Shown piece by piece: positions 1 through 64,000 of a stretch of DNA of 64,000 nucleotides. The position numbers were made by a program, and so were the translations under genes. Origin of the DNA: an uncultured Verrucomicrobia subdivision 3 bacterium (GTDB taxonomy: Bacteria; Verrucomicrobiota; Verrucomicrobiae; Limisphaerales; UBA11358); the NCBI GenBank assembly GCA_903921455.1, contig CAIXPZ010000234.1, positions 1 to 64,000 of the forward strand, given 5' to 3'. How positions within the stretch are numbered: position 1 is the stretch's first letter; each line of letters begins with the position of its first letter. The notes under the pieces were generated by a model. That model had not been told where the DNA came from, ran no database searches, and saw only the letters and a list, made by a program, of their open reading frames with translations.

Positions 1-1
1 C

Positions 2-178
2 CCGTCCGACGTGCTCGACCACGCGACGAGCGAAATCGCCAGCGGCAGCAAGCTGGGCATTGACGCGACGAAGAAAATTCCCGGCGAAGGATTCAAACGC
101 GCCTGGCCGCCGCTCATCAAGATGGATGAAGCGGTGAAGGCGAAGGTGGAAAAGCTATTGGGAGGAACAGGCGCATGA
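2..178 (+). CDS. UbiD-family decarboxylase, C-terminal end (partial)
   Basis: Only the last 58 residues are in the window; the gene begins upstream. The fragment reads PSDVLDHATSEIASGSKLGI, then DATKKIPGEGFKRAWPP, then an acidic helix. The order 'D-VLDHA ... GSK-GIDAT-K-P-E-- R-WPP-I-MD' is the characteristic C-terminus of UbiD-type prenylated-FMN decarboxylases (ubiquinone/menaquinone branch or aromatic acid decarboxylation). Which substrate it uses cannot be told from the tail. Its stop codon overlaps the start of the next gene (ATGA at 175-178), so the two are probably translationally coupled, although a cytoplasmic decarboxylase and an exported oxidoreductase are an odd functional pair. 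Confidence 0.8.
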   Translation, partial: PSDVLDHATSEIASGSKLGIDATKKIPGEGFKRAWPPLIKMDEAVKAKVEKLLGGTGA

Positions 179-2106
179 AGTTTATGAATATTTTACGGCT
201 TCTGTCGGTTTGTGGTTTGTGGTTTGGTTTCGCAGCACGAGGCCAAGACATTTTTCTCGAAGCCGAGCAGTTCGCGGATTTCGGCGGCTGGGATCTGGAC
301 CAGCAATCCATGGAACAGATGGGGTCGCCGTATCTGCTGGCGCACGGGCTGGGCGTGCCGGTAAAAGACGCGGTGACCACGGCGACATTCCCAGCCGCGG
401 GAACTTTCCGCGTATGGGTGCGGACGCGCGACTGGGTGGCGCCGTGGAAAGCGCCGGGGACTCCGGGTAAATTTCAACTGCTCATCAATGGCAAACCGCT
501 CGCCACGACGTTCGGCACCGAGGGCGCGGCCTGGCATTGGCAAGATGGCGGTCGGGTGGACGTGGGAATAAAGACGACGGTGGCGCTGCACGATTTGACG
601 GGATTTGAAGGACGCTGTGACGCGATTTTGTTTTGCAAAGATGCCGCGTTCACCCCGCCCAATGAATCTGGCGCGCTGGCCAAATACCGACGTGAGTCAC
701 TCGGCCTGCCGGAGCAACCGGATGAGGGCGGCACGTTTGACCTGGTGGTGGTCGGCGGCGGCATTGCCGGCACAAGCGCCGCGATTTCGGCGGCGCGCAA
801 CGGCTTGAAGGTGGCGCTGGTGCAAGATCGTCCGGTGCTCGGGGGCAATGGCAGTTCCGAAGTGCGCGTCTGGCCGGAGGGTCACACACGGCAGAAGCCG
901 TATCCGCACATCGGCGACATCGTGGAGGAACTGGTCCCGGCGAAAGCACCTGGCACCGGCAATGCCAAGGCGGGTAACATTTACGCTGACGCCCGTAAAA
1001 CGGACCTCGTCGCCGCAGAGCCGCGCATCACGCTGTTTTTGGAGCAGCGCGTTTTTGCCGTGGAGACCAACGGCCACCGCATCACCGCCGTGGTGGCGCA
1101 GCACGTCCGCACGGCGCGGCGCGTGCGGCTGGCGGGCAAATTTTTCGCCGATGGCACCGGCGATGCGACGGTGGGTTTTCTCGCCGGCGCGGATTACGAG
1201 ATGACCCGGGAAGAACACCAAGGTTTGAGCAATCTCTGGAACGTCATGGATGCGGCGGACACGAACCAGGTGCTCAAATGCGAGTGCAAGGACAAGACGG
1301 CGCTGGCGATGGCGTGCGAGGCGGGGGCGGCGCCGCAGCCGTTTCCGCGCTGTCCCTGGGCGATTGATTTAAGCGACAAGCCGTTTCCCGGCCGCAACCA
1401 TCTCAAAGGACAGTGGGGCTCAACCAACGCGCTGCAAAATCTCGGCGGCTGGTTTTGGGAAAGCGGTTTCGACAAGGACCCCATCACGGACATTGAACAA
1501 ATCCGGGATTTGAACTTGCGCGCGATGTATGGCGCATGGGATGCGCTCAAGAATGTGGATCAGCTTTATCCCAACCACCGCATCGGCTGGGCCGCGTTCA
1601 TCGCCGGCAAACGCGAGTCGCGCCGGCTGCTCGGCGATGTGATTCTGACGGTGGATGATTTTCTCGCTAATCGCGTGTTTCCGGACGGCGCTTTTCCGTG
1701 TTCGTGGCACATTGACGTGCATACGCCGGACAAAACTTTTCAGAAGGGACTCGAAGGCGAGGAGTTCATCTCCCGCGCGACCGAGGGCAAGGGTTACGAA
1801 TATCACGGACCGTATTGGGCGCCGTATCGCTGTCTCTACAGCCGCAATGTGACGAATCTTTTCATGGCGGGCCGCGACATCAGCGTGACGCACGACGCGC
1901 TCGGCCCGGTGCGCGTGATGCGCACCTGCGGCATGATGGGCGAAATTGTGGGCAAAGCCGCGTGGATTTGCGTGCGCGACAACACCACTCCGCGCGGCGT
2001 TTTTGAAAAGCACCTGCCGGAACTCAAGAACCTGATGGCGCAGCCAGGAAAAATGCGGCGGGCCACATTGACCGGCGACTTGGCGGCACCGGAACAACTC
2101 CCTTGA
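175..2106 (+). CDS. Secreted FAD-dependent oxidoreductase (FAD_oxidored family)
   Basis: This 643-residue protein starts with a hydrophobic signal peptide (about residues 1-24, ending near FAARGQ). A roughly 140-residue region follows that looks like the carbohydrate/ligand-binding sandwich (LEAEQF...) often fused to these enzymes in Verrucomicrobia and Planctomycetes. From about residue 188 there is a Rossmann dinucleotide-binding fold with VVVGGGIAGTSAA (193 onward) and the LGGNGSSEVR segment typical of the FAD_oxidored family. The C-terminal part contains NLFMAGRDISVTHDALGPVR, which matches the family's second FAD-contact motif. The substrate is unknown. The start ATG overlaps the upstream stop and is preceded by GGAGG at 161-165. 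Confidence 0.85.
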   Translation: MKFMNILRLLSVCGLWFGFAARGQDIFLEAEQFADFGGWDLDQQSMEQMGSPYLLAHGLGVPVKDAVTTATFPAAGTFRVWVRTRDWVAPWKAPGTPGKFQLLINGKPLATTFGTEGAAWHWQDGGRVDVGIKTTVALHDLTGFEGRCDAILFCKDAAFTPPNESGALAKYRRESLGLPEQPDEGGTFDLVVVGGGIAGTSAAISAARNGLKVALVQDRPVLGGNGSSEVRVWPEGHTRQKPYPHIGDIVEELVPAKAPGTGNAKAGNIYADARKTDLVAAEPRITLFLEQRVFAVETNGHRITAVVAQHVRTARRVRLAGKFFADGTGDATVGFLAGADYEMTREEHQGLSNLWNVMDAADTNQVLKCECKDKTALAMACEAGAAPQPFPRCPWAIDLSDKPFPGRNHLKGQWGSTNALQNLGGWFWESGFDKDPITDIEQIRDLNLRAMYGAWDALKNVDQLYPNHRIGWAAFIAGKRESRRLLGDVILTVDDFLANRVFPDGAFPCSWHIDVHTPDKTFQKGLEGEEFISRATEGKGYEYHGPYWAPYRCLYSRNVTNLFMAGRDISVTHDALGPVRVMRTCGMMGEIVGKAAWICVRDNTTPRGVFEKHLPELKNLMAQPGKMRRATLTGDLAAPEQLP

Positions 2107-2149
2107 CCTCATCCGGCGGGCGGATTGAGCTTTCGGACGGCGCGTGCTG

Positions 2150-2169
2150 GCTGGCGGCTGGGCGCCAGC
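2150..2169. terminator. GC-rich hairpin after the FAD oxidoreductase gene
   Basis: GCTGGCG (2150-2156) pairs perfectly with CGCCAGC (2163-2169) around a 6-nt loop, 44 nt after the stop codon. There is no T-run behind it, so it may be a Rho-dependent or processing hairpin rather than a classic intrinsic terminator. The stretch from 2107 to 2200 holds nothing else that I recognise. Confidence 0.35.
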
Positions 2170-2200
2170 GCCAATGGCTTCAGCGCCGAAGAATGGGGCC

Positions 2201-2399
2201 TAGAGCATTTTCATAAATACTGTAGCCGTTCGACTGGGAGCGAAATATGGGCGGTCTTTTTGGGGGTTTGGCTTCGTTTCGGCTTAGTCACAGGGTTGCA
2301 GGGAACCTGCTCCTGCGCCAAAGGCCGATGATCGGCACCGCTCGCCAAAACCCAAAAATCCTCGCTCCGAACGGTTACATCATTTCTGCAAACGCTCTA
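2201..2399. mobile_element. MITE-like element with 32-bp terminal inverted repeats
   Basis: The left end (2201-2232, TAGAGCATTTTCATAAATAC...) and the reverse complement of the right end (2368-2399, TAGAGCGTTTGCAGAAATGA...) agree at 26 of 32 positions. Similarity continues inward with small gaps (GAGCGA, TTTTTGGG, GGTTTGGC on the left against GAGCGAGG, TTTTTGGG, TTTTGGC on the right). The element ends in TA on both sides, compatible with a TA target as used by IS630/Tc1-type transposases. It encodes no plausible protein. Its right end lies 3 bp before the stop codon of the metallophosphoesterase gene, so insertion may have supplied the present 3' end of that gene. Confidence 0.65.
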
Positions 2400-2401
2400 A
2401 T

Positions 2402-3394
2402 CTAACCCTGGCGCGTCGGGCATTGCAACTGTCGGTCCGAAATCCACGGCACCATGCGCTGTTTGTCCCGTGCGGTGCCTTTCACCTCGACGTAGCCCAG
2501 CTCCCACGGCGATGGCCCCTCGTATTCGCTCCGCCGCCCGGTGATCTGAATGCCCTCGGCGGACAAGGTGCACGTGGCGAACAACGCTTCCTGGTAAGGC
2601 GCGGTGTATTTCATGGAGGGATGGCTCTGGTCCGCCTCGGCACCATAGCGCACATGCGAGAATTTTTCTCCCAGCCACTGATAGGACATGCTGTTGACCT
2701 GCACGTAATGGATACCGGCCAATTGGACGGCGTAATCAATATGGTGATGGCCGCTGAAACAGGCACCCACCTTGCGCCACCCCGCCGCCTGGTTGACCTG
2801 CTCCAGGAGGGACCGGATCTCCGCCCCGTTCTCCACGCCCTCCGGGTCTTCCAAGCTCTGGTGCGAGAAGATGAGCGTCGGCGCCTCGGACTTTTGCAGG
2901 TCCGTCCGCAGCCAGGCTTGTTGCTCCGCGCCGATGTATCGCGGATAACCCGGCGCACGCTTCCCGGGCTTGAGTTCATTGCCGTCCAGCACCACGAAAT
3001 GCCAGCCGCCCTGATCGAAGGAATAATAGGGCTGCGGCATCTTCCAAAAGGCCATGACTTGCGGCCACTTGAACCCGCCGTCGTTGTCATGATTGCCCAG
3101 CGTATGATAGCGGGGGCGCGCGAACTCTTCCCAAATGGCCAGAAACGGCCGGTTCTTTTCGTAAGGCCGGCAGAAGTCACCCAGTTGAAGGATGAACTCC
3201 AATTGATCCTGCTTCGCCATGTCAATGAAGCGGCGCAACCGGATTTCGCCATCATGCATGATGTCCTGATGCACGCCCGCGCACACGCCGAACTTCAGCG
3301 TCCGGGGCGAAGCTGCCGCCGGCAGATTCCAGGCCAGCAACACCGGCACCGCCGCAGCCGTGGTCTTGAGAAAATCGCGTCGCGACCAGTTCAT
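2402..3394 (-). CDS. Tat-exported metallophosphoesterase
   Basis: A calcineurin-like metallophosphoesterase. I chose the start at 3394 because translation then begins MNWSRRDFLKTTAAAVPVLL, a twin-arginine signal (SRRDFLK) followed by a hydrophobic stretch; upstream in-frame codons give an implausible leader. The metal-ligand motifs appear in order: GVCAGVHQD, LQLGDFCRPY, TLGNHDNDGG and FSGHHHIDY. It is expected in the periplasm, hydrolysing a phosphomonoester or diester that cannot be named. It is read convergently to the FAD oxidoreductase, and its last codons abut the MITE-like element, so a few C-terminal residues may have been replaced. Confidence 0.85.
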   Translation of the reverse strand: MNWSRRDFLKTTAAAVPVLLAWNLPAAASPRTLKFGVCAGVHQDIMHDGEIRLRRFIDMAKQDQLEFILQLGDFCRPYEKNRPFLAIWEEFARPRYHTLGNHDNDGGFKWPQVMAFWKMPQPYYSFDQGGWHFVVLDGNELKPGKRAPGYPRYIGAEQQAWLRTDLQKSEAPTLIFSHQSLEDPEGVENGAEIRSLLEQVNQAAGWRKVGACFSGHHHIDYAVQLAGIHYVQVNSMSYQWLGEKFSHVRYGAEADQSHPSMKYTAPYQEALFATCTLSAEGIQITGRRSEYEGPSPWELGYVEVKGTARDKQRMVPWISDRQLQCPTRQG

Positions 3395-3806
3395 GGCGGC
3401 AGTATGAATCCAGCCCGCACTCCGTGTCACGACTCTTCAGTCCGTTGCTCCCCATCTCTCCCAAGGAGCGCGAAGGCGGCATCCAAGTGGCGGGTCGATG
3501 CGGTCAAAATTAGTCAATAGTGCCGGCTCCCTGCGCATTTCATCATGAAACAGCCTTGTTTTAGTCGTTTACGACGTAAAAAAGCCGGCAGACCCGGCCA
3601 AAACCAGACTGAAAAAGCCGCTTTGCTATGTGACAAAGTCACTTTTTCAGACTGCGGAACGAGTTTGTTTGATTACAAAATGACCTTGTCTGATGCCCCC
3701 GCGACCTTGCAATCTGACAATATCAGCCCGTGGCCTGACTGGACGCAGTCGGGCTACGCTGACGAACGGGGAATGCGGAGTGCGGAATGACCGGCAAGTT
3801 TTCAGT
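3395..3806. other. Intergenic region with palindromes, no convincing gene
   Basis: This 412-base stretch separates the metallophosphoesterase start from the carB-like stop. It holds a nested dyad: CTGAAAAAG (3609-3617) with CTTTTTCAG (3642-3650), enclosing GTGAC-aaa-GTCAC (3630-3642). Related short phrases (AAAATGACCTTGTCTGA, CGACCTTGCAATCTGACA) follow, and a purine-rich GGAATGCGGAGTGCGGAATGA string lies at 3770-3790. The short open frame across it has repeat-derived composition and no recognisable domain. It looks like dispersed-repeat debris. Confidence 0.5.
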
Positions 3807-5312
<1,506 letters not shown>

Positions 5313-5425
5313 GAAAAATTATGATTTACGATTGCCGATTTACGATTTCAAACGGGCAAGATTGAACACGAATTAAATGCGGAGCGAAAGTAAATTGCGG
5401 CAAAGTTCCACCATGCCATTTTCTT

Positions 5426-7024
5426 TTACTCCACGCGCTGGATGCGGATGGCCAGATAGGGATGGCCGGACAGAGGGATGGAACGTCCCGACTCGTCGCC
5501 GAAAAAATAGCCGTCTTTTTTCTTCAGCGTGAACAAGCCGTCCACCGGCGTCACGGTCATGGCCCAAGTGTCGAGGATTTCGGCCCGGAACTTCATGCCG
5601 TCGGCCAGCACGCGTTTTTGCGCCGGCAGGAGAAATTCCCAGGACGCTGGCGTCTGCTGACCGAGATAGACAAGGTAATATTTTCCGGCGCGGCCGGCAT
5701 ATTCCGGATGCTGCCATTTATCGAGCGGCTCCAGGCCTTCCGGCGGCGCGGCATCGAGGATTTTTTTAAGGAACGCCAGCCGCGCGGGGCTTTCGCCTTT
5801 GAGCACGCCGCCTTTGGACCACCAGAGAATGTTGTCCGGGCTGGCAAACGTCTCGCCATGGCCGACGTAAGTGCCGGCAATCGTGCCATTCCAAAACCGG
5901 AAAACCAGTTCCGCCGCCGACAGCTGGCCCCAGCGGTTTGAGATGTTGCCCTCGTATTTCACCTCGTCGAAAACCACCGGCTTGCGATACACATCGCGCA
6001 GCAATTCCGCGCGGCCGGCGTCCTCCACGGCAAAACCGTTTTGGACGCTGGCGTGCGTGATCCACGGCAGCGTGTGGTTGAACAGAACCGAGCCGTTGTG
6101 GATGGAAAGCAGATGGTGATACGGGTCGTTCGTGGAAATGATTTTGCCGAACCGCACAAAGTCCGCCTCGGATTTCCGGCTCATGAAATCCCATTCGTTC
6201 GCCAGCGACCACCAGACATTGCGAAACGCCGCGAGCCGCGCGGCGACGTAGCGCAGATAGCGGTCGTCCGCGTCCGCCGGCATCCGGTCAAAGCCCCAGT
6301 GCCCGCCGTCATACGGATGGAACAAAATCACGTCGGCCGCGATGCCGAGTTTTTGCAGGTCGGCGATGCGCCGCTCGAAATGCCGGAAAAATTCCGGCTG
6401 GAAGCGCGTGAAATCCCAACGGTTCGGCGGCGTGCCGGCGAACGGATATAAAACCGGCTCGCGGCGGTTCCATTCATACCATTTCGGAAAGACGCACATC
6501 CGCAGCTTGTTGAACGGCGCGGTCGCGAGCGTTTGCAAGGTCTGTTCCTCCAGCGCGTCGGGCTGATGCGCCCACGCGTAACACGTCGTGCCCAGCTCCT
6601 TGAACGGTTGGCCGTCGGCGTAGGCAAAATGAAACGTGTTCGCGACGCGGACCGGCCCGTGATTGTTCGCCGCCGGCGCCACCACGGTGAAAGCGCCGGT
6701 TTGGCCGTTCAGGGCGGCGCAGGAGCTGGCCGTGGCATAATGCCATTCGCCCAGCTGCTCCGGCAGGAAGCGGACGCGGTATATCCCATCGCCGTCGTAA
6801 AAGCCATTGGCGACGATCGCCGTCTCACCGCGCGTGAAACGCACAGACAGCGTCACGTCCAGAAAAGGATTTCCATTCGTCGGCCCGTTCAGGGCGATTT
6901 CAAAAACGCCCCACTGCTCGACGCCGGCCGGCGCGGCGGGCAGCGCCAGGCAAACTGCGCCGAAGCCCGCCGCCAATAAAATCAGGTCGAAGAACCGGCG
7001 GCAGGGCGAAATGGATTTGGCCAT
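5426..7024 (-). CDS. Secreted DUF5060/DUF4038-type glycoside hydrolase
   Basis: Translation from 7024 gives MAKSISPCRRFFDLILLAAG..., a good signal peptide ending near LALPAAPAG; a longer in-frame start exists upstream but adds a non-signal leader. After the signal comes a beta-sandwich of the DUF5060 type (VEQWGVFEIALNG ... TLSVRFTRG ... GFYDGDGIYRVRFLP), then a TIM-barrel with LRMCVFPKWYEWN, ILFHPYDGGHWGFD and the acid/base-like WSLANEWDF, and a second acidic motif VVFDEVKYEGN. A C-terminal small sandwich (DUF5605-like) ends at LAIRIQRVE. Family members act on plant or other glycans (apiosidase-like); the precise substrate is unknown. Confidence 0.8.
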   Translation of the reverse strand: MAKSISPCRRFFDLILLAAGFGAVCLALPAAPAGVEQWGVFEIALNGPTNGNPFLDVTLSVRFTRGETAIVANGFYDGDGIYRVRFLPEQLGEWHYATASSCAALNGQTGAFTVVAPAANNHGPVRVANTFHFAYADGQPFKELGTTCYAWAHQPDALEEQTLQTLATAPFNKLRMCVFPKWYEWNRREPVLYPFAGTPPNRWDFTRFQPEFFRHFERRIADLQKLGIAADVILFHPYDGGHWGFDRMPADADDRYLRYVAARLAAFRNVWWSLANEWDFMSRKSEADFVRFGKIISTNDPYHHLLSIHNGSVLFNHTLPWITHASVQNGFAVEDAGRAELLRDVYRKPVVFDEVKYEGNISNRWGQLSAAELVFRFWNGTIAGTYVGHGETFASPDNILWWSKGGVLKGESPARLAFLKKILDAAPPEGLEPLDKWQHPEYAGRAGKYYLVYLGQQTPASWEFLLPAQKRVLADGMKFRAEILDTWAMTVTPVDGLFTLKKKDGYFFGDESGRSIPLSGHPYLAIRIQRVE

Positions 7025-7134
7025 GGGTTTGAAATGGTGAAGCCGGAAGATGAAACACGAATTGGCGGCCGCGATAAAGCCAAAAGCCCATCTCAACACT
7101 TGAGAAACACCGGTGAACTGAACCACAATCGGAC

Positions 7135-7674
7135 ATGGAAGAATTGCGCTGGGAAAAAATAGCCGGCTGGAAGCTGGCGGGGTTTGGGCTCGGGCTGGCG
7201 GCGTTCGCGGCACTGCTGTGCGCGAGCGAGCCGGGATTCGTCTTCGGCCTCGACCACGCGAACCTGCTGTTCCACGAGGCGGGCCATCCGTTCGTGGGGA
7301 TTTTCAATGCGCGGCTGGAGACTTATGGCGGAACGCTGGGGCAACTGACCTTTCCCGTGGTGCTGGCGGTTTCGTTCTGGCGCAAAGGAGAGGCGCCGGC
7401 CTTCGCGGCGGCGGTCATCTGGTTTTTCGAAAACTGGCTGAACATCGCGCGTTACATGGCGGACGCGCGGGCGCTGGAATTGCCACTGGTCGGCGGCGGT
7501 GATCACGATTGGAACACGATTTTCACGCGCTGGAACGTGCTGCAATACGATTTGAACATCGCGGGCACGGTGAAATTTATCGGCTGGACGGGAATGTTGC
7601 TGGCCGCGCTGTGGGTCGGCTGGCGCTGGTGGTGCGATCGCAGACGGGCGGACGATCCGGTTGAACGATTTTGA
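7135..7674 (+). CDS. Integral membrane HEXXH protein, M50-like
   Basis: A 179-residue protein with four to five predicted membrane segments (about 13-30, 65-80, 87-105, 140-160). It carries FHEAGH (His47, Glu48, His51) inside a hydrophobic stretch, followed by a GGTLGQLTFP motif and a conserved-looking GGGDHDWNTIF segment. HEXXH within a membrane helix recalls site-2-type (M50) metalloproteases, and I know similar proteins as uncharacterised M50-like families; the third zinc ligand could be the Asp or His of GDHDW. It diverges from the DUF5060 gene with about 110 bp between starts. Substrate is unknown. Confidence 0.65.
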   Translation: MEELRWEKIAGWKLAGFGLGLAAFAALLCASEPGFVFGLDHANLLFHEAGHPFVGIFNARLETYGGTLGQLTFPVVLAVSFWRKGEAPAFAAAVIWFFENWLNIARYMADARALELPLVGGGDHDWNTIFTRWNVLQYDLNIAGTVKFIGWTGMLLAALWVGWRWWCDRRRADDPVERF

Positions 7675-7833
7675 CTGCCACCCGGCGCCGACTGAACCCT
7701 TGTTTGGGCAGCTCCAATCGGCGGCGCCGCGGCCTTAGCGCGCATGACTTGCAGCGCGTATGCCGGCCAGCCGTTTGGCACGAAACGGTAGCGCATAATT
7801 TACAAATACCAACAGAACCACCATGATGGGCAA

Positions 7834-10326
7834 ATGCGATTGAAGTCCTGGGGTCTATTGTTTTTGCTGATGTGCTCGCTGCCGGTCGCCGGGGCGGGGG
7901 TGGCGGTCCTCACCTACCACAATGATATCGCGCGCACCGGCCTGAACCCGAACGAGACGGAGCTCAACCTCACAAATGTCAACCCCAGCAGTTTCGGTAA
8001 ATTATTTTCCCACGCCGTGGACGGCTATGTCTATGCGCAGCCGCTGGTGCTGACGAATGTGAGCATTCCCGGCCAGGGCGTGCGCAACGTGGTATATGTC
8101 GCCACCGAGCATGACAGCGTCTATGCGTTCGACGCGGACACCAACGCGGCGGCGCTGTGGCAGGTGAGCTTCCTCAACCCGGCGGCGGGGGTGACGACGG
8201 TTTCCAGCGATGATGTGGACTGCGAAGACCTGTTGCCGGAGATCGGCATCACCAGCACGCCGGTCATCGACGCGGCCAGCGGAACAATTTATGTCGAGGC
8301 CAAGACGAAGGAAGTCGCGGCGGGGGTGACGAATTTTGTGCATCGCCTGCACGCGCTGGACGTGGCGACGGGCGCGGAGAAGTTCGGCGGACCGGTGATC
8401 GTCCAACCCAGTGTGCCAGGCACGGGCGACGGCAACGACAGCAACGGCCAGGTGCCGTTCAACGGGCTGACACATCTGAACCGCATGGGGCTGTTGTTGA
8501 GCCGGGGGGTGGTTTACATCGGCACCGCATCGCATTGCGACAACGGCCCGTTTCACGGCTGGCTGATCGGCTACGGCGCACAGACGCTGACCTTGTCCAA
8601 TGTGCTCAACCTCACGCCGAATGGCAGCGATGGCGGTCTCTGGGAATCCGGCTGTGCGCCGGGCGGCGACACGAACGGCAACATATTTTTGATCTCCGGC
8701 AACGGCACATTTGATGCCAGCACCAATAATGATTATGGCAACAGTTTTCTTAAGCTGTCCGCCACCAACGGATTGCAGGTGGCGGATTATTTCACGCCGT
8801 TCAACCAGGACTATCTGAGCCTCACGGACTTTGATCTCGGCTCCGGCGGCACGCTGCTGCTACCGGACGAGGCCGGCAGCACCGCACATCCGCACCTGCT
8901 GGTCGGCGCGGGCAAGGAAGGCCGCGTCTATCTCCTCGATCGCGACAACCTCGGGCAGTTCCAAGCCGGCAGCGACAGCCAGATCGTGCAATCCCTGCCG
9001 GGGGCTATCAATCCCTGCTTCGACACGCCGGCCTATTTCAACGGGCTGATTTATTTTCTGGGGGTAAGCGACACGTTGAAGGCGTTCAGCATCAGCAACG
9101 GCGTCCTGGCCACCACGCCGCAGGCGGAAAGCCCGGCGCGCTATGATTTCCCCGGAGCCACGCCGAGCGTTTCCGCCAACGGCACCAGCGATGCGATCGT
9201 CTGGGCAATCCAGGCCGACACTTACGACGTCAGCGGCCCGGCGGTGTTGCATGCCTACAACGCCACCAACGTCGCGCTGGAACTTTACAACAGTCTCCAG
9301 GCCGACGGCGGCGCGCGCGATTATCCCGGCGCGGGCGTGAAATTCTCCGTCCCGACGGTCGCCAACGGCAAGGTGTATGTCGGCACACAAAACGGGCTGG
9401 CGGTGTTCGGCAACGCGCTGTTCGTGGCGACGCCGTCGATCTCGCCCAACGGCGGAAACTTCTCCGGCTCCGCCACCGTGACGCTCGCTTCCGACACGCC
9501 GGGCGCGGCGATCTTTTATACGCTCGACAACGGGCTGCCGACGACGAACTCCATCTTATACACCGGGCCGTTTGCGGTGACGAATTCCACCGGGGTGCGC
9601 GCCCGCGCCTGCAAAACCGGCGGCGTGGACAGCTTCGCGGCATTCGCAACGTTCGTGAGCGCCGCCGACGCCGGCACCGGCACCGGCCTGACCGGTGATT
9701 ATTTTGCGAACCAGTTCATGGCCTTTACCGGCGCGCCCACGCTGACGCGCATAGATGCGACGGTGGATTTTGACTGGGGTGCGGATTCGCCCGACCCGCT
9801 GATCAGCACGGATTTGTTCACGATCCGCTGGACCGGAACGGTGCAGCCGCAGTTTGCCGGTGCCTGCACATTTTCGACGACCACCGACGACGGCGCGCGG
9901 CTGTGGGTTGACGGGCAACTGCTGATTGACGCGTGGGGCAGCCAGGCACCAACGAAGCGGAGCGGCACCATCTCACTCGCCGCCGGGAAAAAATATCCCA
10001 TCACGCTGGAATATTTTGAGAACGGCGGCGGCGCAGTGGCGCGACTGGCGTGGAGCAGCGCGTTTCAAACCGAGGAAATCATCCCGCAGACACAGCTTTA
10101 CCCGGACTACGCGCCGATGTTGACCGGCACCATCATCACCAATGGCGCGATGCAGCTGGAAGTGTCGGCACTGGTCGGAAAAACCTATGTCCTGCAAACG
10201 ACAACCAATCTTTGGGACTGGCTTCCGCTAAGCACTAACACCGTCACCGCCGCGCCGCTTTATCTGTGGGATGCGAGTGCCAGCAGCTTCAGTTACCGGT
10301 TTTACCGCGTCGTGCAGCAGCCCTGA
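7834..10326 (+). CDS. Secreted PQQ-like propeller, chitobiase-like, PA14 multidomain protein
   Basis: 830 residues beginning with a signal peptide (MRLKSWGLLFLLMCSLPVAG). Residues about 25-530 form a PQQ-type beta-propeller (repeats such as VYVATEHDSVYAFDADT and RVYLLDRDNLGQF). Residues 531-605 resemble the CHB_HEX_C chitobiase domain (SPNGGNFSGSATVTLAS ... IFYTLDNGLPTT). Residues 614-755 are a PA14 domain (GDYFANQFMAF ... STTTDDGARLWVDGQLL). The last ~58 residues (KTYVLQTTTNLWDW ... YRFYRVVQQP) form a module shared with two other large secreted proteins in this window. It is probably cell-surface or secreted and binds glycans; no catalytic residues were recognised. Confidence 0.8.
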   Translation: MRLKSWGLLFLLMCSLPVAGAGVAVLTYHNDIARTGLNPNETELNLTNVNPSSFGKLFSHAVDGYVYAQPLVLTNVSIPGQGVRNVVYVATEHDSVYAFDADTNAAALWQVSFLNPAAGVTTVSSDDVDCEDLLPEIGITSTPVIDAASGTIYVEAKTKEVAAGVTNFVHRLHALDVATGAEKFGGPVIVQPSVPGTGDGNDSNGQVPFNGLTHLNRMGLLLSRGVVYIGTASHCDNGPFHGWLIGYGAQTLTLSNVLNLTPNGSDGGLWESGCAPGGDTNGNIFLISGNGTFDASTNNDYGNSFLKLSATNGLQVADYFTPFNQDYLSLTDFDLGSGGTLLLPDEAGSTAHPHLLVGAGKEGRVYLLDRDNLGQFQAGSDSQIVQSLPGAINPCFDTPAYFNGLIYFLGVSDTLKAFSISNGVLATTPQAESPARYDFPGATPSVSANGTSDAIVWAIQADTYDVSGPAVLHAYNATNVALELYNSLQADGGARDYPGAGVKFSVPTVANGKVYVGTQNGLAVFGNALFVATPSISPNGGNFSGSATVTLASDTPGAAIFYTLDNGLPTTNSILYTGPFAVTNSTGVRARACKTGGVDSFAAFATFVSAADAGTGTGLTGDYFANQFMAFTGAPTLTRIDATVDFDWGADSPDPLISTDLFTIRWTGTVQPQFAGACTFSTTTDDGARLWVDGQLLIDAWGSQAPTKRSGTISLAAGKKYPITLEYFENGGGAVARLAWSSAFQTEEIIPQTQLYPDYAPMLTGTIITNGAMQLEVSALVGKTYVLQTTTNLWDWLPLSTNTVTAAPLYLWDASASSFSYRFYRVVQQP

Positions 10327-10348
10327 ACCGCCGCCCGGTTTTTGAAGA

Positions 10349-12241
10349 TTATTCCGGCTTGAACCGGACGACGTGCCACGGCTGCACGCCCTCGACGATT
10401 TTCAGCAGGCAATTGGTGGTGCCGACCAGTTCGGCCCCGGAGGTTTTCAGCCAGCCATCAATCGTCTGACCATGCGATTGCAAATTGAAACCACCCACGA
10501 CGACATATTTCACCCGCTGGCGGATATAATCCGGCGCATCACTCAAAAGAAAATGCTCCGCGCTCCGGCCACCGAACGGCCGCCACATTGAGATATCGCA
10601 ATCGTCTTCCGTGCCAATGAAGCCGACGACTCCCGCGTCCGGCGGCAGCAGGTCGCGCACGCTGGCGAGCGCGTCGTAGCGCTGGGAATAGACCGTATAA
10701 ACTTGCAGCGCACGCACAGCCGCCCGCTGGTCGGGATATGCGGTCACCACTTTGGCCAAAATGGTTTGGGCAGGCCACAGCGGACGATCCGGTGAAATCA
10801 CCAGCACCACCAGCGCCAGCGCCAGCACGCCACCAACCAGCCACCCCCACCACCAGCGGCGAACGACTTGCACCTGGCCTGCGCCCAGCAGCAGCGCCGG
10901 CAACAGCAGCGGATAATAGGGCGCGATGATGCGGTGCGGCGTGACCATGCCGGATTTCATCGTGTAAACGAGCAGTGCGAGCCACGGCGCGGCCAGCACA
11001 CACAGCCGCAGTTTGGCGGGTATGGCCAGCGGCAAAGAATAATATCCTGCGGAACGGCGCAGCCAGAATGCGGCCGGGATAGAAACGAGCAGCAGCAGAC
11101 AGCAACCGAAACCAAAGCCCGCCCAGTCTTCCGTTGGAACTTCGGGCAGTAGATGAAAGCCCGGCTCGAAGTTCGCCAGCATCGGCGCCGTCAGGAAATG
11201 CGGCGCGATGGCCAAGATATGCTGGTTCCACCAGCCAGCTAGCGGGAACATCGGTGGCAGTAAGTTATTCAACAGCAGCAGCAGCGCGTTGCCCCAGATG
11301 CCGACGAGGGGATTCTTCATGTTCATTCCCGTGCGCTCAATGGACAGGCCTGACCAGTCGTGGATGTAATAAATGTTTAACGCCGCCGTCGTCAAAAAGG
11401 AAACCACCGCCCCAAGCAGCAGCACCAGCACGGTCATCTTCCAATGCCGCAGCAAAATCGGAATGAGTGGAAAAATCAAGACCGCGCATGGCAGTAGCAA
11501 CGGAATGTTGCTGGCTTTCGCCCCCGTCAGCAAGGCACCAGCCAATAGCGCATACCACAACTCCGCCGGCTGGCGCGAAACCCATGCGCGGCCGGCGAAT
11601 GCAATCATTGCCAGCGCATAGACGGCGGGAAACGTGTCGTTGGCAATGCCGGCGGCCTGCAACAGAAAGTCATAACCCGTCGGCAGCAGCCACATCCATT
11701 GCCATGCCACGCGTTTGCGGACGCCAAGTCGCGTGAAGACCGTGAACGCCAATCCCGGCAGCAGCAGAAACGGGATGAAGTTGAGCAGGAACAGCGCGCG
11801 GTCGGATTTCGTGAACAGGAGCAGCGGCGCGGAGAGCCATTCAATGCCGCAGGCGCGGTCGTTCATCCGGAAAATCGGCGTGTGAATCCAAAACCAGCCG
11901 CCATGCGCGAGCCATTGCAGCGTGCGCGCCATGCGGTAGTTCAACCCGGTGTAATTGCTCGGCGGATATATCACGCCACCGACCAAGACCAGCAGTGCCA
12001 GCCCCGCAAACGCCAGCGGCAGCGGCCGGCGGAAACGGCGGAGAATTTTTACCCGGCTCGGCAGCTTCCCGCCAACTGGCAAATCAACCTGCTTGCGACA
12101 AAGGAATAATAAAGTGGCGGCAACGGCACAGAAAACCACATAGCCCGGCCGATTCAACTGGCCAATGGCCGACAAACTCCAGCCGGCAAGGCTCGCAAGC
12201 ACCGACAACCAAATCCAGAGTTTGGCCGCCTTCATGCCCAT
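10349..12241 (-). CDS. Polytopic membrane protein, GT-C/ArnT-like glycosyltransferase candidate
   Basis: About 630 residues with eleven or more hydrophobic segments spread over the length. The first luminal-type loop contains WIHTPIFRMNDRACGIEW, in the place where GT-C (PMT/ArnT/GT39-like) enzymes carry acidic catalytic residues, and the C-terminal third is a soluble domain. The start at 12241 is chosen because its ATG overlaps the ruvB stop (TGATG at 12243-12239), implying translational coupling to ruvB. If it is a GT-C enzyme it would transfer a sugar from a polyprenyl-phosphate donor to lipid or protein. The family call is moderate and the role uncertain. Confidence 0.55.
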   Translation of the reverse strand: MGMKAAKLWIWLSVLASLAGWSLSAIGQLNRPGYVVFCAVAATLLFLCRKQVDLPVGGKLPSRVKILRRFRRPLPLAFAGLALLVLVGGVIYPPSNYTGLNYRMARTLQWLAHGGWFWIHTPIFRMNDRACGIEWLSAPLLLFTKSDRALFLLNFIPFLLLPGLAFTVFTRLGVRKRVAWQWMWLLPTGYDFLLQAAGIANDTFPAVYALAMIAFAGRAWVSRQPAELWYALLAGALLTGAKASNIPLLLPCAVLIFPLIPILLRHWKMTVLVLLLGAVVSFLTTAALNIYYIHDWSGLSIERTGMNMKNPLVGIWGNALLLLLNNLLPPMFPLAGWWNQHILAIAPHFLTAPMLANFEPGFHLLPEVPTEDWAGFGFGCCLLLLVSIPAAFWLRRSAGYYSLPLAIPAKLRLCVLAAPWLALLVYTMKSGMVTPHRIIAPYYPLLLPALLLGAGQVQVVRRWWWGWLVGGVLALALVVLVISPDRPLWPAQTILAKVVTAYPDQRAAVRALQVYTVYSQRYDALASVRDLLPPDAGVVGFIGTEDDCDISMWRPFGGRSAEHFLLSDAPDYIRQRVKYVVVGGFNLQSHGQTIDGWLKTSGAELVGTTNCLLKIVEGVQPWHVVRFKPE

Positions 12242-13257
12242 CAAAAAAGTTTGGACTGATTGCCCGCCGCCGGTTTAAGCCCCAGTTTTTGGTAGCTCAA
12301 CTCGGTGGCAATGCGGCCCTGCGGCGTGCGGTTAAGGTAGCCTTCCATGATGAGATACGGCTCATAGACTTCCTCAATCGTGTCCGGCTCCTCGCCGACG
12401 GCGACGGCGAGCGAATTCACGCCGACCGGCCCGCCGCCGAACTTCACGATAACGGCTTCGAGGATGCGCTTGTCCATCTCGTCGAGGCCGTTCTCGTCAA
12501 TCTCCAGCATCGCGAGCGCCTTATCCGCAACGTCCTTGGTGATGCGGCCATCGTGCCGCACCTGCGCATAGTCGCGGACGCGGCGGAGGAGATTATTTAC
12601 GATGCGCGGCGTGCCACGGCTGCGCCGGGCAATTTCGTGCGCGCCAGCGGGATCGATTTCTACGTTCAATAAGTTCGCCGAGCGGAGGACGATTTTATCC
12701 AAATCGGCCGCGCAGTAATAATCCAACCGCTCGCGCAGGCCGAAGCGCGTCAAGAGCGGGGCAGAAAGCAGACCGCTGCGGGTAGTCGCGCCGATGAGCG
12801 TGAAACGCGGCAGATTCAGCCGCACACTGCGCGCGTTCGGGCCGGAATCAATGATGATGTCGAGTTTGAAGTCCTCCATGGCCGGATAGAGATATTCCTC
12901 AATGGTCTTTTGCAGGCGGTGGATCTCGTCAATAAAGAGCACGTCACCTTCTTCGAGATTGGTGAGCAGGCCGGCGAGGTCGCTGGCTTTCTCGATGGTC
13001 GGGCCGCTGGTGGCCTTGACGCTGGCGCCCATCGCCTTCGCGAGAATGTTGGCGATGGTGGTTTTACCCAAACCGGGCGGACCGGAAAGCAGGATATGGT
13101 CGAGCGACTCGCCCCGCTGTTTGGCGGCGGCGACAGAAATCTCCAACCGCTCCTTCACCTTCGGCTGGCCGGTGAAATCGGAAAAGAGCGACGGCCGCAG
13201 CGTCATTTCGAGCGCGGCGTCGGGTTTGTTCAAGGTGGTAACCGGACGTTCGGACAT
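12241..13257 (-). CDS. ruvB: Holliday junction branch migration ATPase RuvB
   Basis: Clear RuvB: AAA+ motor with Walker [10 protein letters not shown], Walker [11 protein letters not shown], sensor 1 IGATTRSG, arginine-finger-type [13 protein letters not shown], and the C-terminal winged helix ([16 protein letters not shown]). The start at 13257 gives [20 protein letters not shown], matching the normal RuvB N-terminus; an upstream ATG at 13335 would add 26 residues not seen in the family. It works with RuvA and RuvC in recombination repair; neither is nearby. Its stop codon overlaps the start of the membrane protein gene downstream. Confidence 0.95.
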
Positions 13258-13355
13258 CGCCGACAGCTTGCGGAAAGCGTGCGACAGCGGCAAGCGCGAT
13301 TGCGCATTAAAAACCGCTGGATAATTAAAATTCATACCGCTAGGCTTCCCGCCTT

Positions 13356-15830
13356 ATGCCCAAGCGAAACATTTTTTCCGGCCTCCTGCTGCTGGCCGCC
13401 ACCCGCGCCGCCGCCGGCGATGCGGATATCCAGTTGCCTTCCCTGACGGAAGTGACGTTTTTCCACGGCAACGTCACGAGCCACGAGATTTTATTCTGCG
13501 GACTCTTTGTCTGTGTCGTCGGCGCGGCGTTCGGCATCTGGGAATACCTGCGCACCCGCGCGCTGCCGGTGCACCGCTCGATGCGCGAGGTGTCCCACAT
13601 CATCTGGGAAACGTGCAAGACTTACCTGTGGCAGCAGGGAAAATTCCTCGCCGCGCTCTGGCTCCTGATCGCGGTCTGTATGATTTATTATTTCATCGGC
13701 CTGCAACATAAACCGCTCACCCAGGTGCTGGTGATTCTCGCGTGTTCCATCTTCGGGATCCTCGGCAGCTATGGCGTGGCGTGGTTCGGCATCCGCATCA
13801 ACACCACCGCCAACTCGCGCGCCGCGTTCGCCGCACTGCGCGGCAGTCCGCTGAAAACGCTATTCATCCCACTGCAAGCAGGCATGAGCATCGGCCTGCT
13901 GCTGATCTGCGTGGAACTCGCCTGCATGATCGGCATCCTCGCCTTCATCCCGACCGAACTGGCCGGACCATGCTTCATCGGCTTTGCGATCGGCGAATCG
14001 CTCGGCGCCAGCGCGCTACGCATCGGCGGCGGCATCTTCACCAAAATCGCCGACATCGGCAGCGACCTGATGAAAATCGTCTTCAACCTCCCGGAAGATG
14101 ATCCGAAGAATCCCGGCGTCATCGCCGACTGCACCGGCGACAACGCCGGCGACTCCGTCGGGCCGACGGCCGACGGCTTTGAAACTTACGGCGTGACCGG
14201 CGTGGCGCTCATCGCGTTCCTCGCGCTGGCGCTGGCACTTTCACCGCTATTGTGCGCGAAACTCATCATCTGGATGTTCGCCATCCAAGTGCTCATGGTG
14301 CTGGCATCGCTCGGATCGTTTTACTTCAACCTAGTCGTCGCCAAGTTCCGTTACAGCGGGAAAAAGGATTTCAACTGGGAAGCCCCGCTCACCGACCTCG
14401 TCTGGATCACCAGCATCGTTTCCATCCTCGTCTGCTTCGGCGCGAGCAAATTGCTGCTGGGCGATTTCACGATCACACAAACCGCAAATGGCGCCCCGAC
14501 GGAAGTCGCGCTGCCGGATCTCTGGTGGGTGCTCTCGGCCATCATCGGCTGCGGCACGCTGGCCGGCGCACTCATCATGGAGTTCACCAAAATTTTCGTG
14601 AGCACCAAGTCGCGGCACGTTCAGGAGGTGACGCTGGCCTCCGACCAAGGCGGCGCGTCGCTGAACGTGCTCTCCGGCCTGGTCGCCGGCAACTTCTCCG
14701 CGTTCTGGATGGGCCTCGTCATCCTGGCGCTGATGTTCGTCTCGTATCTGTTCTCGCTGAACCACGATTTCATGAATCTCATCCCGGCCAAATATGTTTT
14801 CGGCGCGCCGATTTTTGCGTTCGGCCTCGTGGCGTTCGGCTTCCTCGCGATGGCCCCGGTGACGATCGCCGTGGACAGCTTCGGCCCGGTGACGGACAAC
14901 GCCCAATCCGTTTATGAATTAAGCCGGATTGAAAAGCTCCCCAACATCAGCGCGGAAATCGAAAAGGAATTCGGCTTCAAGCCGGACTTCGGCACCGCCA
15001 AGCTGGAACTCGAAAAGGGCGACGGCGCGGGCAACACCTTCAAGGCCACCGCCAAACCGGTGCTCATCGGCACCGCCGTCGTCGGCTCCACCACGATGAT
15101 TTTCGGCATCATCATGCTGCTCGAACACGTCTTCGGCGACGCCGTGGGCCGCTTAAGTCTGGTCATGCCGCAGATCGTGTTCGGCCTGCTCATGGGCGGC
15201 GCGGTGATCTACTGGTTCACCGGCGCAACCATCCAGGCGGTCGTCGCGGGAGCATACAGCGCGGTCGTGTTCATCAAGAAAAACATCAAGCTCGACAAAG
15301 AAGCCGCCTCCATCGAAGACAGCAAGCGCGTCGTCGAGATCTGCACCCGCTACGCGCAGAAAGGCATGATCAATATTTTCATCGTCGTCTTCTGCTTCGC
15401 GCTCGGCCTGCCGTTCCTGAATCCGTATTTCTTCATCGGCTATCTCATCGCCATCGCGTTCTTTGGTTTGTTCCAGGCCATCTTCATGGCGAACGCCGGC
15501 GGCGCGTGGGACAACGCCAAGAAAATCGTCGAGGTGGACATGAAAATGAAAGGCACGCCGCTCCACGCCGCCACCGTCGTCGGCGACACCGTGGGCGACC
15601 CGTTCAAAGACACCTCGTCGGTCGCGATGAATCCGATCATCAAGTTCACCACGCTCTTCGGTTTGCTCGCCGTGGAAATCGCCGTGGAACTCAAGCAAAA
15701 GGATCCGTCATCGCCGCTGTCCTATTTCATCGGCGCGACCTGCTTCCTCATCGCGCTCGTGTTTGCCTACCGCTCATTTTATTGCATGCGGATTCCGGTC
15801 GAGCCCACCGGACAAGTTGACCGCAAATAG
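13356..15830 (+). CDS. hppA: Membrane-bound ion-translocating pyrophosphatase
   Basis: 824 residues with about sixteen membrane segments. The pyrophosphate-binding loops are intact: DIGSDLMKIVFNLPEDDPKN, DCTGDNAGDSVGPTADGFET and VVGDTVGDPFKDTSSVAMNP. The ion-specificity segment reads AGNTFKATAKP with Lys at residue 563, the position occupied by Lys in K+-independent enzymes (GNTTKAT type) and by Ala in K+-dependent ones, so a K+-independent proton pump is likely. It hydrolyses pyrophosphate in the cytoplasm and pumps H+ outward. It diverges from ruvB with 98 bp between starts, and eboD-like follows 38 bp after its stop. Confidence 0.92.
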   Translation: MPKRNIFSGLLLLAATRAAAGDADIQLPSLTEVTFFHGNVTSHEILFCGLFVCVVGAAFGIWEYLRTRALPVHRSMREVSHIIWETCKTYLWQQGKFLAALWLLIAVCMIYYFIGLQHKPLTQVLVILACSIFGILGSYGVAWFGIRINTTANSRAAFAALRGSPLKTLFIPLQAGMSIGLLLICVELACMIGILAFIPTELAGPCFIGFAIGESLGASALRIGGGIFTKIADIGSDLMKIVFNLPEDDPKNPGVIADCTGDNAGDSVGPTADGFETYGVTGVALIAFLALALALSPLLCAKLIIWMFAIQVLMVLASLGSFYFNLVVAKFRYSGKKDFNWEAPLTDLVWITSIVSILVCFGASKLLLGDFTITQTANGAPTEVALPDLWWVLSAIIGCGTLAGALIMEFTKIFVSTKSRHVQEVTLASDQGGASLNVLSGLVAGNFSAFWMGLVILALMFVSYLFSLNHDFMNLIPAKYVFGAPIFAFGLVAFGFLAMAPVTIAVDSFGPVTDNAQSVYELSRIEKLPNISAEIEKEFGFKPDFGTAKLELEKGDGAGNTFKATAKPVLIGTAVVGSTTMIFGIIMLLEHVFGDAVGRLSLVMPQIVFGLLMGGAVIYWFTGATIQAVVAGAYSAVVFIKKNIKLDKEAASIEDSKRVVEICTRYAQKGMINIFIVVFCFALGLPFLNPYFFIGYLIAIAFFGLFQAIFMANAGGAWDNAKKIVEVDMKMKGTPLHAATVVGDTVGDPFKDTSSVAMNPIIKFTTLFGLLAVEIAVELKQKDPSSPLSYFIGATCFLIALVFAYRSFYCMRIPVEPTGQVDRK

Positions 15831-15868
15831 TTCTCGTCAAAACCCGCCGCAGGTTTCAGATTGAATGC

Positions 15869-17023
15869 GTGTCCGTGATTCAGCGTTCCATCAACGTCGG
15901 CTGGGAGCTGCGCGTTTTCTTCACCGAGAAGGTTTTTGCGCCGGACAATCCCGTCCTACGCGATGCACTCGCCGACGCCGGACCGCGCAAAGCGCTCGTG
16001 GTGCTGGAAGATTCGCTCGCGCAGGCGTTGCCGGGGCTGGACCGGCAGATTGAAGCCTATTTCGCCCTCCACGCGGAAAAAGTCCGGCTGGTGCACGCGC
16101 CGCTGTTCGCCTGCGGCGGTGAGTCCGCCAAAAACTCCACCATCCTCGTCAGTGAAATCTATTCGCAACTGCACCGGCATCATGTGGACCGCCATTCGTA
16201 TCTCATCGCCGTCGGCGGCGGCGCGCTACTGGACGTCGTCGGTTACGCCGCCGCCACCGCGCACCGCGGCATCCGGCTCGTGCGGATTCCCACAACCACC
16301 CTGAGCCAGGCCGATTCCGGCGTCGGCGTCAAAAACGGCCTCAACGCCCTGGGCCAGAAAAATTTCATCGGCACCTTCGCGCCCCCGTTCGCCGTCATCA
16401 ATGATTTCAGTCTTCTCGCCACGCTCGCGCCGCGCGACAAACGCAGCGGTTATGTGGAGGCCGTGAAAGTCGCCTGCATCCGCGATGCCCAATTTTTTGA
16501 CGAGCTCGAACGTGACGCCGACCGGCTGGCCGCCTTTGCGCCGGACGCGATGAAACACCTCATCCGCCGTTGCGCCGAACTGCACCTCGACCATATCGCC
16601 ACCAGCGATGATCCGTTTGAGACCGGCTCCGCCCGCCCGCTGGACTTCGGGCACTGGTCGGCGCACAAACTCGAGCAGCTTTCCAATTTCCATATTTCCC
16701 ACGGAGAAGCCGTCGCCATCGGCATAGCGCTCGATGTGATCTATTCGCGCGAAATCGGATTACTGAATCCGGCAGCAGCCGACCGGATATTGAATCTGCT
16801 GGAAACACTGGGTTTCCGGCTTTTTGCGGACGAACTGCTCAACACTGACAACGCCAACCGCCCGACCTTTTTGTCCGGCCTCGAGGAGTTTCGCGAACAC
16901 CTCGGCGGCGAACTCTCCGTCACCCTGCTGTCGGAAATTGGCCGCGGCGTCGAGGTTCACGAAATGAACCCGCGCCTGATCGCCGTGGCCGTCGAAGAAC
17001 TGCGCGCCCGGGCCGGAAAATGA
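15869..17023 (+). CDS. eboD: EboD-like sugar-phosphate cyclase (3-dehydroquinate synthase superfamily)
   Basis: 384 residues of the dehydroquinate synthase fold: NAD-binding SYLIAVGGGALLDVVGYAAA, PTTTLSQADSGVGVKNGLNA, and metal ligands in Glu of YVEAVKVA, His of FGHWSAHKLE and His of SHGEAVAIG. It lacks the usual AroB phrasing (SVGGKTGVN, GHTFGHAIE). Together with the downstream alkaline-phosphatase-superfamily gene it matches the EboD-EboF pair of ebo clusters, which take part in export of a metabolite or lipid to the periplasm. No eboA, B, C or E is nearby. Start is GTG at 15869 or 15875; neither has a clear ribosome binding site. Confidence 0.75.
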   Translation: MSVIQRSINVGWELRVFFTEKVFAPDNPVLRDALADAGPRKALVVLEDSLAQALPGLDRQIEAYFALHAEKVRLVHAPLFACGGESAKNSTILVSEIYSQLHRHHVDRHSYLIAVGGGALLDVVGYAAATAHRGIRLVRIPTTTLSQADSGVGVKNGLNALGQKNFIGTFAPPFAVINDFSLLATLAPRDKRSGYVEAVKVACIRDAQFFDELERDADRLAAFAPDAMKHLIRRCAELHLDHIATSDDPFETGSARPLDFGHWSAHKLEQLSNFHISHGEAVAIGIALDVIYSREIGLLNPAAADRILNLLETLGFRLFADELLNTDNANRPTFLSGLEEFREHLGGELSVTLLSEIGRGVEVHEMNPRLIAVAVEELRARAGK

Positions 17024-18486
17024 GCCGGCTCGCCGTCATCAACGTCGTCGGCTTGACCGAGGCGCTCATCGGCGAACACACACCGCGCATCGCGGCCTTC
17101 CGCCAACGCGGCACACTGGCACACATCGCTCCGGCATTTCCCGCCGTCACCTGCACCGCCCAATCAAATTATCTCACCGGCAAAACTCCGTCCGAACACG
17201 GCATTGTGGGAAACGGCTGGTTCAATCAAGAGCTGGCCGAGGTGCAATTTTGGAAACAATCCAACCACCTGGTCGATGCGGCAAAAATCTGGGATGCGAC
17301 TTGGCTCTTGAACCCTGACTTAACGTGCGCCAATTGCTTTTGGTGGTTCAACATGTATTCGGCCGTGGATTATTCCATCACGCCGCGACCGATGTATTCC
17401 GCCGACGGCCGGAAATTTTTCGATGTTTATTCCTGGCCGTATTCCATCCGCGAAGAAATCAAGAAGGACCTTGGCGCATTTCCCTTCTTTGGTTTTTGGG
17501 GCCCGGCCGCCGGCGTCGATTCGCCACAAGGCAAAGCCGATGCCGCGTCACGCTGGATCGCCGAATCGGCCAAGTGGATCGAAAACAAATATTCGCCTAC
17601 GCTGAACCTGATTTATCTGCCACATCTGGATTATAATCTACAGCGACAAGGCCCGTTCGACACAGCAGGCAATCCAAATCCAAAAATTCACCGCGACCTG
17701 CGAGAGATTGACGCCATCGCCGGCGACTTGCTGGATTTTTTCGGCAAGCGCGGCGTGCAAGTCGTGCTGCTTTCCGAATACGGCATCACGAACGTGGACA
17801 CACCCATCCATCTCAACCGGATTTTTCGCGAGCAAAGCTGGTTGACGGCCAAAGAAGAATTGGGGCATGAAATTCTTGATGCGGGCGCGAGCAAAGTTTT
17901 TGCCGTGGCCGACCATCAGGTGGCGCACATTTATCTAAACGACCGTTCGCTGGAAAAATTCGTGCGCGAGATTCTGGAAAAAACTGCCGGCGTGGAAAAA
18001 GTTTTGGGCAAGGCAGAGAAAATCGCGGCGGGCATTGACCATTCGCGCGCGGGTGATTTGATTGCCGTGGCACGGGAAAATGCGTGGTTTACTTATTTTT
18101 ACTGGCTCGACGACGCGCGCGCGCCGGATTTTGCGCGGACCGTAGACATCCACCGCAAGCCGGGCTACGACCCAGTGGAATTATTTCTCGACCCGAAGAT
18201 TCCGGCGGTGAAAATGAAAATTGCGTGGCGGCTGCTGCAAAAGAAACTCGGACTGCGGATGCTGATGGACGTGATTCCACTCGACGCGACGCTGGTGAAA
18301 GGCTCGCACGGCCGGCGCCCGGCGAATAAAAAAGACTGGCCAGTCTTCATCGCCGACCAGCCGGAGCTTCTGCAACTGAAAGAAATGGAGTCTACCGAAA
18401 TATTTAAAATCCTATTAAGATGGATCGTTGCCTCCGCTCGCAACACAAAACCCGAGCCCTTCACCCGCCCATCTGGCCGCGCGTGA
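17020..18486 (+). CDS. eboF: EboF-like phosphodiesterase/nucleotide-pyrophosphatase-fold protein
   Basis: 488 residues of the type I phosphodiesterase fold, overlapping eboD-like by ATGA (17020-17023). The nucleophile region PAVTCTAQSNYLTG (Thr44) and SEHGIVGNGW are present, as are LPHLDYNLQRQGP, LLSEYGIT, VADHQVAH and KGSHGRRP. Several canonical two-metal ligands are changed: the Asp before the first Gly-Leu is Val (INVVGLT), and the Asp-His of SDHG is Glu-Tyr (SEYG). From memory these changes are shared by relatives in ebo clusters, so the protein is probably not a standard zinc phosphodiesterase. No signal peptide. Its last 26 bases overlap the convergent U32 gene. Confidence 0.75.
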   Translation: MSRLAVINVVGLTEALIGEHTPRIAAFRQRGTLAHIAPAFPAVTCTAQSNYLTGKTPSEHGIVGNGWFNQELAEVQFWKQSNHLVDAAKIWDATWLLNPDLTCANCFWWFNMYSAVDYSITPRPMYSADGRKFFDVYSWPYSIREEIKKDLGAFPFFGFWGPAAGVDSPQGKADAASRWIAESAKWIENKYSPTLNLIYLPHLDYNLQRQGPFDTAGNPNPKIHRDLREIDAIAGDLLDFFGKRGVQVVLLSEYGITNVDTPIHLNRIFREQSWLTAKEELGHEILDAGASKVFAVADHQVAHIYLNDRSLEKFVREILEKTAGVEKVLGKAEKIAAGIDHSRAGDLIAVARENAWFTYFYWLDDARAPDFARTVDIHRKPGYDPVELFLDPKIPAVKMKIAWRLLQKKLGLRMLMDVIPLDATLVKGSHGRRPANKKDWPVFIADQPELLQLKEMESTEIFKILLRWIVASARNTKPEPFTRPSGRA

Positions 18487-21028
18487 CGCCGAGCTGGTTG
18501 AAGAGTTTCAGTTCGCGCCAGAGCTGTGTGCCGGAAATTTCGCCGCGCAACAACTGCCGGTATTTCGTGATGGTGCGCACAACTTCCTCCGGCGACTCAT
18601 TCAAGAATTCCACGCGGAAATTCCGCACACCCAGCGCGAGGAGCCGTTCCACAAATTCCGCGCCGGTCTGCGCCTGCGAGTTGAACACGGTGTTGCGGCA
18701 GCCAGCGTCGGCCTTGAGCGGGTGTTCCGCGCCCACGCGATCGCGGAGGCGCACGTCATGCACGTCGCACGGGCGGCCGCAGTCGCGGTAGTCCTTACCC
18801 TGGGATAGAAACGCGCAGAACACGCAATGCTCCATATGAAACATCGGCATGTGCTGGTGAATCGTGATCTCGAACCATTCCGGCGGCGCGGCCTGCAATA
18901 ACGCATCGAGCTGCACCACATTCAAGTCATAGCTGGCCGTAAGGCGTTCGAGACCAAAATGGTTTTTGAAATAGTCCGCCGTGAGGCGGTTCGCCACATT
19001 CAGCGAAAAATCCCCGACCCGGCGCGTGTCCGCGAAAAATTTCAGGTGGTCGTAATTGCGAACAAGGTAGCCGTCGGCATTACAAGAGCGGACCTGATTT
19101 AAAATCCATTCCTCGCCCATCTTGGTGATGCGCGGTGGCGCGACGAAAATGCCGGGCGATAATGGAGGATTGAGAATTGAGGATGGCGCGGAACAGCCAC
19201 GCGCAGTATGGAACATCGTCACGGCCTCGCGATATTTCTTGGGGTTTTCAAACTCGCAATAGACTGTTTCCATGCCGCATTTCAGCGCCGCTTCGAGCTG
19301 CGCGAGGTTGCGAACGAGCACGATCAATTGCGGATCAACCGTAGCGGCGACCGCCCCGCGATCGACGACTGCCGACGGATGGCTGGCGGCATGCCACTGC
19401 CACCGCAGCGGCATCGCGCGGAGCTTTTCCAGTTCAGCGACAAACTCGCGGCGGAGGCGGTTCAACTCGCTGACGGGCACAAGCACTTCACCGGACAGGA
19501 AGCTTTTCAGAGAGCCGAGCCTAAACGGCGTGCCGCCGAGCCGGCCGAGTTGGTCGCGCAATTTTTCCTCGGTGAGCGGAACTTTCTCGGCCCGGGCCAG
19601 CGGCATGGAGGATTCGACTTTGACCACATGGCCCACCGCGTCGCGCGCGATGACCGTGAGCGGCTTGCCGGCGAGGCCGTGAACTTCGAGTTCAATCGGG
19701 CGCTGGAACCGGATCGCGTCGCCCGCAAACGACTGGCGCAGGCGCTTGTCGAGTTCGGGATCGTTCGTCTTCCAAACCTTGTCGCCGACGTGAACGCGCA
19801 AAAAATCAATGTTACCATAACCGAAGCGCAGCTCGGTCCGTTCAGCTCCCGGAATTTTGAAGCGGGGTTCCTGGATTTCATAAATACGTCCGCCCTCTTC
19901 TTTTTCATCCGGCCGGCCGGCGTCGAAAACGATGCCGTCGCCCAATTTGACCGGAGCAACGAGACTCACGATGACCCCATCGCGCACAATTTTTTCAACT
20001 GCGCCGAGATAAACGCCGCGTTTTTTCCCGAAGCGCGCGTGGACGAGTTTTTGATTATCCACGCCGCCGAACCAGCCGGTGAACAGCCCCCGCGAAAATG
20101 ACATCTCCAATTCGTAACGATCATTTGAGGAAACGCGCGCAACCGCCAGCGGCGGTACAAGCCGATCCAAGGCCTGCCGATAAACCCGCGTGATGCTCGC
20201 GACGTATTCGGGCGACTTGAGCCGACCCTCAATTTTCAGCGACGCCACCCCGGCGCGAACGATTTCAGGCAAAACCTCCAGGCCGGACAGATCCTGCGGG
20301 CTTAATAAATATTTTTTATCGCCGAGCGGAACGGTTTGTCCGTCGGATATCAAATCGTAAGGCATCCGACAGGCTTGGGCGCATTCGCCGCGATTGGCGG
20401 AACGCCCGCCCAGGGATTCGCTGGTCAAACACTGGCCGGAATAAGCCACGCACAGCGCGCCATGCACAAAAACTTCCAGCGGCAGTTCCAGCTGGGCCAA
20501 ACCGAGGGCCGCGTTCATCTTGGCAATGTCAGCGATGGAACATTCGCGCGCGAGGACGGCGAGGTTACAACCGAGGTTGCGGGCAAATTCGATTCCCACC
20601 GCGCTGGATATGGTCATCTGCGTCGAGGCATGGATCGGAAAGTCCGGCGAGAGCTCGCGAATCAGCCGGCAAATCCCCACGTCCTGCACAATCGCGGCGT
20701 CCACCCCGGCGGCAATGATGGCGCGCAGATAATTATTTGCATCGGCAAGTTCGTTTTGGAAAACCAGCGTATTGAACGTGATATAGCCTTTGACGCCGCG
20801 CCGGTGGAGAAATTCCATGAGCTTCGGCAAATCCGCCTCGGTGAAATTATTGGCGCGCATGCGGGCATTGAATTTATCAAGGCCGAAGTAAATCGCGTCC
20901 GCGCCATTTTCCACGGCGGCCCTGACACAATCCCAATCACCGGCCGGCGCGAGCAGTTCGGGCAAATTGCCGGTTCCCGCCGGCGGCGGGCTGATAGTAT
21001 TGGTCATGGCTGGGCTGGTCATTTCCAT
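18461..21028 (-). CDS. Peptidase U32 family protein, RlhA-like with DUF3656
   Basis: 855 residues. The U32 TIM-barrel begins LPELLAPAGDWDCVRAAVEN (about residue 22) and contains the cysteine set of the family (Cys193, Cys200, Cys216, Cys220, in FVHGALCVAYSGQC and GECAQACRMPY), which in characterised relatives holds an iron-sulfur cluster. A DUF3656-type middle region follows, then a C-terminal second barrel-like part with more cysteines (HCVFCAF, CGRPCDVHDV). RlhA of E. coli, the best-known relative, hydroxylates 23S rRNA cytidine; this protein is about 200 residues longer. It is probably an RNA-modification enzyme rather than a protease. Start could also be the Met at 21007. Confidence 0.8.
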   Translation of the reverse strand: MEMTSPAMTNTISPPPAGTGNLPELLAPAGDWDCVRAAVENGADAIYFGLDKFNARMRANNFTEADLPKLMEFLHRRGVKGYITFNTLVFQNELADANNYLRAIIAAGVDAAIVQDVGICRLIRELSPDFPIHASTQMTISSAVGIEFARNLGCNLAVLARECSIADIAKMNAALGLAQLELPLEVFVHGALCVAYSGQCLTSESLGGRSANRGECAQACRMPYDLISDGQTVPLGDKKYLLSPQDLSGLEVLPEIVRAGVASLKIEGRLKSPEYVASITRVYRQALDRLVPPLAVARVSSNDRYELEMSFSRGLFTGWFGGVDNQKLVHARFGKKRGVYLGAVEKIVRDGVIVSLVAPVKLGDGIVFDAGRPDEKEEGGRIYEIQEPRFKIPGAERTELRFGYGNIDFLRVHVGDKVWKTNDPELDKRLRQSFAGDAIRFQRPIELEVHGLAGKPLTVIARDAVGHVVKVESSMPLARAEKVPLTEEKLRDQLGRLGGTPFRLGSLKSFLSGEVLVPVSELNRLRREFVAELEKLRAMPLRWQWHAASHPSAVVDRGAVAATVDPQLIVLVRNLAQLEAALKCGMETVYCEFENPKKYREAVTMFHTARGCSAPSSILNPPLSPGIFVAPPRITKMGEEWILNQVRSCNADGYLVRNYDHLKFFADTRRVGDFSLNVANRLTADYFKNHFGLERLTASYDLNVVQLDALLQAAPPEWFEITIHQHMPMFHMEHCVFCAFLSQGKDYRDCGRPCDVHDVRLRDRVGAEHPLKADAGCRNTVFNSQAQTGAEFVERLLALGVRNFRVEFLNESPEEVVRTITKYRQLLRGEISGTQLWRELKLFNQLGVTRGQMGG

Positions 21029-21124
21029 TTCAATTTAAGCACGAAGGCTCACCGGGACAAAGTAGCATCGCGCAGCAAAAATTCAGTTTTAATCTGGGTT
21101 TAACTGTGTGAATCTGTAGAAAAG

Positions 21125-21916
21125 ATGATTCATCCCACGGCCATCATTCATCCACAGGCGAAACTCGGCGCCAACATCCGCATCGGGCCGTTTGCCGTAA
21201 TAGATGCGGACGTGGAACTCGGCCCGGATTGTGTGGTCGGTCCCCAGGTATATCTCACCGGGAAAACGCGGATCGGTAGCGGGAACACCTTTCATGCCGG
21301 CAGCGTGATCGGCGACGCACCGCAGGATTTAAAGTATAAGAACGAGCCGACGCGGCTGGAAATCGGGGACCATAACGTCTTCCGCGAACACTTTACGGTG
21401 CATCGCTCAAACAAGCTGACGGAGGCCACGGTCATTGGTTCAAACAATCTATTCATGGCCAGCTCGCACGTCGGGCACAATTGCGTGATCGGCAACCACG
21501 TGATCATCGCCAACGGCGCGCTGCTTGCCGGCCACGTCACGGTGCAAGATCGGGCATTTATCTCCGGTACCTGTCTGATTCATCAATTCACCCGCATTGG
21601 CACGCTGGCCATCATGCAAGGCGGTTCGGGCGTGGGCCAGGATTTACCCCCATTCACTATCGCCACGGGCATAAACACGCTTTGTGGTTTGAATATCATT
21701 GGTTTACGCCGAGCTGGATTTTCTGCGGAGCAGCGGCTGGAATTAAAACGGCTGTATAAATTTCTCTTTCGGAGCGGCAAAAACCTGGGGCTGGCAACGA
21801 CCGAAGCGAAAGACCAATTCACCAGTCCCGGAGCGAAAGTCATTTTGGATTTTATTGAAGCGGCTAAACGTGGCGTCTGCACCGATAGCGGTGGACGCAC
21901 CGACCAAGCAGCATGA
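21125..21916 (+). CDS. lpxA: UDP-N-acetylglucosamine acyltransferase
   Basis: 263 residues, first enzyme of lipid A synthesis. Hexapeptide left-handed beta-helix repeats run through the N-terminal two thirds (MIHPTAIIHPQAKLGANIRI...), with catalytic His118 in SSHVGHNC, the counterpart of E. coli His125. The QDLPPFTIATG and GLNIIGLRRAGFS segments and the C-terminal helical domain are typical. It acts in the cytoplasm on acyl-ACP and UDP-GlcNAc and shows that the organism makes an LPS-type outer membrane. No other lpx gene is adjacent; instead its stop overlaps (ATGA) a GYF_2 gene. Confidence 0.95.
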   Translation: MIHPTAIIHPQAKLGANIRIGPFAVIDADVELGPDCVVGPQVYLTGKTRIGSGNTFHAGSVIGDAPQDLKYKNEPTRLEIGDHNVFREHFTVHRSNKLTEATVIGSNNLFMASSHVGHNCVIGNHVIIANGALLAGHVTVQDRAFISGTCLIHQFTRIGTLAIMQGGSGVGQDLPPFTIATGINTLCGLNIIGLRRAGFSAEQRLELKRLYKFLFRSGKNLGLATTEAKDQFTSPGAKVILDFIEAAKRGVCTDSGGRTDQAA

Positions 21917-22209
21917 TTTCTCTCCCCGAATATAAGGTAATGGGCGAGGACGGCCATGAATACGGGCCGGTTTCCGCCGAACAGATTTGTAAGTGGATAT
22001 CAGAGCAGCGTTTAGAGAGAAAATCTCCGGTTAAACCATCTGATTCGCCAGACTGGGTTTTTCTCGAGTCTCGGCCAGAATTTGCGGCGGCTTTTCAACC
22101 ACCGCCGCCGCGACCTGAACGACCAAAACGAGGAATGCTGATGGTTGTCATAATCATCTTAGCAGGGGGATTCATTTTGGTGGCGCTTAAAATATTCAAC
22201 CATCTTTAA
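21913..22209 (+). CDS. GYF_2-domain small membrane protein
   Basis: 98 residues. Residues 7-62 form a GYF_2 domain (YKVMGEDGHEYGPVSAEQI ... DWVF), followed by a Pro-rich linker (PPPPRPERPK) and one C-terminal membrane helix (MLMVVIIILAGGFILVAL). The topology suggests a cytoplasmic peptide-binding domain tethered to the inner membrane. The start overlaps the lpxA stop. The next gene has a paralogous GYF_2 domain, so the two probably arose by duplication. Function is unknown. Confidence 0.75.
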   Translation: MISLPEYKVMGEDGHEYGPVSAEQICKWISEQRLERKSPVKPSDSPDWVFLESRPEFAAAFQPPPPRPERPKRGMLMVVIIILAGGFILVALKIFNHL

Positions 22210-22212
22210 ACC

Positions 22213-22710
22213 ATGTATAAAATCATTGGAAACGACGGTAAAACCTACGGACCGGTCACGGCGGCACAGATCCACGAATGGATTATCCAGGGCCGGGTTG
22301 AAAACCGCACCTCTGTGCTACCCGCTGGCGCAACCGAATGGACGTTTCTAGGTCTGTTGGCGGAATTCACCCCTTGTTTTTCCAGCTCGCCGCCCGTGAT
22401 TACACCGCCCAAAATCGGCGCGCAGCCCACTCGAAGCACTAACACAAACGGCTTCGCCACGGCTGGATTGGTTTGTGGAATTATATCCTGCATCTGCTGC
22501 TGTGGCTGCCCGTTTAACGTGCTTGGATTGATTTTTTCTATCATCGCCCTCGCGCAGATCAATTCGCAGGTGCAAAAACAAGCTGGCTGGGGCTTAGCCT
22601 TGGCGGGGTTGATATGCTCATCTGTCAGCTTGCTGATAAGCTTGGGTTTTGGGCTTTTTCAAATTGCGATTTCACCGACTAACTTCCACTGGCACCTAGG
22701 GGCTATTTGA
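22213..22710 (+). CDS. GYF_2 plus DUF4190-like membrane protein
   Basis: 165 residues, three bases after the previous gene. Residues 1-56 are a GYF_2 domain (MYKIIGNDGKTYGPVTAAQI ... EWTFLG) similar to its neighbour's. After a Pro/Thr linker comes a DUF4190-type pair of membrane segments (GFATAGLVCGIISCICCCGC and GWGLALAGLICSSVSLLISL) with the family's IIALAQIN phrase between them. The run CICCCGC is notable. Such proteins are widespread but have no assigned role. It is directly followed by the DUF2752 gene (stop TGA then ATG). Confidence 0.75.
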   Translation: MYKIIGNDGKTYGPVTAAQIHEWIIQGRVENRTSVLPAGATEWTFLGLLAEFTPCFSSSPPVITPPKIGAQPTRSTNTNGFATAGLVCGIISCICCCGCPFNVLGLIFSIIALAQINSQVQKQAGWGLALAGLICSSVSLLISLGFGLFQIAISPTNFHWHLGAI

Positions 22711-23130
22711 ATGAAGCCAGTGCCGCCAAAAATAGCCCCAGCCAAAGTGCCATGCGCAGGTATCTTATTGACGGCAAGCGGACTAGCAATAATCACATTG
22801 GTTTTTTTTGTTAATCCGTCGACGCACAAAATTTATCCGATATGTCAATTCCACCAGTTAACCGGTTTAAATTGTCCCGGTTGTGGGTCAACCCGGGCGC
22901 TTTACGCATTGGTGCACGGAAAATTTAGAGATGCACTGCGTGACAACGCACTATTCGTTCTGATACTGGGAGCCTTTGCGTATCGTAGTGCTGAATTCGG
23001 CTTGAATAAATTTTTTGGCAGAGCAAACGGAGAGTTTTTTCCAATCAAATTTTTGTGGATATTTTTATTCATCTTGTTCGTATTCACAATTTTAAGAAAT
23101 TTAAAAGGTTTTGATTTTCTTGCTCCTTGA
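22711..23130 (+). CDS. DUF2752 family membrane protein
   Basis: 139 residues with about three membrane segments. The family signature is present: YPICQFHQLTGLNCPGCGST followed by RALYALVHGKF and ALRDNALFVL. DUF2752 proteins are short membrane proteins with a conserved CPxCGxTR motif and no established function. It begins immediately after the stop of the DUF4190-like gene and is visibly richer in A+T than the genes before lpxA, especially in its last third. Confidence 0.8.
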   Translation: MKPVPPKIAPAKVPCAGILLTASGLAIITLVFFVNPSTHKIYPICQFHQLTGLNCPGCGSTRALYALVHGKFRDALRDNALFVLILGAFAYRSAEFGLNKFFGRANGEFFPIKFLWIFLFILFVFTILRNLKGFDFLAP

Positions 23131-23300
23131 AGAGATGACACTTAAATAATCTTGTCTTTAAAACAAGTGCTGGCTTGGGTCTATTTTGCCAAATGACGTT
23201 TCAAATTATTCATTGATTTTTAACAACCACAGGGTTCAAGAGCGCTGTTAATATTAACTCGATATTAATAGCATTTTTTGTTAATTTCATAAGATTCAAG
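23131..23300. promoter_or_regulatory. A+T-rich leader of mnmG
   Basis: A 170-base A+T-rich gap with short dyads such as TTAATATTAA. I looked for an origin here, because mnmG often lies beside oriC, but found no convincing DnaA box. It probably carries the mnmG promoter, though I cannot place it with confidence. Confidence 0.35.
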
Positions 23301-25208
23301 ATGCTGTTCATTTATCCTAAAAAATACGATGTTATTGTAGTAGGCGCCGGCCACGCTGGGGTGGAAGCCGCGTTAGCCGCCGCTCGAATGGGTTGCGAAA
23401 CCTTACTGCTAACAATCAATGTAGACACCATTGGCCAAATGTCTTGTAATCCAGCCATCGGTGGTCTAGCCAAGGGCCATCTCGCCCGAGAAATTGATGC
23501 TCTCGGTGGAGAAATGGGTAAAGTGACTGATATGTGCGGACTTCAGTTCCGAATGCTAAACACAAAAAAGGGACCCGCCGTTTGGGCACCGCGCGCTCAA
23601 TGTGATAAAAAGGCATACCAATTTCGCTTAAAATGGATCTGTGAATCGGAGGCAAATTTAGATGTTAAACAAGGTCAATCCGTAAAGGTAATTCACAAAG
23701 ATGGTGTTGCGTCTGGTATTGAAACCCTGTTGGGTGTCCAATATTTGGGTAAGACTATAGTAATCACTACCGGAACTTTTTTAAGGGGGCTGATGCACAT
23801 TGGCTCAAATCAGCAATCGGGCGGACGCTCAGGGGATGCTGCAGCCATGAATCTTTCTGCATCGTTACAAGATTTGGGGCTTGAACTGGGTCGACTTAAG
23901 ACAGGAACTCCGCCTAGATTATTGCGAAAATCAATTGATTTTTCAAAAACTGAAATCCAGCCCGGTGATGACCCTGTACCTTATTTCACCTTTTGGAAAG
24001 ATGATTTGTTCCACATGGAACAACCTGACTCACTCGCCTGTAAAATCGATACCAAAAATAGCAAATACCCGACTGGATCCATTTTAAGCCGGATTCAGGG
24101 ACAGTTACCTTGTTATATCACTTTTACATCGGGTAAAACGGCTGAAATCATCCGTAAAAACCTCCATAAGTCGCCTATGTATTCGGGCGTGATTGAGGGG
24201 ATTGGCCCGCGTTATTGTCCATCCATAGAGGATAAAATCGTTAAATTTGCAGACAAAGAACGACACCAAATTTTTCTTGAGCCGGAGGGGATCGAGACCG
24301 ATGAAATTTATGTCAATGGCCTTTCTACCAGCCTACCCTTTGAAGTCCAAATTGAAATGGTTCATTCGATAATAGGTTGCGAGAATGCGGAAATTATGCG
24401 TCCAGCATATGCGGTTGAATATGACTTTGCCTTTCCAACCCAGCTTTACGCTTCGCTTGAAACCAAGGTTTGCAAAAATTTGTTTCTTGCAGGACAAATC
24501 AATGGAACATCGGGTTACGAGGAAGCGGGCGCACAGGGTTTAATGGCGGGTATCAATGCTGCCCGGAGGGTCCAAAATCTTCAACCTATTATTTTGGGAC
24601 GGGATCAGGCTTATATCGGTGTTTTAATAGACGATTTGGTAACCAAAGGAACGTCCGAGCCCTATCGGATGTTCACATCACGGGCAGAATATCGATTGCT
24701 TTTGCGCCAAGATAATGCAGATCTACGGTTATCCCGGCTAGGCCATGAAGTAGGCTTATTGCCAACTCGTAATTTTCTCAAATTTGCCGCCAAGGAGAAG
24801 GACATCGATACTGAAATAAATCGCTTGCACAATACCTATGCGCAGCGCGATTCATTGGCAAAAATTCTCTGCCGCACCGAGGTTTCTTATTCTGATTTGC
24901 CTGACAAAAATAGCGAGCTTGATGCAGAAGTGGCGCAGCAGGTTGAAATTTCAGTTAAATACGCGGGCTACGTTGACAGGCAGGAATTGGAGGTGGCCCG
25001 CACTAAAAATCTTGAAGATAAAATTATCCCGGATTCCTTTGATTTTTCCACGGTTCCAAGTCTTCGACTTGAAGCCCGACAAAAACTGGCAAAAATTCGG
25101 CCACGCACCATTGGACAAGCTGGCCGGATTTCAGGCGTTTCACCGGCTGATATCAGTATCTTGTTAATTAAACTTAAACAGGGTGGTAAAAAAAATTCGA
25201 TTGCTTAA
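23301..25208 (+). CDS. mnmG: tRNA uridine-5-carboxymethylaminomethyl modification enzyme MnmG
   Basis: 635 residues, full length for the family. FAD-binding VVGAGHAGVEAALAAARMG, the family signature GGLAKGHLAREIDALGGEMG, LRGLMHIG, LKTGTPPRLL and RPAYAVEYDF, NGTSGYEEAGAQGLMAGINA and the C-terminal MnmE/tRNA-binding helical region are all present. With MnmE it modifies the wobble uridine of several tRNAs. It is clearly poorer in G+C than flanking genes: three 60-base lines I counted (23461, 24241, 24841) have 33, 27 and 29 G+C, against 40 in a line of pntAA (51421). That suggests a foreign origin or a different mutational history. Confidence 0.95.
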   Translation: MLFIYPKKYDVIVVGAGHAGVEAALAAARMGCETLLLTINVDTIGQMSCNPAIGGLAKGHLAREIDALGGEMGKVTDMCGLQFRMLNTKKGPAVWAPRAQCDKKAYQFRLKWICESEANLDVKQGQSVKVIHKDGVASGIETLLGVQYLGKTIVITTGTFLRGLMHIGSNQQSGGRSGDAAAMNLSASLQDLGLELGRLKTGTPPRLLRKSIDFSKTEIQPGDDPVPYFTFWKDDLFHMEQPDSLACKIDTKNSKYPTGSILSRIQGQLPCYITFTSGKTAEIIRKNLHKSPMYSGVIEGIGPRYCPSIEDKIVKFADKERHQIFLEPEGIETDEIYVNGLSTSLPFEVQIEMVHSIIGCENAEIMRPAYAVEYDFAFPTQLYASLETKVCKNLFLAGQINGTSGYEEAGAQGLMAGINAARRVQNLQPIILGRDQAYIGVLIDDLVTKGTSEPYRMFTSRAEYRLLLRQDNADLRLSRLGHEVGLLPTRNFLKFAAKEKDIDTEINRLHNTYAQRDSLAKILCRTEVSYSDLPDKNSELDAEVAQQVEISVKYAGYVDRQELEVARTKNLEDKIIPDSFDFSTVPSLRLEARQKLAKIRPRTIGQAGRISGVSPADISILLIKLKQGGKKNSIA

Positions 25209-25305
25209 ATTTAAACTAAGTTATTCTATAGTAGTATTCTATTTATTTTTTAAATTGGTTCTGATGTGCCTATTTTGAGAGGTTAACTGCGTCTTTATTG
25301 ATCCG

Positions 25306-28300
25306 TTAATAATTGTGCTGGATTATTTCCTCAAGTTTAAATTTGCCATATCGCAGAGCTAAAGTTGGCAATAAAAGCAAGTTAAGTGCTGTTGAAGTCA
25401 CGAGTCCACCTAAAATCACCACCGACATCGGCCCTTCGATTTCACGACCTGCCTCACCAGAACCCATGGCCAGTGGCAACAATCCTAAAGCCGTTACAAG
25501 GGCGGTCATCAGAATCGGAATAAGCCGTTCCGTCGCTCCACGTAAGACGGTTTCCGAACACCAGGGCAATTTTTCCTCGTTCACCAGATGCTCGAAGTGC
25601 GAAATCATCATTATGGAATTTCGCATCGTAATGCCGAACAATGTTACAAAACCTACGAGTGTGCCTAACGATAAAGTGCCATGACCGGACTCGCCAAAAA
25701 AACCGACGAGAAAAATCGCTAGCACCCCGCCAACCAGTGCAAATGGCACGTTGGCCAACACGAGCAGCAGATGACTTGCCTTGCGAAAAACCATCGCCAG
25801 CAGGAGAATGATTCCCGCCGTGGCCACCAGCGAATGCAGCAGCAATTCGCGCTGCGCCTGAGTTTGCTGTTCTGCCGCACCGCTGAATTCGACATACACA
25901 CCCGCCGGAAATTTCACCCGCGCGCCGATCTCTTTTTTGGCCGCAGCCACAAATGACTCCACATCGCGCCCGGCAGGATTGCAAGTGATCGTCTGGCGCC
26001 GCCGCGCGCCGTCGTGCAGAATGGCGAAGCGACCCGTAGACAGCGTAACGTCCGCCAGTTCGCGCAACGGCATTTGTGTGCCCAGCACATTGCCAACGAG
26101 CAGTCCGCCGACCGCTTCCGGCTGCTGACGGGCGGATGGGTCAAGAATCACGGTTACGTCAAAAACTTTTTCGCCTTCGTAAACCTGCGCTACCACTTCG
26201 CCTTCATAAGCAGTTTGCACCGCTTCAAGCACTTCCAGCGGACGGAAGCCCAATTGGGTCAGCCGCTCCGGTTTTAGTTTAACCGCAAGACGAGGTGCCC
26301 CTGGCGGCGCTGAAATTTGCACATCCGCCGCGCCCGAAACTTTCGCCAAAGCCGCGGAAACTTCCTGCGCTTTTGCGTCCAGCACATCAAGGTCGTCGCC
26401 AAAAATATTCAACACCACCTGCGCCGTTTCACCGGCGATGGTTTCACCGATGCGGTCGCCGAGAAACGTCAGCACTTCGCTCTGCACACCGGGATATTGC
26501 GCCAGCAAATCGCGGATTTGGTCCTGCACTTTTTCCTGATCTTCGCCCGCCGTCGGTTTCAGTTCGACGTGAATTTCACCCCGGTGCGGTCCCCAAGTGT
26601 CTTCTCCGCCTTGCGCCCGACCCAGCTGTTCCTCAACGCTTTGCACCTGAGGAATTTGTAGCAACTCTATGGAAATTCGCGTGCCAATCCGGCGCATTTC
26701 CGGCAGCGAGGTTCCGGGTGCCATCGTGAGTTGGACGACAAAATGACCTTCGCGAAAATCCGGCAAAAATTCACCGCCAAAAAACGGCAATGTCGCCATT
26801 GCGCCGATAAACATAACCAAAGACAAAGCCATAATCGTCTTTGGCGCGCGGCTGATTTTTTCGAGCAGGCGGCGATGAATTTTTTTAAGCCATTGCAAAT
26901 AATTGGGTTCCGCGTGCGGCTTCACCCGCGAGAGCAGCGCAAAGCACAACGCGGGGGTCACCGTCAGCGCCACGACGAGCGACGCGAGGTTGGCGAGAAT
27001 AAAAGTGATGCCCAGCGGCGCAAAGAACCGGCCCTGCAAACCGGACATCGTCAGCACCGGCACAAATACCATGGCTACGACAAACGTCGCATAGACCACC
27101 GCACTCCTCACTTCTAGCGTGGCATCGAGAACAACGTTGAACAGCGGGCGCGGCGCGGCGCTCGCAATATTTTCGCGCAGCCGCCGCAAGATATTTTCCA
27201 CGGCGATGATGGCATCGTCCACCACCACGCCGATGACGGCGGCCAGTCCGCCCAGCGTCATGGTGTTCAGCGTCGCACCAAACCGGTCCAGCACGATGAC
27301 GGCAGTAAGCAAAGACAGCGGAATAGCCGTGAACGATATCAGCGCCGTCCGCCAATCAAGCAGGAAGATGAAGAGCACCGCGCCAACCAGCACCGCGCCG
27401 AGCAGGAGCGAGGTTTTCAGGTTATGAACCGCGATTTCGATAAAGGTTGCGGGCCGGTGCAGGCCGGGAATGTAAGTAATGCCCAGCGATGCGAACGCTG
27501 GCTTCATTTCCGCCAGCGCGGTCTCGACGGCGAGCGTGGCTTCCATGGTGTTCGCGCCGTATTGGCTGGACGTGGTCATCAGGACGCCGGGCTTGCCATT
27601 GATGATCGCGTCGCCAAATTTCGGTTCGCCCGCGATGGCGACCGCCGCCACATCCTTCAGCCGAACGCCGCTACCGTTGCGCTGGGTCACGACGACTTCG
27701 CCTAGCTGCTCCGCCGTAAGTGACTGGCCTTCGGTTTGGATGACGAGCCGTTGCGCGGCGGTCTCAATAAAACCCGCCCCGCGCACCCCCGTTGCCGCAC
27801 GCGCGGCGGTGAGAACGTCCGATACGGAAATTTGCAACGCCTGCAACCGCTCCGGCTTCATTTGGATTTGCAACTGCCGCACTTCTCCGCCGAAAACCTT
27901 CACCGCCGCAACGCCAGAAACGGAGAGCAGTTTGGGCCGCACGGTCCAATCGGCGAAGGTCCGTAACGCCATCGGCGACAGCTTGTCCGATGTCAAACCG
28001 AACTTGAGCAGATCCATTGTGGATGATGTGAGGGGCTCCATCGTCGGCGGCGTGACGCCCGCCGGCAACGCGCCGCCAACTTGCACGAGCCTTTCCGCGA
28101 TCATCTGCCGCGCCCGATAAATCTCGGTGCCTTCCTTAAATACCGCCGTGACCACCGACAGCCCCTGGATGCTTTCCGAGCGCACCGAATCGAGTTCGCC
28201 CGCGCCGCTCAAGGCGCTTTCCACCGGCCGGGTCACCAGCGCCTCAACCTGTTCCGGCGCGAGGCCAGGAGCCTCGGTCTGCACCGTCACCTGCGGCTGG

Positions 28301-28428
28301 ACGAAATCGGGAAAAACATCCAGCTTGGCGTGGTTCGCAACGAAGACTCCGTAAATGATCAACCCCACGGCCAGGGTGATCACCACGCCGCGCGCGCCGA
28401 GGGAAAGTTCAACAAGTTTCCGGAGCAT
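25306..28428 (-). CDS. RND efflux permease, heavy-metal-efflux (CzcA/CusA) type
   Basis: 1040 residues with the twelve-helix RND layout: helix 1 near residues 13-30, periplasmic porter domain with FPDFVQPQVTVQTEAPGL, helices 2-6 around 340-490, second porter domain, helices 8-12 at the end. Helix 4 carries IGVVVDDAIIAVENILRR (Asp404, Asp405, Glu411), the proton-relay site; the paired Asp is more like multidrug RNDs than the DGA of classic CzcA. The overall length and N-terminus fit the heavy-metal/divalent cation branch. It forms a tripartite pump with the two preceding genes. Its start lies 3 bases after the original stop of the adaptor gene. Confidence 0.88.
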   Translation of the reverse strand: MLRKLVELSLGARGVVITLAVGLIIYGVFVANHAKLDVFPDFVQPQVTVQTEAPGLAPEQVEALVTRPVESALSGAGELDSVRSESIQGLSVVTAVFKEGTEIYRARQMIAERLVQVGGALPAGVTPPTMEPLTSSTMDLLKFGLTSDKLSPMALRTFADWTVRPKLLSVSGVAAVKVFGGEVRQLQIQMKPERLQALQISVSDVLTAARAATGVRGAGFIETAAQRLVIQTEGQSLTAEQLGEVVVTQRNGSGVRLKDVAAVAIAGEPKFGDAIINGKPGVLMTTSSQYGANTMEATLAVETALAEMKPAFASLGITYIPGLHRPATFIEIAVHNLKTSLLLGAVLVGAVLFIFLLDWRTALISFTAIPLSLLTAVIVLDRFGATLNTMTLGGLAAVIGVVVDDAIIAVENILRRLRENIASAAPRPLFNVVLDATLEVRSAVVYATFVVAMVFVPVLTMSGLQGRFFAPLGITFILANLASLVVALTVTPALCFALLSRVKPHAEPNYLQWLKKIHRRLLEKISRAPKTIMALSLVMFIGAMATLPFFGGEFLPDFREGHFVVQLTMAPGTSLPEMRRIGTRISIELLQIPQVQSVEEQLGRAQGGEDTWGPHRGEIHVELKPTAGEDQEKVQDQIRDLLAQYPGVQSEVLTFLGDRIGETIAGETAQVVLNIFGDDLDVLDAKAQEVSAALAKVSGAADVQISAPPGAPRLAVKLKPERLTQLGFRPLEVLEAVQTAYEGEVVAQVYEGEKVFDVTVILDPSARQQPEAVGGLLVGNVLGTQMPLRELADVTLSTGRFAILHDGARRRQTITCNPAGRDVESFVAAAKKEIGARVKFPAGVYVEFSGAAEQQTQAQRELLLHSLVATAGIILLLAMVFRKASHLLLVLANVPFALVGGVLAIFLVGFFGESGHGTLSLGTLVGFVTLFGITMRNSIMMISHFEHLVNEEKLPWCSETVLRGATERLIPILMTALVTALGLLPLAMGSGEAGREIEGPMSVVILGGLVTSTALNLLLLPTLALRYGKFKLEEIIQHNY

Positions 28429-28431
28429 GGT

Positions 28432-29442
28432 TTAATCGCGTTGACCGGAATTAAAACCGCCGCCGCTCAACTCGGCGGAAAGCAACGTCTGCGCGCCGGT
28501 GACCACGACGCGGTTGGTGACCGACAGCCTGGCGGAGAAAAATCCGCCGTCCACCGCCCGGTCAAGCGGCATTTCCTGACGTTAAAAACTGTTTTCACCT
28601 GTTTGCACAAAAACCCAGCCCTTGCTTTCGTGCCGCAACATTGCGCTAGCCGGAACCACCACGCCCTTCACCGGCACATCGGAAGATTTGATGAACGCCG
28701 TTACTGATTCGCCTGGAATCAGACGATCCAGCGTGCTCGGCTTGTCGTTCACAAACAAAAGTCCCTGCTGCTGCGTCTGCGCGTCCATAGCCGGCAACTG
28801 GTCAAAAAAACTCGCCGTGACCGGCAGTTCCCGCTTTGCCAGCGGCACGATGCGCGCTGATTGCGGCCACAACAAGCGCTCGCCCACCGGCAAATCTATG
28901 CGAATCAAGCCGCCTGGCTTCGTCACGATGTCCACGCTAGGACTCATTTTTCTAGGCTGGCCCGGTGGCACAACAATTTCACCCAGCATTTCCGGTATTT
29001 TCTTACCCCATGCCGCTTCCAGTTTTTGACGCACCGCCATTACGCCCAAGAAATTTTGCCGGTAGGTGGCTTCAGCTTCTTGGAACGCTTTTTCTGAAAG
29101 ATTGTTGTCTTTTTTTAACTGCTTGGAGCGCTCCAATTCTTGATGCGAAACATCAAAAATCATCAGCGCCCGCCCATAATCAGTCAGTAAATCCGTTAGC
29201 GGCGCGGTGTCGAGTGCGCGGCCAAACGCCTCGATCTCCGGCTGCCATTCGGTCGCGGCGAGATTGGCCACTTCGAGCCCGACGCGCTTTTGCGCTTCGG
29301 CGGAGAGCGTCAAGATTGCTTCGCCGCTGGTGCCTTGCGATATTTTTATCACCTCGGATTGCGCCGCAGGTTCCGCAGCGCGGACAGCTAGCGCAGGGGC
29401 CAGCAGCGCCGCAATCAGGACAAATTTTGGAATTATTTTCAT
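28432..29442 (-). pseudogene. Periplasmic adaptor (HlyD/CusB type) interrupted by in-frame TAA
   Basis: The open part (29442 to 28582) encodes a signal peptide (MKIIPKFVLIAALLAPALAV), a helical hairpin and a beta-barrel, ending WVFVQTGENSF. A TAA at 28584-28582 then interrupts, but the same frame continues for 49 codons (RQEMPLDRAVDGGFFSARLS, VTNRVVVTGAQTLLSAELSG) to a TAA at 28434-28432, three bases before the RND start. The continuation is the normal C-terminal membrane-proximal domain of such adaptors. So the gene is either a recent nonsense mutant, a read-through case or an assembly error. As written, the truncated 286-residue protein would lack the part that docks on the pump. The start overlaps the TolC-like stop by four bases. 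Confidence 0.8.
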
Positions 29443-30839
29443 AGCTGGGATTTTATCGGCAAAAATTGGAGCGCGGCGAAATCATCTGCGGGTCGTTGCA
29501 AGACGTCTTCCAGCGCGCCGATGGCGGATTGCAACTGTGCCTCGCTGTCGAGTTGTGCGAGCCGGACGGAATTCAATTCCATTTCCGCACTGAGCAAATC
29601 CAATGGTTCCGCGGCGCCGGCGCTCACTTGGGCGGCAACGGATTTAAGCTGACGCTCGGCCAAATCGAGCTGCGCGCCGGTGACTTCTGCTTGCGCTTGC
29701 GCCGAAGCAAATCCGGCCACGGCACGATCATTCGCTCCGATAACCTGCGCCTGAAGCTGAAGAAACTTCGCCGCCGCCAGCTCGCGCCGGGCCATTGATT
29801 CGGCAATCGGCCCCTGATTTTGATTCAGGACCGGCAGCTCAAACGTGAATCCGATCGTCCACTTGTTATCGCCCTGGTCGAACTGGTAGCCGGGGTTCAG
29901 GTGCAAATCAGGATACTGCTTCGCCAGCTCGAGCCGCAAATTTTCCTCGGCGGCGGCGTAATCCGCCAGCGCCGCGCGGATGTCCGCCCGGCCGAGCAAC
30001 GCGGCGCGGCGCATCCCGGCAGAAGTCGGATCCGAGGCAAAATCCATTTTAGGACCGGCCTGGAACTGAATTCCAGCCAATGCCGCGAGCGGCAGTCCGA
30101 GCGCTTCCGCCAGCCGCGAACGCGCGTCGGCCTGTTTGGCTTGCGCGGCGGAAAGCTCAATCTGCGTCTTGTTCAACGCCAATTGCGCCGGCACCAGTTC
30201 CGAACGCGCCATGGCCCCGGCTGTGAAGCGCTGCCGCTGTCGCCGCGTTATTTCATTTTGCGCCGCGAATTGTTTTTGCAGCAGTTGTGCGCGCGCTTGC
30301 GCAGCGGAAAATTCCTGCCGGGCGGCGCGAACCCCGCTGCGGATCTGCCACGCCACGGAAACATAGCTCCATAGGGCTGACTCGGCGATTTTCTCCGCCT
30401 CGGCCATGCGCTTGCCGCGTTTGCCGGCCGTCTCCACCGGCCAATCCACCGCGCCGAACGGCATCCACGGCGTGATACCGGATGCGGCGCTGAAATTGTA
30501 GCCCGGGCCGGCCGTGACGGTGGGATTCGGGCGTCCCCCGGCGGTTTTCACGCCAGCCGCAGCCACGCGCCATTGCGCGCGGGCAACGGCGAGGTCAGGA
30601 TTAAAATAAAACGCAGCGAGCGTCAGCGAATTCAGATCCCATTGCCGTGTAGGCCAGTTTTGCCAGGTGCCGCCGGAATTGGTGGTGACAAAAATTTTCA
30701 GCCCCTCATCGTCGAGCCGGCGGGCTTCGTATTGCGCGGCAATCTTTTCCGGCTCGAGCGGCTGCGGCTGGTAATGCGCACAACCGGTGGCAACCGCCGT
30801 TCCAATCAGGAGCGGCCAAATTTTCAGGCGGTCAATCAC
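29439..30839 (-). CDS. TolC-family outer-membrane efflux lipoprotein (CzcC/CusC type)
   Basis: 466 residues. The N-terminus MIDRLKIWPLLIGTAVATGC has a hydrophobic stretch ending in a lipobox-like ATGC, so the mature protein is probably acylated at Cys20. Two outer-efflux-protein repeats follow, rich in Ala and Gln with long helices (RQEFSAAQARAQLLQKQFAA; ELAAAKFLQLQAQVIGANDR) and the NPGYQFDQGDNKWTIGFTFE strand. It supplies the outer-membrane channel of the RND pump encoded downstream. It follows the YVTN-propeller gene by nine bases and overlaps the adaptor gene by ATGA, so all four genes look like one operon. Confidence 0.85.
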   Translation of the reverse strand: MIDRLKIWPLLIGTAVATGCAHYQPQPLEPEKIAAQYEARRLDDEGLKIFVTTNSGGTWQNWPTRQWDLNSLTLAAFYFNPDLAVARAQWRVAAAGVKTAGGRPNPTVTAGPGYNFSAASGITPWMPFGAVDWPVETAGKRGKRMAEAEKIAESALWSYVSVAWQIRSGVRAARQEFSAAQARAQLLQKQFAAQNEITRRQRQRFTAGAMARSELVPAQLALNKTQIELSAAQAKQADARSRLAEALGLPLAALAGIQFQAGPKMDFASDPTSAGMRRAALLGRADIRAALADYAAAEENLRLELAKQYPDLHLNPGYQFDQGDNKWTIGFTFELPVLNQNQGPIAESMARRELAAAKFLQLQAQVIGANDRAVAGFASAQAQAEVTGAQLDLAERQLKSVAAQVSAGAAEPLDLLSAEMELNSVRLAQLDSEAQLQSAIGALEDVLQRPADDFAALQFLPIKSQL

Positions 30840-30848
30840 GCGGTCAAA

Positions 30849-31856
30849 TTATTTGGCGGTGTTCCCGTAAACCAGTATTTTGAAGCTGCCCGCTGCCATT
30901 TTGCCACGCCGCTGGCCATCCGCCGGGGCGTCAAACTTGGCCGAGGCCAAATAGATTTTGTGCGTGACCGGATCCATCGCCATCGTGCGCGCGCCTTTTT
31001 CGGTTTTCAATGTTTGCACCACGGACAGCTGGTCACCGTCGGCCTGCGCTATCGTCACCGTGCCGTCCCCGCAGGAGGCGAACGCCAATTGGGTGGCCGG
31101 ATCAAACGCGTTGGCATCCACGCCGTCGCCGATGGGGACGGTCGCGAGCACTTTCCCGGTGGTGCTGTCCACCATCGCCATCATTTTGTTGCCACAGCCG
31201 AGGAAAAGGTGGTGGTTTTTTTCGTCGAAGGCCATGCCGCTCGCCTCTGCACCGGGCGCGATCGGCCAGCGGTGCACCACTTCATGTTTCATGGTATCAA
31301 TCGCGACGAGTTCGTTTTTGTCTTCGAGATTGTTGAAAATCAGTCCGGCTTTGGCATCGGACTGCGCAAATTCCGGTTTGCCGCCGAGCGGAATGGTGGC
31401 AACCACCTTGCCGGATTTAGCATCAATCACTGTCGCCGACTGGCCCCGGCCGTTAAATGTGTAAAATTCCGAATGGCCCGGTTCGTAAAGCATCCCGTCA
31501 GGATTAGCGCCGGTCTCGACTTTGGAAAGCGTCTGCAGCGTTTTCAAATCGACTATGGCCCCTTGATTTTCGCGGCCACACGTAACCAGACCGCGCTGTA
31601 GTTCCGGCGCGATGGCGATGCCGTGGACGCCGGGCGTATTCGTGATTTCGCCAAATACCTCATCTTTGGCCAGATCGATGACAACGACTTTGGTGGCGTG
31701 CGAAACATAGAGGCGTTGCGCCGCCGAATCCACGGTAAGATAATCCCAGCCGCCCTCGCCGCCGACGGGGATGGTTTTGATAAGGTGATAATTAACTTCG
31801 GCGGCCTGGGCGGCGACCACGGTCAGGCTGAAGGCCAGGGTAAGAAAAATTTTCAT
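30849..31856 (-). CDS. YVTN-family beta-propeller protein, periplasmic
   Basis: 335 residues with a signal peptide (MKIFLTLAFSLTVVAAQA). Seven-blade repeats of the YncE/YVTN type follow, for example YLTVDSAAQRLYVSHATKVV, VIDAKSGKVVATIPLGGKP and AFDPATQLAFASCGDGT. Such proteins bind nucleic acids or act as scaffolds; the role here is unknown. Being the first gene of the RND efflux operon, it may be an accessory periplasmic factor of the pump or of metal homeostasis. No metal-binding motif is obvious. Confidence 0.8.
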   Translation of the reverse strand: MKIFLTLAFSLTVVAAQAAEVNYHLIKTIPVGGEGGWDYLTVDSAAQRLYVSHATKVVVIDLAKDEVFGEITNTPGVHGIAIAPELQRGLVTCGRENQGAIVDLKTLQTLSKVETGANPDGMLYEPGHSEFYTFNGRGQSATVIDAKSGKVVATIPLGGKPEFAQSDAKAGLIFNNLEDKNELVAIDTMKHEVVHRWPIAPGAEASGMAFDEKNHHLFLGCGNKMMAMVDSTTGKVLATVPIGDGVDANAFDPATQLAFASCGDGTVTIAQADGDQLSVVQTLKTEKGARTMAMDPVTHKIYLASAKFDAPADGQRRGKMAAGSFKILVYGNTAK

Positions 31857-31948
31857 CAGGAGACATATTTAACGCCCAAGTCCGACCCAGGGGCAATAAA
31901 AACTCGGTTACATTTTTGTCACCGGCCCGAGTCAGCTTTGCCGCCGCC

Positions 31949-32007
31949 ATCGGCGTTTGACTATTCATCGCCGATTCACTAACGTCTGCTTTCGTAAAAC
32001 AACGAAA
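31949..32007 (+). promoter_or_regulatory. recA promoter candidate with two dyads
   Basis: TTGACT (31957-31962) and TAACGT (31980-31985) with 17-bp spacing make a plausible sigma-70 promoter, though the -10 is weak. An inverted repeat ATCGGCG (31949-31955) / CGCCGAT (31969-31975) surrounds the -35. A perfect dyad TTTCGT-AAAACA-ACGAAA (31990-32007) lies just after the -10 and 13 bases before the recA ATG. Either dyad could be the SOS operator; neither matches the E. coli or Bacillus LexA box. Confidence 0.4.
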
Positions 32008-32020
32008 ATCTCTAAATTTT

Positions 32021-33088
32021 ATGCCGCCCAAAGCTGTTGAGAAATCTGTCGCCAGCGCCGCTGATGCGAAAGCCGCCGCCACGCGCGAACGCGAACTCGA
32101 GTCCGCCATCTCTTCTATCACCAAAGCCTATGGTGACGGCGCGATCATGCGCCTCGGCGATGCGCGGGCGCAGGTGAAGATTGATGTCATCCCTACCGGC
32201 GGTCTCGCGATTGACCTCGCGCTCGGCGTCGGCGGTCTTCCACGCGGGCGCGTTGTGGAGATTTACGGCCCCGAATCTTCCGGCAAAACCACGCTGATGC
32301 TCCACGTCATCGCCAACGCCCAAAAAGCCGGCGGTCTGGCTGCATTTATTGACGCCGAACACGCGCTGGATCCTGGTTATGCCAAGAAATTAGAGGTGAA
32401 TCTGGATGATTTGCTCGTCTCGCAGCCGTCCTCCGGCGAAGAGGCTCTGACCATTTGCGAAACGCTCGCGCGCTCCAACGCGCTGGACGTCATCGTCGTG
32501 GATTCCGTCGCCGCGCTTGTGCCCAAGGCTGAACTCGACGGCGACATGGGCATGGCCACGATGGGCATGCAGGCCCGCTTGATGAGCCAAGCCTTGCGCA
32601 AGCTCACCGCGATCCTCGCCAAATCCAAGACCACCTGCATTTTCACCAACCAGTTGCGCGAAAAAGTCGGTGTCATGTTCGGCAGTCCCGAAACCACGCC
32701 CGGCGGCAAGGCGCTCAAGTTTTACGCCAGCGTGCGCATTGATATTCGCCGCAAAGACCAGCTCAAGGACGCGGCCGGCAATGTTTATGGCAATCACACC
32801 CGCGTGAAGATTGTGAAGAACAAGGTCGCGCCGCCGTTTGCCGAAGCGGAATTCGACATCATTTACAACCAGGGCATCGACAAGGAAGGCAGCATACTCG
32901 ACGTGGGCATCGACTGCGGCGCGGTGGACAAGCGGGGTGCTTATCTGCAATTCGACGGCACGATGATCGGCCAGGGCCGGGATGCGGCCAAAAAGGCGTT
33001 GCAAGAAAAACCCGAGCTCGCCCAGAAAATCATCGCCGCCATCCACGCCAAGCGCGCGGAGGCTCTCGCCACCGCCGAATCCAAATAA
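32021..33088 (+). CDS. recA: Recombinase RecA
   Basis: 355 residues, full length. Walker [10 protein letters not shown] (83-91), [11 protein letters not shown], the L1 and L2 DNA-binding loops ([35 protein letters not shown]) and [15 protein letters not shown] are all present. The N-terminus carries an Ala/Lys-rich extension of about 25 residues ([20 protein letters not shown]), longer than in E. coli. RecA forms filaments on single-stranded DNA for recombination and triggers LexA cleavage. It is read alone or with the following gene, 32 bases downstream. Confidence 0.97.
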
Positions 33089-33120
33089 TTAGCCAATTCA
33101 TTCCGAAATTTCGTTTTTTC

Positions 33121-34836
33121 ATGAGCACTGCTTCCGAACTCGACCTCAACTTGGAAAACCTCTTCCAGCCCGCCTGGGCGCAGGGGAAAGCCGAGTCCAA
33201 CAAATTTGCCAAGTTCACCGGGAACGAAGGCGTCAAGCCCGAGCGCACCTTCAGCGGCAAGCCCGGCGAACGCCGCGCCCCGCGACGCGATGGTGCCGGC
33301 GGCGGCGGCGAACGCCGTGGTGGCTTTGGCGGTCCGCCCCGCGGCGGTTCCAAATTCGGCGGCGTCGAACGCAAAGGCGGTTTTCGTGGCGGCGAACGGC
33401 GCGATGAACCGCGTGGCGAACGCCCTCCGCCCCCCGCGCCGCTCCCGGAACTGAGCGTCGCTTTCATTCCCGAAGAACGCGGCGTCGAACAGCTTGCCCG
33501 CCAGATCAAGGTGACGGGTCGCGCGTATCCGCTCTTTCAGATCGCGCTGCTGATTTTGCAGAAGGCGGAACGCTATTCCGTCCAGCTAACCAAGAAAAAG
33601 GGCGAGGCCGCTGCCCAGCCGCTCTTCGTTTGCGCGCTGGATGATTCCCCGTGGACGAGCGAGGACGAAGCCGTCGCGCACGTGCTGAAAAATCATTTTG
33701 CCACGTTCTATCAGGCGGAACGCACCCAGACGGAACCGCCGAAGGGCGTCTACACGTTTGTTGCCCAATGCGGCATGAGCGGCGACATCCTGGGCCCGCC
33801 GAACTATCACGACTACCAAAACCAGCTGCGCAAGCTGCACGCGGAAAAGTTTTCGCGGATGCCCTTCGACATGTTCAAGGCGCGGGTCAAGATCGTGAAG
33901 GACGAGGCCATCGTGAAGAAATGGATCGAGGACCAGAGTTTCAAGACGGAATACGTCTGCCTCAACGTCCCCGAGCCGCTCAAACTCGCGACGATGGAAG
34001 ACGTGGAGAAGCATTTCCGCGCCACGCACAAGGATTCCATCATCAAGCCGGTGGAGACGCTCACGGTCGCCGGGCTGGCCAGCCGCAGCCTGCGCAGCAG
34101 CGGCTTGCAGCGGCTCATCCGCCAGGATTGGGAACAACAGAAGTTTTTCCCGCTGCCCATCGCGACCAAGCTGAGCCAGCAGTTCGCGCAATACGGCCTG
34201 CAATTCTTCAAGGTCAACAAGACCGTCACGCACGTCAGTGTAGCGCGCCCCACGTTCCTCGACCTGGAAACCACGCCGGTCTCGGAAAACATCAAGCGCA
34301 TCATCGAATTCATCAACGGCAACGCCAAGTGCTCGCGGAAGAAGCTGATCGAGGCGCTCGCGCCGACCCCCAAGTTGGCAAAAGTCCCGGTCACCGAGAT
34401 TCCCGTCTCGCCCGCGCCGGTGGCCGAAGGCGAAAACGCGACCGCCACGGCAGCAGCAGCGCCGGCCAAGCCCGCTGAACCCGCCGCGCCGGAAGCGACG
34501 CCGGAGCAGACCGCCGTCATCGTGGATCTGCACTGGTTGATTCATCAGGGCGCCGTGCTGGAATTTGCCGACGGTCGCATGGAAACGGCCAAGAAACCGT
34601 TGCCCAAGCCGCCGAAACCCGAAAAGAAGGCCCCCGCTGAGAAACCCGCCGCCGCGGGCGAAACCGCCACGGCCGTGGAAACGGTGACGGCGGAAAATGT
34701 CGCCAGCGAACTGGCCGCGGAAATCGCCGCCCCGGCAGAAACCCCGGCGGCCCCCGTTGAAGCCGCCGCCCCGGCCGTCAGCGAAACGCCGGCGCAGCCG
34801 GAAACGCCGCCCTCGACCGAAGGAACACCCGCATGA
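33121..34836 (+). CDS. Unrecognised Arg/Gly-rich protein with split winged-helix-like C-terminus
   Basis: 571 residues; I do not recognise a named family. Residues 41-101 are an RG/RGG-rich low-complexity segment (ERRGGFGGPPRGG; RKGGFRGGERR), the kind that binds RNA. Residues 110-385 are a globular region with CGMSGDILGPPNYHDYQNQL and a helical MFKARVKIVKDEAIVKKWIE. Residues 387-415 (NIKRIIEFINGNAKCSRKKL) and 463-490 (IVDLHWLIHQGAVLEFADGR) together look like one winged helix interrupted by a 47-residue Ala/Pro linker; an Ala/Pro/Lys tail closes the protein. Its stop overlaps the DEAD-box helicase start, which points to a shared job in RNA metabolism. That role is inference. Confidence 0.7.
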   Translation: MSTASELDLNLENLFQPAWAQGKAESNKFAKFTGNEGVKPERTFSGKPGERRAPRRDGAGGGGERRGGFGGPPRGGSKFGGVERKGGFRGGERRDEPRGERPPPPAPLPELSVAFIPEERGVEQLARQIKVTGRAYPLFQIALLILQKAERYSVQLTKKKGEAAAQPLFVCALDDSPWTSEDEAVAHVLKNHFATFYQAERTQTEPPKGVYTFVAQCGMSGDILGPPNYHDYQNQLRKLHAEKFSRMPFDMFKARVKIVKDEAIVKKWIEDQSFKTEYVCLNVPEPLKLATMEDVEKHFRATHKDSIIKPVETLTVAGLASRSLRSSGLQRLIRQDWEQQKFFPLPIATKLSQQFAQYGLQFFKVNKTVTHVSVARPTFLDLETTPVSENIKRIIEFINGNAKCSRKKLIEALAPTPKLAKVPVTEIPVSPAPVAEGENATATAAAAPAKPAEPAAPEATPEQTAVIVDLHWLIHQGAVLEFADGRMETAKKPLPKPPKPEKKAPAEKPAAAGETATAVETVTAENVASELAAEIAAPAETPAAPVEAAAPAVSETPAQPETPPSTEGTPA

Positions 34837-36074
34837 AATTCGCCGCGCTGGGATTGACCGAAAAGGTGCTCGAAGGCGTCCGCGCCGTCGGCTACACGGA
34901 ACCGACCCCGATTCAGCTCCGCGCCATCCCGCTGGTGTTGTCCGGCAAGGATGTCATCGGCAGCGCGCAGACGGGCACGGGCAAGACGGCGGCGTTCGCG
35001 CTGCCCATTCTGTCCAAGCTCGGCCACCATCAGCCCGGCGGCCCGCGCGTGTTGATTCTTGAGCCCACCCGCGAACTCGCGGCCCAGGTGGAAACCGCCT
35101 TCCGCGATTACGCGCGGTTCCTGGATTTGAAAATCACCGTCGTCTTCGGCGGCGTGGGTTACGGCAAACAGAATGATGAACTCCGCGCTGGCGCCGACAT
35201 CGTCGTCGCCACGCCCGGCCGCCTGCTCGATCACCTCGAACAAGGCACCGTGAAGCTCGACAAGGTGGAATTCCTCGTCCTCGACGAAGCGGACCGCATG
35301 CTGGACATGGGTTTCCTGCCCGACGTGCGCCGCCTGGTGGAAAAATGCCCGCGCCAGCGGCATACGGCCCTGTTCTCCGCCACCGTGCCGCCCCAGATCG
35401 AAACCCTCATCCAGTGGGCCATGCACAGCCCTGAAACCATCGAGATCGGCGCCCGCCGCACGCCCGCCGAGACGGTGAAGCACGTGATCTACCCCGTTTC
35501 CGACACGCAGAAGACCGACCTTCTCCTCGAGCTGTTGAACCGGGTGAACTACGATTCCGTGATCATTTTCTGCCGCACCAAACACGGCGCCGACCGCGCC
35601 GCGAGCCTGCTCAAGCGCGCGAACCACGCCGTGGCCGTCCTCCACTCCAATCGCACCCAGAAAGAACGCGAGCAGGCCCTCCAGGGCTTCCGCGACGGCA
35701 AGTTTGAGGTGCTGGTGGCCACCGACATCGCGGCGCGCGGCCTCGACATCGCCGACGTGAGCCATGTCATCAATTACGACGTGCCGCAGCATCCGGAGGA
35801 TTACATCCACCGCATCGGGCGCACGGGGCGGGCGGAAGCCACGGGCGACGCGTTCACCATCATGGTCGCGGAAGATGCGCCCCATGTTTTTGCGATTGAA
35901 CGCTTCATCAGCCAGAAAATCCCCCGGGTGAAGCTGGAAAACTTCGACTACCGCTATACCGCCCTGTTTGAAGAGGCAAAACCCGGAGCCGCGGCGGGTG
36001 GATTCCCTGGCAAAGTGCGGGGCGGCCGCGTCCACGGCGGCTATCATTTCGCCCCTGGCGGCCGGCGGCGGTAA
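34833..36074 (+). CDS. DEAD-box RNA helicase, RhlE-like
   Basis: 413 residues, with start overlapping the previous stop (ATGA, 34833-34836). All helicase motifs are visible: Q motif (PTPIQLRAIP), I AQTGTGKT, Ia PTRELAAQ, Ib TPGRLLD, II VLDEADRM, III SATVP, IV VIIFCRTK, V ATDIAARGLDIADVSHVINY and VI HRIGRTGRA. The C-terminal tail is short and basic/Gly-rich (GKVRGGRVHGGYHFAPGGRR), suited to RNA binding. It probably unwinds rRNA or mRNA structures, and the coupled Arg/Gly-rich partner could guide it. Confidence 0.93.
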   Translation: MKFAALGLTEKVLEGVRAVGYTEPTPIQLRAIPLVLSGKDVIGSAQTGTGKTAAFALPILSKLGHHQPGGPRVLILEPTRELAAQVETAFRDYARFLDLKITVVFGGVGYGKQNDELRAGADIVVATPGRLLDHLEQGTVKLDKVEFLVLDEADRMLDMGFLPDVRRLVEKCPRQRHTALFSATVPPQIETLIQWAMHSPETIEIGARRTPAETVKHVIYPVSDTQKTDLLLELLNRVNYDSVIIFCRTKHGADRAASLLKRANHAVAVLHSNRTQKEREQALQGFRDGKFEVLVATDIAARGLDIADVSHVINYDVPQHPEDYIHRIGRTGRAEATGDAFTIMVAEDAPHVFAIERFISQKIPRVKLENFDYRYTALFEEAKPGAAAGGFPGKVRGGRVHGGYHFAPGGRRR

Positions 36075-36079
36075 AAATT

Positions 36080-36130
36080 GGTAGGGCTGACCGGCGGGTC
36101 ATCCCGGCGGCGCCGCAGCGCCGCCCTACC
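36080..36130. repeat. REP-like palindrome
   Basis: GGTAGGGC (36080-36087) is the perfect inverse of GCCCTACC (36123-36130). Inside lie a small hairpin TGACC-ggcg-GGTCA and a GGCGGCGCCGC core. This layout is that of a dispersed bacterial REP/BIME-type element; it sits just after the helicase stop and might also end or stabilise the transcript. Confidence 0.5.
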
Positions 36131-36198
36131 ACATCACTGACAACAGGCGGTGATAAATCCGCGCAACGGTTTCGGCGGCGTGGTGTTCTTTCAAAGAT

Positions 36199-36570
36199 AT
36201 GAGTGGACCTGAAAAAAAAGATTCTGGGCCAAACATTAAATTTTGGATAATTGTTTGCCTGTTAGTGTGTGTAGGCGGCGTGATCTTTGCCGGGCCTAAT
36301 TTCATCAAGTTTCACTCCGCTTCTGCCGGCAACGCTTGCATCAACAATCTGCGCCAAATTGATGCAGCGGCGAACCAGTTCGCATTGGAGAAGGGCAAGA
36401 CCAACGGCGAAGCGATCAACTTTCCCAACGACCTCACGCCTTACATCAAACTTAACAGCAAAGGCAAGATTCCCGGATGTCCGGGCGGCGGCCTTTATTC
36501 CATCAAGAAAGTTGGCGACACGCCCACCTGCACCTTGAGCACCGCCACGCCGGCGCACGCTTTGCAATAA
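36199..36570 (+). CDS. Pseudopilin-like membrane-anchored protein
   Basis: 123 residues: a short hydrophilic start (MSGPEKKDSGPNIK), one membrane helix (FWIIVCLLVCVGGVIFAG), then a small domain with ACINNLRQIDAAANQFALEK, DLTPYIKL and CPGGGLYSI. The latter phrases match the soluble part of verrucomicrobial type II pseudopilins. The usual processing site (G-FTLIE) is absent, so it is not a standard pilin; it may be a pilin-derived inner-membrane protein. The neighbours give no secretion genes. Confidence 0.6.
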   Translation: MSGPEKKDSGPNIKFWIIVCLLVCVGGVIFAGPNFIKFHSASAGNACINNLRQIDAAANQFALEKGKTNGEAINFPNDLTPYIKLNSKGKIPGCPGGGLYSIKKVGDTPTCTLSTATPAHALQ

Positions 36571-37034
36571 CGCCGTCCCCGTCTCACGCGGCCGACGGCG
36601 TTGCCGGTGGGGCAAGGTGATGCCGGTGCGGGAGGAGCAGGCTTACTTGGGCGAACAACGCCAGTTTCTCGGGCTGTAGCGGATATCCCTGCGCGAGGGC
36701 CAGCAGATTGAGGTAAAGTTCCCGTTCCAGTGCCCGCCGCGCCTTCCACCGCGCGACTTCGGCGGCCGCTTTATGGCCGCTGGCCGTTCCGCTCGCCGTA
36801 TTCACCTGCCGCCATTGGTCACGCAGCGCCACGGCTTGCACCAGCACTCCCGGATCCAGCGCCGACCCCAGCATCCCACATTTTTGATGGCTATCTAAAT
36901 TGGGCAAGACCATTTCAGCGAGCCGATATGGCCTGCTAAAATTCGGAAGACCTTATTTGCAAAGGAAAAGCACTCGGCACGGCGTGTCACCTCATCCTTT
37001 TTGTTAGACGACACTACGGAATCGGGCGAAGCCC
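36571..37034. other. Intergenic region, possible gene remnant
   Basis: 464 bases without a convincing gene. On the minus strand an open stretch (36913 to 36584, 109 residues) contains VLVQAVALRDQWRQVNTASG and ARRALERELYLNLLALAQGY, which has the helical, Ala/Leu-rich look of a real protein fragment, but it lacks a good start and I know no family. It could be the decayed 3' part of a small gene. The right part (36900-37030) is mixed composition with nothing recognisable. Confidence 0.35.
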
Positions 37035-37925
37035 TTATTTGTCCACCGGCGAGAGCAGCCGGAATCCCTCCGGGTTTTTGGTGCCTATGAGATTGAAAAA
37101 GGGATCGTATTTCTCCACCACGTTGAAAAAACCATTGCTGTCGCCGCCGCGCCACACTTCGGTCACCACGCCGTTCTTAATAATTTCCCGTGTGGTCGTT
37201 ATTTTTGATCCGTTGGGCCTCACGTCAATCTGCTGGATAATGCCATTCGTATAGGTGCAGAACACATCAGGGACCCCATTAAAATCAGTATCCACCTCGG
37301 CTGTTACCGGCGAGGCATTGGAATAAATGACAAACTCATCAGCCTTTCCATCGAAGTTGTTGTCATATTCCACCTTGGCCATATGCCCGCGTTCGTAATA
37401 AATCCACGCATCCCATTTACCATCCAAATTCCGGTCTTTGCACGCATTAACGATTTGGCCATGCCAATATCCCACCGCTTCATAGCATTTGCCGGCGGCG
37501 GTGTAGGAATAATAGGGCTTGTCTCCCCTTTCTGTCCTGGCTGTCAACATCAGGCCAAGAAATATACCAATGCCGATACCTATGATAATTTGCACCCAGG
37601 CGAGCTTTTTCACTGGGCTCTTTTCCTCCGGCACTGAGGCAATGGCTTCGGTTTCGAGCTGATTAATCTCGGCGGGCGTGGGCAAGGAATCCAAAAGGGC
37701 GGTGGCGGCCTCGGCGTCGACGGTGCGGACGTTCAAACGCACGTCGGCGGCTGACGTAAGATTGGGATACATGCCCGCGCAATCATCGGCATTCAACCAG
37801 CAAGGAATGCCGTTGGCATTGAGCTTGGCGGCGGCCAGATCGGCAGCTTCGTTGCTGCCAAACAGACGGATGGTTTGTGTCTTCTCTTCGTCGTGAAGTC
37901 CACCGTTGGCGGATTCAGAAGACAT
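37035..37925 (-). CDS. DUF2007-domain membrane protein with EF-hand-like repeats
   Basis: 296 residues. Residues 15-80 resemble DUF2007 (TIRLFGSNEAADLAAAKLNA ... GIPCWLNADDCAG), a putative signal-transducing domain. A single membrane helix follows (WVQIIIGIGIGIFLGLML, about 110-127). The exposed C-terminal part has repeats with Ca2+-loop-like acidic motifs: DRNLDGKWDAW, DNNFDGKADEF and DTDFNGVPDVF, followed by related strands. It looks like an inner-membrane protein with a cytoplasmic DUF2007 domain and a periplasmic repeat domain. Function unknown. It is followed in the same direction after dnaN, nine bases away. Confidence 0.65.
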   Translation of the reverse strand: MSSESANGGLHDEEKTQTIRLFGSNEAADLAAAKLNANGIPCWLNADDCAGMYPNLTSAADVRLNVRTVDAEAATALLDSLPTPAEINQLETEAIASVPEEKSPVKKLAWVQIIIGIGIGIFLGLMLTARTERGDKPYYSYTAAGKCYEAVGYWHGQIVNACKDRNLDGKWDAWIYYERGHMAKVEYDNNFDGKADEFVIYSNASPVTAEVDTDFNGVPDVFCTYTNGIIQQIDVRPNGSKITTTREIIKNGVVTEVWRGGDSNGFFNVVEKYDPFFNLIGTKNPEGFRLLSPVDK

Positions 37926-37934
37926 TTAACCTAT

Positions 37935-39041
37935 TTAATTCAGCCGCATGGGCATCACGACGTAAAGGAACGGGCCGTTGATCTTGATGACGCCGGGGCT
38001 CAGCTCGTCAATGAGCTCGATAAACACTTCGTCTTCGGTGAGCGCGTTGAGCGGATCGATCAGATAGCGCGGATTGAAGGCGATGGCGAGTTCCTTGCCT
38101 TTGTAGTTGATGGCCATGGTTTCGCGGGCTTCGCCGACTTCGGGGGAGTTCGCGGTGATGGTGAGGACGTTCTTGCCAAAGGAAAGTTTGACGGAGTTGG
38201 CTTTCTCGCTGGTCATGATCTCCGCGCGGCGCAGGGCCTGCATGAGCTCCTCGCGGCCGACGGCGATGCGTTCCTTGGCCTCGCCGGGAATGACCTGGCG
38301 GTAGTTGGGATAGTTGCCTTCGATGAGCTTGGTGATGAGTAGGACGGAGAAGCCGGTTTCGTTCTTGAGCGCGAAGGAGGCCTGGTTTTCGCCGAACTTA
38401 AGTTCCACGTCGCCCTTGTCCTGCAGGAGCCGGTTGAGTTCGTTGATGGCCTTGGCGGGAACGATGAATTCTCCGGCGCTCTTCTCGGAAATCTCCACTT
38501 CCTCGTCCACGAGGGCGAGGCGGCGGCCGTCGGTGGCGACGAGGGTCATCTTGCCTTCCTTCAGGCTGAAGAAGATGCCGTTCAGGACGTAGCGGGACTC
38601 GTCGGTGGAGACGGCAAAGCTGGTCTTGCGGATCATCGAGCGGATGTTTTCCTGCGGCTGGGCTACTTTCTTGTCGTCTTTGAATTTCGGGAGCGGCGGG
38701 AATTCATCGGCGGCGAGGCCGTGGATCTTGAAGTAGGAGGAGCCGCTGCGGATGCTGGCGAGGTTCTTGTCGTCCACTTCGATTTCGATTTCTCCCTGGA
38801 GTTCGCGCACGATGCCGAAGAGCTTCTTCACGGGCAGCGTGGTGGCGCCGGGCTTGATGATCTTGGCCTCGACTTTGCAGGCGACGGTCACATCGAGGTC
38901 GGTGGCGGTGAATTCCACGTGACTGCCCTCGGCGCGGATGAGGACGTTGGAAAGGATGGGCAAGGTGGTGCGGGTGCTGACGACGTTTTGCACGGCCTGC
39001 AGCCCGGCGATGATCTGGTCCTTGGTAATCGTGATGTTCAT
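37935..39041 (-). CDS. dnaN: DNA polymerase III beta subunit (sliding clamp)
   Basis: 368 residues, standard length. Three clamp domains are visible, with start MNITITKDQIIAGLQAVQNV, TTLPILSNVLI, FAVSTDESRYVLNGIFF, VATDGRRLAL and the C-terminal VVMPMRLN, the conserved PMRL end of bacterial clamps. It tethers polymerases to DNA. It is not beside dnaA or recF here; instead a DUF2007 gene follows and a cysteine desulfurase precedes it. The A+T-rich upstream gap has DnaA-box-like sequences. Confidence 0.96.
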   Translation of the reverse strand: MNITITKDQIIAGLQAVQNVVSTRTTLPILSNVLIRAEGSHVEFTATDLDVTVACKVEAKIIKPGATTLPVKKLFGIVRELQGEIEIEVDDKNLASIRSGSSYFKIHGLAADEFPPLPKFKDDKKVAQPQENIRSMIRKTSFAVSTDESRYVLNGIFFSLKEGKMTLVATDGRRLALVDEEVEISEKSAGEFIVPAKAINELNRLLQDKGDVELKFGENQASFALKNETGFSVLLITKLIEGNYPNYRQVIPGEAKERIAVGREELMQALRRAEIMTSEKANSVKLSFGKNVLTITANSPEVGEARETMAINYKGKELAIAFNPRYLIDPLNALTEDEVFIELIDELSPGVIKINGPFLYVVMPMRLN

Positions 39042-39231
39042 GCGCGATATAATATTCTGTCTTCTTTAAAAAATTCTATTCTTATTAAGAGCTGTGAACA
39101 AGCCTAACAACTTCCAACGGCTTAATCATCACCGGCCGAATGTTACGTTTTCAAGTGCGACCAGTTCAAGCTATACTAGCCAGAAAAAATAAAAAGTTAA
39201 AGTTGTTGGTGCTATCCACAATTCATTCACA
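39042..39231. other. A+T-rich region upstream of dnaN with DnaA-box-like sites
   Basis: Between dnaN and the cysteine desulfurase stop there are three near matches to the DnaA box TTATNCACA: TGTGAACAA (39093-39101, complement TTGTTCACA), CTATCCACA (39212-39220) and TCATTCACA (39223-39231); the last two are 11 bp apart. A-rich and T-rich runs lie at 39062-39090 and 39184-39200. It could be a replication origin, or only a DnaA-regulated dnaN promoter. TATTAT seven bases before the dnaN ATG (minus strand) is a possible -10. Confidence 0.3.
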
Positions 39232-40393
39232 AACGGCTGCCAGCTTTTCCGGCGAGTTGTGCGCGGCGGATGACTTCGGGCAAAACTGAGCAGACATAAT
39301 CCACATCCGACCCGGTCGAATCCCGGCCGAGCGAAAATCTTACGAGGGAATTGGCCGCTGCCTTTCTACCCGTCGCCAGAATGACGTGGCTCGGCTCCAA
39401 TGAACCCGCCGAACAGGCCGAACCGCTCGAAGCGCAAATGCCTTCCATGTCCAAGCCCGCCATCAGCGCGATGCCATCCGTGCCGCGCACGACGAAAGCC
39501 ACGGTATTCGCCAGACACTGCGCGCGCGGACTGATGAGCTCGCAGCCGTCTATTTTTTCGATGGCGGAAATGAGTTTATCGGAAAGCAAAGCCAGTCTGG
39601 CCCGTTCGAAAACCGCCGGTTTGACAAATAATTCCAGCGCCGCGACCAGACCGATGATGGCCGGCAGGTTTTCCGTGCCGGCGCGGCGCTCATTTTCATG
39701 GCCGCCGCCGAATAGGATCGGGTCCGGATGCAACGGCGACTTGATGTAGAGCAAACCCGCGCCTTTCGGTCCATGAAACTTGTGGGCGCAGACCGTAACC
39801 AAATCCGCGTTGAACTGGCTGAGGTTTTCCAAGGGTTCCTTGCCGAACCACTGCACAGCGTCGGTATGAAACAGGATGGCGCGTTCGCGACATAGCGCGC
39901 CGAGCTCCGCGACGGGCTGAAGCGTGCCGATTTCATTGTTCGCCGCCATCACAGAAACCAAAACGGTGTCGGGGCGGATGGCTTTGTTCAGCTCCGCGAC
40001 GGAAACGCGCCCATCGCCGTCAACAGGAAGTCGAGAAACCGTAAAACCCTCATTCTTTTCGAGATAATCAAAGCACTGGAGCACGGCATGATGTTCGATG
40101 GCCGAGGTAATGAGATGTTTGCCCTTCGCCTTGAGTGCCCGCGCCGTGCCGAAGATGGCGAGATTGTTGGCTTCCGTGCCGCCGCTGGTGAAAATGATCT
40201 CGCTCGGTTTGGTGCCTAGAAATTTTGCCGCCCGATCGCGGGCATCGTCCAGCAGCGCCCGCGCCTTGCGGCCGACGTGGTGGACGGAAGAGGGATTGCC
40301 CCAGATTTCACCAAGAAAAGGCAGCATCACCTCGCGCACCGCCGGATCCAGCGGGGTCGTGGCGTTGTAATCAAAATATACCGTGCGCGGCAC
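39227..40393 (-). CDS. Cysteine desulfurase, NifS/IscS family
   Basis: 388 residues of the class V aminotransferase fold. Start MPRTVYFDYNATTPLDPAVR; SGGTEANNLAI; pyridoxal-phosphate Lys205 in VCAHKFHGPKGAG; and catalytic Cys327 in the loop CASSGSACSAGSLEPSHV. The loop and the RFSLGR phrase place it in the IscS/NifS group that supplies sulfur for Fe-S clusters and tRNA thiolation. No iscU or mnmA is adjacent. Its start is divergent from the subtilisin-like gene, with 104 bases between. Confidence 0.93.
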   Translation of the reverse strand: MPRTVYFDYNATTPLDPAVREVMLPFLGEIWGNPSSVHHVGRKARALLDDARDRAAKFLGTKPSEIIFTSGGTEANNLAIFGTARALKAKGKHLITSAIEHHAVLQCFDYLEKNEGFTVSRLPVDGDGRVSVAELNKAIRPDTVLVSVMAANNEIGTLQPVAELGALCRERAILFHTDAVQWFGKEPLENLSQFNADLVTVCAHKFHGPKGAGLLYIKSPLHPDPILFGGGHENERRAGTENLPAIIGLVAALELFVKPAVFERARLALLSDKLISAIEKIDGCELISPRAQCLANTVAFVVRGTDGIALMAGLDMEGICASSGSACSAGSLEPSHVILATGRKAAANSLVRFSLGRDSTGSDVDYVCSVLPEVIRRAQLAGKAGSRL

Positions 40394-40497
40394 GGTGGTA
40401 AAGTAGGAGACGGCGCGGGATGGCTCAAAACAAAAACCCGAGAATCGGCAGCCACTTCGGAATTGCCTAATGCGCGAAGTAAGAGTATCGGTTTAAG

Positions 40498-43400
40498 GTG
40501 TATTCCCGCAGCGTTAGTCGAACCAGTGGCCTGTTGTTGACGGCAGGCTTGCTCCTTTTCCAAGTAGGAATATCGGTTGAGGCTAAAACCATCCGGCTGC
40601 GTAACGAGAATATTGAGACCGATTCCCCCACCAATCGCGCCGCGATGGCCGTTCAAAAGCGCGCCCAAGCGGTTGTTTCCGGACTTTATCTTATCCAGTT
40701 CAGCGGTGCACTTGAACCAGGCCAGCGCGCGGAGTTACTTAAGGCTGGCGTGGAGTTGATCAAATATGTTCCAGATGACGCTTTTATTGCCAAACTCAAC
40801 AACGTGACGCCGGCCAGCGTCGGGACATTGAGCTATGTAACATGGGTCGGGCCGTATCGGAAGGAATTCAAACTAAATCCACAGCTGGCTAAAGTTGCGC
40901 AGCTGGCGGCGCAGACGAATGAGCCGGTCAGCGTCAGCATCTTGCTTTCACCAACCGCAACAACGGCGGAAATATCCTCCGTGCGCTCGCATGTCGCGAG
41001 GGTTCAGCATGAAAGTAAATTGCGTCAAGGCATCATCATGCGCGGGGAATTATCGCCGGGACAACTCGACGCGCTCGCGCAATCCGGCGTGGTGTTATGG
41101 GTCGAGCGCGCGCCCAAAAGAAAAATCGTGGACGAGGCGGCGGCGAAAATTGTGGGCGGTGACGACGGCAATATCGCCACGCGCACGATGACGCAGCAAC
41201 TTGGCTTCGACGGCACCGGCGTGACGGTTTGCGTGGCGGACACCGGCCTCGATACTGGAAATACGAACACGATGCATCCTGATTTGAAAGGGCGCGTGAC
41301 GGGCTTCAAATATTACGGCAGCAACATAACGGATGGCTCCGATGGCTATGGTCACGGAACCCATTGCGCGGGCATCGTGGCGGGCAATGCGGCGTCGGGC
41401 GAGACCGATCCGGAAACGCTGCAATTTTACGGGCTGGGCGTCGCGTCTGGAGCGAACATTTTTGTGGAACGGATTTTCGACGACAACGCCGGCGAGGCGA
41501 ATCCATTTCCGGCGGATGAAACGCTGACCCACGACGCCGTGCGCGCCGGTGCGAAGGTGGGTTCGAATAGTTGGGGCAACGACGTGCAGGGCGAATACGA
41601 TTTGGATTGCGCGCAGTTCGATGAACTTGTGCGCGACGCGGATGCCGGCACGGCCGGTTATCAGCCATACATCCTGGAATTTTCCGCCGGCAACGCGGGA
41701 CCGAATTCGCAGACGGTTGGGAGTCCGGCGTGCGCGAAAAATGTCATTGCCACCGGCGCTTCGGATAACGACCCGGCCACGCTCTCTTCAACTTACGGAC
41801 TCTATGCGGATGGCCGCGACACAATGGCGGATTTTTCCAGTCGCGGACCGTGCGCGGATGGTCGCATCAAGCCAGATGTGGTCGCGCCAGGAACGTGGAT
41901 TGCTTCCGCCGCTTCGGCTAATGCGCTGAATCTCGCCAACACCTCGTGGACGGTCATTGATGATCTGTATGTGTTCATGGGCGGCACGAGCATGAGTGGT
42001 CCGCACGCCGCGGGCGCGGCGGCGATTTTCGTGCAGTTCTACAAATTCACGCACACGAATGCGATTCCATCGCCCGCGCTGACCAAAGCCGCGTTGATCA
42101 ATTCGGCGGAAGAACTCAACCAAAGCAACGGCGGGCCTGCTCCGGCACCGAACAACGACGAAGGTTGGGGCCGCATCACCCTGACCAATATCATCAACAC
42201 CAATATCGCCACCGCGCCGCGTGCCTATGTTTTTGTGGATCAAACCACACTGCTCACCAACAGCCAGGTTTTCACGCAGCATATTTTTGTGCGCGGCACC
42301 GGTCAGCCGCTGAAGGTGACGATGGACTATACCGATGTCCCGGGATTTCCCGGCGCGTTGCCGGCACTGGTGAACGATCTCGATCTCGAAGTCGTCGCGC
42401 CGGACGGCACGCTGTATCGCGGCAATCAATTCGGCGCGGGCGAATCCGTGGCCAACTCGCCCACGACCGACAAGTTGAATAACGTCGAGGGAGTTTTTAT
42501 CACGACGCCCGCCGCCGGCGACTGGCAGGTCCGCGTGCGAGCCACCAGAATAGTTTCGGACGCGCTCACCAACACGGCGGTGGCGGATCAGGATTTTGCG
42601 CTTGTGGTATCGGGCGATCTGGCACGGACGGGCACAGGCTTGATCTTGCTCGACCGTCCGGCATACACCGCCCCCGGCGTGATGCAGCTCACTGTTTTCG
42701 ACGCCGCGCGCGCGGCGAGCAACAGTGTGTCGGTGCTCGTCACGAATCTTTCGTTGCACACCGGGATCACCAAAATTTTGAGCGCGCATGGAAGTTATGG
42801 CGCGTTCACCGGTGCGGTGACGACGGTGACCGGCACGGCGGGCGCGGGACAAATCCAAATTGCGAACGGAAATTCGCTCGAAGCGGATTATCTTGACGCT
42901 GGCAGCAGCAAACGCAGCGCGACGGCCGTGGGCGATTTGACGGCACCGACCATCAGCGGAGTCGCCGACACCACGGATCTGGGCGTGTTGACGCTCACTT
43001 GGACCACCAGCGAACCCGCGACGTCATTCGTGCGCTACGGAACAAACCCGGCCAACCTCAATTTGTCGGTTTCCAATAATACGCTCGTCACCACCCATGT
43101 GGTGAAATTGAGCCATTTGATTCCCGGCAAAACCTATTATTATTCGGTGAGCTCCACCGATGCTGCCGGCAACGCGGCGACGAACAACAATGGTGGGGTG
43201 AATTTCACCTTCATCGGCATCGCGACGCCGACTGTCTTGCTCGTGGACGCATATGACACCGCGGCCGAAGAGGCAAATGGAGCGACAGTGATTCCGGACA
43301 GCACTTATACTAACACGCTCAACGCGGCGGGCATCAGCTACGGCTTTTGGAAAGTGAATACGCGCGGCGGTTATCCGCAGCTCGCCGATTTGAAACCGTA

Positions 43401-45765
43401 TCCGGTGGTGATGTGGCGCACGACGGATGACGTGGTGAATTACGGAGTGGATGCCGATAGTTTGCCTGATCCGACTGCAACCAATAACACATTGAGCGCG
43501 CAACAGCAGTTAATGATTCAGAACTATCTTAATGATGGCGGTTCGTTCTTCATGGCGTCGATGGGAATCCTGACGCAGCTCGGCGATGTGCCTTTCCGCC
43601 ATGATGTGTTGCGCGTGGCCGGCTTCCGACAAAATTCCTCGCCGCCCTTTCCCTGTTCGGATTGCGATGAAGACGCCGGCGTGTCCGGTATTTTTGGCGG
43701 CGCGGGAACAATAGCGAACGGAATTTATCAGACGCTGAACTACGCGAATTATCCGAGCTTCGACGACGGGCTCGGCGATTTCTTCGGCCCAGATTTTTCG
43801 GACACCTTCACGCCGTCACCGGATGCGCTCACCGTGGCGTTATCGACGGACACAGGAAATCCCTGTGGCGTGAGTTATCCCGCGCCGGGCGTGGACAGCC
43901 CGGGCCGGGTCGTGTTTCTCTCCTTCCCGTTTGATGCGCTGCCGACGAGCGGCGCTTCCAACAATGCCGCCGCGCTGTTAAAAAACGCCATCGCGTTTCT
44001 GGCGCCAGGCGCGGACGGACGCGGCGTGGTCTTACTCGACAATTCCGTTTACACGACGAATCTGCTGGTGACGGTGCAGGTCGGTGACGCTGATCTCACC
44101 GGCGCGGGCACCACGACGGTGACGTTCGGCACGAGTTCGCGCACAAACCGCACCACCATCACACTCTACGAGACGACACATCAGGGCTTGTTCTCAGGCT
44201 ATCTCACGCTCGTTGCCGGCACTGCGGGGGCAAATCAATTGCGCGTGCAGAACGGCGACACCATCATCGCGACTTACACCGACGCCTCGCCCGCGAGCAA
44301 CGTCGTCGTGACCGCGCTGGTGGACACCGTGCCGCCTGCCATTACGAACGTCCTGGCGGTAACGGATTATTACAACGCGCAGATCACGTGGAAAACTTCC
44401 AAGCCATCCGACTCGGCGGTGCAATTCAACGAAGTCAGCCAGCCGCCCGCGAACGTCGTGTATGCTGCCGCGTTGGTCACGAATCATGTTGTCACTCTCA
44501 ACGGCCTGCTGCCGAACCGCACGTATCATTACGCCGTCATCAGCCGCGATCAGGCCGGCAATACGACGGTGGATGACAAGGGCGGAATTTATTATACGTT
44601 TGCGACGCTCACCGCGCCGAAGCCCCCCTGGTTCGACAATCTTGAAGGCGACACCAGCGGCTGGACGGTCGTGCCGGATAATTCGACTGGCACCGAAACC
44701 AACTGGACATTTGGCACGCCCAGCAACGGGTTGATCAGCAGCGCCCACTCTGGCACGAACACCTGGGGCTGCCCACTTAAAACCAGCTCCTCCTTGTTCC
44801 TCGTCAGTTCGTATCTTTATGCGCCGATCATTGATTTGGCGGGATTGTCGAGCGCCACCTTAAGTTTCTGGCATGTCTGTGATTTCAGCCGCACAGATCC
44901 CACTTTTGGCATTCCCTGCGAGGACGGCATCATTTACATCAGCACGAACAGAAGCGTACCGCCGCAAAATCTTCCCATCTATCTCGACTACGAGGGCGAC
45001 GCCACCGCTGGCTGGAAAAACGAGACCGTGGATTTGACGCCGTTCGTCGGCAAGACCATTCAAGTGGTGTTTTATTATGAGGGCGTCAACATCGGCGAGC
45101 CGCTTTATGGCTGGACGATTGATGACATTGCCATCACCGGCGTCGTCGCTGGCGGTAACATCACCATCACGAAAAATCTCGGCCAGGGTGGATGGACGCT
45201 CGCCACGCGTTCGGCGCTGGGCCCCACACCGGTTGCGACGGGCGTCGCGCCATCCACCACGTTAACAAATATGCCGCCCGCGAACTACGTCGTGCAATTC
45301 GGCGATGTGCCGTATTACCTCACGCCGGACAATCAGACGAACACGCTCGCGATGGACGCGACCATCAATTTCACCGGCAACTACACATTCCCCGACGTGA
45401 ATCACAACGGAATTTCCGACGCTTGGGAAATTGAATTATTTGGCGGCGTCACCACCAACCGCACGGTTCAGTCCGATTCCGATCACGACGGCATGACCGA
45501 TTATGCGGAATTTATCGCCGGCACCGACCCAACCAATGCCGCCTCGCGGTTTTATTTCACCGGCGAAACCATCCAGAGCAACCGCCTGGTGCAGATGCAG
45601 TGGACCGTGGTCACCAACCGGCTGTATCAGGTCTTTAGTTCCAGCAATTTTTCCAGCTGGGTCACGAACACGCCCTGGATGCAGGCTTCCAATAGCCCCA
45701 CGATGAATTACCCCGTCACCAACTCCGGCGGCGCACGGTTCTATCGCGTTCAAGTGGTGCCTTGA
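40498..45765 (+). CDS. Giant secreted subtilisin-like protease (S8) with FN3-like and TSP3-like modules
   Basis: 1755 residues, GTG start, signal peptide (SGLLLTAGLLLFQVGISVEA). A propeptide-like region runs to about 225. The S8 catalytic domain (about 235-545) has Asp248 in CVADTGLDT, His286 in GYGHGTHCAG and Ser498 in GGTSMSGPHAAG. Then follow a P-type beta-sandwich (570-705), an FN3-like domain (about 818-910: TWTTSEPATSFVRYG), a roughly 250-residue region with DGGSFFMAS, a second FN3-like domain (about 1280), a MAM/choice-of-anchor-like domain (1378-1545), a Ca2+-binding TSP3-like stretch (about 1636: DVNHNGISDAWEI) and the shared C-terminal module ending ARFYRVQVVP. It probably degrades extracellular protein. 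Confidence 0.88.
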   Translation: MYSRSVSRTSGLLLTAGLLLFQVGISVEAKTIRLRNENIETDSPTNRAAMAVQKRAQAVVSGLYLIQFSGALEPGQRAELLKAGVELIKYVPDDAFIAKLNNVTPASVGTLSYVTWVGPYRKEFKLNPQLAKVAQLAAQTNEPVSVSILLSPTATTAEISSVRSHVARVQHESKLRQGIIMRGELSPGQLDALAQSGVVLWVERAPKRKIVDEAAAKIVGGDDGNIATRTMTQQLGFDGTGVTVCVADTGLDTGNTNTMHPDLKGRVTGFKYYGSNITDGSDGYGHGTHCAGIVAGNAASGETDPETLQFYGLGVASGANIFVERIFDDNAGEANPFPADETLTHDAVRAGAKVGSNSWGNDVQGEYDLDCAQFDELVRDADAGTAGYQPYILEFSAGNAGPNSQTVGSPACAKNVIATGASDNDPATLSSTYGLYADGRDTMADFSSRGPCADGRIKPDVVAPGTWIASAASANALNLANTSWTVIDDLYVFMGGTSMSGPHAAGAAAIFVQFYKFTHTNAIPSPALTKAALINSAEELNQSNGGPAPAPNNDEGWGRITLTNIINTNIATAPRAYVFVDQTTLLTNSQVFTQHIFVRGTGQPLKVTMDYTDVPGFPGALPALVNDLDLEVVAPDGTLYRGNQFGAGESVANSPTTDKLNNVEGVFITTPAAGDWQVRVRATRIVSDALTNTAVADQDFALVVSGDLARTGTGLILLDRPAYTAPGVMQLTVFDAARAASNSVSVLVTNLSLHTGITKILSAHGSYGAFTGAVTTVTGTAGAGQIQIANGNSLEADYLDAGSSKRSATAVGDLTAPTISGVADTTDLGVLTLTWTTSEPATSFVRYGTNPANLNLSVSNNTLVTTHVVKLSHLIPGKTYYYSVSSTDAAGNAATNNNGGVNFTFIGIATPTVLLVDAYDTAAEEANGATVIPDSTYTNTLNAAGISYGFWKVNTRGGYPQLADLKPYPVVMWRTTDDVVNYGVDADSLPDPTATNNTLSAQQQLMIQNYLNDGGSFFMASMGILTQLGDVPFRHDVLRVAGFRQNSSPPFPCSDCDEDAGVSGIFGGAGTIANGIYQTLNYANYPSFDDGLGDFFGPDFSDTFTPSPDALTVALSTDTGNPCGVSYPAPGVDSPGRVVFLSFPFDALPTSGASNNAAALLKNAIAFLAPGADGRGVVLLDNSVYTTNLLVTVQVGDADLTGAGTTTVTFGTSSRTNRTTITLYETTHQGLFSGYLTLVAGTAGANQLRVQNGDTIIATYTDASPASNVVVTALVDTVPPAITNVLAVTDYYNAQITWKTSKPSDSAVQFNEVSQPPANVVYAAALVTNHVVTLNGLLPNRTYHYAVISRDQAGNTTVDDKGGIYYTFATLTAPKPPWFDNLEGDTSGWTVVPDNSTGTETNWTFGTPSNGLISSAHSGTNTWGCPLKTSSSLFLVSSYLYAPIIDLAGLSSATLSFWHVCDFSRTDPTFGIPCEDGIIYISTNRSVPPQNLPIYLDYEGDATAGWKNETVDLTPFVGKTIQVVFYYEGVNIGEPLYGWTIDDIAITGVVAGGNITITKNLGQGGWTLATRSALGPTPVATGVAPSTTLTNMPPANYVVQFGDVPYYLTPDNQTNTLAMDATINFTGNYTFPDVNHNGISDAWEIELFGGVTTNRTVQSDSDHDGMTDYAEFIAGTDPTNAASRFYFTGETIQSNRLVQMQWTVVTNRLYQVFSSSNFSSWVTNTPWMQASNSPTMNYPVTNSGGARFYRVQVVP

Positions 45766-45857
45766 TTTCGGAGTGATGCCATCCTGGGCGCATTCCGTCA
45801 ATGCAATGGAAACACAGTTGAGCTTTTTCTTCTGAAGTGGAATGCTGTTGTCGGCGC

Positions 45858-46481
45858 ATGAGTATCCGAGTAAAAATTTGTGGAATCACCAGCGTGGCCG
45901 ATGGTGTTGCCGCTGCCGAAGCGGGCGCGGACATGATCGGGCTGATGCTATATGAAGGCAGTCCGCGGCAGATCACGATCGCGCAGGCGGCGGGGATTGC
46001 CCGCGCCCTGCCGCCGTTCGTGCTGCGCGTCGGTGTGTTCGTGAATCCTGATCCGGATTTCGTCACCCGGGCCATCGGCGACTGCGGCTTGAGTCTGCTG
46101 CAATTCCATGGCGACGAGGATTCGGATTTCTGCACGCAATTCGGAGTGATGAGCATGAAAGCTCTGCGCGTGCGCGACGCAGAATCACTGAAAACACTGG
46201 AGCATTATCATACCGACGCATTTTTGCTGGATGCCTATTCCAAGGCCGGCCTCGGCGGCACCGGGGAAAAGTTCAACTGGAACCTGGCGGTGGCAGCGCA
46301 GCAGTATGGCAAGCCGGTTTTTCTCGCCGGCGGACTTACGCCGGAAAACGTGGCGGACGCGGTGCGGCAGGTGCGGCCGTTTGCCGTGGACGTTTCCAGC
46401 GGCGTGGAAGCTGCGCCCGGAAAAAAAGACGCCGCCAAAGTCCGCGCGTTTATTCAGGCGGCGAAGTCGGTAAAAACATAA
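45858..46481 (+). CDS. trpF: Phosphoribosylanthranilate isomerase
   Basis: From the ATG at 45858 the protein reads MSIRVKICGITSVADGVAAA, the standard TrpF start with the catalytic Cys in KICG; a GTG 21 bases upstream would add seven unlikely residues. Later motifs fit: LQFHGDED, DAYSKAGLGGTGEKFNW (phosphate-binding GGTG), FLAGGLTPENV and VDVSSGVE. It catalyses the third tryptophan-synthesis step. The other trp genes in the window, trpB2 and trpB, are 8-10 kb away, so the pathway is dispersed. Confidence 0.95.
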   Translation: MSIRVKICGITSVADGVAAAEAGADMIGLMLYEGSPRQITIAQAAGIARALPPFVLRVGVFVNPDPDFVTRAIGDCGLSLLQFHGDEDSDFCTQFGVMSMKALRVRDAESLKTLEHYHTDAFLLDAYSKAGLGGTGEKFNWNLAVAAQQYGKPVFLAGGLTPENVADAVRQVRPFAVDVSSGVEAAPGKKDAAKVRAFIQAAKSVKT

Positions 46482-46484
46482 AAA

Positions 46485-46538
46485 ACCTTGGAATGCATGC
46501 GCAATCCGCATTCAGCGGATTATTGGTGAATCCAAGGT
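46485..46538 (-). terminator. Intrinsic terminator of the alginate-lyase-like gene
   Basis: ACCTTGGA (46485-46492) pairs with TCCAAGGT (46531-46538), and an inner stem AATCCG (46503-46508) / CGGATT (46516-46521) stacks within. Read on the minus strand the stem is followed by TTTTTTATGTTTTT, a classic U-tract. The structure covers the last codons of the minus-strand gene and lies four bases after the trpF stop, so it may also block trpF read-through. Confidence 0.6.
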
Positions 46539-47747
46539 GGCCGTCAACGTTCCGTAGCCGAGCTGATCAAAGCCGCCGCTGTTTGGTCCATAGTTACCGC
46601 CACCGCCTTCCGGCCGCACCTTCTCGGCCATCGCTGTCGTATAAGGAGCAGGCAGGCCTTTGCGTTTAACATAGTGGTTGTAAACCAATTCCCAAACCGG
46701 GCGCAAATTTCCCCTTGCCACGGGGCTTATCACTGTCTGCGTGCCCTTGTCGTTTGTGTAAGGCTTAAATGGAACCTCTTGGCCTAGATTATATTTTGCC
46801 ACATACTCGCACCCGGAGAGAAAGCGGTTATTATCATAGCCGTAGAGGCCATCACCTTGTTTCCAGGCCATCTCACAAATTGCCCCAACCAACCCGATTC
46901 CCATGACCGTGTGTCCTTGGTCGCGCCCGCTTTCCTGCCATTGGCCCAAGTTGCCGGGATGGATATAATAGACTGTATTTTGAATGGCGCCATTGCCTTT
47001 GCCGAATTTGAAATAACGGACCGATTCGTCATAGATCTCACGGCGGTCACAGAGAACGCCAATGGCCATCATGGATGCCATATTACATAGATCCCAGTTT
47101 GCCCAGTAATGATTGAGCTTCGTGTTGTTGTGGCGCTTGAGGAAATCTTGATTTACCGGGAGAAATACCGTCAGCAACATCATTTGAAAGCGTGCAAAAT
47201 CTTCCGGCTTCCAAGCCTTGCTGGAGCGCATGATTTCAGCGGCGTTGGCGAACTCATATCCATAAAGGCCTGCCGCCAAATCCGCATCGGTGGAACCGCT
47301 GATATGCTTCAATTTCGCCGACCACGCATTCATGATGGCAATGGATTTTTCTCCATAGTCCCGGTCACCAGAGATACCCCAGCGGAGCGCGCAGGCATAG
47401 GCTGCGGCAATATCGCGAAACAACAAGCGGTAATTTTCCGACGCGGTTGCCAGCTTGTCCCGGCCCCGGACTACGACCTCGACCGGTCTTGGTTGGTAAG
47501 CGAGTGAGGCCATCGGGTTGGAGGTTAGTTTTCCCCAGCCGGATTTCCAAGGCTCGCGATCCAGATGCGACCGCATCCGCCTGAAATCCTCCTCTGCATG
47601 CAACAACCCGGGATGGACAAACACTCCAGTAGCGGAGGCAACACCAGCACCTGCTGACGCATTCGTGACCGAAGTAGCCGTTTGGGCACAGAATGATTGC
47701 ACGACCAAAATAAAACTCACAAACCAATTCAAAAAATAAAATTTCAT
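46512..47747 (-). CDS. Secreted alginate lyase family protein (PL5-like)
   Basis: 411 residues with a signal peptide (MKFYFLNWFVSFILVVQSFC). The alpha/alpha-toroid alginate-lyase-family signature is visible in KLNHYWANWDLCNMASMMAI (Asn-His-Tyr-Trp near the active site) and QWQESGRDQGHTVMGIGLVG. Other helices such as FRDIAAAYACALRWGISGD fit. Members cleave alginate or related uronic-acid polymers by beta-elimination; the true substrate is not proven. It is convergent with trpF and ends in an intrinsic terminator. Confidence 0.8.
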   Translation of the reverse strand: MKFYFLNWFVSFILVVQSFCAQTATSVTNASAGAGVASATGVFVHPGLLHAEEDFRRMRSHLDREPWKSGWGKLTSNPMASLAYQPRPVEVVVRGRDKLATASENYRLLFRDIAAAYACALRWGISGDRDYGEKSIAIMNAWSAKLKHISGSTDADLAAGLYGYEFANAAEIMRSSKAWKPEDFARFQMMLLTVFLPVNQDFLKRHNNTKLNHYWANWDLCNMASMMAIGVLCDRREIYDESVRYFKFGKGNGAIQNTVYYIHPGNLGQWQESGRDQGHTVMGIGLVGAICEMAWKQGDGLYGYDNNRFLSGCEYVAKYNLGQEVPFKPYTNDKGTQTVISPVARGNLRPVWELVYNHYVKRKGLPAPYTTAMAEKVRPEGGGGNYGPNSGGFDQLGYGTLTATLDSPIIR

Positions 47748-47852
47748 CAGGAAAAATTTTTGCTCGAACAGTCAGTCAGCCGAGCCTGGGCTTGCTGCGA
47801 AATGTTGTCCAGCCTATTTTGGTCGCAATAAAACCGTAGGATAAAAACCAAA

Positions 47853-48422
47853 ATGAAGCGTATCGCTGTCTATTGCGGCTCTAACAAAGGTGTCCGCCCC
47901 GAATACGCGGCGGCAGCACAGGCACTCGGCACTTTGCTGGCGCGTGAAAAGATCGAACTCGTCTATGGCGGCGGCATGGTCGGCCTGATGGGCATCATCG
48001 CCGATGCCGCCTTGAAGCACGGCGGCCATGTCATCGGCGTGATTCCCGAAAAACTTGTCCTCAAGGAGGTGGTCCATGAAAAATTACCCGATTTACGCGT
48101 GGTCAAGACCATGCACGAACGCAAGGCCCTGATGGCAGAGCTGGCGGACGGTTTCATTGCGCTGCCGGGGGGTTACGGCACGTTTGAGGAGTTATTTGAG
48201 GTGCTCGCGTGGAGCCAACTTGGCTGGCATCAAAAGCCTTTTGGTTTGCTGGATATCGCCGGGTTTTATCGCCAGTTGCAGGATTTTCTCGATCACACTC
48301 GTCAAGAAGGCTTCATCCGGCCGCAGCACCGTGACTTGGTTTTGGTGGAGGACAGCCCGGAAAAAATGTTAAACCGGATAAGACAATTTCACCCGCCGAA
48401 TGAGGTCAAGTGGGTGAGATAA
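47853..48422 (+). CDS. LOG-family nucleoside 5'-monophosphate phosphoribohydrolase
   Basis: 189 residues of the TIGR00730/LOG family: start MKRIAVYCGSNKGVRPEYAA, then ELVYGGGMVGLMG, MHERKALM and the active-site motif LPGGYGTFEELFEVLAW. Family members remove ribose phosphate from (cytokinin) nucleotides or from AMP-like purine nucleotides. Length is normal. It is divergent from the alginate lyase gene with 105 bases between, and stands alone. Confidence 0.9.
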   Translation: MKRIAVYCGSNKGVRPEYAAAAQALGTLLAREKIELVYGGGMVGLMGIIADAALKHGGHVIGVIPEKLVLKEVVHEKLPDLRVVKTMHERKALMAELADGFIALPGGYGTFEELFEVLAWSQLGWHQKPFGLLDIAGFYRQLQDFLDHTRQEGFIRPQHRDLVLVEDSPEKMLNRIRQFHPPNEVKWVR

Positions 48423-48550
48423 TCAGGCGGGAAATAAAGCGTTAAAATCCCCAAAGTCGGCGTGACTCCCTGTCCGGGTAAACAAAATATGGCAGGCATA
48501 AAACAATAGGCGCATGGCGAGGCCGAGGCCGCAGGCTAAAATTTGCGGCA

Positions 48551-49402
48551 ATGCATCGCATCCTGGCCAAGCAAACCCTGAGTCCGAACGTCACGCGACT
48601 GGACGTTCACGCCCCGCGCATCGCCCAAATCCGGCAGGCCGGGCAATTTGTCATCGTTCACCTTACGGAAAATGCCGAGCGCATTCCGCTCACGATCGCC
48701 GATTCCAATCCGGAAACCGGTGCCATCACGCTGGTGATTCAAGCGGTGGGTAAAAGCACCAACGAACTGGTGGCGCTCAACGTCGGCGATTTCATCCGCG
48801 ACGTTGCCGGGCCGCTGGGCCATCCGACGGAGATGATCGAGAGCGGCCACGCCTTGTGCATCGGCGGCGGCGTCGGCACGGCGGTCGTGCATCCCATTGC
48901 GCAAGGCTTGAAACAGCGTGGCGTGCAAGTGACGAGTGTCATCGGCGGCCGCTCGAAGGAATGGGTGATTTTTGAGAAGGAACTGGAGCGCTACGGCAAA
49001 GTTGTCGTTTGCACCGACGACGGCAGCTACGGCCGCAAAGGTTTTGTGACGGACGCGTCAAAGGAAATTCTCGCGGCGGGTAAAGTGAACATTGTCTACG
49101 CCGTCGGCCCGGTGCCGATGATGCGCGCAGTGGCCAACCTTACGCGCGCCCTCGGCGTTCACACGATTGTTTCGCTGAATCCGGTGATGATTGACGGCAC
49201 CGGCATGTGCGGCGGCTGCCGCGTATCGCTCGGCAATGAAACCAAGTTCGCCTGCGTGGACGGCCCGGAATTCGACGGTCACCTCGTCAATTTTGATGAA
49301 TTACAGGACCGGCTTTCGACCTACCGCGAATTTGAACAGCGGTCCATCGCCTGTGCCAACGGCACCTGCCGGATGGAAAAAGCTGCCGCATCCCAAGCTT
49401 AA
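48551..49402 (+). CDS. nfnA: NfnA-type ferredoxin-NADP+ reductase alpha subunit (FAD, 2Fe-2S)
   Basis: 283 residues. Flavin/NAD-binding reductase fold: AGQFVIVHL and RIPLTIAD in the FAD domain, ALCIGGGVGTAVVHPIAQGL and CTDDGSYGRKGFV in the nucleotide domain. The C-terminal cysteines MCGGCRV and FACVDGPEFDGH bind the [2Fe-2S] cluster characteristic of the NfnA/SudB/dihydroorotate-dehydrogenase electron-transfer family. The partner subunit begins two bases after the stop. Together they form NfnAB, which couples NADH and ferredoxin to NADP+ reduction by electron bifurcation. An annotation as sulfide dehydrogenase subunit is the alternative. Confidence 0.88.
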   Translation: MHRILAKQTLSPNVTRLDVHAPRIAQIRQAGQFVIVHLTENAERIPLTIADSNPETGAITLVIQAVGKSTNELVALNVGDFIRDVAGPLGHPTEMIESGHALCIGGGVGTAVVHPIAQGLKQRGVQVTSVIGGRSKEWVIFEKELERYGKVVVCTDDGSYGRKGFVTDASKEILAAGKVNIVYAVGPVPMMRAVANLTRALGVHTIVSLNPVMIDGTGMCGGCRVSLGNETKFACVDGPEFDGHLVNFDELQDRLSTYREFEQRSIACANGTCRMEKAAASQA

Positions 49403-49403
49403 T

Positions 49404-50819
49404 ATGACGCCCAGAATTACCACCAAACAGCGGATGCAAATCACCCGGCAGGCCATGCCGGAACAGGAAGCTGGCGCGCGGGCCGCGAATTTTCTCGAAG
49501 TGAATCTCGGGCTGCCTGAACGATTGGCGCTGTTGGAAGCCGACCGCTGCCTCCAATGCAAAGATCCGCGCTGCATGAATGGTTGTCCCGTGGGCGTGAA
49601 TATTCCGAAATTTCTTGATCTGCTTACCGCCGGCAAACTCGCCGAAGCCGCGCAAAGTCTGCTCTGCGACAACGCGCTGCCCGCCGTCACCGGCCGCGTT
49701 TGCCCGCAGGAAACACAGTGTGAAGCGGTCTGCGTTCGCGCCGGAAAAGGATTGCCCGTTGGTGTGGGCTACTTGGAACGCTACGTTGCCGACTGGGCGC
49801 GCGAACATCGTGACCAGTTGCCGCAGGTCAAACCACAGCCCACCGGCAAAAAGGTGGCCATCGTCGGTTCCGGTCCGGCTGGACTCACCGCAGCTGGCGA
49901 ACTCGCCAAGCGCGGCCATGACGTGACCATTTACGAAGCCTTGCACAAAGCGGGCGGCGTGCTGATTTACGGCATCCCGGAATTTCGCCTGCCGAAAAAA
50001 ATCGTCGCGCAGGAAGTCGAGCGGCTCGAAGAAGCCGGCGTAAAGATTGAATGCAACGTCATCATCGGCCGCACCTACACGATTCCCGAATTGCAGGAAA
50101 AGTTCGACGCCATCTTCATCGCCAACGGCGCGGGTTTGCCCGTGTTCATGAATGTGCCGGGCGAAAATTTCAAGGGCGTTTATTCCGCCAACGAATATCT
50201 CACGCGCATCAACCTGATGGCGGCGTATGATTTTCCGCGTTCCGACACCCCGGTGCTGAACGGCCAGCGCGTCGCGGTCGTCGGCGGCGGCAACGTGGCG
50301 ATGGATGCCGTGCGCACCGCCAAGCGGCTCGGCGCGAAGGAAGCGATGATTGTTTATCGCCGCACGCACGACGAGCTGCCGGCCCGCGCCGAGGAGGTTC
50401 ACCACGCCGAACAGGAAGGGATCAAGTTTGAATTTCTCACGGCGCCGATCGAAGTGATCGGCAACGACCAGCGCTGGGTCACGGGCATGAAATGCCAGAA
50501 AATGAAGCTCGGCGAACCCGACAGCTCCGGTCGCCGTCGGCCCGAAGTCATTCCCGACTCGGAATTTATTTTGGACTGCGACACCGTCGTCGTGGCCATC
50601 GGCACCAAGGCGAATCCGCTGCTGACCGCGACCTGCCCGGATTTGAAATTGAACAAGTGGGGTAACATCGTAGCCGATGAAAACGGCGCCACGAGCATCC
50701 CCGGTGTGTTTGCCGGCGGCGATATTGTGCGCGGGGCGGCCACGGTGATTTTAGCGATGGGCGATGGGAAAAAATCCGCGCAGGCAATTCATAAATATCT
50801 AAGCGAAGTTAAAAGCTAA
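49404..50819 (+). CDS. nfnB: NfnB-type NADPH-binding subunit (glutamate-synthase small-chain fold)
   Basis: 471 residues from the ATG at 49404 (MTPRITTKQRMQITRQAMPE); longer in-frame starts lie inside nfnA. The N-terminal domain binds two [4Fe-4S] clusters through CLQCKDPRCMNGCP and CPQETQCEAVC. The FAD domain has IVGSGPAGLTAAGELAKRGH and the NADPH domain has VAVVGGGNVAMDAVRTAKRLG. C-terminal IPGVFAGGDIVRGAATVILA closes the FAD site. The same fold serves as GltD in glutamate synthase, but adjacency to nfnA points to NfnB/SudA. Confidence 0.9.
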   Translation: MTPRITTKQRMQITRQAMPEQEAGARAANFLEVNLGLPERLALLEADRCLQCKDPRCMNGCPVGVNIPKFLDLLTAGKLAEAAQSLLCDNALPAVTGRVCPQETQCEAVCVRAGKGLPVGVGYLERYVADWAREHRDQLPQVKPQPTGKKVAIVGSGPAGLTAAGELAKRGHDVTIYEALHKAGGVLIYGIPEFRLPKKIVAQEVERLEEAGVKIECNVIIGRTYTIPELQEKFDAIFIANGAGLPVFMNVPGENFKGVYSANEYLTRINLMAAYDFPRSDTPVLNGQRVAVVGGGNVAMDAVRTAKRLGAKEAMIVYRRTHDELPARAEEVHHAEQEGIKFEFLTAPIEVIGNDQRWVTGMKCQKMKLGEPDSSGRRRPEVIPDSEFILDCDTVVVAIGTKANPLLTATCPDLKLNKWGNIVADENGATSIPGVFAGGDIVRGAATVILAMGDGKKSAQAIHKYLSEVKS

Positions 50820-50871
50820 ATTTAACTTCCCACCGCCGTTTGGGCTGGTAGTGTGCTGGTAGCTCCCAGCC

Positions 50872-52005
50872 ATGAAAATCGCCGTTCCACGCGAGACTCA
50901 CCCGGGCGAAACCCGCGCGTCCTTGACGCCGGACTCCGCCGCCAAACTCATCAAACTCGGTGCGCCGGTCGAAGTCGAGGCCGGGCTGGGCCTCACCGCC
51001 GGTTTTTCCGACGACGCCTATCTCAAGGCCGGCGCGATCATCACCGCCGACCGGAAAGAACTCATCAGCGGCGGCGACATCGTGTTGCGACTGCGCAAAC
51101 CGCCGCTGGCGGAAATTGGGTGGCTCAAACCAGGCTGTATCCACGCTAGTCTCCTGGATCCCTTCAACGAAAAGGAACTGGTCAATAAATTTGCCGAACG
51201 CGGTGTCAGCGCCATCAGCATGGAATTCATTCCGCGCACGACGCGGGCGCAAAAGATGGACGTGCTGTCCTCACAGGCGAACCTTGGTGGTTACGAAGCG
51301 GTCATTCTCGCCGCGCGGTATGCCAACAAAATTTTTCCGATGATGACTACGGCGGCAGGAACAATTCTGCCGTCGAAAGTATTCATCATCGGCGTGGGTG
51401 TCGCTGGTCTGCAGGCCATTGCCACCGCAAAACGTCTTGGCGCGAAAGTCACCGCCTACGACACGCGGCCCGTGGTCGAGGAGCAGGTAAAATCGCTCGG
51501 CGCACAATTTCTCAAGATTGATATCGGTGAAACCGGTCAGACGAAAGACGGCTACGCGAAGGCGCTGACCGAAGAGCAGATTCAAAAGCAGCGCGACGCG
51601 ATGAAGAAAACCTGCGGCGATTCCGACGTGGTGATTTCCGCCGCGCAGGTGTTCGGTCGCAAAGCGCCGATCCTCGTCACCGCCGAAATGCTCAATGCCA
51701 TGAAGCCCGGCAGCGTGGTCGTGGATCTCGCGGTTGAGACCGGCGGCAACGTCGAGGGCGTCGTTTATGATCAGGTGACTGACCGTAACGGCGTGAAAGT
51801 GATTGGCATTGCCAATCTGCCTGGCCGCGTGCCGCTGCACGCCAGCCAGGTTTATGCGGCCAACCTGGTGGCGCTCGTGGAGGAATTCTGGGACAAGAAG
51901 GAAAAGACCTTCGTGCTCAAGCTCGACGACGAAATCATCAAGGGTTGCCTTGTGACGCATGGCGGCCGGATCGTGAACGAAAAACTTCTCCCCAAAACCA
52001 GCTAA
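50872..52005 (+). CDS. pntAA: NAD(P) transhydrogenase subunit alpha part 1
   Basis: 377 residues forming the NAD(H)-binding dI component: MKIAVPRETHPGETRASLTP, the Rossmann KVFIIGVGVAGLQAIATAKR, KVTAYDTRP, and the mobile loop with AMKPGSVVVDLAVETGGNVE. It sits 52 bases after nfnB. In the three-gene arrangement alpha is split into pntAA (this) and pntAB (membrane). The complex uses the proton gradient to move hydride from NADH to NADP+. The order nfnAB-pntAA-AB-B suggests a joint NADPH-supply operon. Confidence 0.95.
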   Translation: MKIAVPRETHPGETRASLTPDSAAKLIKLGAPVEVEAGLGLTAGFSDDAYLKAGAIITADRKELISGGDIVLRLRKPPLAEIGWLKPGCIHASLLDPFNEKELVNKFAERGVSAISMEFIPRTTRAQKMDVLSSQANLGGYEAVILAARYANKIFPMMTTAAGTILPSKVFIIGVGVAGLQAIATAKRLGAKVTAYDTRPVVEEQVKSLGAQFLKIDIGETGQTKDGYAKALTEEQIQKQRDAMKKTCGDSDVVISAAQVFGRKAPILVTAEMLNAMKPGSVVVDLAVETGGNVEGVVYDQVTDRNGVKVIGIANLPGRVPLHASQVYAANLVALVEEFWDKKEKTFVLKLDDEIIKGCLVTHGGRIVNEKLLPKTS

Positions 52006-52011
52006 CATTTT

Positions 52012-52287
52012 ATGGATACCAATGTCCTCTTCATCTTCATCCTCGCCATCTTTGTCGGCATTGAGGTGATTTCCAAAGTGCCTTCAATGTTGCACACGCC
52101 TTTGATGTCCGGCACCAACGCCATTCACGGCATCATCCTGTTTGGCGGCATCCTGGTGCTGGCGGACGCCGCCACCCCGCTCGCGCAGGCGCTGGGATTT
52201 GTCGCGGTGGTTTTCGGTTCGGCCAACGTGTTTGGCGGTTTCATGGTCACGGACCGGATGCTGCAAATGTTCAAGAAAAAGAAATAG
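52012..52287 (+). CDS. pntAB: NAD(P) transhydrogenase subunit alpha part 2
   Basis: 91 residues with three membrane helices (VLFIFILAIFVGIEVISKV; HGIILFGGILVLADA; GFVAVVFGSANVFGGFMV) and a basic end MLQMFKKKK. The phrase PSMLHTPLMSGTNAIHGI is the family hallmark. It is the membrane part of the split alpha subunit (dII). Six bases separate it from pntAA and two from pntB. Confidence 0.95.
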   Translation: MDTNVLFIFILAIFVGIEVISKVPSMLHTPLMSGTNAIHGIILFGGILVLADAATPLAQALGFVAVVFGSANVFGGFMVTDRMLQMFKKKK

Positions 52288-52289
52288 CC

Positions 52290-53732
52290 ATGAATCTTAT
52301 CGCCCTCATTGTCATCGGCGTCGCGGTTTTATTCATCCTCGGCATCAAGTTTTTGAGTTCGCCGAAAACCGCGCGGACCGGCAACCTCGTCGCCGCCGCG
52401 GGCATGGGCATCGCGCTGTGTGTGCTGCTCAAGACCGACGGCACCTCCGTGTGGTCGCACGGCTGGAGTTTTAATTACACGCTCATCGTCATCGGCACGC
52501 TGATCGGACTCATCATCGGCGCGATCGGCGCGTATTCGGTGAAAATGACCTCGATGCCGCAGATGGTCGCGCTCTTCAACGGCCTCGGCGGCGGCGCGGC
52601 CGCCCTGGTCGCCAGTTTGGAATTTATCAAGGGCGCGCATGGAACCGAGCATGCCGGCATGGAACTGCCGGCTGTCCATCAATCCACCGCCTTTATCGCC
52701 GGTTCCATGTTGTTCGCCACGCTCATTGGTTCGCTCTCCTTCTCCGGCAGCATCATCGCGTATCTCAAGCTCGAAGGAAAATTTGAGAAGCCGCACACAT
52801 TTCCCGGCCAGAACATTCTCAACGGACTCATCCTGCTCGTCATTCTTGGCCTGTGCGGCTTCCTCACCTTCAACGCGTCGGGCGGCAACGCCACCACCGC
52901 CTTCATCGTCATGTTCTGCCTCGCCTTGTTTTTCGGCGTGGCGATGGTTTTGCCCATCGGCGGCGCGGACATGCCGGTCGTCATCTCCTTGTTAAATTCC
53001 TTCACCGGCCTCGCGGTGGCGGCGGATGGATTTGCCATCAACAATCTCGCGATGGTCGTTGCCGGCACGCTCGTCGGTTCCTCGGGCACGCTGCTCACGC
53101 TGCTCATGTGCAAGGCGATGAACCGCCCGGTCACGAATGTCCTGTTCGGTGCGTTTGGCTCCAGCGGTGGCGGCGGCGCGGCGGCCGGCGGAGTTGCCGG
53201 AACCGTCAAACCCATTCAGGCCGACGAAGTGGCGTTGCTGCTGGCTTACGCGCAGCGCGTGGTGATCGTTCCCGGTTACGGCATGGCGGTGGCGCAGGCG
53301 CAACACTCCGTGCGCGAACTTTCCGACGAACTTGGCAAACGCGGCGTCGAAGTGCAGTTTGCCATTCATCCCGTTGCCGGCCGCATGCCCGGCCATATGA
53401 ATGTGTTGCTCGCCGAGGCGAACGTGTCTTACGACCAGCTCATCGAGATGGAGACCATCAATCCCTCGATGGACCGCGTGGACGTGTGCCTCGTCATCGG
53501 CGCGAACGACGTGGTGAATCCCGCCGCGCGCGAGGAGAAGACCAGCCCGATTTACGGCATGCCCATTATCGAAGCCGACCGCTGCAAGACGGTGATCGTA
53601 ATGAAACGCTCAATGGCCGCAGGCTTTGCCGGCATTGAAAATCATCTCTTTTACAAGGATAACACCCGCATGTTGTTTGGCGATGCTAAGGCGTCTTTGA
53701 ACGCCCTCGTTGCGGCGGTGAAAGCGAGTTAA
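52290..53732 (+). CDS. pntB: NAD(P) transhydrogenase subunit beta
   Basis: 480 residues. The N-terminal half is the proton-translocating dII with about nine helices (MPQMVALFNGLGGGAAALVA is the conserved loop). The C-terminal dIII binds NADP(H): VVIVPGYGMAVAQAQHSVRE, HPVAGRMPGHMNVLLAEANV, CLVIGANDVVNPAAR and KRSMAAGFAGIENHLFY. All match PntB. Together with pntAA and pntAB it forms the complete inner-membrane complex. Confidence 0.96.
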   Translation: MNLIALIVIGVAVLFILGIKFLSSPKTARTGNLVAAAGMGIALCVLLKTDGTSVWSHGWSFNYTLIVIGTLIGLIIGAIGAYSVKMTSMPQMVALFNGLGGGAAALVASLEFIKGAHGTEHAGMELPAVHQSTAFIAGSMLFATLIGSLSFSGSIIAYLKLEGKFEKPHTFPGQNILNGLILLVILGLCGFLTFNASGGNATTAFIVMFCLALFFGVAMVLPIGGADMPVVISLLNSFTGLAVAADGFAINNLAMVVAGTLVGSSGTLLTLLMCKAMNRPVTNVLFGAFGSSGGGGAAAGGVAGTVKPIQADEVALLLAYAQRVVIVPGYGMAVAQAQHSVRELSDELGKRGVEVQFAIHPVAGRMPGHMNVLLAEANVSYDQLIEMETINPSMDRVDVCLVIGANDVVNPAAREEKTSPIYGMPIIEADRCKTVIVMKRSMAAGFAGIENHLFYKDNTRMLFGDAKASLNALVAAVKAS

Positions 53733-53751
53733 GAAACCCGCCAAAAATTGC

Positions 53752-53819
53752 TTAACATTTGGCAGCACACGGCTGGTTAAGATTTGGCACCGGGGTGAAG
53801 ATGTGGACGTAATCCACAT
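53752..53819 (+). promoter_or_regulatory. Direct repeats and hairpin before trpB2
   Basis: TTAACATTTGGCAGC (53752-53766) recurs as TTAAGATTTGGCACC (53777-53791), 13 of 15 identical and 25 bp apart. A perfect hairpin ATGTGGA-cgtaa-TCCACAT (53801-53807/53813-53819) lies five bases before the trpB2 ATG, where a ribosome binding site should be; no Shine-Dalgarno-like purine run is there. This looks like tandem operator sites plus a translation-controlling hairpin. Confidence 0.45.
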
Positions 53820-53824
53820 TTCAC

Positions 53825-55132
53825 ATGAGCCAGCAAACCCGTTTTGATCTGACGCAGGCGGACATTCCGTCGGCCTGGTATAACCTCAACGCCGATTTCC
53901 CCGAGCCGCTCCCGCCGCCGCTGCATCCGGGCACCAAAGAGCCCATGCCGCCCGCCGCGCTGGAAGCCATCTTCCCGAAAAATCTCATTGAACAGGAAAT
54001 CAGCGCGGAGAAATACTTCGAGATCCCCGAACCCGTGCGCGAAATCTACGCGCTCTGGCGGCCCACGCCGTTGCTGCGCGCCGTGCGCTTGGAAAAGGCG
54101 CTGAACACCCCCGCGCACATCTATTACAAATACGAAGGGGCCAGCCCCGCCGGCAGTCACAAGGTCAACACCTCCGTGCCGCAGGCGTATTACAACAAAG
54201 TCGCCGGCACCAAACGGCTGGCCACCGAAACCGGCGCGGGCCAATGGGGGTCCTCGCTCGCCTTCGCCTGCAGTTTGTTCGGCCTGGAATGCAATGTTTA
54301 TATGGTCAAGGTGAGTTATGACCAGAAGCCGTATCGCCGGATGCTCATGCACACCTGGGGCGCGTCGGTGCACGCGAGCCCGAGCAATCTGACGGAATAC
54401 GGACGCAAGCTGCTTGCGGCCGATCCGCACTGTTCCGGCAGCCTCGGCATCGCCATCAGTGAGGCGATCGAGGACACCGTCAAAACGCCGGGCACGAAAT
54501 ATTCCCTCGGCAGCGTGCTGAATCACGTTTGCCATCACCAGAGCGTCATCGGCGAGGAAAGCATCAAGCAGATGGAACGCGCCGGCGAGGAGCCGGATGT
54601 GATTTTCGGCTGCTGCGGCGGCGGGAGCAATTTCGCCGGCCTGGCCTTCCCGTTCATCCGGGGAAAGATCCGCGACGGGAAAAAATACCGCATCGTCGGT
54701 GTCGAGCCGTCGGCGTGTCCGACGTTGACGGAAGGCGAACTGCGCTACGATTTCGGCGACACGGCGGAAACCACGCCGCTGATGAAGATGTATACGCTGG
54801 GCCACAATTTCATGCCGCCGAGCATCCACGCGGGCGGGCTGCGTTATCACGGCATGTCGCCGATGGTCAGCCACGCGCTGAAGCTGGGGCTCATGGAGGC
54901 CAAGGCGTATCACCAGACGAAAGTCTTTGAGGCCGCCGTGCTTTTCGCGCGCAAGGAAGGGATCGTGCCCGCGCCGGAATCCTCCCATGCGATCGCCGCC
55001 GTCGTGGACGAAGCCATCCAGGCGCGCGAGGAAGGCAAGAAGCGCGTGTTGCTCTTCAATCTTTCCGGTCACGGGTTGCTCGACTTGAGTTCCTTTGAAA
55101 GCTACCTGCACGGAAAACTTCAGGACGTTTAA
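53825..55132 (+). CDS. trpB2: TrpB2-type pyridoxal-phosphate tryptophan synthase beta-like protein
   Basis: 435 residues. N-terminal [20 protein letters not shown], long insertions and [20 protein letters not shown] (Lys113 binds the cofactor) are those of the TrpB2/TIGR01415 group, not of canonical TrpB. Further motifs: [45 protein letters not shown] and the C-terminal [12 protein letters not shown]. TrpB2 enzymes make tryptophan from indole and serine (or act as serine deaminases) and do not bind TrpA tightly. A canonical trpB follows 1 kb downstream, so this copy may be an indole-salvage enzyme. Confidence 0.93.
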
Positions 55133-55152
55133 ACCTTAACCTCTAACCGATC

Positions 55153-56037
55153 ATGAAAAAACTTCTCTGTCTGTTTGTGGCCGCCGCCGGCCTTGCCACG
55201 CCATTGCACGCCCAGCTGCCCGTGGGCAGCCATTATCCCGTCGGGGCCGAAGGCATCAAAGGCGCGTCCCTGCCGCCCCCCGGCGTGTATCTGCGCGACT
55301 ACAACTTTTTTTACACGGCGAACCGCGTGAACGGCCTGCCGACCGGCGCCAACCTCTTTGCCTATGTGCAGGCGCCGCGCTTGATCTGGATGACGGACCA
55401 GACGATTCTCGGCGCAACCTACGGCATGGATGTCATCGTGCCGTTCGCCTACAAGAATGTCTGGGCCTCGCATATTGGCACGGCTGGCCAGTTCAATCTC
55501 GCCGACATCCAGGTCGAACCGCTCCTGCTCTCGTGGCATCTCAAGCAGTTTGATTTTGCCTTCGGCTACGCCCTCTGGGTCCCGTCGGGAAATTTCGACG
55601 CCAGCTCGCCCGCAAAATATCTGACCAGTCCCGGCAGCGGATACTGGACGCACATGTTCACCCTGGGCGGCACCTGGTATGCCGACGAGAAAAAAACCTG
55701 GGCCGTCTCGCTCCTGAACCGCTATGAGATCAACACCCAGCAGGACGACACCGACATCACTCCCGGCAACATGCTCACCATGGAATGGGGCCTGAGCAAG
55801 ACCGTGACGCCAGGCGTGGACGTGGGCTTGATCGGCTATTACCAGCAGCTCATCACCAAGGACACCGGCAAGGGCGCGGCCACCGCGTTTTCCGATGTCG
55901 TGGGCGTCGGCCCCGAAGTCAGCGCTTTCTGGCCCAAGATCGGAACCTTCACCTCCCTGCGCTACGCTTACGAAGTGACCTCCAATAACCGTCCCCAAGG
56001 CCAGACCATCGTGCTGACCATCACCAAGCGTTTTTAA
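55153..56037 (+). CDS. Outer-membrane MetA-pathway-type channel protein
   Basis: 294 residues with signal peptide MKKLLCLFVAAAGLATPLHA. The mature part is a string of amphipathic beta-strands with family phrases (GVYLRDYNFFYTANRVNG, FAFGYALWVPSGNFD, MEWGLSKTVTPGVDVGLIGY, aromatic last residue Phe) that fit the Phenol_MetA_deg/SphA outer-membrane family. These are thought to carry hydrophobic or aromatic molecules across the outer membrane. It is set between two tryptophan synthase beta genes, 20 bases after trpB2, which suggests, as an inference, uptake of indole or another aromatic compound. Confidence 0.75.
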   Translation: MKKLLCLFVAAAGLATPLHAQLPVGSHYPVGAEGIKGASLPPPGVYLRDYNFFYTANRVNGLPTGANLFAYVQAPRLIWMTDQTILGATYGMDVIVPFAYKNVWASHIGTAGQFNLADIQVEPLLLSWHLKQFDFAFGYALWVPSGNFDASSPAKYLTSPGSGYWTHMFTLGGTWYADEKKTWAVSLLNRYEINTQQDDTDITPGNMLTMEWGLSKTVTPGVDVGLIGYYQQLITKDTGKGAATAFSDVVGVGPEVSAFWPKIGTFTSLRYAYEVTSNNRPQGQTIVLTITKRF

Positions 56038-56094
56038 GCGACGGCGGCGGAAAAATTCTTTGCGCGCCTCACGGCTTTGCACGAGAATTGCCGC

Positions 56095-57309
56095 ATGAGT
56101 TCAGTTGTCGCCGAAAATTTACCCGACGCCACCGGACATTTCGGTCCGTTTGGCGGACGTTATGTGCCGGAAACCTTGATGCACCCCCTGCAGGAGCTGG
56201 AGGAAGAATACTTCCGCGCCCAGCACGACCCGGAATTTCAAAAGGAACTCTCCTACTACCTCACTGAATTTGTCGGCCGCCCCTCGCCGCTGTATTTTTC
56301 CGAACGCCTCACCCAGGAACTCGGCGGCGCGAAGATTTATCTCAAGCGCGAGGACCTGAACCACACCGGCGCGCACAAGATCAACAACGCCCTCGGCCAG
56401 ATCCTCCTCGCCAAGCGCATGGGCAAGACCCGCATCATCTCCGAGACCGGCGCGGGGCAACATGGTGGTGCCTCCGCCAGCGTCGCTGCGATGTTCGGCA
56501 TGAAAGGCGTCATCTACATGGGCGCGCTGTATTGCCATCGGCAGGAACTTAACGTGTATCGCATGAAAATGCTCGGCGCGGAAGTCGTGCCGGTGCAGGC
56601 GGGTCAAAAGACCTTGAAAGAAGCCGTCAACGAAGCCATGCGCGACTGGGTGACCAACATCCGCCACACGCATTACATCCTCGGCACCGCTTACGGCGCG
56701 CATCCGTATCCGCTCATGGTCCGTAATTTCCAGCGCATCATCGGCGACGAGGCCCGCGCGCAGATTTTGGAAAAGGAAGGCCGTTTGCCCGACCTGCTCT
56801 GCGCGTGCGTCGGCGGCGGCTCCAATGCCATCGGCCTGTTCTATCCGTTCCTCGACGACAAATCCGTACGCATGATCGGCGTGGAAGCCGGCGGTTTTGG
56901 CATCATCCCGGAGAAACACGCGGCGCGGTTCCACGGCGGCTCGCTTGGCGTGTTGCAAGGCACGCGCAGCTACATTTTGCAGGACGGCTTCGGACAGATC
57001 CAGTCCACCCACAGCGTCAGCGCCGGGCTGGACTACGCCGCGGTGGGGCCGGAACACGCGTTCCTGCACGACGCCAAGCGCGTGGAATACACCTCCGCCA
57101 CCGACGCCCAGGCGCTCGAGGCTTTCATGAAACTCGCGCGGCTCGAAGGCATCATCCCCGCGCTGGAAAGCTCGCACGCCATCGCCGAAGTGATCCAGCG
57201 CGCGCCGACGATGAGCAAGGAATCGCTCATCATCGTGAACCTCTCCGGCCGCGGCGACAAAGACGTGGCGCAGGTGGCGGACAAGGTGGGGTTGCAGATG
57301 CCGAAGTGA
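56095..57309 (+). CDS. trpB: Tryptophan synthase beta subunit
   Basis: 404 residues from the ATG at 56095 ([20 protein letters not shown]); upstream in-frame codons lack support. Canonical TrpB motifs: [39 protein letters not shown] (Lys95), [20 protein letters not shown] (Glu117), [30 protein letters not shown] and LSGRGDKD. Two places differ from usual: [13 protein letters not shown] replaces the common MGAxDxxRQ, and [10 protein letters not shown] replaces the usual G-PHPYP. It needs TrpA, which is not in the window. Confidence 0.94.
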
Positions 57310-57313
57310 TTCA

Positions 57314-58107
57314 ATGGAAACGCAGGCGGTAAACTTACGGCTGTTCAAGTTTGTTCCAGCTGAACGCATTGATATTTTAGAAAACGAGAAAATCGCATTC
57401 ACCCCACCTGACAGATTCAAAGACCCATTTGAATTTAAAATGGGCATCACGAAAAAAACAGCTCGTGAACAAGTAAGAGCAATTATTAAACAAGCAGAGG
57501 GAAAAATTAAATTTGCAAATCCTGCCTATAGAAAAATAAGCCCCAGACAACTACGTAAAGAGAGGCAGAATCTTATCCGGTATAAAAACCCAACTCAGAA
57601 ACCCGAAGATTCATTTCACGAATCTCTTCAAATTCACAACTGGAAGCTTGGAATTCTTTGTCTTTGTGAAACCAACGAAAACAACCTTATGTGGTATCAC
57701 TACGCAGATGGCCGCAAAGGTTTTGTAATAGAGTTAGATTGCAAGCATGAAGCGGTGAAACGCCTAGGTAAACCTTGGCCCGTTCAATATGTGGACAAGC
57801 CACCATACTTTGAAGACATAGAAAAAAATCCGGAGGTTTTCCGATATAAGCCAGACTATCTCAAATATGAACAAGAGCACCGAGTTCCCCGTCACCTTAC
57901 AGAATTCACACCAGAAAAAACAAAGAAGGACAACCGATGTATTTTTGGAAATTTCCTCGCGGCGGAATAAAAGCTGTTTATTTAGGGCACAGAATGGAAC
58001 CAAAAGTTCGGGGCAAAATCGTTGAATTACTTTACAAGCAGCAGGCACAAAAATTCGATGTGATTCCGAGCAGGTATGATTACACGTTAAGATTCGAGCA
58101 ATTCTGA
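57314..58107 (+). pseudogene. DUF2971 family protein, frameshifted
   Basis: The first 218 codons (to 57970) match DUF2971: start LRLFKFVPAERIDILENEKI, FKDPFEF, NNLMWYHYADGRKGFVIELD and a YLKYEQEHRVPR segment. Near the A6 run at 57915-57920 the frame is lost and the protein ends FGNFLAAE. In the -1 frame the family C-terminus continues (MYFWKFPRGGIKAVYLGHRM ... YDYTLRFEQF, stop at 58107). One extra A in the run would restore a 264-residue protein. The gene is A+T-richer than its neighbours and begins four bases after trpB, so it was probably acquired. DUF2971 has no firm role. Confidence 0.75.
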
Positions 58108-58417
58108 TTTGACGGCAGCCGTCTGCTAACCTCAAATCCCCGATTTTTCGAACTGGAAGAACCACGGCCCCCTTACCCGCGCTTGGCTAACCAAGCGCCG
58201 GAGGTGCGACAGATAGAAGCCCGCGGTGAAACCGTGAGGCGGGTCGTCAAAACGCAACCCAGCCCCATCTATGTGCGTGCGGACTTGGACATGACGCAAC
58301 TTGGGCGGGCAAGTATGTCAAACGCCGGTGCGCGGCGGTTTACAGCGCCGCCGTGATGTTCATCAACGGCCGGGAGGCGGACACATAATTTGGCGATTTT
58401 GCTGGCCGGCATATCTT
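58108..58417. other. Intergenic repeat debris
   Basis: 310 bases without a gene. It contains GC-rich dispersed-repeat phrases (CGGAGGTGCGACAGATAGAAG, then a CCCGCGGTGAAACCGTGAGG segment) and a dyad CGGCGG (58333-58338) / CCGCCG (58348-58353) within GGTTTACAGCGCCGCC. Such phrases are, from memory, repeated in verrucomicrobial intergenic DNA; copies elsewhere cannot be checked here. Confidence 0.35.
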
Positions 58418-61078
58418 TCATTCAACCTTGACGCGGAAGAATTCACTGGTCGCGCCACCGAGACTGATGCTGCGCGTCATCGTTCCGTCGGTGCCCGTCA
58501 GATTCGTGTTCGGCGCCAGGGCGGTCCACGCGGGCGGGTTCAGCGTGGGCGTGGATTCGATCGTGTAGTGCGCCGCGTTCACGGCGGGCCAGGTGAGATT
58601 GAAGACGCCGTTGCTCACGCTGACGGCGCTGACGGCGGGTGGCGGATTGCTGATGGTGTAGGTGAAGGTGTCCGGCGCGGTGACGTAGGAAACGGAAGTG
58701 CCGGGCGTGAGTTTTAGGACGAGCGTTTTGTTTTTCGGCACGCCGTCGTGAATGATGGTGAGCGGAAGATTCAGCGGCACGGGCGCGAGGCCGCCGTAGA
58801 ACGTGAGCGAAGCGCCGTTCATCTTGTAGTCCACGCCGTATTGCGCGGTGCTGCTCGGATCAATGGTGAAATAAAACGAGAGATTGTTGAACCAGTTAAC
58901 CCAGCCGGTCGGCATGGCGAGGTTCACTGGAAGGTTGACGGTGCCGATAGTGTCGTCGCTGATCGTGCTGGCGGTCGCAAAACTGGCGAGCGGCAACAGG
59001 TCCGGCCCGTTCACAAAAAAGTGGAGGACGTTGCAGTCGTTCACCACGGGATAAGGATTCGGAAAATCGGAGGTGATTTGGCAAAGGGGATTGGTCGCGG
59101 TGGCGGTGAGAGAAATGTTGGTTCCATCTGGCACGTCGAGCTGCCAGCCGCCGTTGGTGATGAGGAGATTGGTATGGCCGTCGCTCACCCAGAGATCGCC
59201 ATAGGTGGCGCTTTGGTAACCGTGCCCGGCGAGATAGACCTGGCCGGAAAGGGTGCGCGTCATCCGCTTGCGGGTGAAGTTTACGTTGCCGATGTTGCTG
59301 GCAAAAACGGTGTTGGTGCTGATGATGTGTCCGTTGTTGTTCGTGAACGTATAGCCCTGCCACATGACGGAGCTCCGGTAAACCAAGTTCGTGACGGGAA
59401 TGTTGATGAGATACTTGCCATCCGCCGCCGTCATGCTGGATCCGGCGAAGTTCGTCGCCCCGTAAGGCACGCCGGAGAGAAAATTGTTCACGATGGCGCC
59501 GGCGAGCGGGTTGCCGAGTTCGTCCTTCACGATGCCACTGATGGTCACCGGCGCGGGCAGGCCGTTGGTAATATTCACGATGGCGGAAACGGTCTTGGTG
59601 TGGCCCTTCATGTCGGAAACCGTGCAGCGGACGTAGTTGGTTCCGTTCTGCGTCCAGACGTGAAAGCCGTTGGTCGCGAATCTTGCGTCGTCATTCACAC
59701 CGCCGAAATCCGTTCCGCCGAGGGTTTGGTTGTCATCGAACTCCCAGTAATACGCCAGCGTGTCGCCATCGGGATCGGCCGCCGTGGTGGTGAACGTCTG
59801 CCCGACGCCCGCGCCGAGCGTGAGGTTTGTGGGTGAGATGGAAAGGGTCGGTGCCTGGTTGCCGGGGAACGGACCGAAGTTGACTTGCACGTCCAGCGAT
59901 TCAGGCGTCGTGCCGCCTTTGCGAAATGAGGTGACGTGGAGATTCGCGCCGGGATCCGTCCACGTGCGTCCGATGGCGAGCGGTGCGTCGTGCATCGTGG
60001 CGAAGCTGCTGCCGACCGGGCCGCGCGTGCCCGGCGTGGTGTCCCAGAGAATCGTCGCGCCGCTGGAAGTCTGCGGATTGTCCGCGCCGTAATGCACCTC
60101 CAGTCCGTTCTGCGACCACTTGGCATCGGGCAGGTTCGTGATGGCCTGCCGGAAATCAAACCAGTAGGTGTGACCCGCGTCGCGCGGGATGCGCAGGGCG
60201 TAATTCGTTCCCGGCGTCACCGCGCCTTGATCAAACGCGTAAACGCTATAGACCCCGGATGTGCTCGGCGTGTCGATGTGATTCGTCGTGAGCCAGCCGA
60301 GTTCGAATTTGAAATAGGCATTTGCGTCCCTGTCCGCCGCTGGCGTGGGTGTCCGCGTGTTTTCTTTCCAGCCCATGAGGCAATAGACGTCCGCATAGGC
60401 GTGAAACAACGCGGTGCCGTTGTTCGTCATGGGATAATTCAGTGTGGCGCGGGAATAACCATTCGCGTGCTGCAGACCGAGGCAATGACAAATCTCGTGC
60501 GGCAGGGCGTTGAAATAATCATAGGCCATCACTCCCCGCCCGCCATCCGACTCCGAGCCTTGCCGCCCGAGTAAATATCCCGTGGCGATGATATCAAGGT
60601 CATAGTTGGCGCTCTCAAATTTCGCCGCTTGGCCGTTGGTCAGGCCCATCGCGCGGGCTTTGGCGCGGGCGTCATCTGCGAGCGAACCCGGCGCGCCCCA
60701 TTCCACCCACTTCTGCACCGTCGTGCCGGGGCAGATGTTCGTGTAGTAATTCGTCGAGACGCCGAGATGGATCAGCGGCAGGATGGTGAACTCCACCGAG
60801 AGCTGGCCGTAGGATTGTTTGAGCATGAACTCATTGATCTGCGCCTGCGTTGTGCCGTTCGTGAAATTATCCCAACCCGTGCTGCCATTGCCGTCGGCAT
60901 TCGTCGGCCCGTTCGCATCGGTGAAGCGCACGGGGATGACGAGGATTTTTTTATGCCCCTTGGTCCAAGTGGATGTCGGTTGGGAAGCGTTTGCGAATGG
61001 ACTGGTAAAGTTCAGCAATGCGAGAATGGCGACTAGGGGAACTGGCCGGCTCCGGTTGGTTGGAAATCGCATCGCCAT
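58418..61078 (-). CDS. Secreted metzincin-like metalloprotease with PKD and CarboxypepD_reg domains
   Basis: 886 residues, signal peptide ending near TSPFANA. The catalytic domain (about 40-290) has the extended zinc motif HEICHCLGLQH (residues 194-204; His194, Glu195, His198, His204) and a Met-turn candidate in DVYCLMGW, so it belongs near the M6/M11 gametolysin branch of metzincins. Beyond it come a PKD-like domain (about 406-500), two carboxypeptidase-regulatory-like sandwiches (about 509 and 608), a Calx-beta-like domain (about 715-800) and a C-terminal module with HYTIESTPTLN and SEFFRVKVE, related to the ends of two other secreted proteins here. It is probably an extracellular protease. 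Confidence 0.8.
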   Translation of the reverse strand: MAMRFPTNRSRPVPLVAILALLNFTSPFANASQPTSTWTKGHKKILVIPVRFTDANGPTNADGNGSTGWDNFTNGTTQAQINEFMLKQSYGQLSVEFTILPLIHLGVSTNYYTNICPGTTVQKWVEWGAPGSLADDARAKARAMGLTNGQAAKFESANYDLDIIATGYLLGRQGSESDGGRGVMAYDYFNALPHEICHCLGLQHANGYSRATLNYPMTNNGTALFHAYADVYCLMGWKENTRTPTPAADRDANAYFKFELGWLTTNHIDTPSTSGVYSVYAFDQGAVTPGTNYALRIPRDAGHTYWFDFRQAITNLPDAKWSQNGLEVHYGADNPQTSSGATILWDTTPGTRGPVGSSFATMHDAPLAIGRTWTDPGANLHVTSFRKGGTTPESLDVQVNFGPFPGNQAPTLSISPTNLTLGAGVGQTFTTTAADPDGDTLAYYWEFDDNQTLGGTDFGGVNDDARFATNGFHVWTQNGTNYVRCTVSDMKGHTKTVSAIVNITNGLPAPVTISGIVKDELGNPLAGAIVNNFLSGVPYGATNFAGSSMTAADGKYLINIPVTNLVYRSSVMWQGYTFTNNNGHIISTNTVFASNIGNVNFTRKRMTRTLSGQVYLAGHGYQSATYGDLWVSDGHTNLLITNGGWQLDVPDGTNISLTATATNPLCQITSDFPNPYPVVNDCNVLHFFVNGPDLLPLASFATASTISDDTIGTVNLPVNLAMPTGWVNWFNNLSFYFTIDPSSTAQYGVDYKMNGASLTFYGGLAPVPLNLPLTIIHDGVPKNKTLVLKLTPGTSVSYVTAPDTFTYTISNPPPAVSAVSVSNGVFNLTWPAVNAAHYTIESTPTLNPPAWTALAPNTNLTGTDGTMTRSISLGGATSEFFRVKVE

Positions 61079-61149
61079 TGATTTTGCTCAACCTAACCTA
61101 TCTTTGCTTGCGGTCAACTTGAGCCAAGCGGCGCCTCCGTTCACCATTC

Positions 61150-62214
61150 TCAATCCTGCTTGTTGAAGGCGCGATGCGCCACGCGGTCGCTTTTGCGGCG
61201 GGTTTGCCAGCCGGCTTGCTTTTCGGCCTCCCGGAGATAGCTGATTTCGCGCTGCAGTTTGACGTAGCTGTCATGCCGTTCGCGCGGGAGCGTGCCGGCG
61301 GCGACGGCGGCGAGCACGGCGCAATCTTTCTCCTGCGTGTGCGTGCAATCGCGGAAATGGCAGCCCGGCGCGAGCGCTTCGATTTCGGGAAACGTTTCCT
61401 TCGCGCCTTGCGTGGCATCCCAGATGTGGAACTCCCGCATGCCAGGGGTGTCAATGACCACGCCGCCGTTCGGCAGAAAAATCATTTCGCGCCACGTGGT
61501 CGTATGCCGGCCCTTGGCATCCTGTGTGCGCACTTCCACGGTTGGCATCAGGTCTTCGCCGTAGAGCCGGTTAATGAGGCTCGATTTGCCGACGCCGGAG
61601 GTGCCGATGAATACCACGGTGTCATTGGGCTTGATCAGCGCGGCCAATTTTTTCACGCCGCGGCCGGTGAGCGCGCAAACGGCGAGCACCAACGCATCGC
61701 CTGCCACGCGCGCGGCCTCGGCGAGCTTGGTGTTGAGTTCCTCGCTCTTGCACAAATCAATTTTATTCAGAAGGACGACCGGCCGCGCGCCGCTTTCGTG
61801 CGCCATGACGAGCATGCGCTCCAGCCGCGCGGCATTAAACGTCGCGTCGGCGGCGGTGACGAGAAAAACGGTTTCGACATTCGTGGCGAGGATTTGCGCG
61901 GCGGATTCGCGGCCGCTCGTCTTGCGGACAATTTGCGTGCGGCGCGGCAGGATGGCCTGGATCATGGCCTTCTCCTCTTTGGGCACAAGTTTGATGGCGA
62001 CCCAATCGCCGACCTTGGGAAGAACGGAAGGGTCGCGGCGCGATTCGTGGATGAATTTGCCGGTGACTTGCGCGGTGAGCTCTGCCTCCACGGTCCAGAC
62101 GCGGTAGAAGTGTTTGTCTTCCACCGCCACGCGCGCCGGGATGAAACCCTTCGCGAGATGTGGCGCGAATTGTTCATCGCGCTCTGCGTTCCAGCCCAGC
62201 TTGGTCAGGCCCAT
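61150..62214 (-). CDS. rsgA: Ribosome small-subunit-dependent GTPase A
   Basis: 354 residues: N-terminal OB-fold, circularly permuted GTPase with NKIDLCKS (G4), FIGTSGVGKSSLINRLYGED (G1), GRHTTTWREMIFLP, VIDTPGMREFHIWD (G3), and the C-terminal zinc finger with CHFRDCTHTQEKDC. A basic C-terminus closes the protein (TRRKSDRVAHRAFNKQD). It helps mature the 30S subunit. It stands between two secreted-enzyme genes without an obvious operon. Confidence 0.95.
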   Translation of the reverse strand: MGLTKLGWNAERDEQFAPHLAKGFIPARVAVEDKHFYRVWTVEAELTAQVTGKFIHESRRDPSVLPKVGDWVAIKLVPKEEKAMIQAILPRRTQIVRKTSGRESAAQILATNVETVFLVTAADATFNAARLERMLVMAHESGARPVVLLNKIDLCKSEELNTKLAEAARVAGDALVLAVCALTGRGVKKLAALIKPNDTVVFIGTSGVGKSSLINRLYGEDLMPTVEVRTQDAKGRHTTTWREMIFLPNGGVVIDTPGMREFHIWDATQGAKETFPEIEALAPGCHFRDCTHTQEKDCAVLAAVAAGTLPRERHDSYVKLQREISYLREAEKQAGWQTRRKSDRVAHRAFNKQD

Positions 62215-62240
62215 AGGCGAAGGGTTGAAGCCGTCATGCG

Positions 62241-63377
62241 TTACTTGGCTTGTGCCGGCGCGGGTGCGTTTTGCAAATCATGATCGAGTGCGGCGCCGTC
62301 GAAGGGGATGACGATGACTTTGCTGCCATGGGTGTCGTTGCCTTTTTCCTGGTCCTTCGGCACATCCAGCACCGCGAGTGTGATGGCGGCGACGTGGCCG
62401 TTCTCGATGTATACGCTCGGGCGCTCCATTTTCTCCCAATGATTCACCGTGCCATCAGGATAGCGCACGCAGTTGCGCGCCGGGTCGTAGGCGGGGCCGC
62501 GATAAGTCCAGTGGTTGATGCCGTCGACAGAGGTGAGGTGATAGGCTTTCCGCTGGCTCCAGTTGTTGACGACGAGGTGATACAGGCCGCCGCTGAACCA
62601 AACGACGGGATCTTCAAAATTGTGCAGATCAATTTGCGGCAAACCGGCCAGGTGTGGATAAATGCTCGGACCTTGCACGACGTAGGGGCCGAGGATGCCG
62701 TTGGTGCTGATGAGAATGGCCCCGGAGCGCGGGACGATCTCAAAGTTGCCGTCGGGCCGGACCAGGGTGCTGGTGTTCGACATGCGGCCTAATTTGGCGA
62801 ACTCGTTCGTGGCGACTTGAATTTTGCCGAGCGTTTCCCACGGGCCGTCGAGTGATTCGGAAACAAAAACCTCGCCCGGTCGCGTTTCGCTGATGACGAC
62901 GGCGTAACGGCCGTCGGGCAAGACGAGCGCGGTGACATTGTGTCCTTTGCCGTCTTGATTCGTCGGCCAGCACAGACCTTTGTCGAGGTAAGGGCCGATG
63001 AGATTATCGCTGACGGCATGCACGGCTTTAGAACCGCCCCAGCCGCCATGCCCGCGCGCCTGATCCCAGCGACTGGCGAACATGTGGTATTTGCCGTCCT
63101 TCGCCTTGATGATTTGTCCGTCCCAATAGCACCAATGCTGCAGGGTGGTGTCTTCAAGGCCGTTCTGCGGGTCGCGCGGATAAACGCCGGGCGCGCCCCA
63201 GATATTCGTCGTCAGCGCGCCGACAACCGGCGTCGGCAGAAAATAATCAATGAAGGTCTTGGTGGCGGGTTTGGCTTCCTGCCCAAGGCCACAGTTAGTG
63301 GGGGCGAGCCATGCCAGTCCGGTCCACAGGGTCAATAAGCCGATAGCTGTGGTTCCACGCGATGGGAAGAGCGACAT
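62241..63377 (-). CDS. Secreted five-bladed-propeller glycosidase-like protein (GH43-like)
   Basis: 378 residues with signal peptide (IGLLTLWTGLAWLAPTNCGL). Repeated blade phrases fit the GH43/GH117-type propeller: QIIKAKDGKYHMFASRW, VTALVLPDGRYAVVISET, FEDPVVWFSGGLYHLVVNNW and MERPSVYIENGHVAAIT. Acidic residues Asp of FEDPVV and Glu of MERPSV sit where GH43 enzymes carry active-site acids. Substrate unknown. It lies 26 bases beyond the start of rsgA and reads the same way, so may be cotranscribed. Confidence 0.65.
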   Translation of the reverse strand: MSLFPSRGTTAIGLLTLWTGLAWLAPTNCGLGQEAKPATKTFIDYFLPTPVVGALTTNIWGAPGVYPRDPQNGLEDTTLQHWCYWDGQIIKAKDGKYHMFASRWDQARGHGGWGGSKAVHAVSDNLIGPYLDKGLCWPTNQDGKGHNVTALVLPDGRYAVVISETRPGEVFVSESLDGPWETLGKIQVATNEFAKLGRMSNTSTLVRPDGNFEIVPRSGAILISTNGILGPYVVQGPSIYPHLAGLPQIDLHNFEDPVVWFSGGLYHLVVNNWSQRKAYHLTSVDGINHWTYRGPAYDPARNCVRYPDGTVNHWEKMERPSVYIENGHVAAITLAVLDVPKDQEKGNDTHGSKVIVIPFDGAALDHDLQNAPAPAQAK

Positions 63378-63501
63378 AGATTAGTTGGCCGAATCAATTT
63401 TAGATACCCGATGATGATCTGTATTTCAGGTGTTAACCTTCTGAGGTTAGGCTTTATGCTAAGGCGAGACAAGCATCGTTGCGTGGCGTGAAGGCAGCGG
63501 C

Positions 63502-63527
63502 CCGTCACTGATCAGCCTCGGTGACGG
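63502..63527 (+). promoter_or_regulatory. Hairpin upstream of the CBM48-like gene
   Basis: CCGTCAC (63502-63508) pairs with GTGACGG (63521-63527) over a 12-nt loop and can be extended by GC pairs. It lies 64 bases before the ATG. A second small hairpin AACCT-tctg-AGGTT lies near 63436. A leader structure is possible, but no known riboswitch is recognised. Confidence 0.3.
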
Positions 63528-63590
63528 GGCAACGGCTAACGCACTTGAACTTCGCCCATCCAAGTGTATTTTGCGGCGCATAATTTAACC

Positions 63591-63962
63591 ATGACGCAGA
63601 ACATTCACAGTTTAGCCAAAGATGAGGCGGACAAATTGACACCGACGTTCAGCAAGGTGTTTCGCTGGCAACCGGAAAAGCCGGGCGGTCCCATGCCGGT
63701 GCGTGTCGAGGTGGCCGGCACGTTCAACGGGTGGCTGCGGGTGCCGTTGAAACGGGACCGGGTTTCCGGCGTCTGGCAGCTAACGCTGCATGGCATCCCC
63801 GGCAACCGCACGCATACTTACATGGTGCTGATCAATGGCCGTCCGGCGAATGACAAAAACGCCGACGGACTCGCTGTGCCGCATACGGCGGAAGAGGTGA
63901 AGCATCAGTTTGCGACGCCGCGCGGGCCGCGTGTGTTCCTGTTGGCCAGCCAGACAAAATAG
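63591..63962 (+). CDS. CBM48/glycogen-binding E-set domain protein
   Basis: 123 residues from the ATG at 63591 (MTQNIHSLAKDEADKLTPTF); a GTG 27 bases upstream is the alternative. Most of it is one early-set beta-sandwich of the AMPK/isoamylase N-terminal type: RVEVAGTFNGWLRVPLKRD, GVWQLTLHGIPGNRTHTYMV and NGRPANDKNADG. Such domains bind glycogen or act as regulatory modules; here it stands alone. There is no signal peptide, so it is cytoplasmic. Confidence 0.7.
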   Translation: MTQNIHSLAKDEADKLTPTFSKVFRWQPEKPGGPMPVRVEVAGTFNGWLRVPLKRDRVSGVWQLTLHGIPGNRTHTYMVLINGRPANDKNADGLAVPHTAEEVKHQFATPRGPRVFLLASQTK

Positions 63963-64000
63963 CCACCCCGGCGCGAGTCCGCCCTCCGGATTTATCCCCA

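Follow-up and report, generated by a model that had tools for sequence, protein, structure and literature searches.

In the 64,000-nucleotide stretch of DNA analyzed here (the window), a gene for a 571-residue protein follows recA and runs into a gene for a DEAD-box helicase (Table 1). The TGA stop of the family gene and the ATG of the helicase share four bases (ATGA), and the overlap proposed in the initial annotation is borne out by the coordinates (34836 and 34833). A 500-aa open frame on the reverse strand (34545–36047), which lies opposite the helicase and the 3′ end of the family gene, probably results from high G+C and is no gene. The helicase scored 428 bits against the NCBIfam RhlE equivalog, below the cutoff of 743, and by that standard its sequence reads as RhlE-like, not RhlE. 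Its C terminus bears a short RGG-like tail of its own (KVRGGRVHGGYHFAPGGRRR, 36012–36071). recA was present at 27 of the 61 close loci, whose flanks are often truncated, and at none of 40 more distant loci covered to up to 6 kb per side, some ended by a contig edge.

Table 1 Genes at the locus and features of the 571-residue protein, in window coordinates.
Feature	Residues	Position	Strand	Basis or remarks
recA		32021..33088	+	Pfam RecA 2.6e-128; same strand as the family gene and 32 bases upstream of it
Family gene, 571-aa ORF		33121..34836	+	ATG start; Verrucomicrobiota-wide family
RhlE-like DEAD-box helicase, 413 aa		34833..36074	+	Pfam DEAD 1.1e-51, Helicase_C 2.8e-35
Conserved short N-terminal motif (LDLNLENLFQPAWAQG)	7-22	33139..33186	+	Family form approximately LxxFxPxW
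Arg/Gly-rich disordered tract	41-101	33241..33423	+	Composition, model, alignment
Putative finger module 1	165-205	33613..33735	+	Putative ligands C171-D174-H187-H192 (CysAspHis2)
Central module	206-260	33736..33900	+	PPKGxY..VAxCGxSGxxLGPPNYHDY
Putative finger module 3	273-310	33937..34050	+	Homologous to module 1
Helical segment with hairpin	318-383	34072..34269	+	Alignment, model
Predicted winged helix, first half	384-415	34270..34365	+	Model, structure comparison
Ala/Pro linker inside winged helix	416-460	34366..34500	+	Low pLDDT mid-linker
Predicted winged helix, second half (includes DLHWLIHQGAVLEFADG)	461-492	34501..34596	+	Model, alignment
Disordered acidic Ala/Pro-rich C-terminal tail	493-571	34597..34833	+	Net charge -7; model

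Elsewhere in the window, positions 29439–31856 of the reverse strand hold an outer-membrane efflux protein (OEP, 1.4e-38) adjoining a beta-propeller protein (Cytochrom_D1, 1.7e-07). A 123-aa ORF at 36199–36570, with one N-terminal hydrophobic stretch and no Pfam match, presumably resembles a prepilin-type protein. The 1,755-aa subtilase at 40498–45765 (Peptidase_S8, 6.7e-45; weaker purple-acid-phosphatase-N, fn3 and TSP3 matches) looks, from its sequence, like a large protease that is secreted or surface-exposed.

A protein family spread across Verrucomicrobiota

The 571-residue protein matched no Pfam or NCBIfam model and no PDB sequence, and a PHROG search returned a chance-level match alone (E = 0.37); its description as uncharacterized thus stands. 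Among 7,996 scored candidates, 4,232 were homologues at E ≤ 0.001, and query coverage ranged from 66 to 100% in the 120 homologue matches listed; these numbers and this coverage place the observation beyond chance. Wherever a name was given among the matches listed, members were annotated as hypothetical. Akkermansia muciniphila members comprise 547 residues, and one of their clusters in the protein search (P0231) represents 902 sequences. For one divergent relative (P0226), a PF04780 (DUF629) label had been precomputed, and one cluster among the names in the homologue listing, labeled Candidatus Acidoferrales, is possibly mis-binned.

Genome searches, which stayed within the phylum, were centered on a close relative (L001) 84% identical to the window protein. 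By profile search, the family was present in 242 of 387 genomes evenly drawn from the phylum (weakest best match among the matches listed, 1.6e-15), and a more diverse profile recovered it in 146 of 188 genomes from the class of L001; genome completeness was not stated in these surveys, so absences are soft. In the class-level search, 134 genomes had one match and 12 had two, and all four second matches among those listed shared the contig and open-frame length of the first and look like fragments of a single gene. A narrower profile gave two matches in many of the 387 genomes. The family appears to be mostly single-copy.

Listings of open-licence papers on Verrucomicrobiota, helicases, RGG proteins, winged helices, zinc fingers and Akkermansia gene essentiality showed no description of the family. 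The PVC signature protein of PMC3444138, considered as a candidate, is a different protein of 53–80 residues. For Verrucomicrobium spinosum, PMC12283558 reports 100 essential proteins of unknown function.

The conserved architecture consists of the short N-terminal motif, an Arg-rich tract, the core and the winged helix. AlphaFold2, run on a 59-member alignment (A3), returned a full-length model with a mean pLDDT of 78.3 and a pTM of 0.63, in which a core from about residue 111 to 420 was confident (pLDDT of 86–98 per 10-residue block) and both termini were of low confidence. Modeled alone (residues 108–383, alignment A4), the core reached a mean pLDDT of 90.0 and a pTM of 0.71. Trp19 of the N-terminal motif is present in 58 of the 59 aligned members, and the model places a low-confidence helix at residues 11–14.

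Core repeats and their kinship to C2H2 fingers

Profile comparison among the core modules paired module 1 with module 3 at an hhalign probability of 95.9 and an E value of 6e-9 (94.8 and 5e-8 with the window as lead row), while ten other module pairs stayed at or below a probability of 1.4 in both runs. Residues 165–205 and 273–310 thus read as a homologous pair of repeats with kinship to C2H2 zinc fingers, and the initial annotation's view of the core as an unknown fold gives way at these two repeats. By the same comparison, the central module, with GPPNYHDY in the window and GPPN(Y/H)H in the family, is not detectably a finger. Its signature stretch CGMSGDILGPPNYHDY spans residues 217–232; His230 is present in all 97 members and Cys217 in 95, and a second Cys (position 220, giving CxxC) occurs in four (L136, L137, L138 and L140).

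The kinship is visible in the ligand positions. In the window, finger 1 carries C171-D174-H187-H192 and finger 3 retains C280, H298 and H303 with the second Cys lost; homologues present the full classical set at the same aligned positions. C-x2-C-x12-H-x4-H lies at the site of window residues 171–192 in nine members of A3 (L093, L094, L097, L098, L099, L104, L121, L129 and L130), and L136, L137, L138 and L140 (frames of 362–425 aa) have a full finger at both the module 1 and the module 3 sites. In total, 13 of 97 members show the CCHH pattern at finger 1; 200 shuffling rounds averaged 0.06 such members and never gave more than 1. Across the 97 members, finger 1 reads CDHH in 48, CCHH in 13 and SDHH in eight; thinning to <80% identity left 24, ten and eight, respectively, of 63. 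Among close relatives, CDHH is kept in 42 of 43 (window included). Database copies of the type represented by L136, L137, L138 and L140 (P0224, 352 aa) start close to the core and lack the Arg/Gly tract; this type is possibly the ancestral form.

Comparison with known fingers gave weaker signals. No scanned member reached a curated Pfam zinc-finger cutoff, all such matches being sub-cutoff. Solved C2H2 fingers matched module 1 at a best E of 0.0019, with a profile that was selected to include finger-bearing divergent members and is, therefore, not independent evidence. Divergent members share their ligand spacing with eukaryotic C2H2 arrays (PRDM9, CTCF and ZIC3), but in the family a large module separates the repeats, most of which are degenerate, and fold comparison of the model returned only CTCF and ZIC3 as finger matches, both weak. 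Module 1 also matched two short chains, 6skg_Bo ('Nucleic acid-binding protein, containing C2H2 zinc-finger', 47 residues; E = 0.028) and 9qf4_Bk ('C2H2-type domain-containing protein', 64 residues; E = 0.5), with no similarity seen beyond the finger match; we take both chains to be parts of archaeal ribosomes.

Among bacterial proteins, the CysAspHis2 pattern recalls Ros/MucR, a C2H2-type finger family for which PMC9779718 describes members with CysAspHis2 and members without zinc. Ros, as given there, has 142 residues and one finger motif with a 9-residue spacer, whereas the window protein has 571 residues and carries two finger-related repeats, with a spacer of 12 residues, alongside a winged helix, a central module and an Arg-rich tail. 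A Ros/MucR model was absent from the Pfam and NCBIfam scan matches of the window protein and the scanned members.

Charged N terminus and split winged helix

Residues 41–101 comprise 14 Arg and 20 Gly per 61, with RGG at 66, 74 and 89 and RG at 98. Each of the 59 aligned members has an Arg-rich stretch (11–30 Arg) ahead of its core, and RGG occurs there in 40. Because the remaining 19 have none, the 'RGG' label fits the window protein, with its three copies, better than the family: of the initial description, the disordered Arg/Gly-rich segment is retained, on composition and model, and RGG as a family feature is not. The N terminus is net positive in 59 of 59 members (+1 to +14), the central module likewise (+1 to +7), and the Arg-rich tail and the core are basic overall (pI 10.6 and 9.0, respectively).

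For the winged helix, AlphaFold2 placed helices at 389–400, 406–413 and 461–476 and strands at 479–482 and 487–489, that is, all three helices and the wing in the order expected of this fold. Linker length varies from 3 to 83 residues over the 59 members and is only 3–11 residues in 18 of them, so the two halves make up one domain, as the initial annotation had suspected. Winged helices such as those of MecI and RPC34-type subunits count among the closest known systems.

What this domain binds bears on two rival readings. A Ros/MucR-like DNA-binding regulator or nucleoid protein, in which the core and winged helix read DNA and the Arg tail acts as a nonspecific clamp, is somewhat unlikely: the third helix and wing are acidic (−2 for the window protein and as the family median), which does not suit a typical DNA-reading helix, the insertions that immediately precede that helix run to as many as 83 residues, and the Arg/Gly composition and DEAD-box neighbor favor RNA. 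Conversely, the protein might be a pure protein–protein scaffold, in which the short motif, the disordered linkers, the degenerate fingers and the winged helix each bind proteins. The ligand lost in finger 3, the acidity of finger 1 (net charge −5, which is also the family median) and the cullin WHB, ESCRT-II, ScpB and MukE chains listed among the winged-helix structure matches, which we take to be protein-docking, agree with such a scaffold, but the uniformly positive N terminus and central module make it a very improbable account of the whole protein.

Helicase adjacency among relatives

Some eukaryotic RGG proteins work with DEAD-box helicases. The Arg/Gly-rich disordered tract of the window protein resembles such partners, but 19 of 59 members lack RGG before the core and the family chain carries no helicase domain. 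Of 61 close loci, 53 were testable for adjacency, the other eight being too short. A same-strand helicase lay downstream within 3 kb at 31 of the 53 (at 1,695 bases in one case) and was absent in 22; the exact four-base overlap recurred at nine. On a tree of 52 close relatives, this distribution needs at least 12 changes, six of them forced by well-supported branches, compared to a mean of 17 for shuffled labels, with 5–7 of 500 shuffles as low as observed. Adjacency is, thus, clustered on the tree yet repeatedly broken or made. It occurs in both main branches and differs between close sisters, as in L015, with a helicase downstream, and L033. In L033, a different ORF (164 aa) overlaps the family-gene end at the place of the L015 helicase.

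Ten genomes without adjacency were searched for the helicase. Seven carry one 84–92% identical elsewhere. Of the other three, the first combines an 84% fragment, about 110 residues long, with a 41% relative, the second has a 54% relative as its best match, and the third yielded no match at E ≤ 1e-30. Across the 40 distant loci (up to 6 kb per side, some ended by a contig edge), helicase-like matches appeared in three (L099, 49%; L119, 39%, opposite strand; L126, 25%), with a direct neighbor in one. At L099, the 49% identical DEAD-box helicase (4353–5438) lies upstream on the same strand at about 300 bases, an arrangement unlike that of the window. With shorter flanks, a helicase was found at two of 30 loci (L062, from the genome of L001, and L079, from the genome of L099), and 20 further hand-picked loci gave three (L142, L143 and L145; 79–92% identical).

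From the counts at close and distant loci, the pair is an old neighborhood of the window's lineage and no family-wide trait. The conserved adjacency initially expected, therefore, holds for part of the close relatives and fails at distant loci. The accompanying proposal, a dedicated cofactor translationally coupled to the helicase into a stoichiometric complex, could draw on the 31 downstream helicases and nine overlaps, on adjacency in both main branches, clustered beyond most shuffles, and on the RGG-like tail of the helicase itself. Separately located genes can still form a complex. Against the proposal stand the at least 12 changes on the tree, the variation between close sisters, the near-identical helicase elsewhere in seven of ten non-adjacent genomes and the single neighboring helicase among 40 distant loci. 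The proposal is, thus, not supported by our data, and we regard such a cofactor as very unlikely. The same pattern, labile even among close relatives, makes an obligate, dedicated helicase subunit unlikely.

Proposed role and significance

The family, its finger kinship and its winged helix constitute an identification in which we have high confidence. It is a new protein family built from known folds, and its combination of parts, phylum-wide spread and graded finger ligands were unmatched in the libraries and open-licence literature searched. For its function, we tentatively favor nucleic-acid binding with an RNA-adaptor mechanism. In this proposal, the Arg-rich tract and basic parts of the core would hold RNA, DNA being less likely: the basic tail and core point to nucleic-acid binding, and composition together with the DEAD-box neighbor points to RNA over DNA. 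Conservation of Cys-Asp-His-His suggests that the window's finger 1 may still bind zinc through these ligands, and finger 3 would fold without a full ligand set. With its acidic third helix and wing, the winged helix would more likely offer a protein-docking surface than read DNA. Jointly, the parts may deliver RNA to partners, for example to the RhlE-like helicase of the window's lineage, and this delivery may serve ribonucleoprotein remodeling in ribosome assembly or mRNA turnover. The helicase would then be an occasional operon partner and no obligate subunit.

A more far-reaching version is a phylum-specific ribonucleoprotein hub that combines two C2H2 fingers minus most zinc ligands with an Arg-rich tail for condensation and a winged helix for docking. 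We consider this hub quite unlikely; if it were true, Verrucomicrobiota would organize RNA with helicases in a manner functionally like eukaryotic RGG/zinc-finger granule proteins, and the family would provide an opening into the post-transcriptional biology of a little-studied phylum. Independent of mechanism, the series CCHH, CDHH and SDHH inside one family offers a natural handle on the role of zinc in fingers. The identification also places a typically one-copy protein, without a family of its own in the libraries, across much of the phylum, including the gut commensal A. muciniphila.
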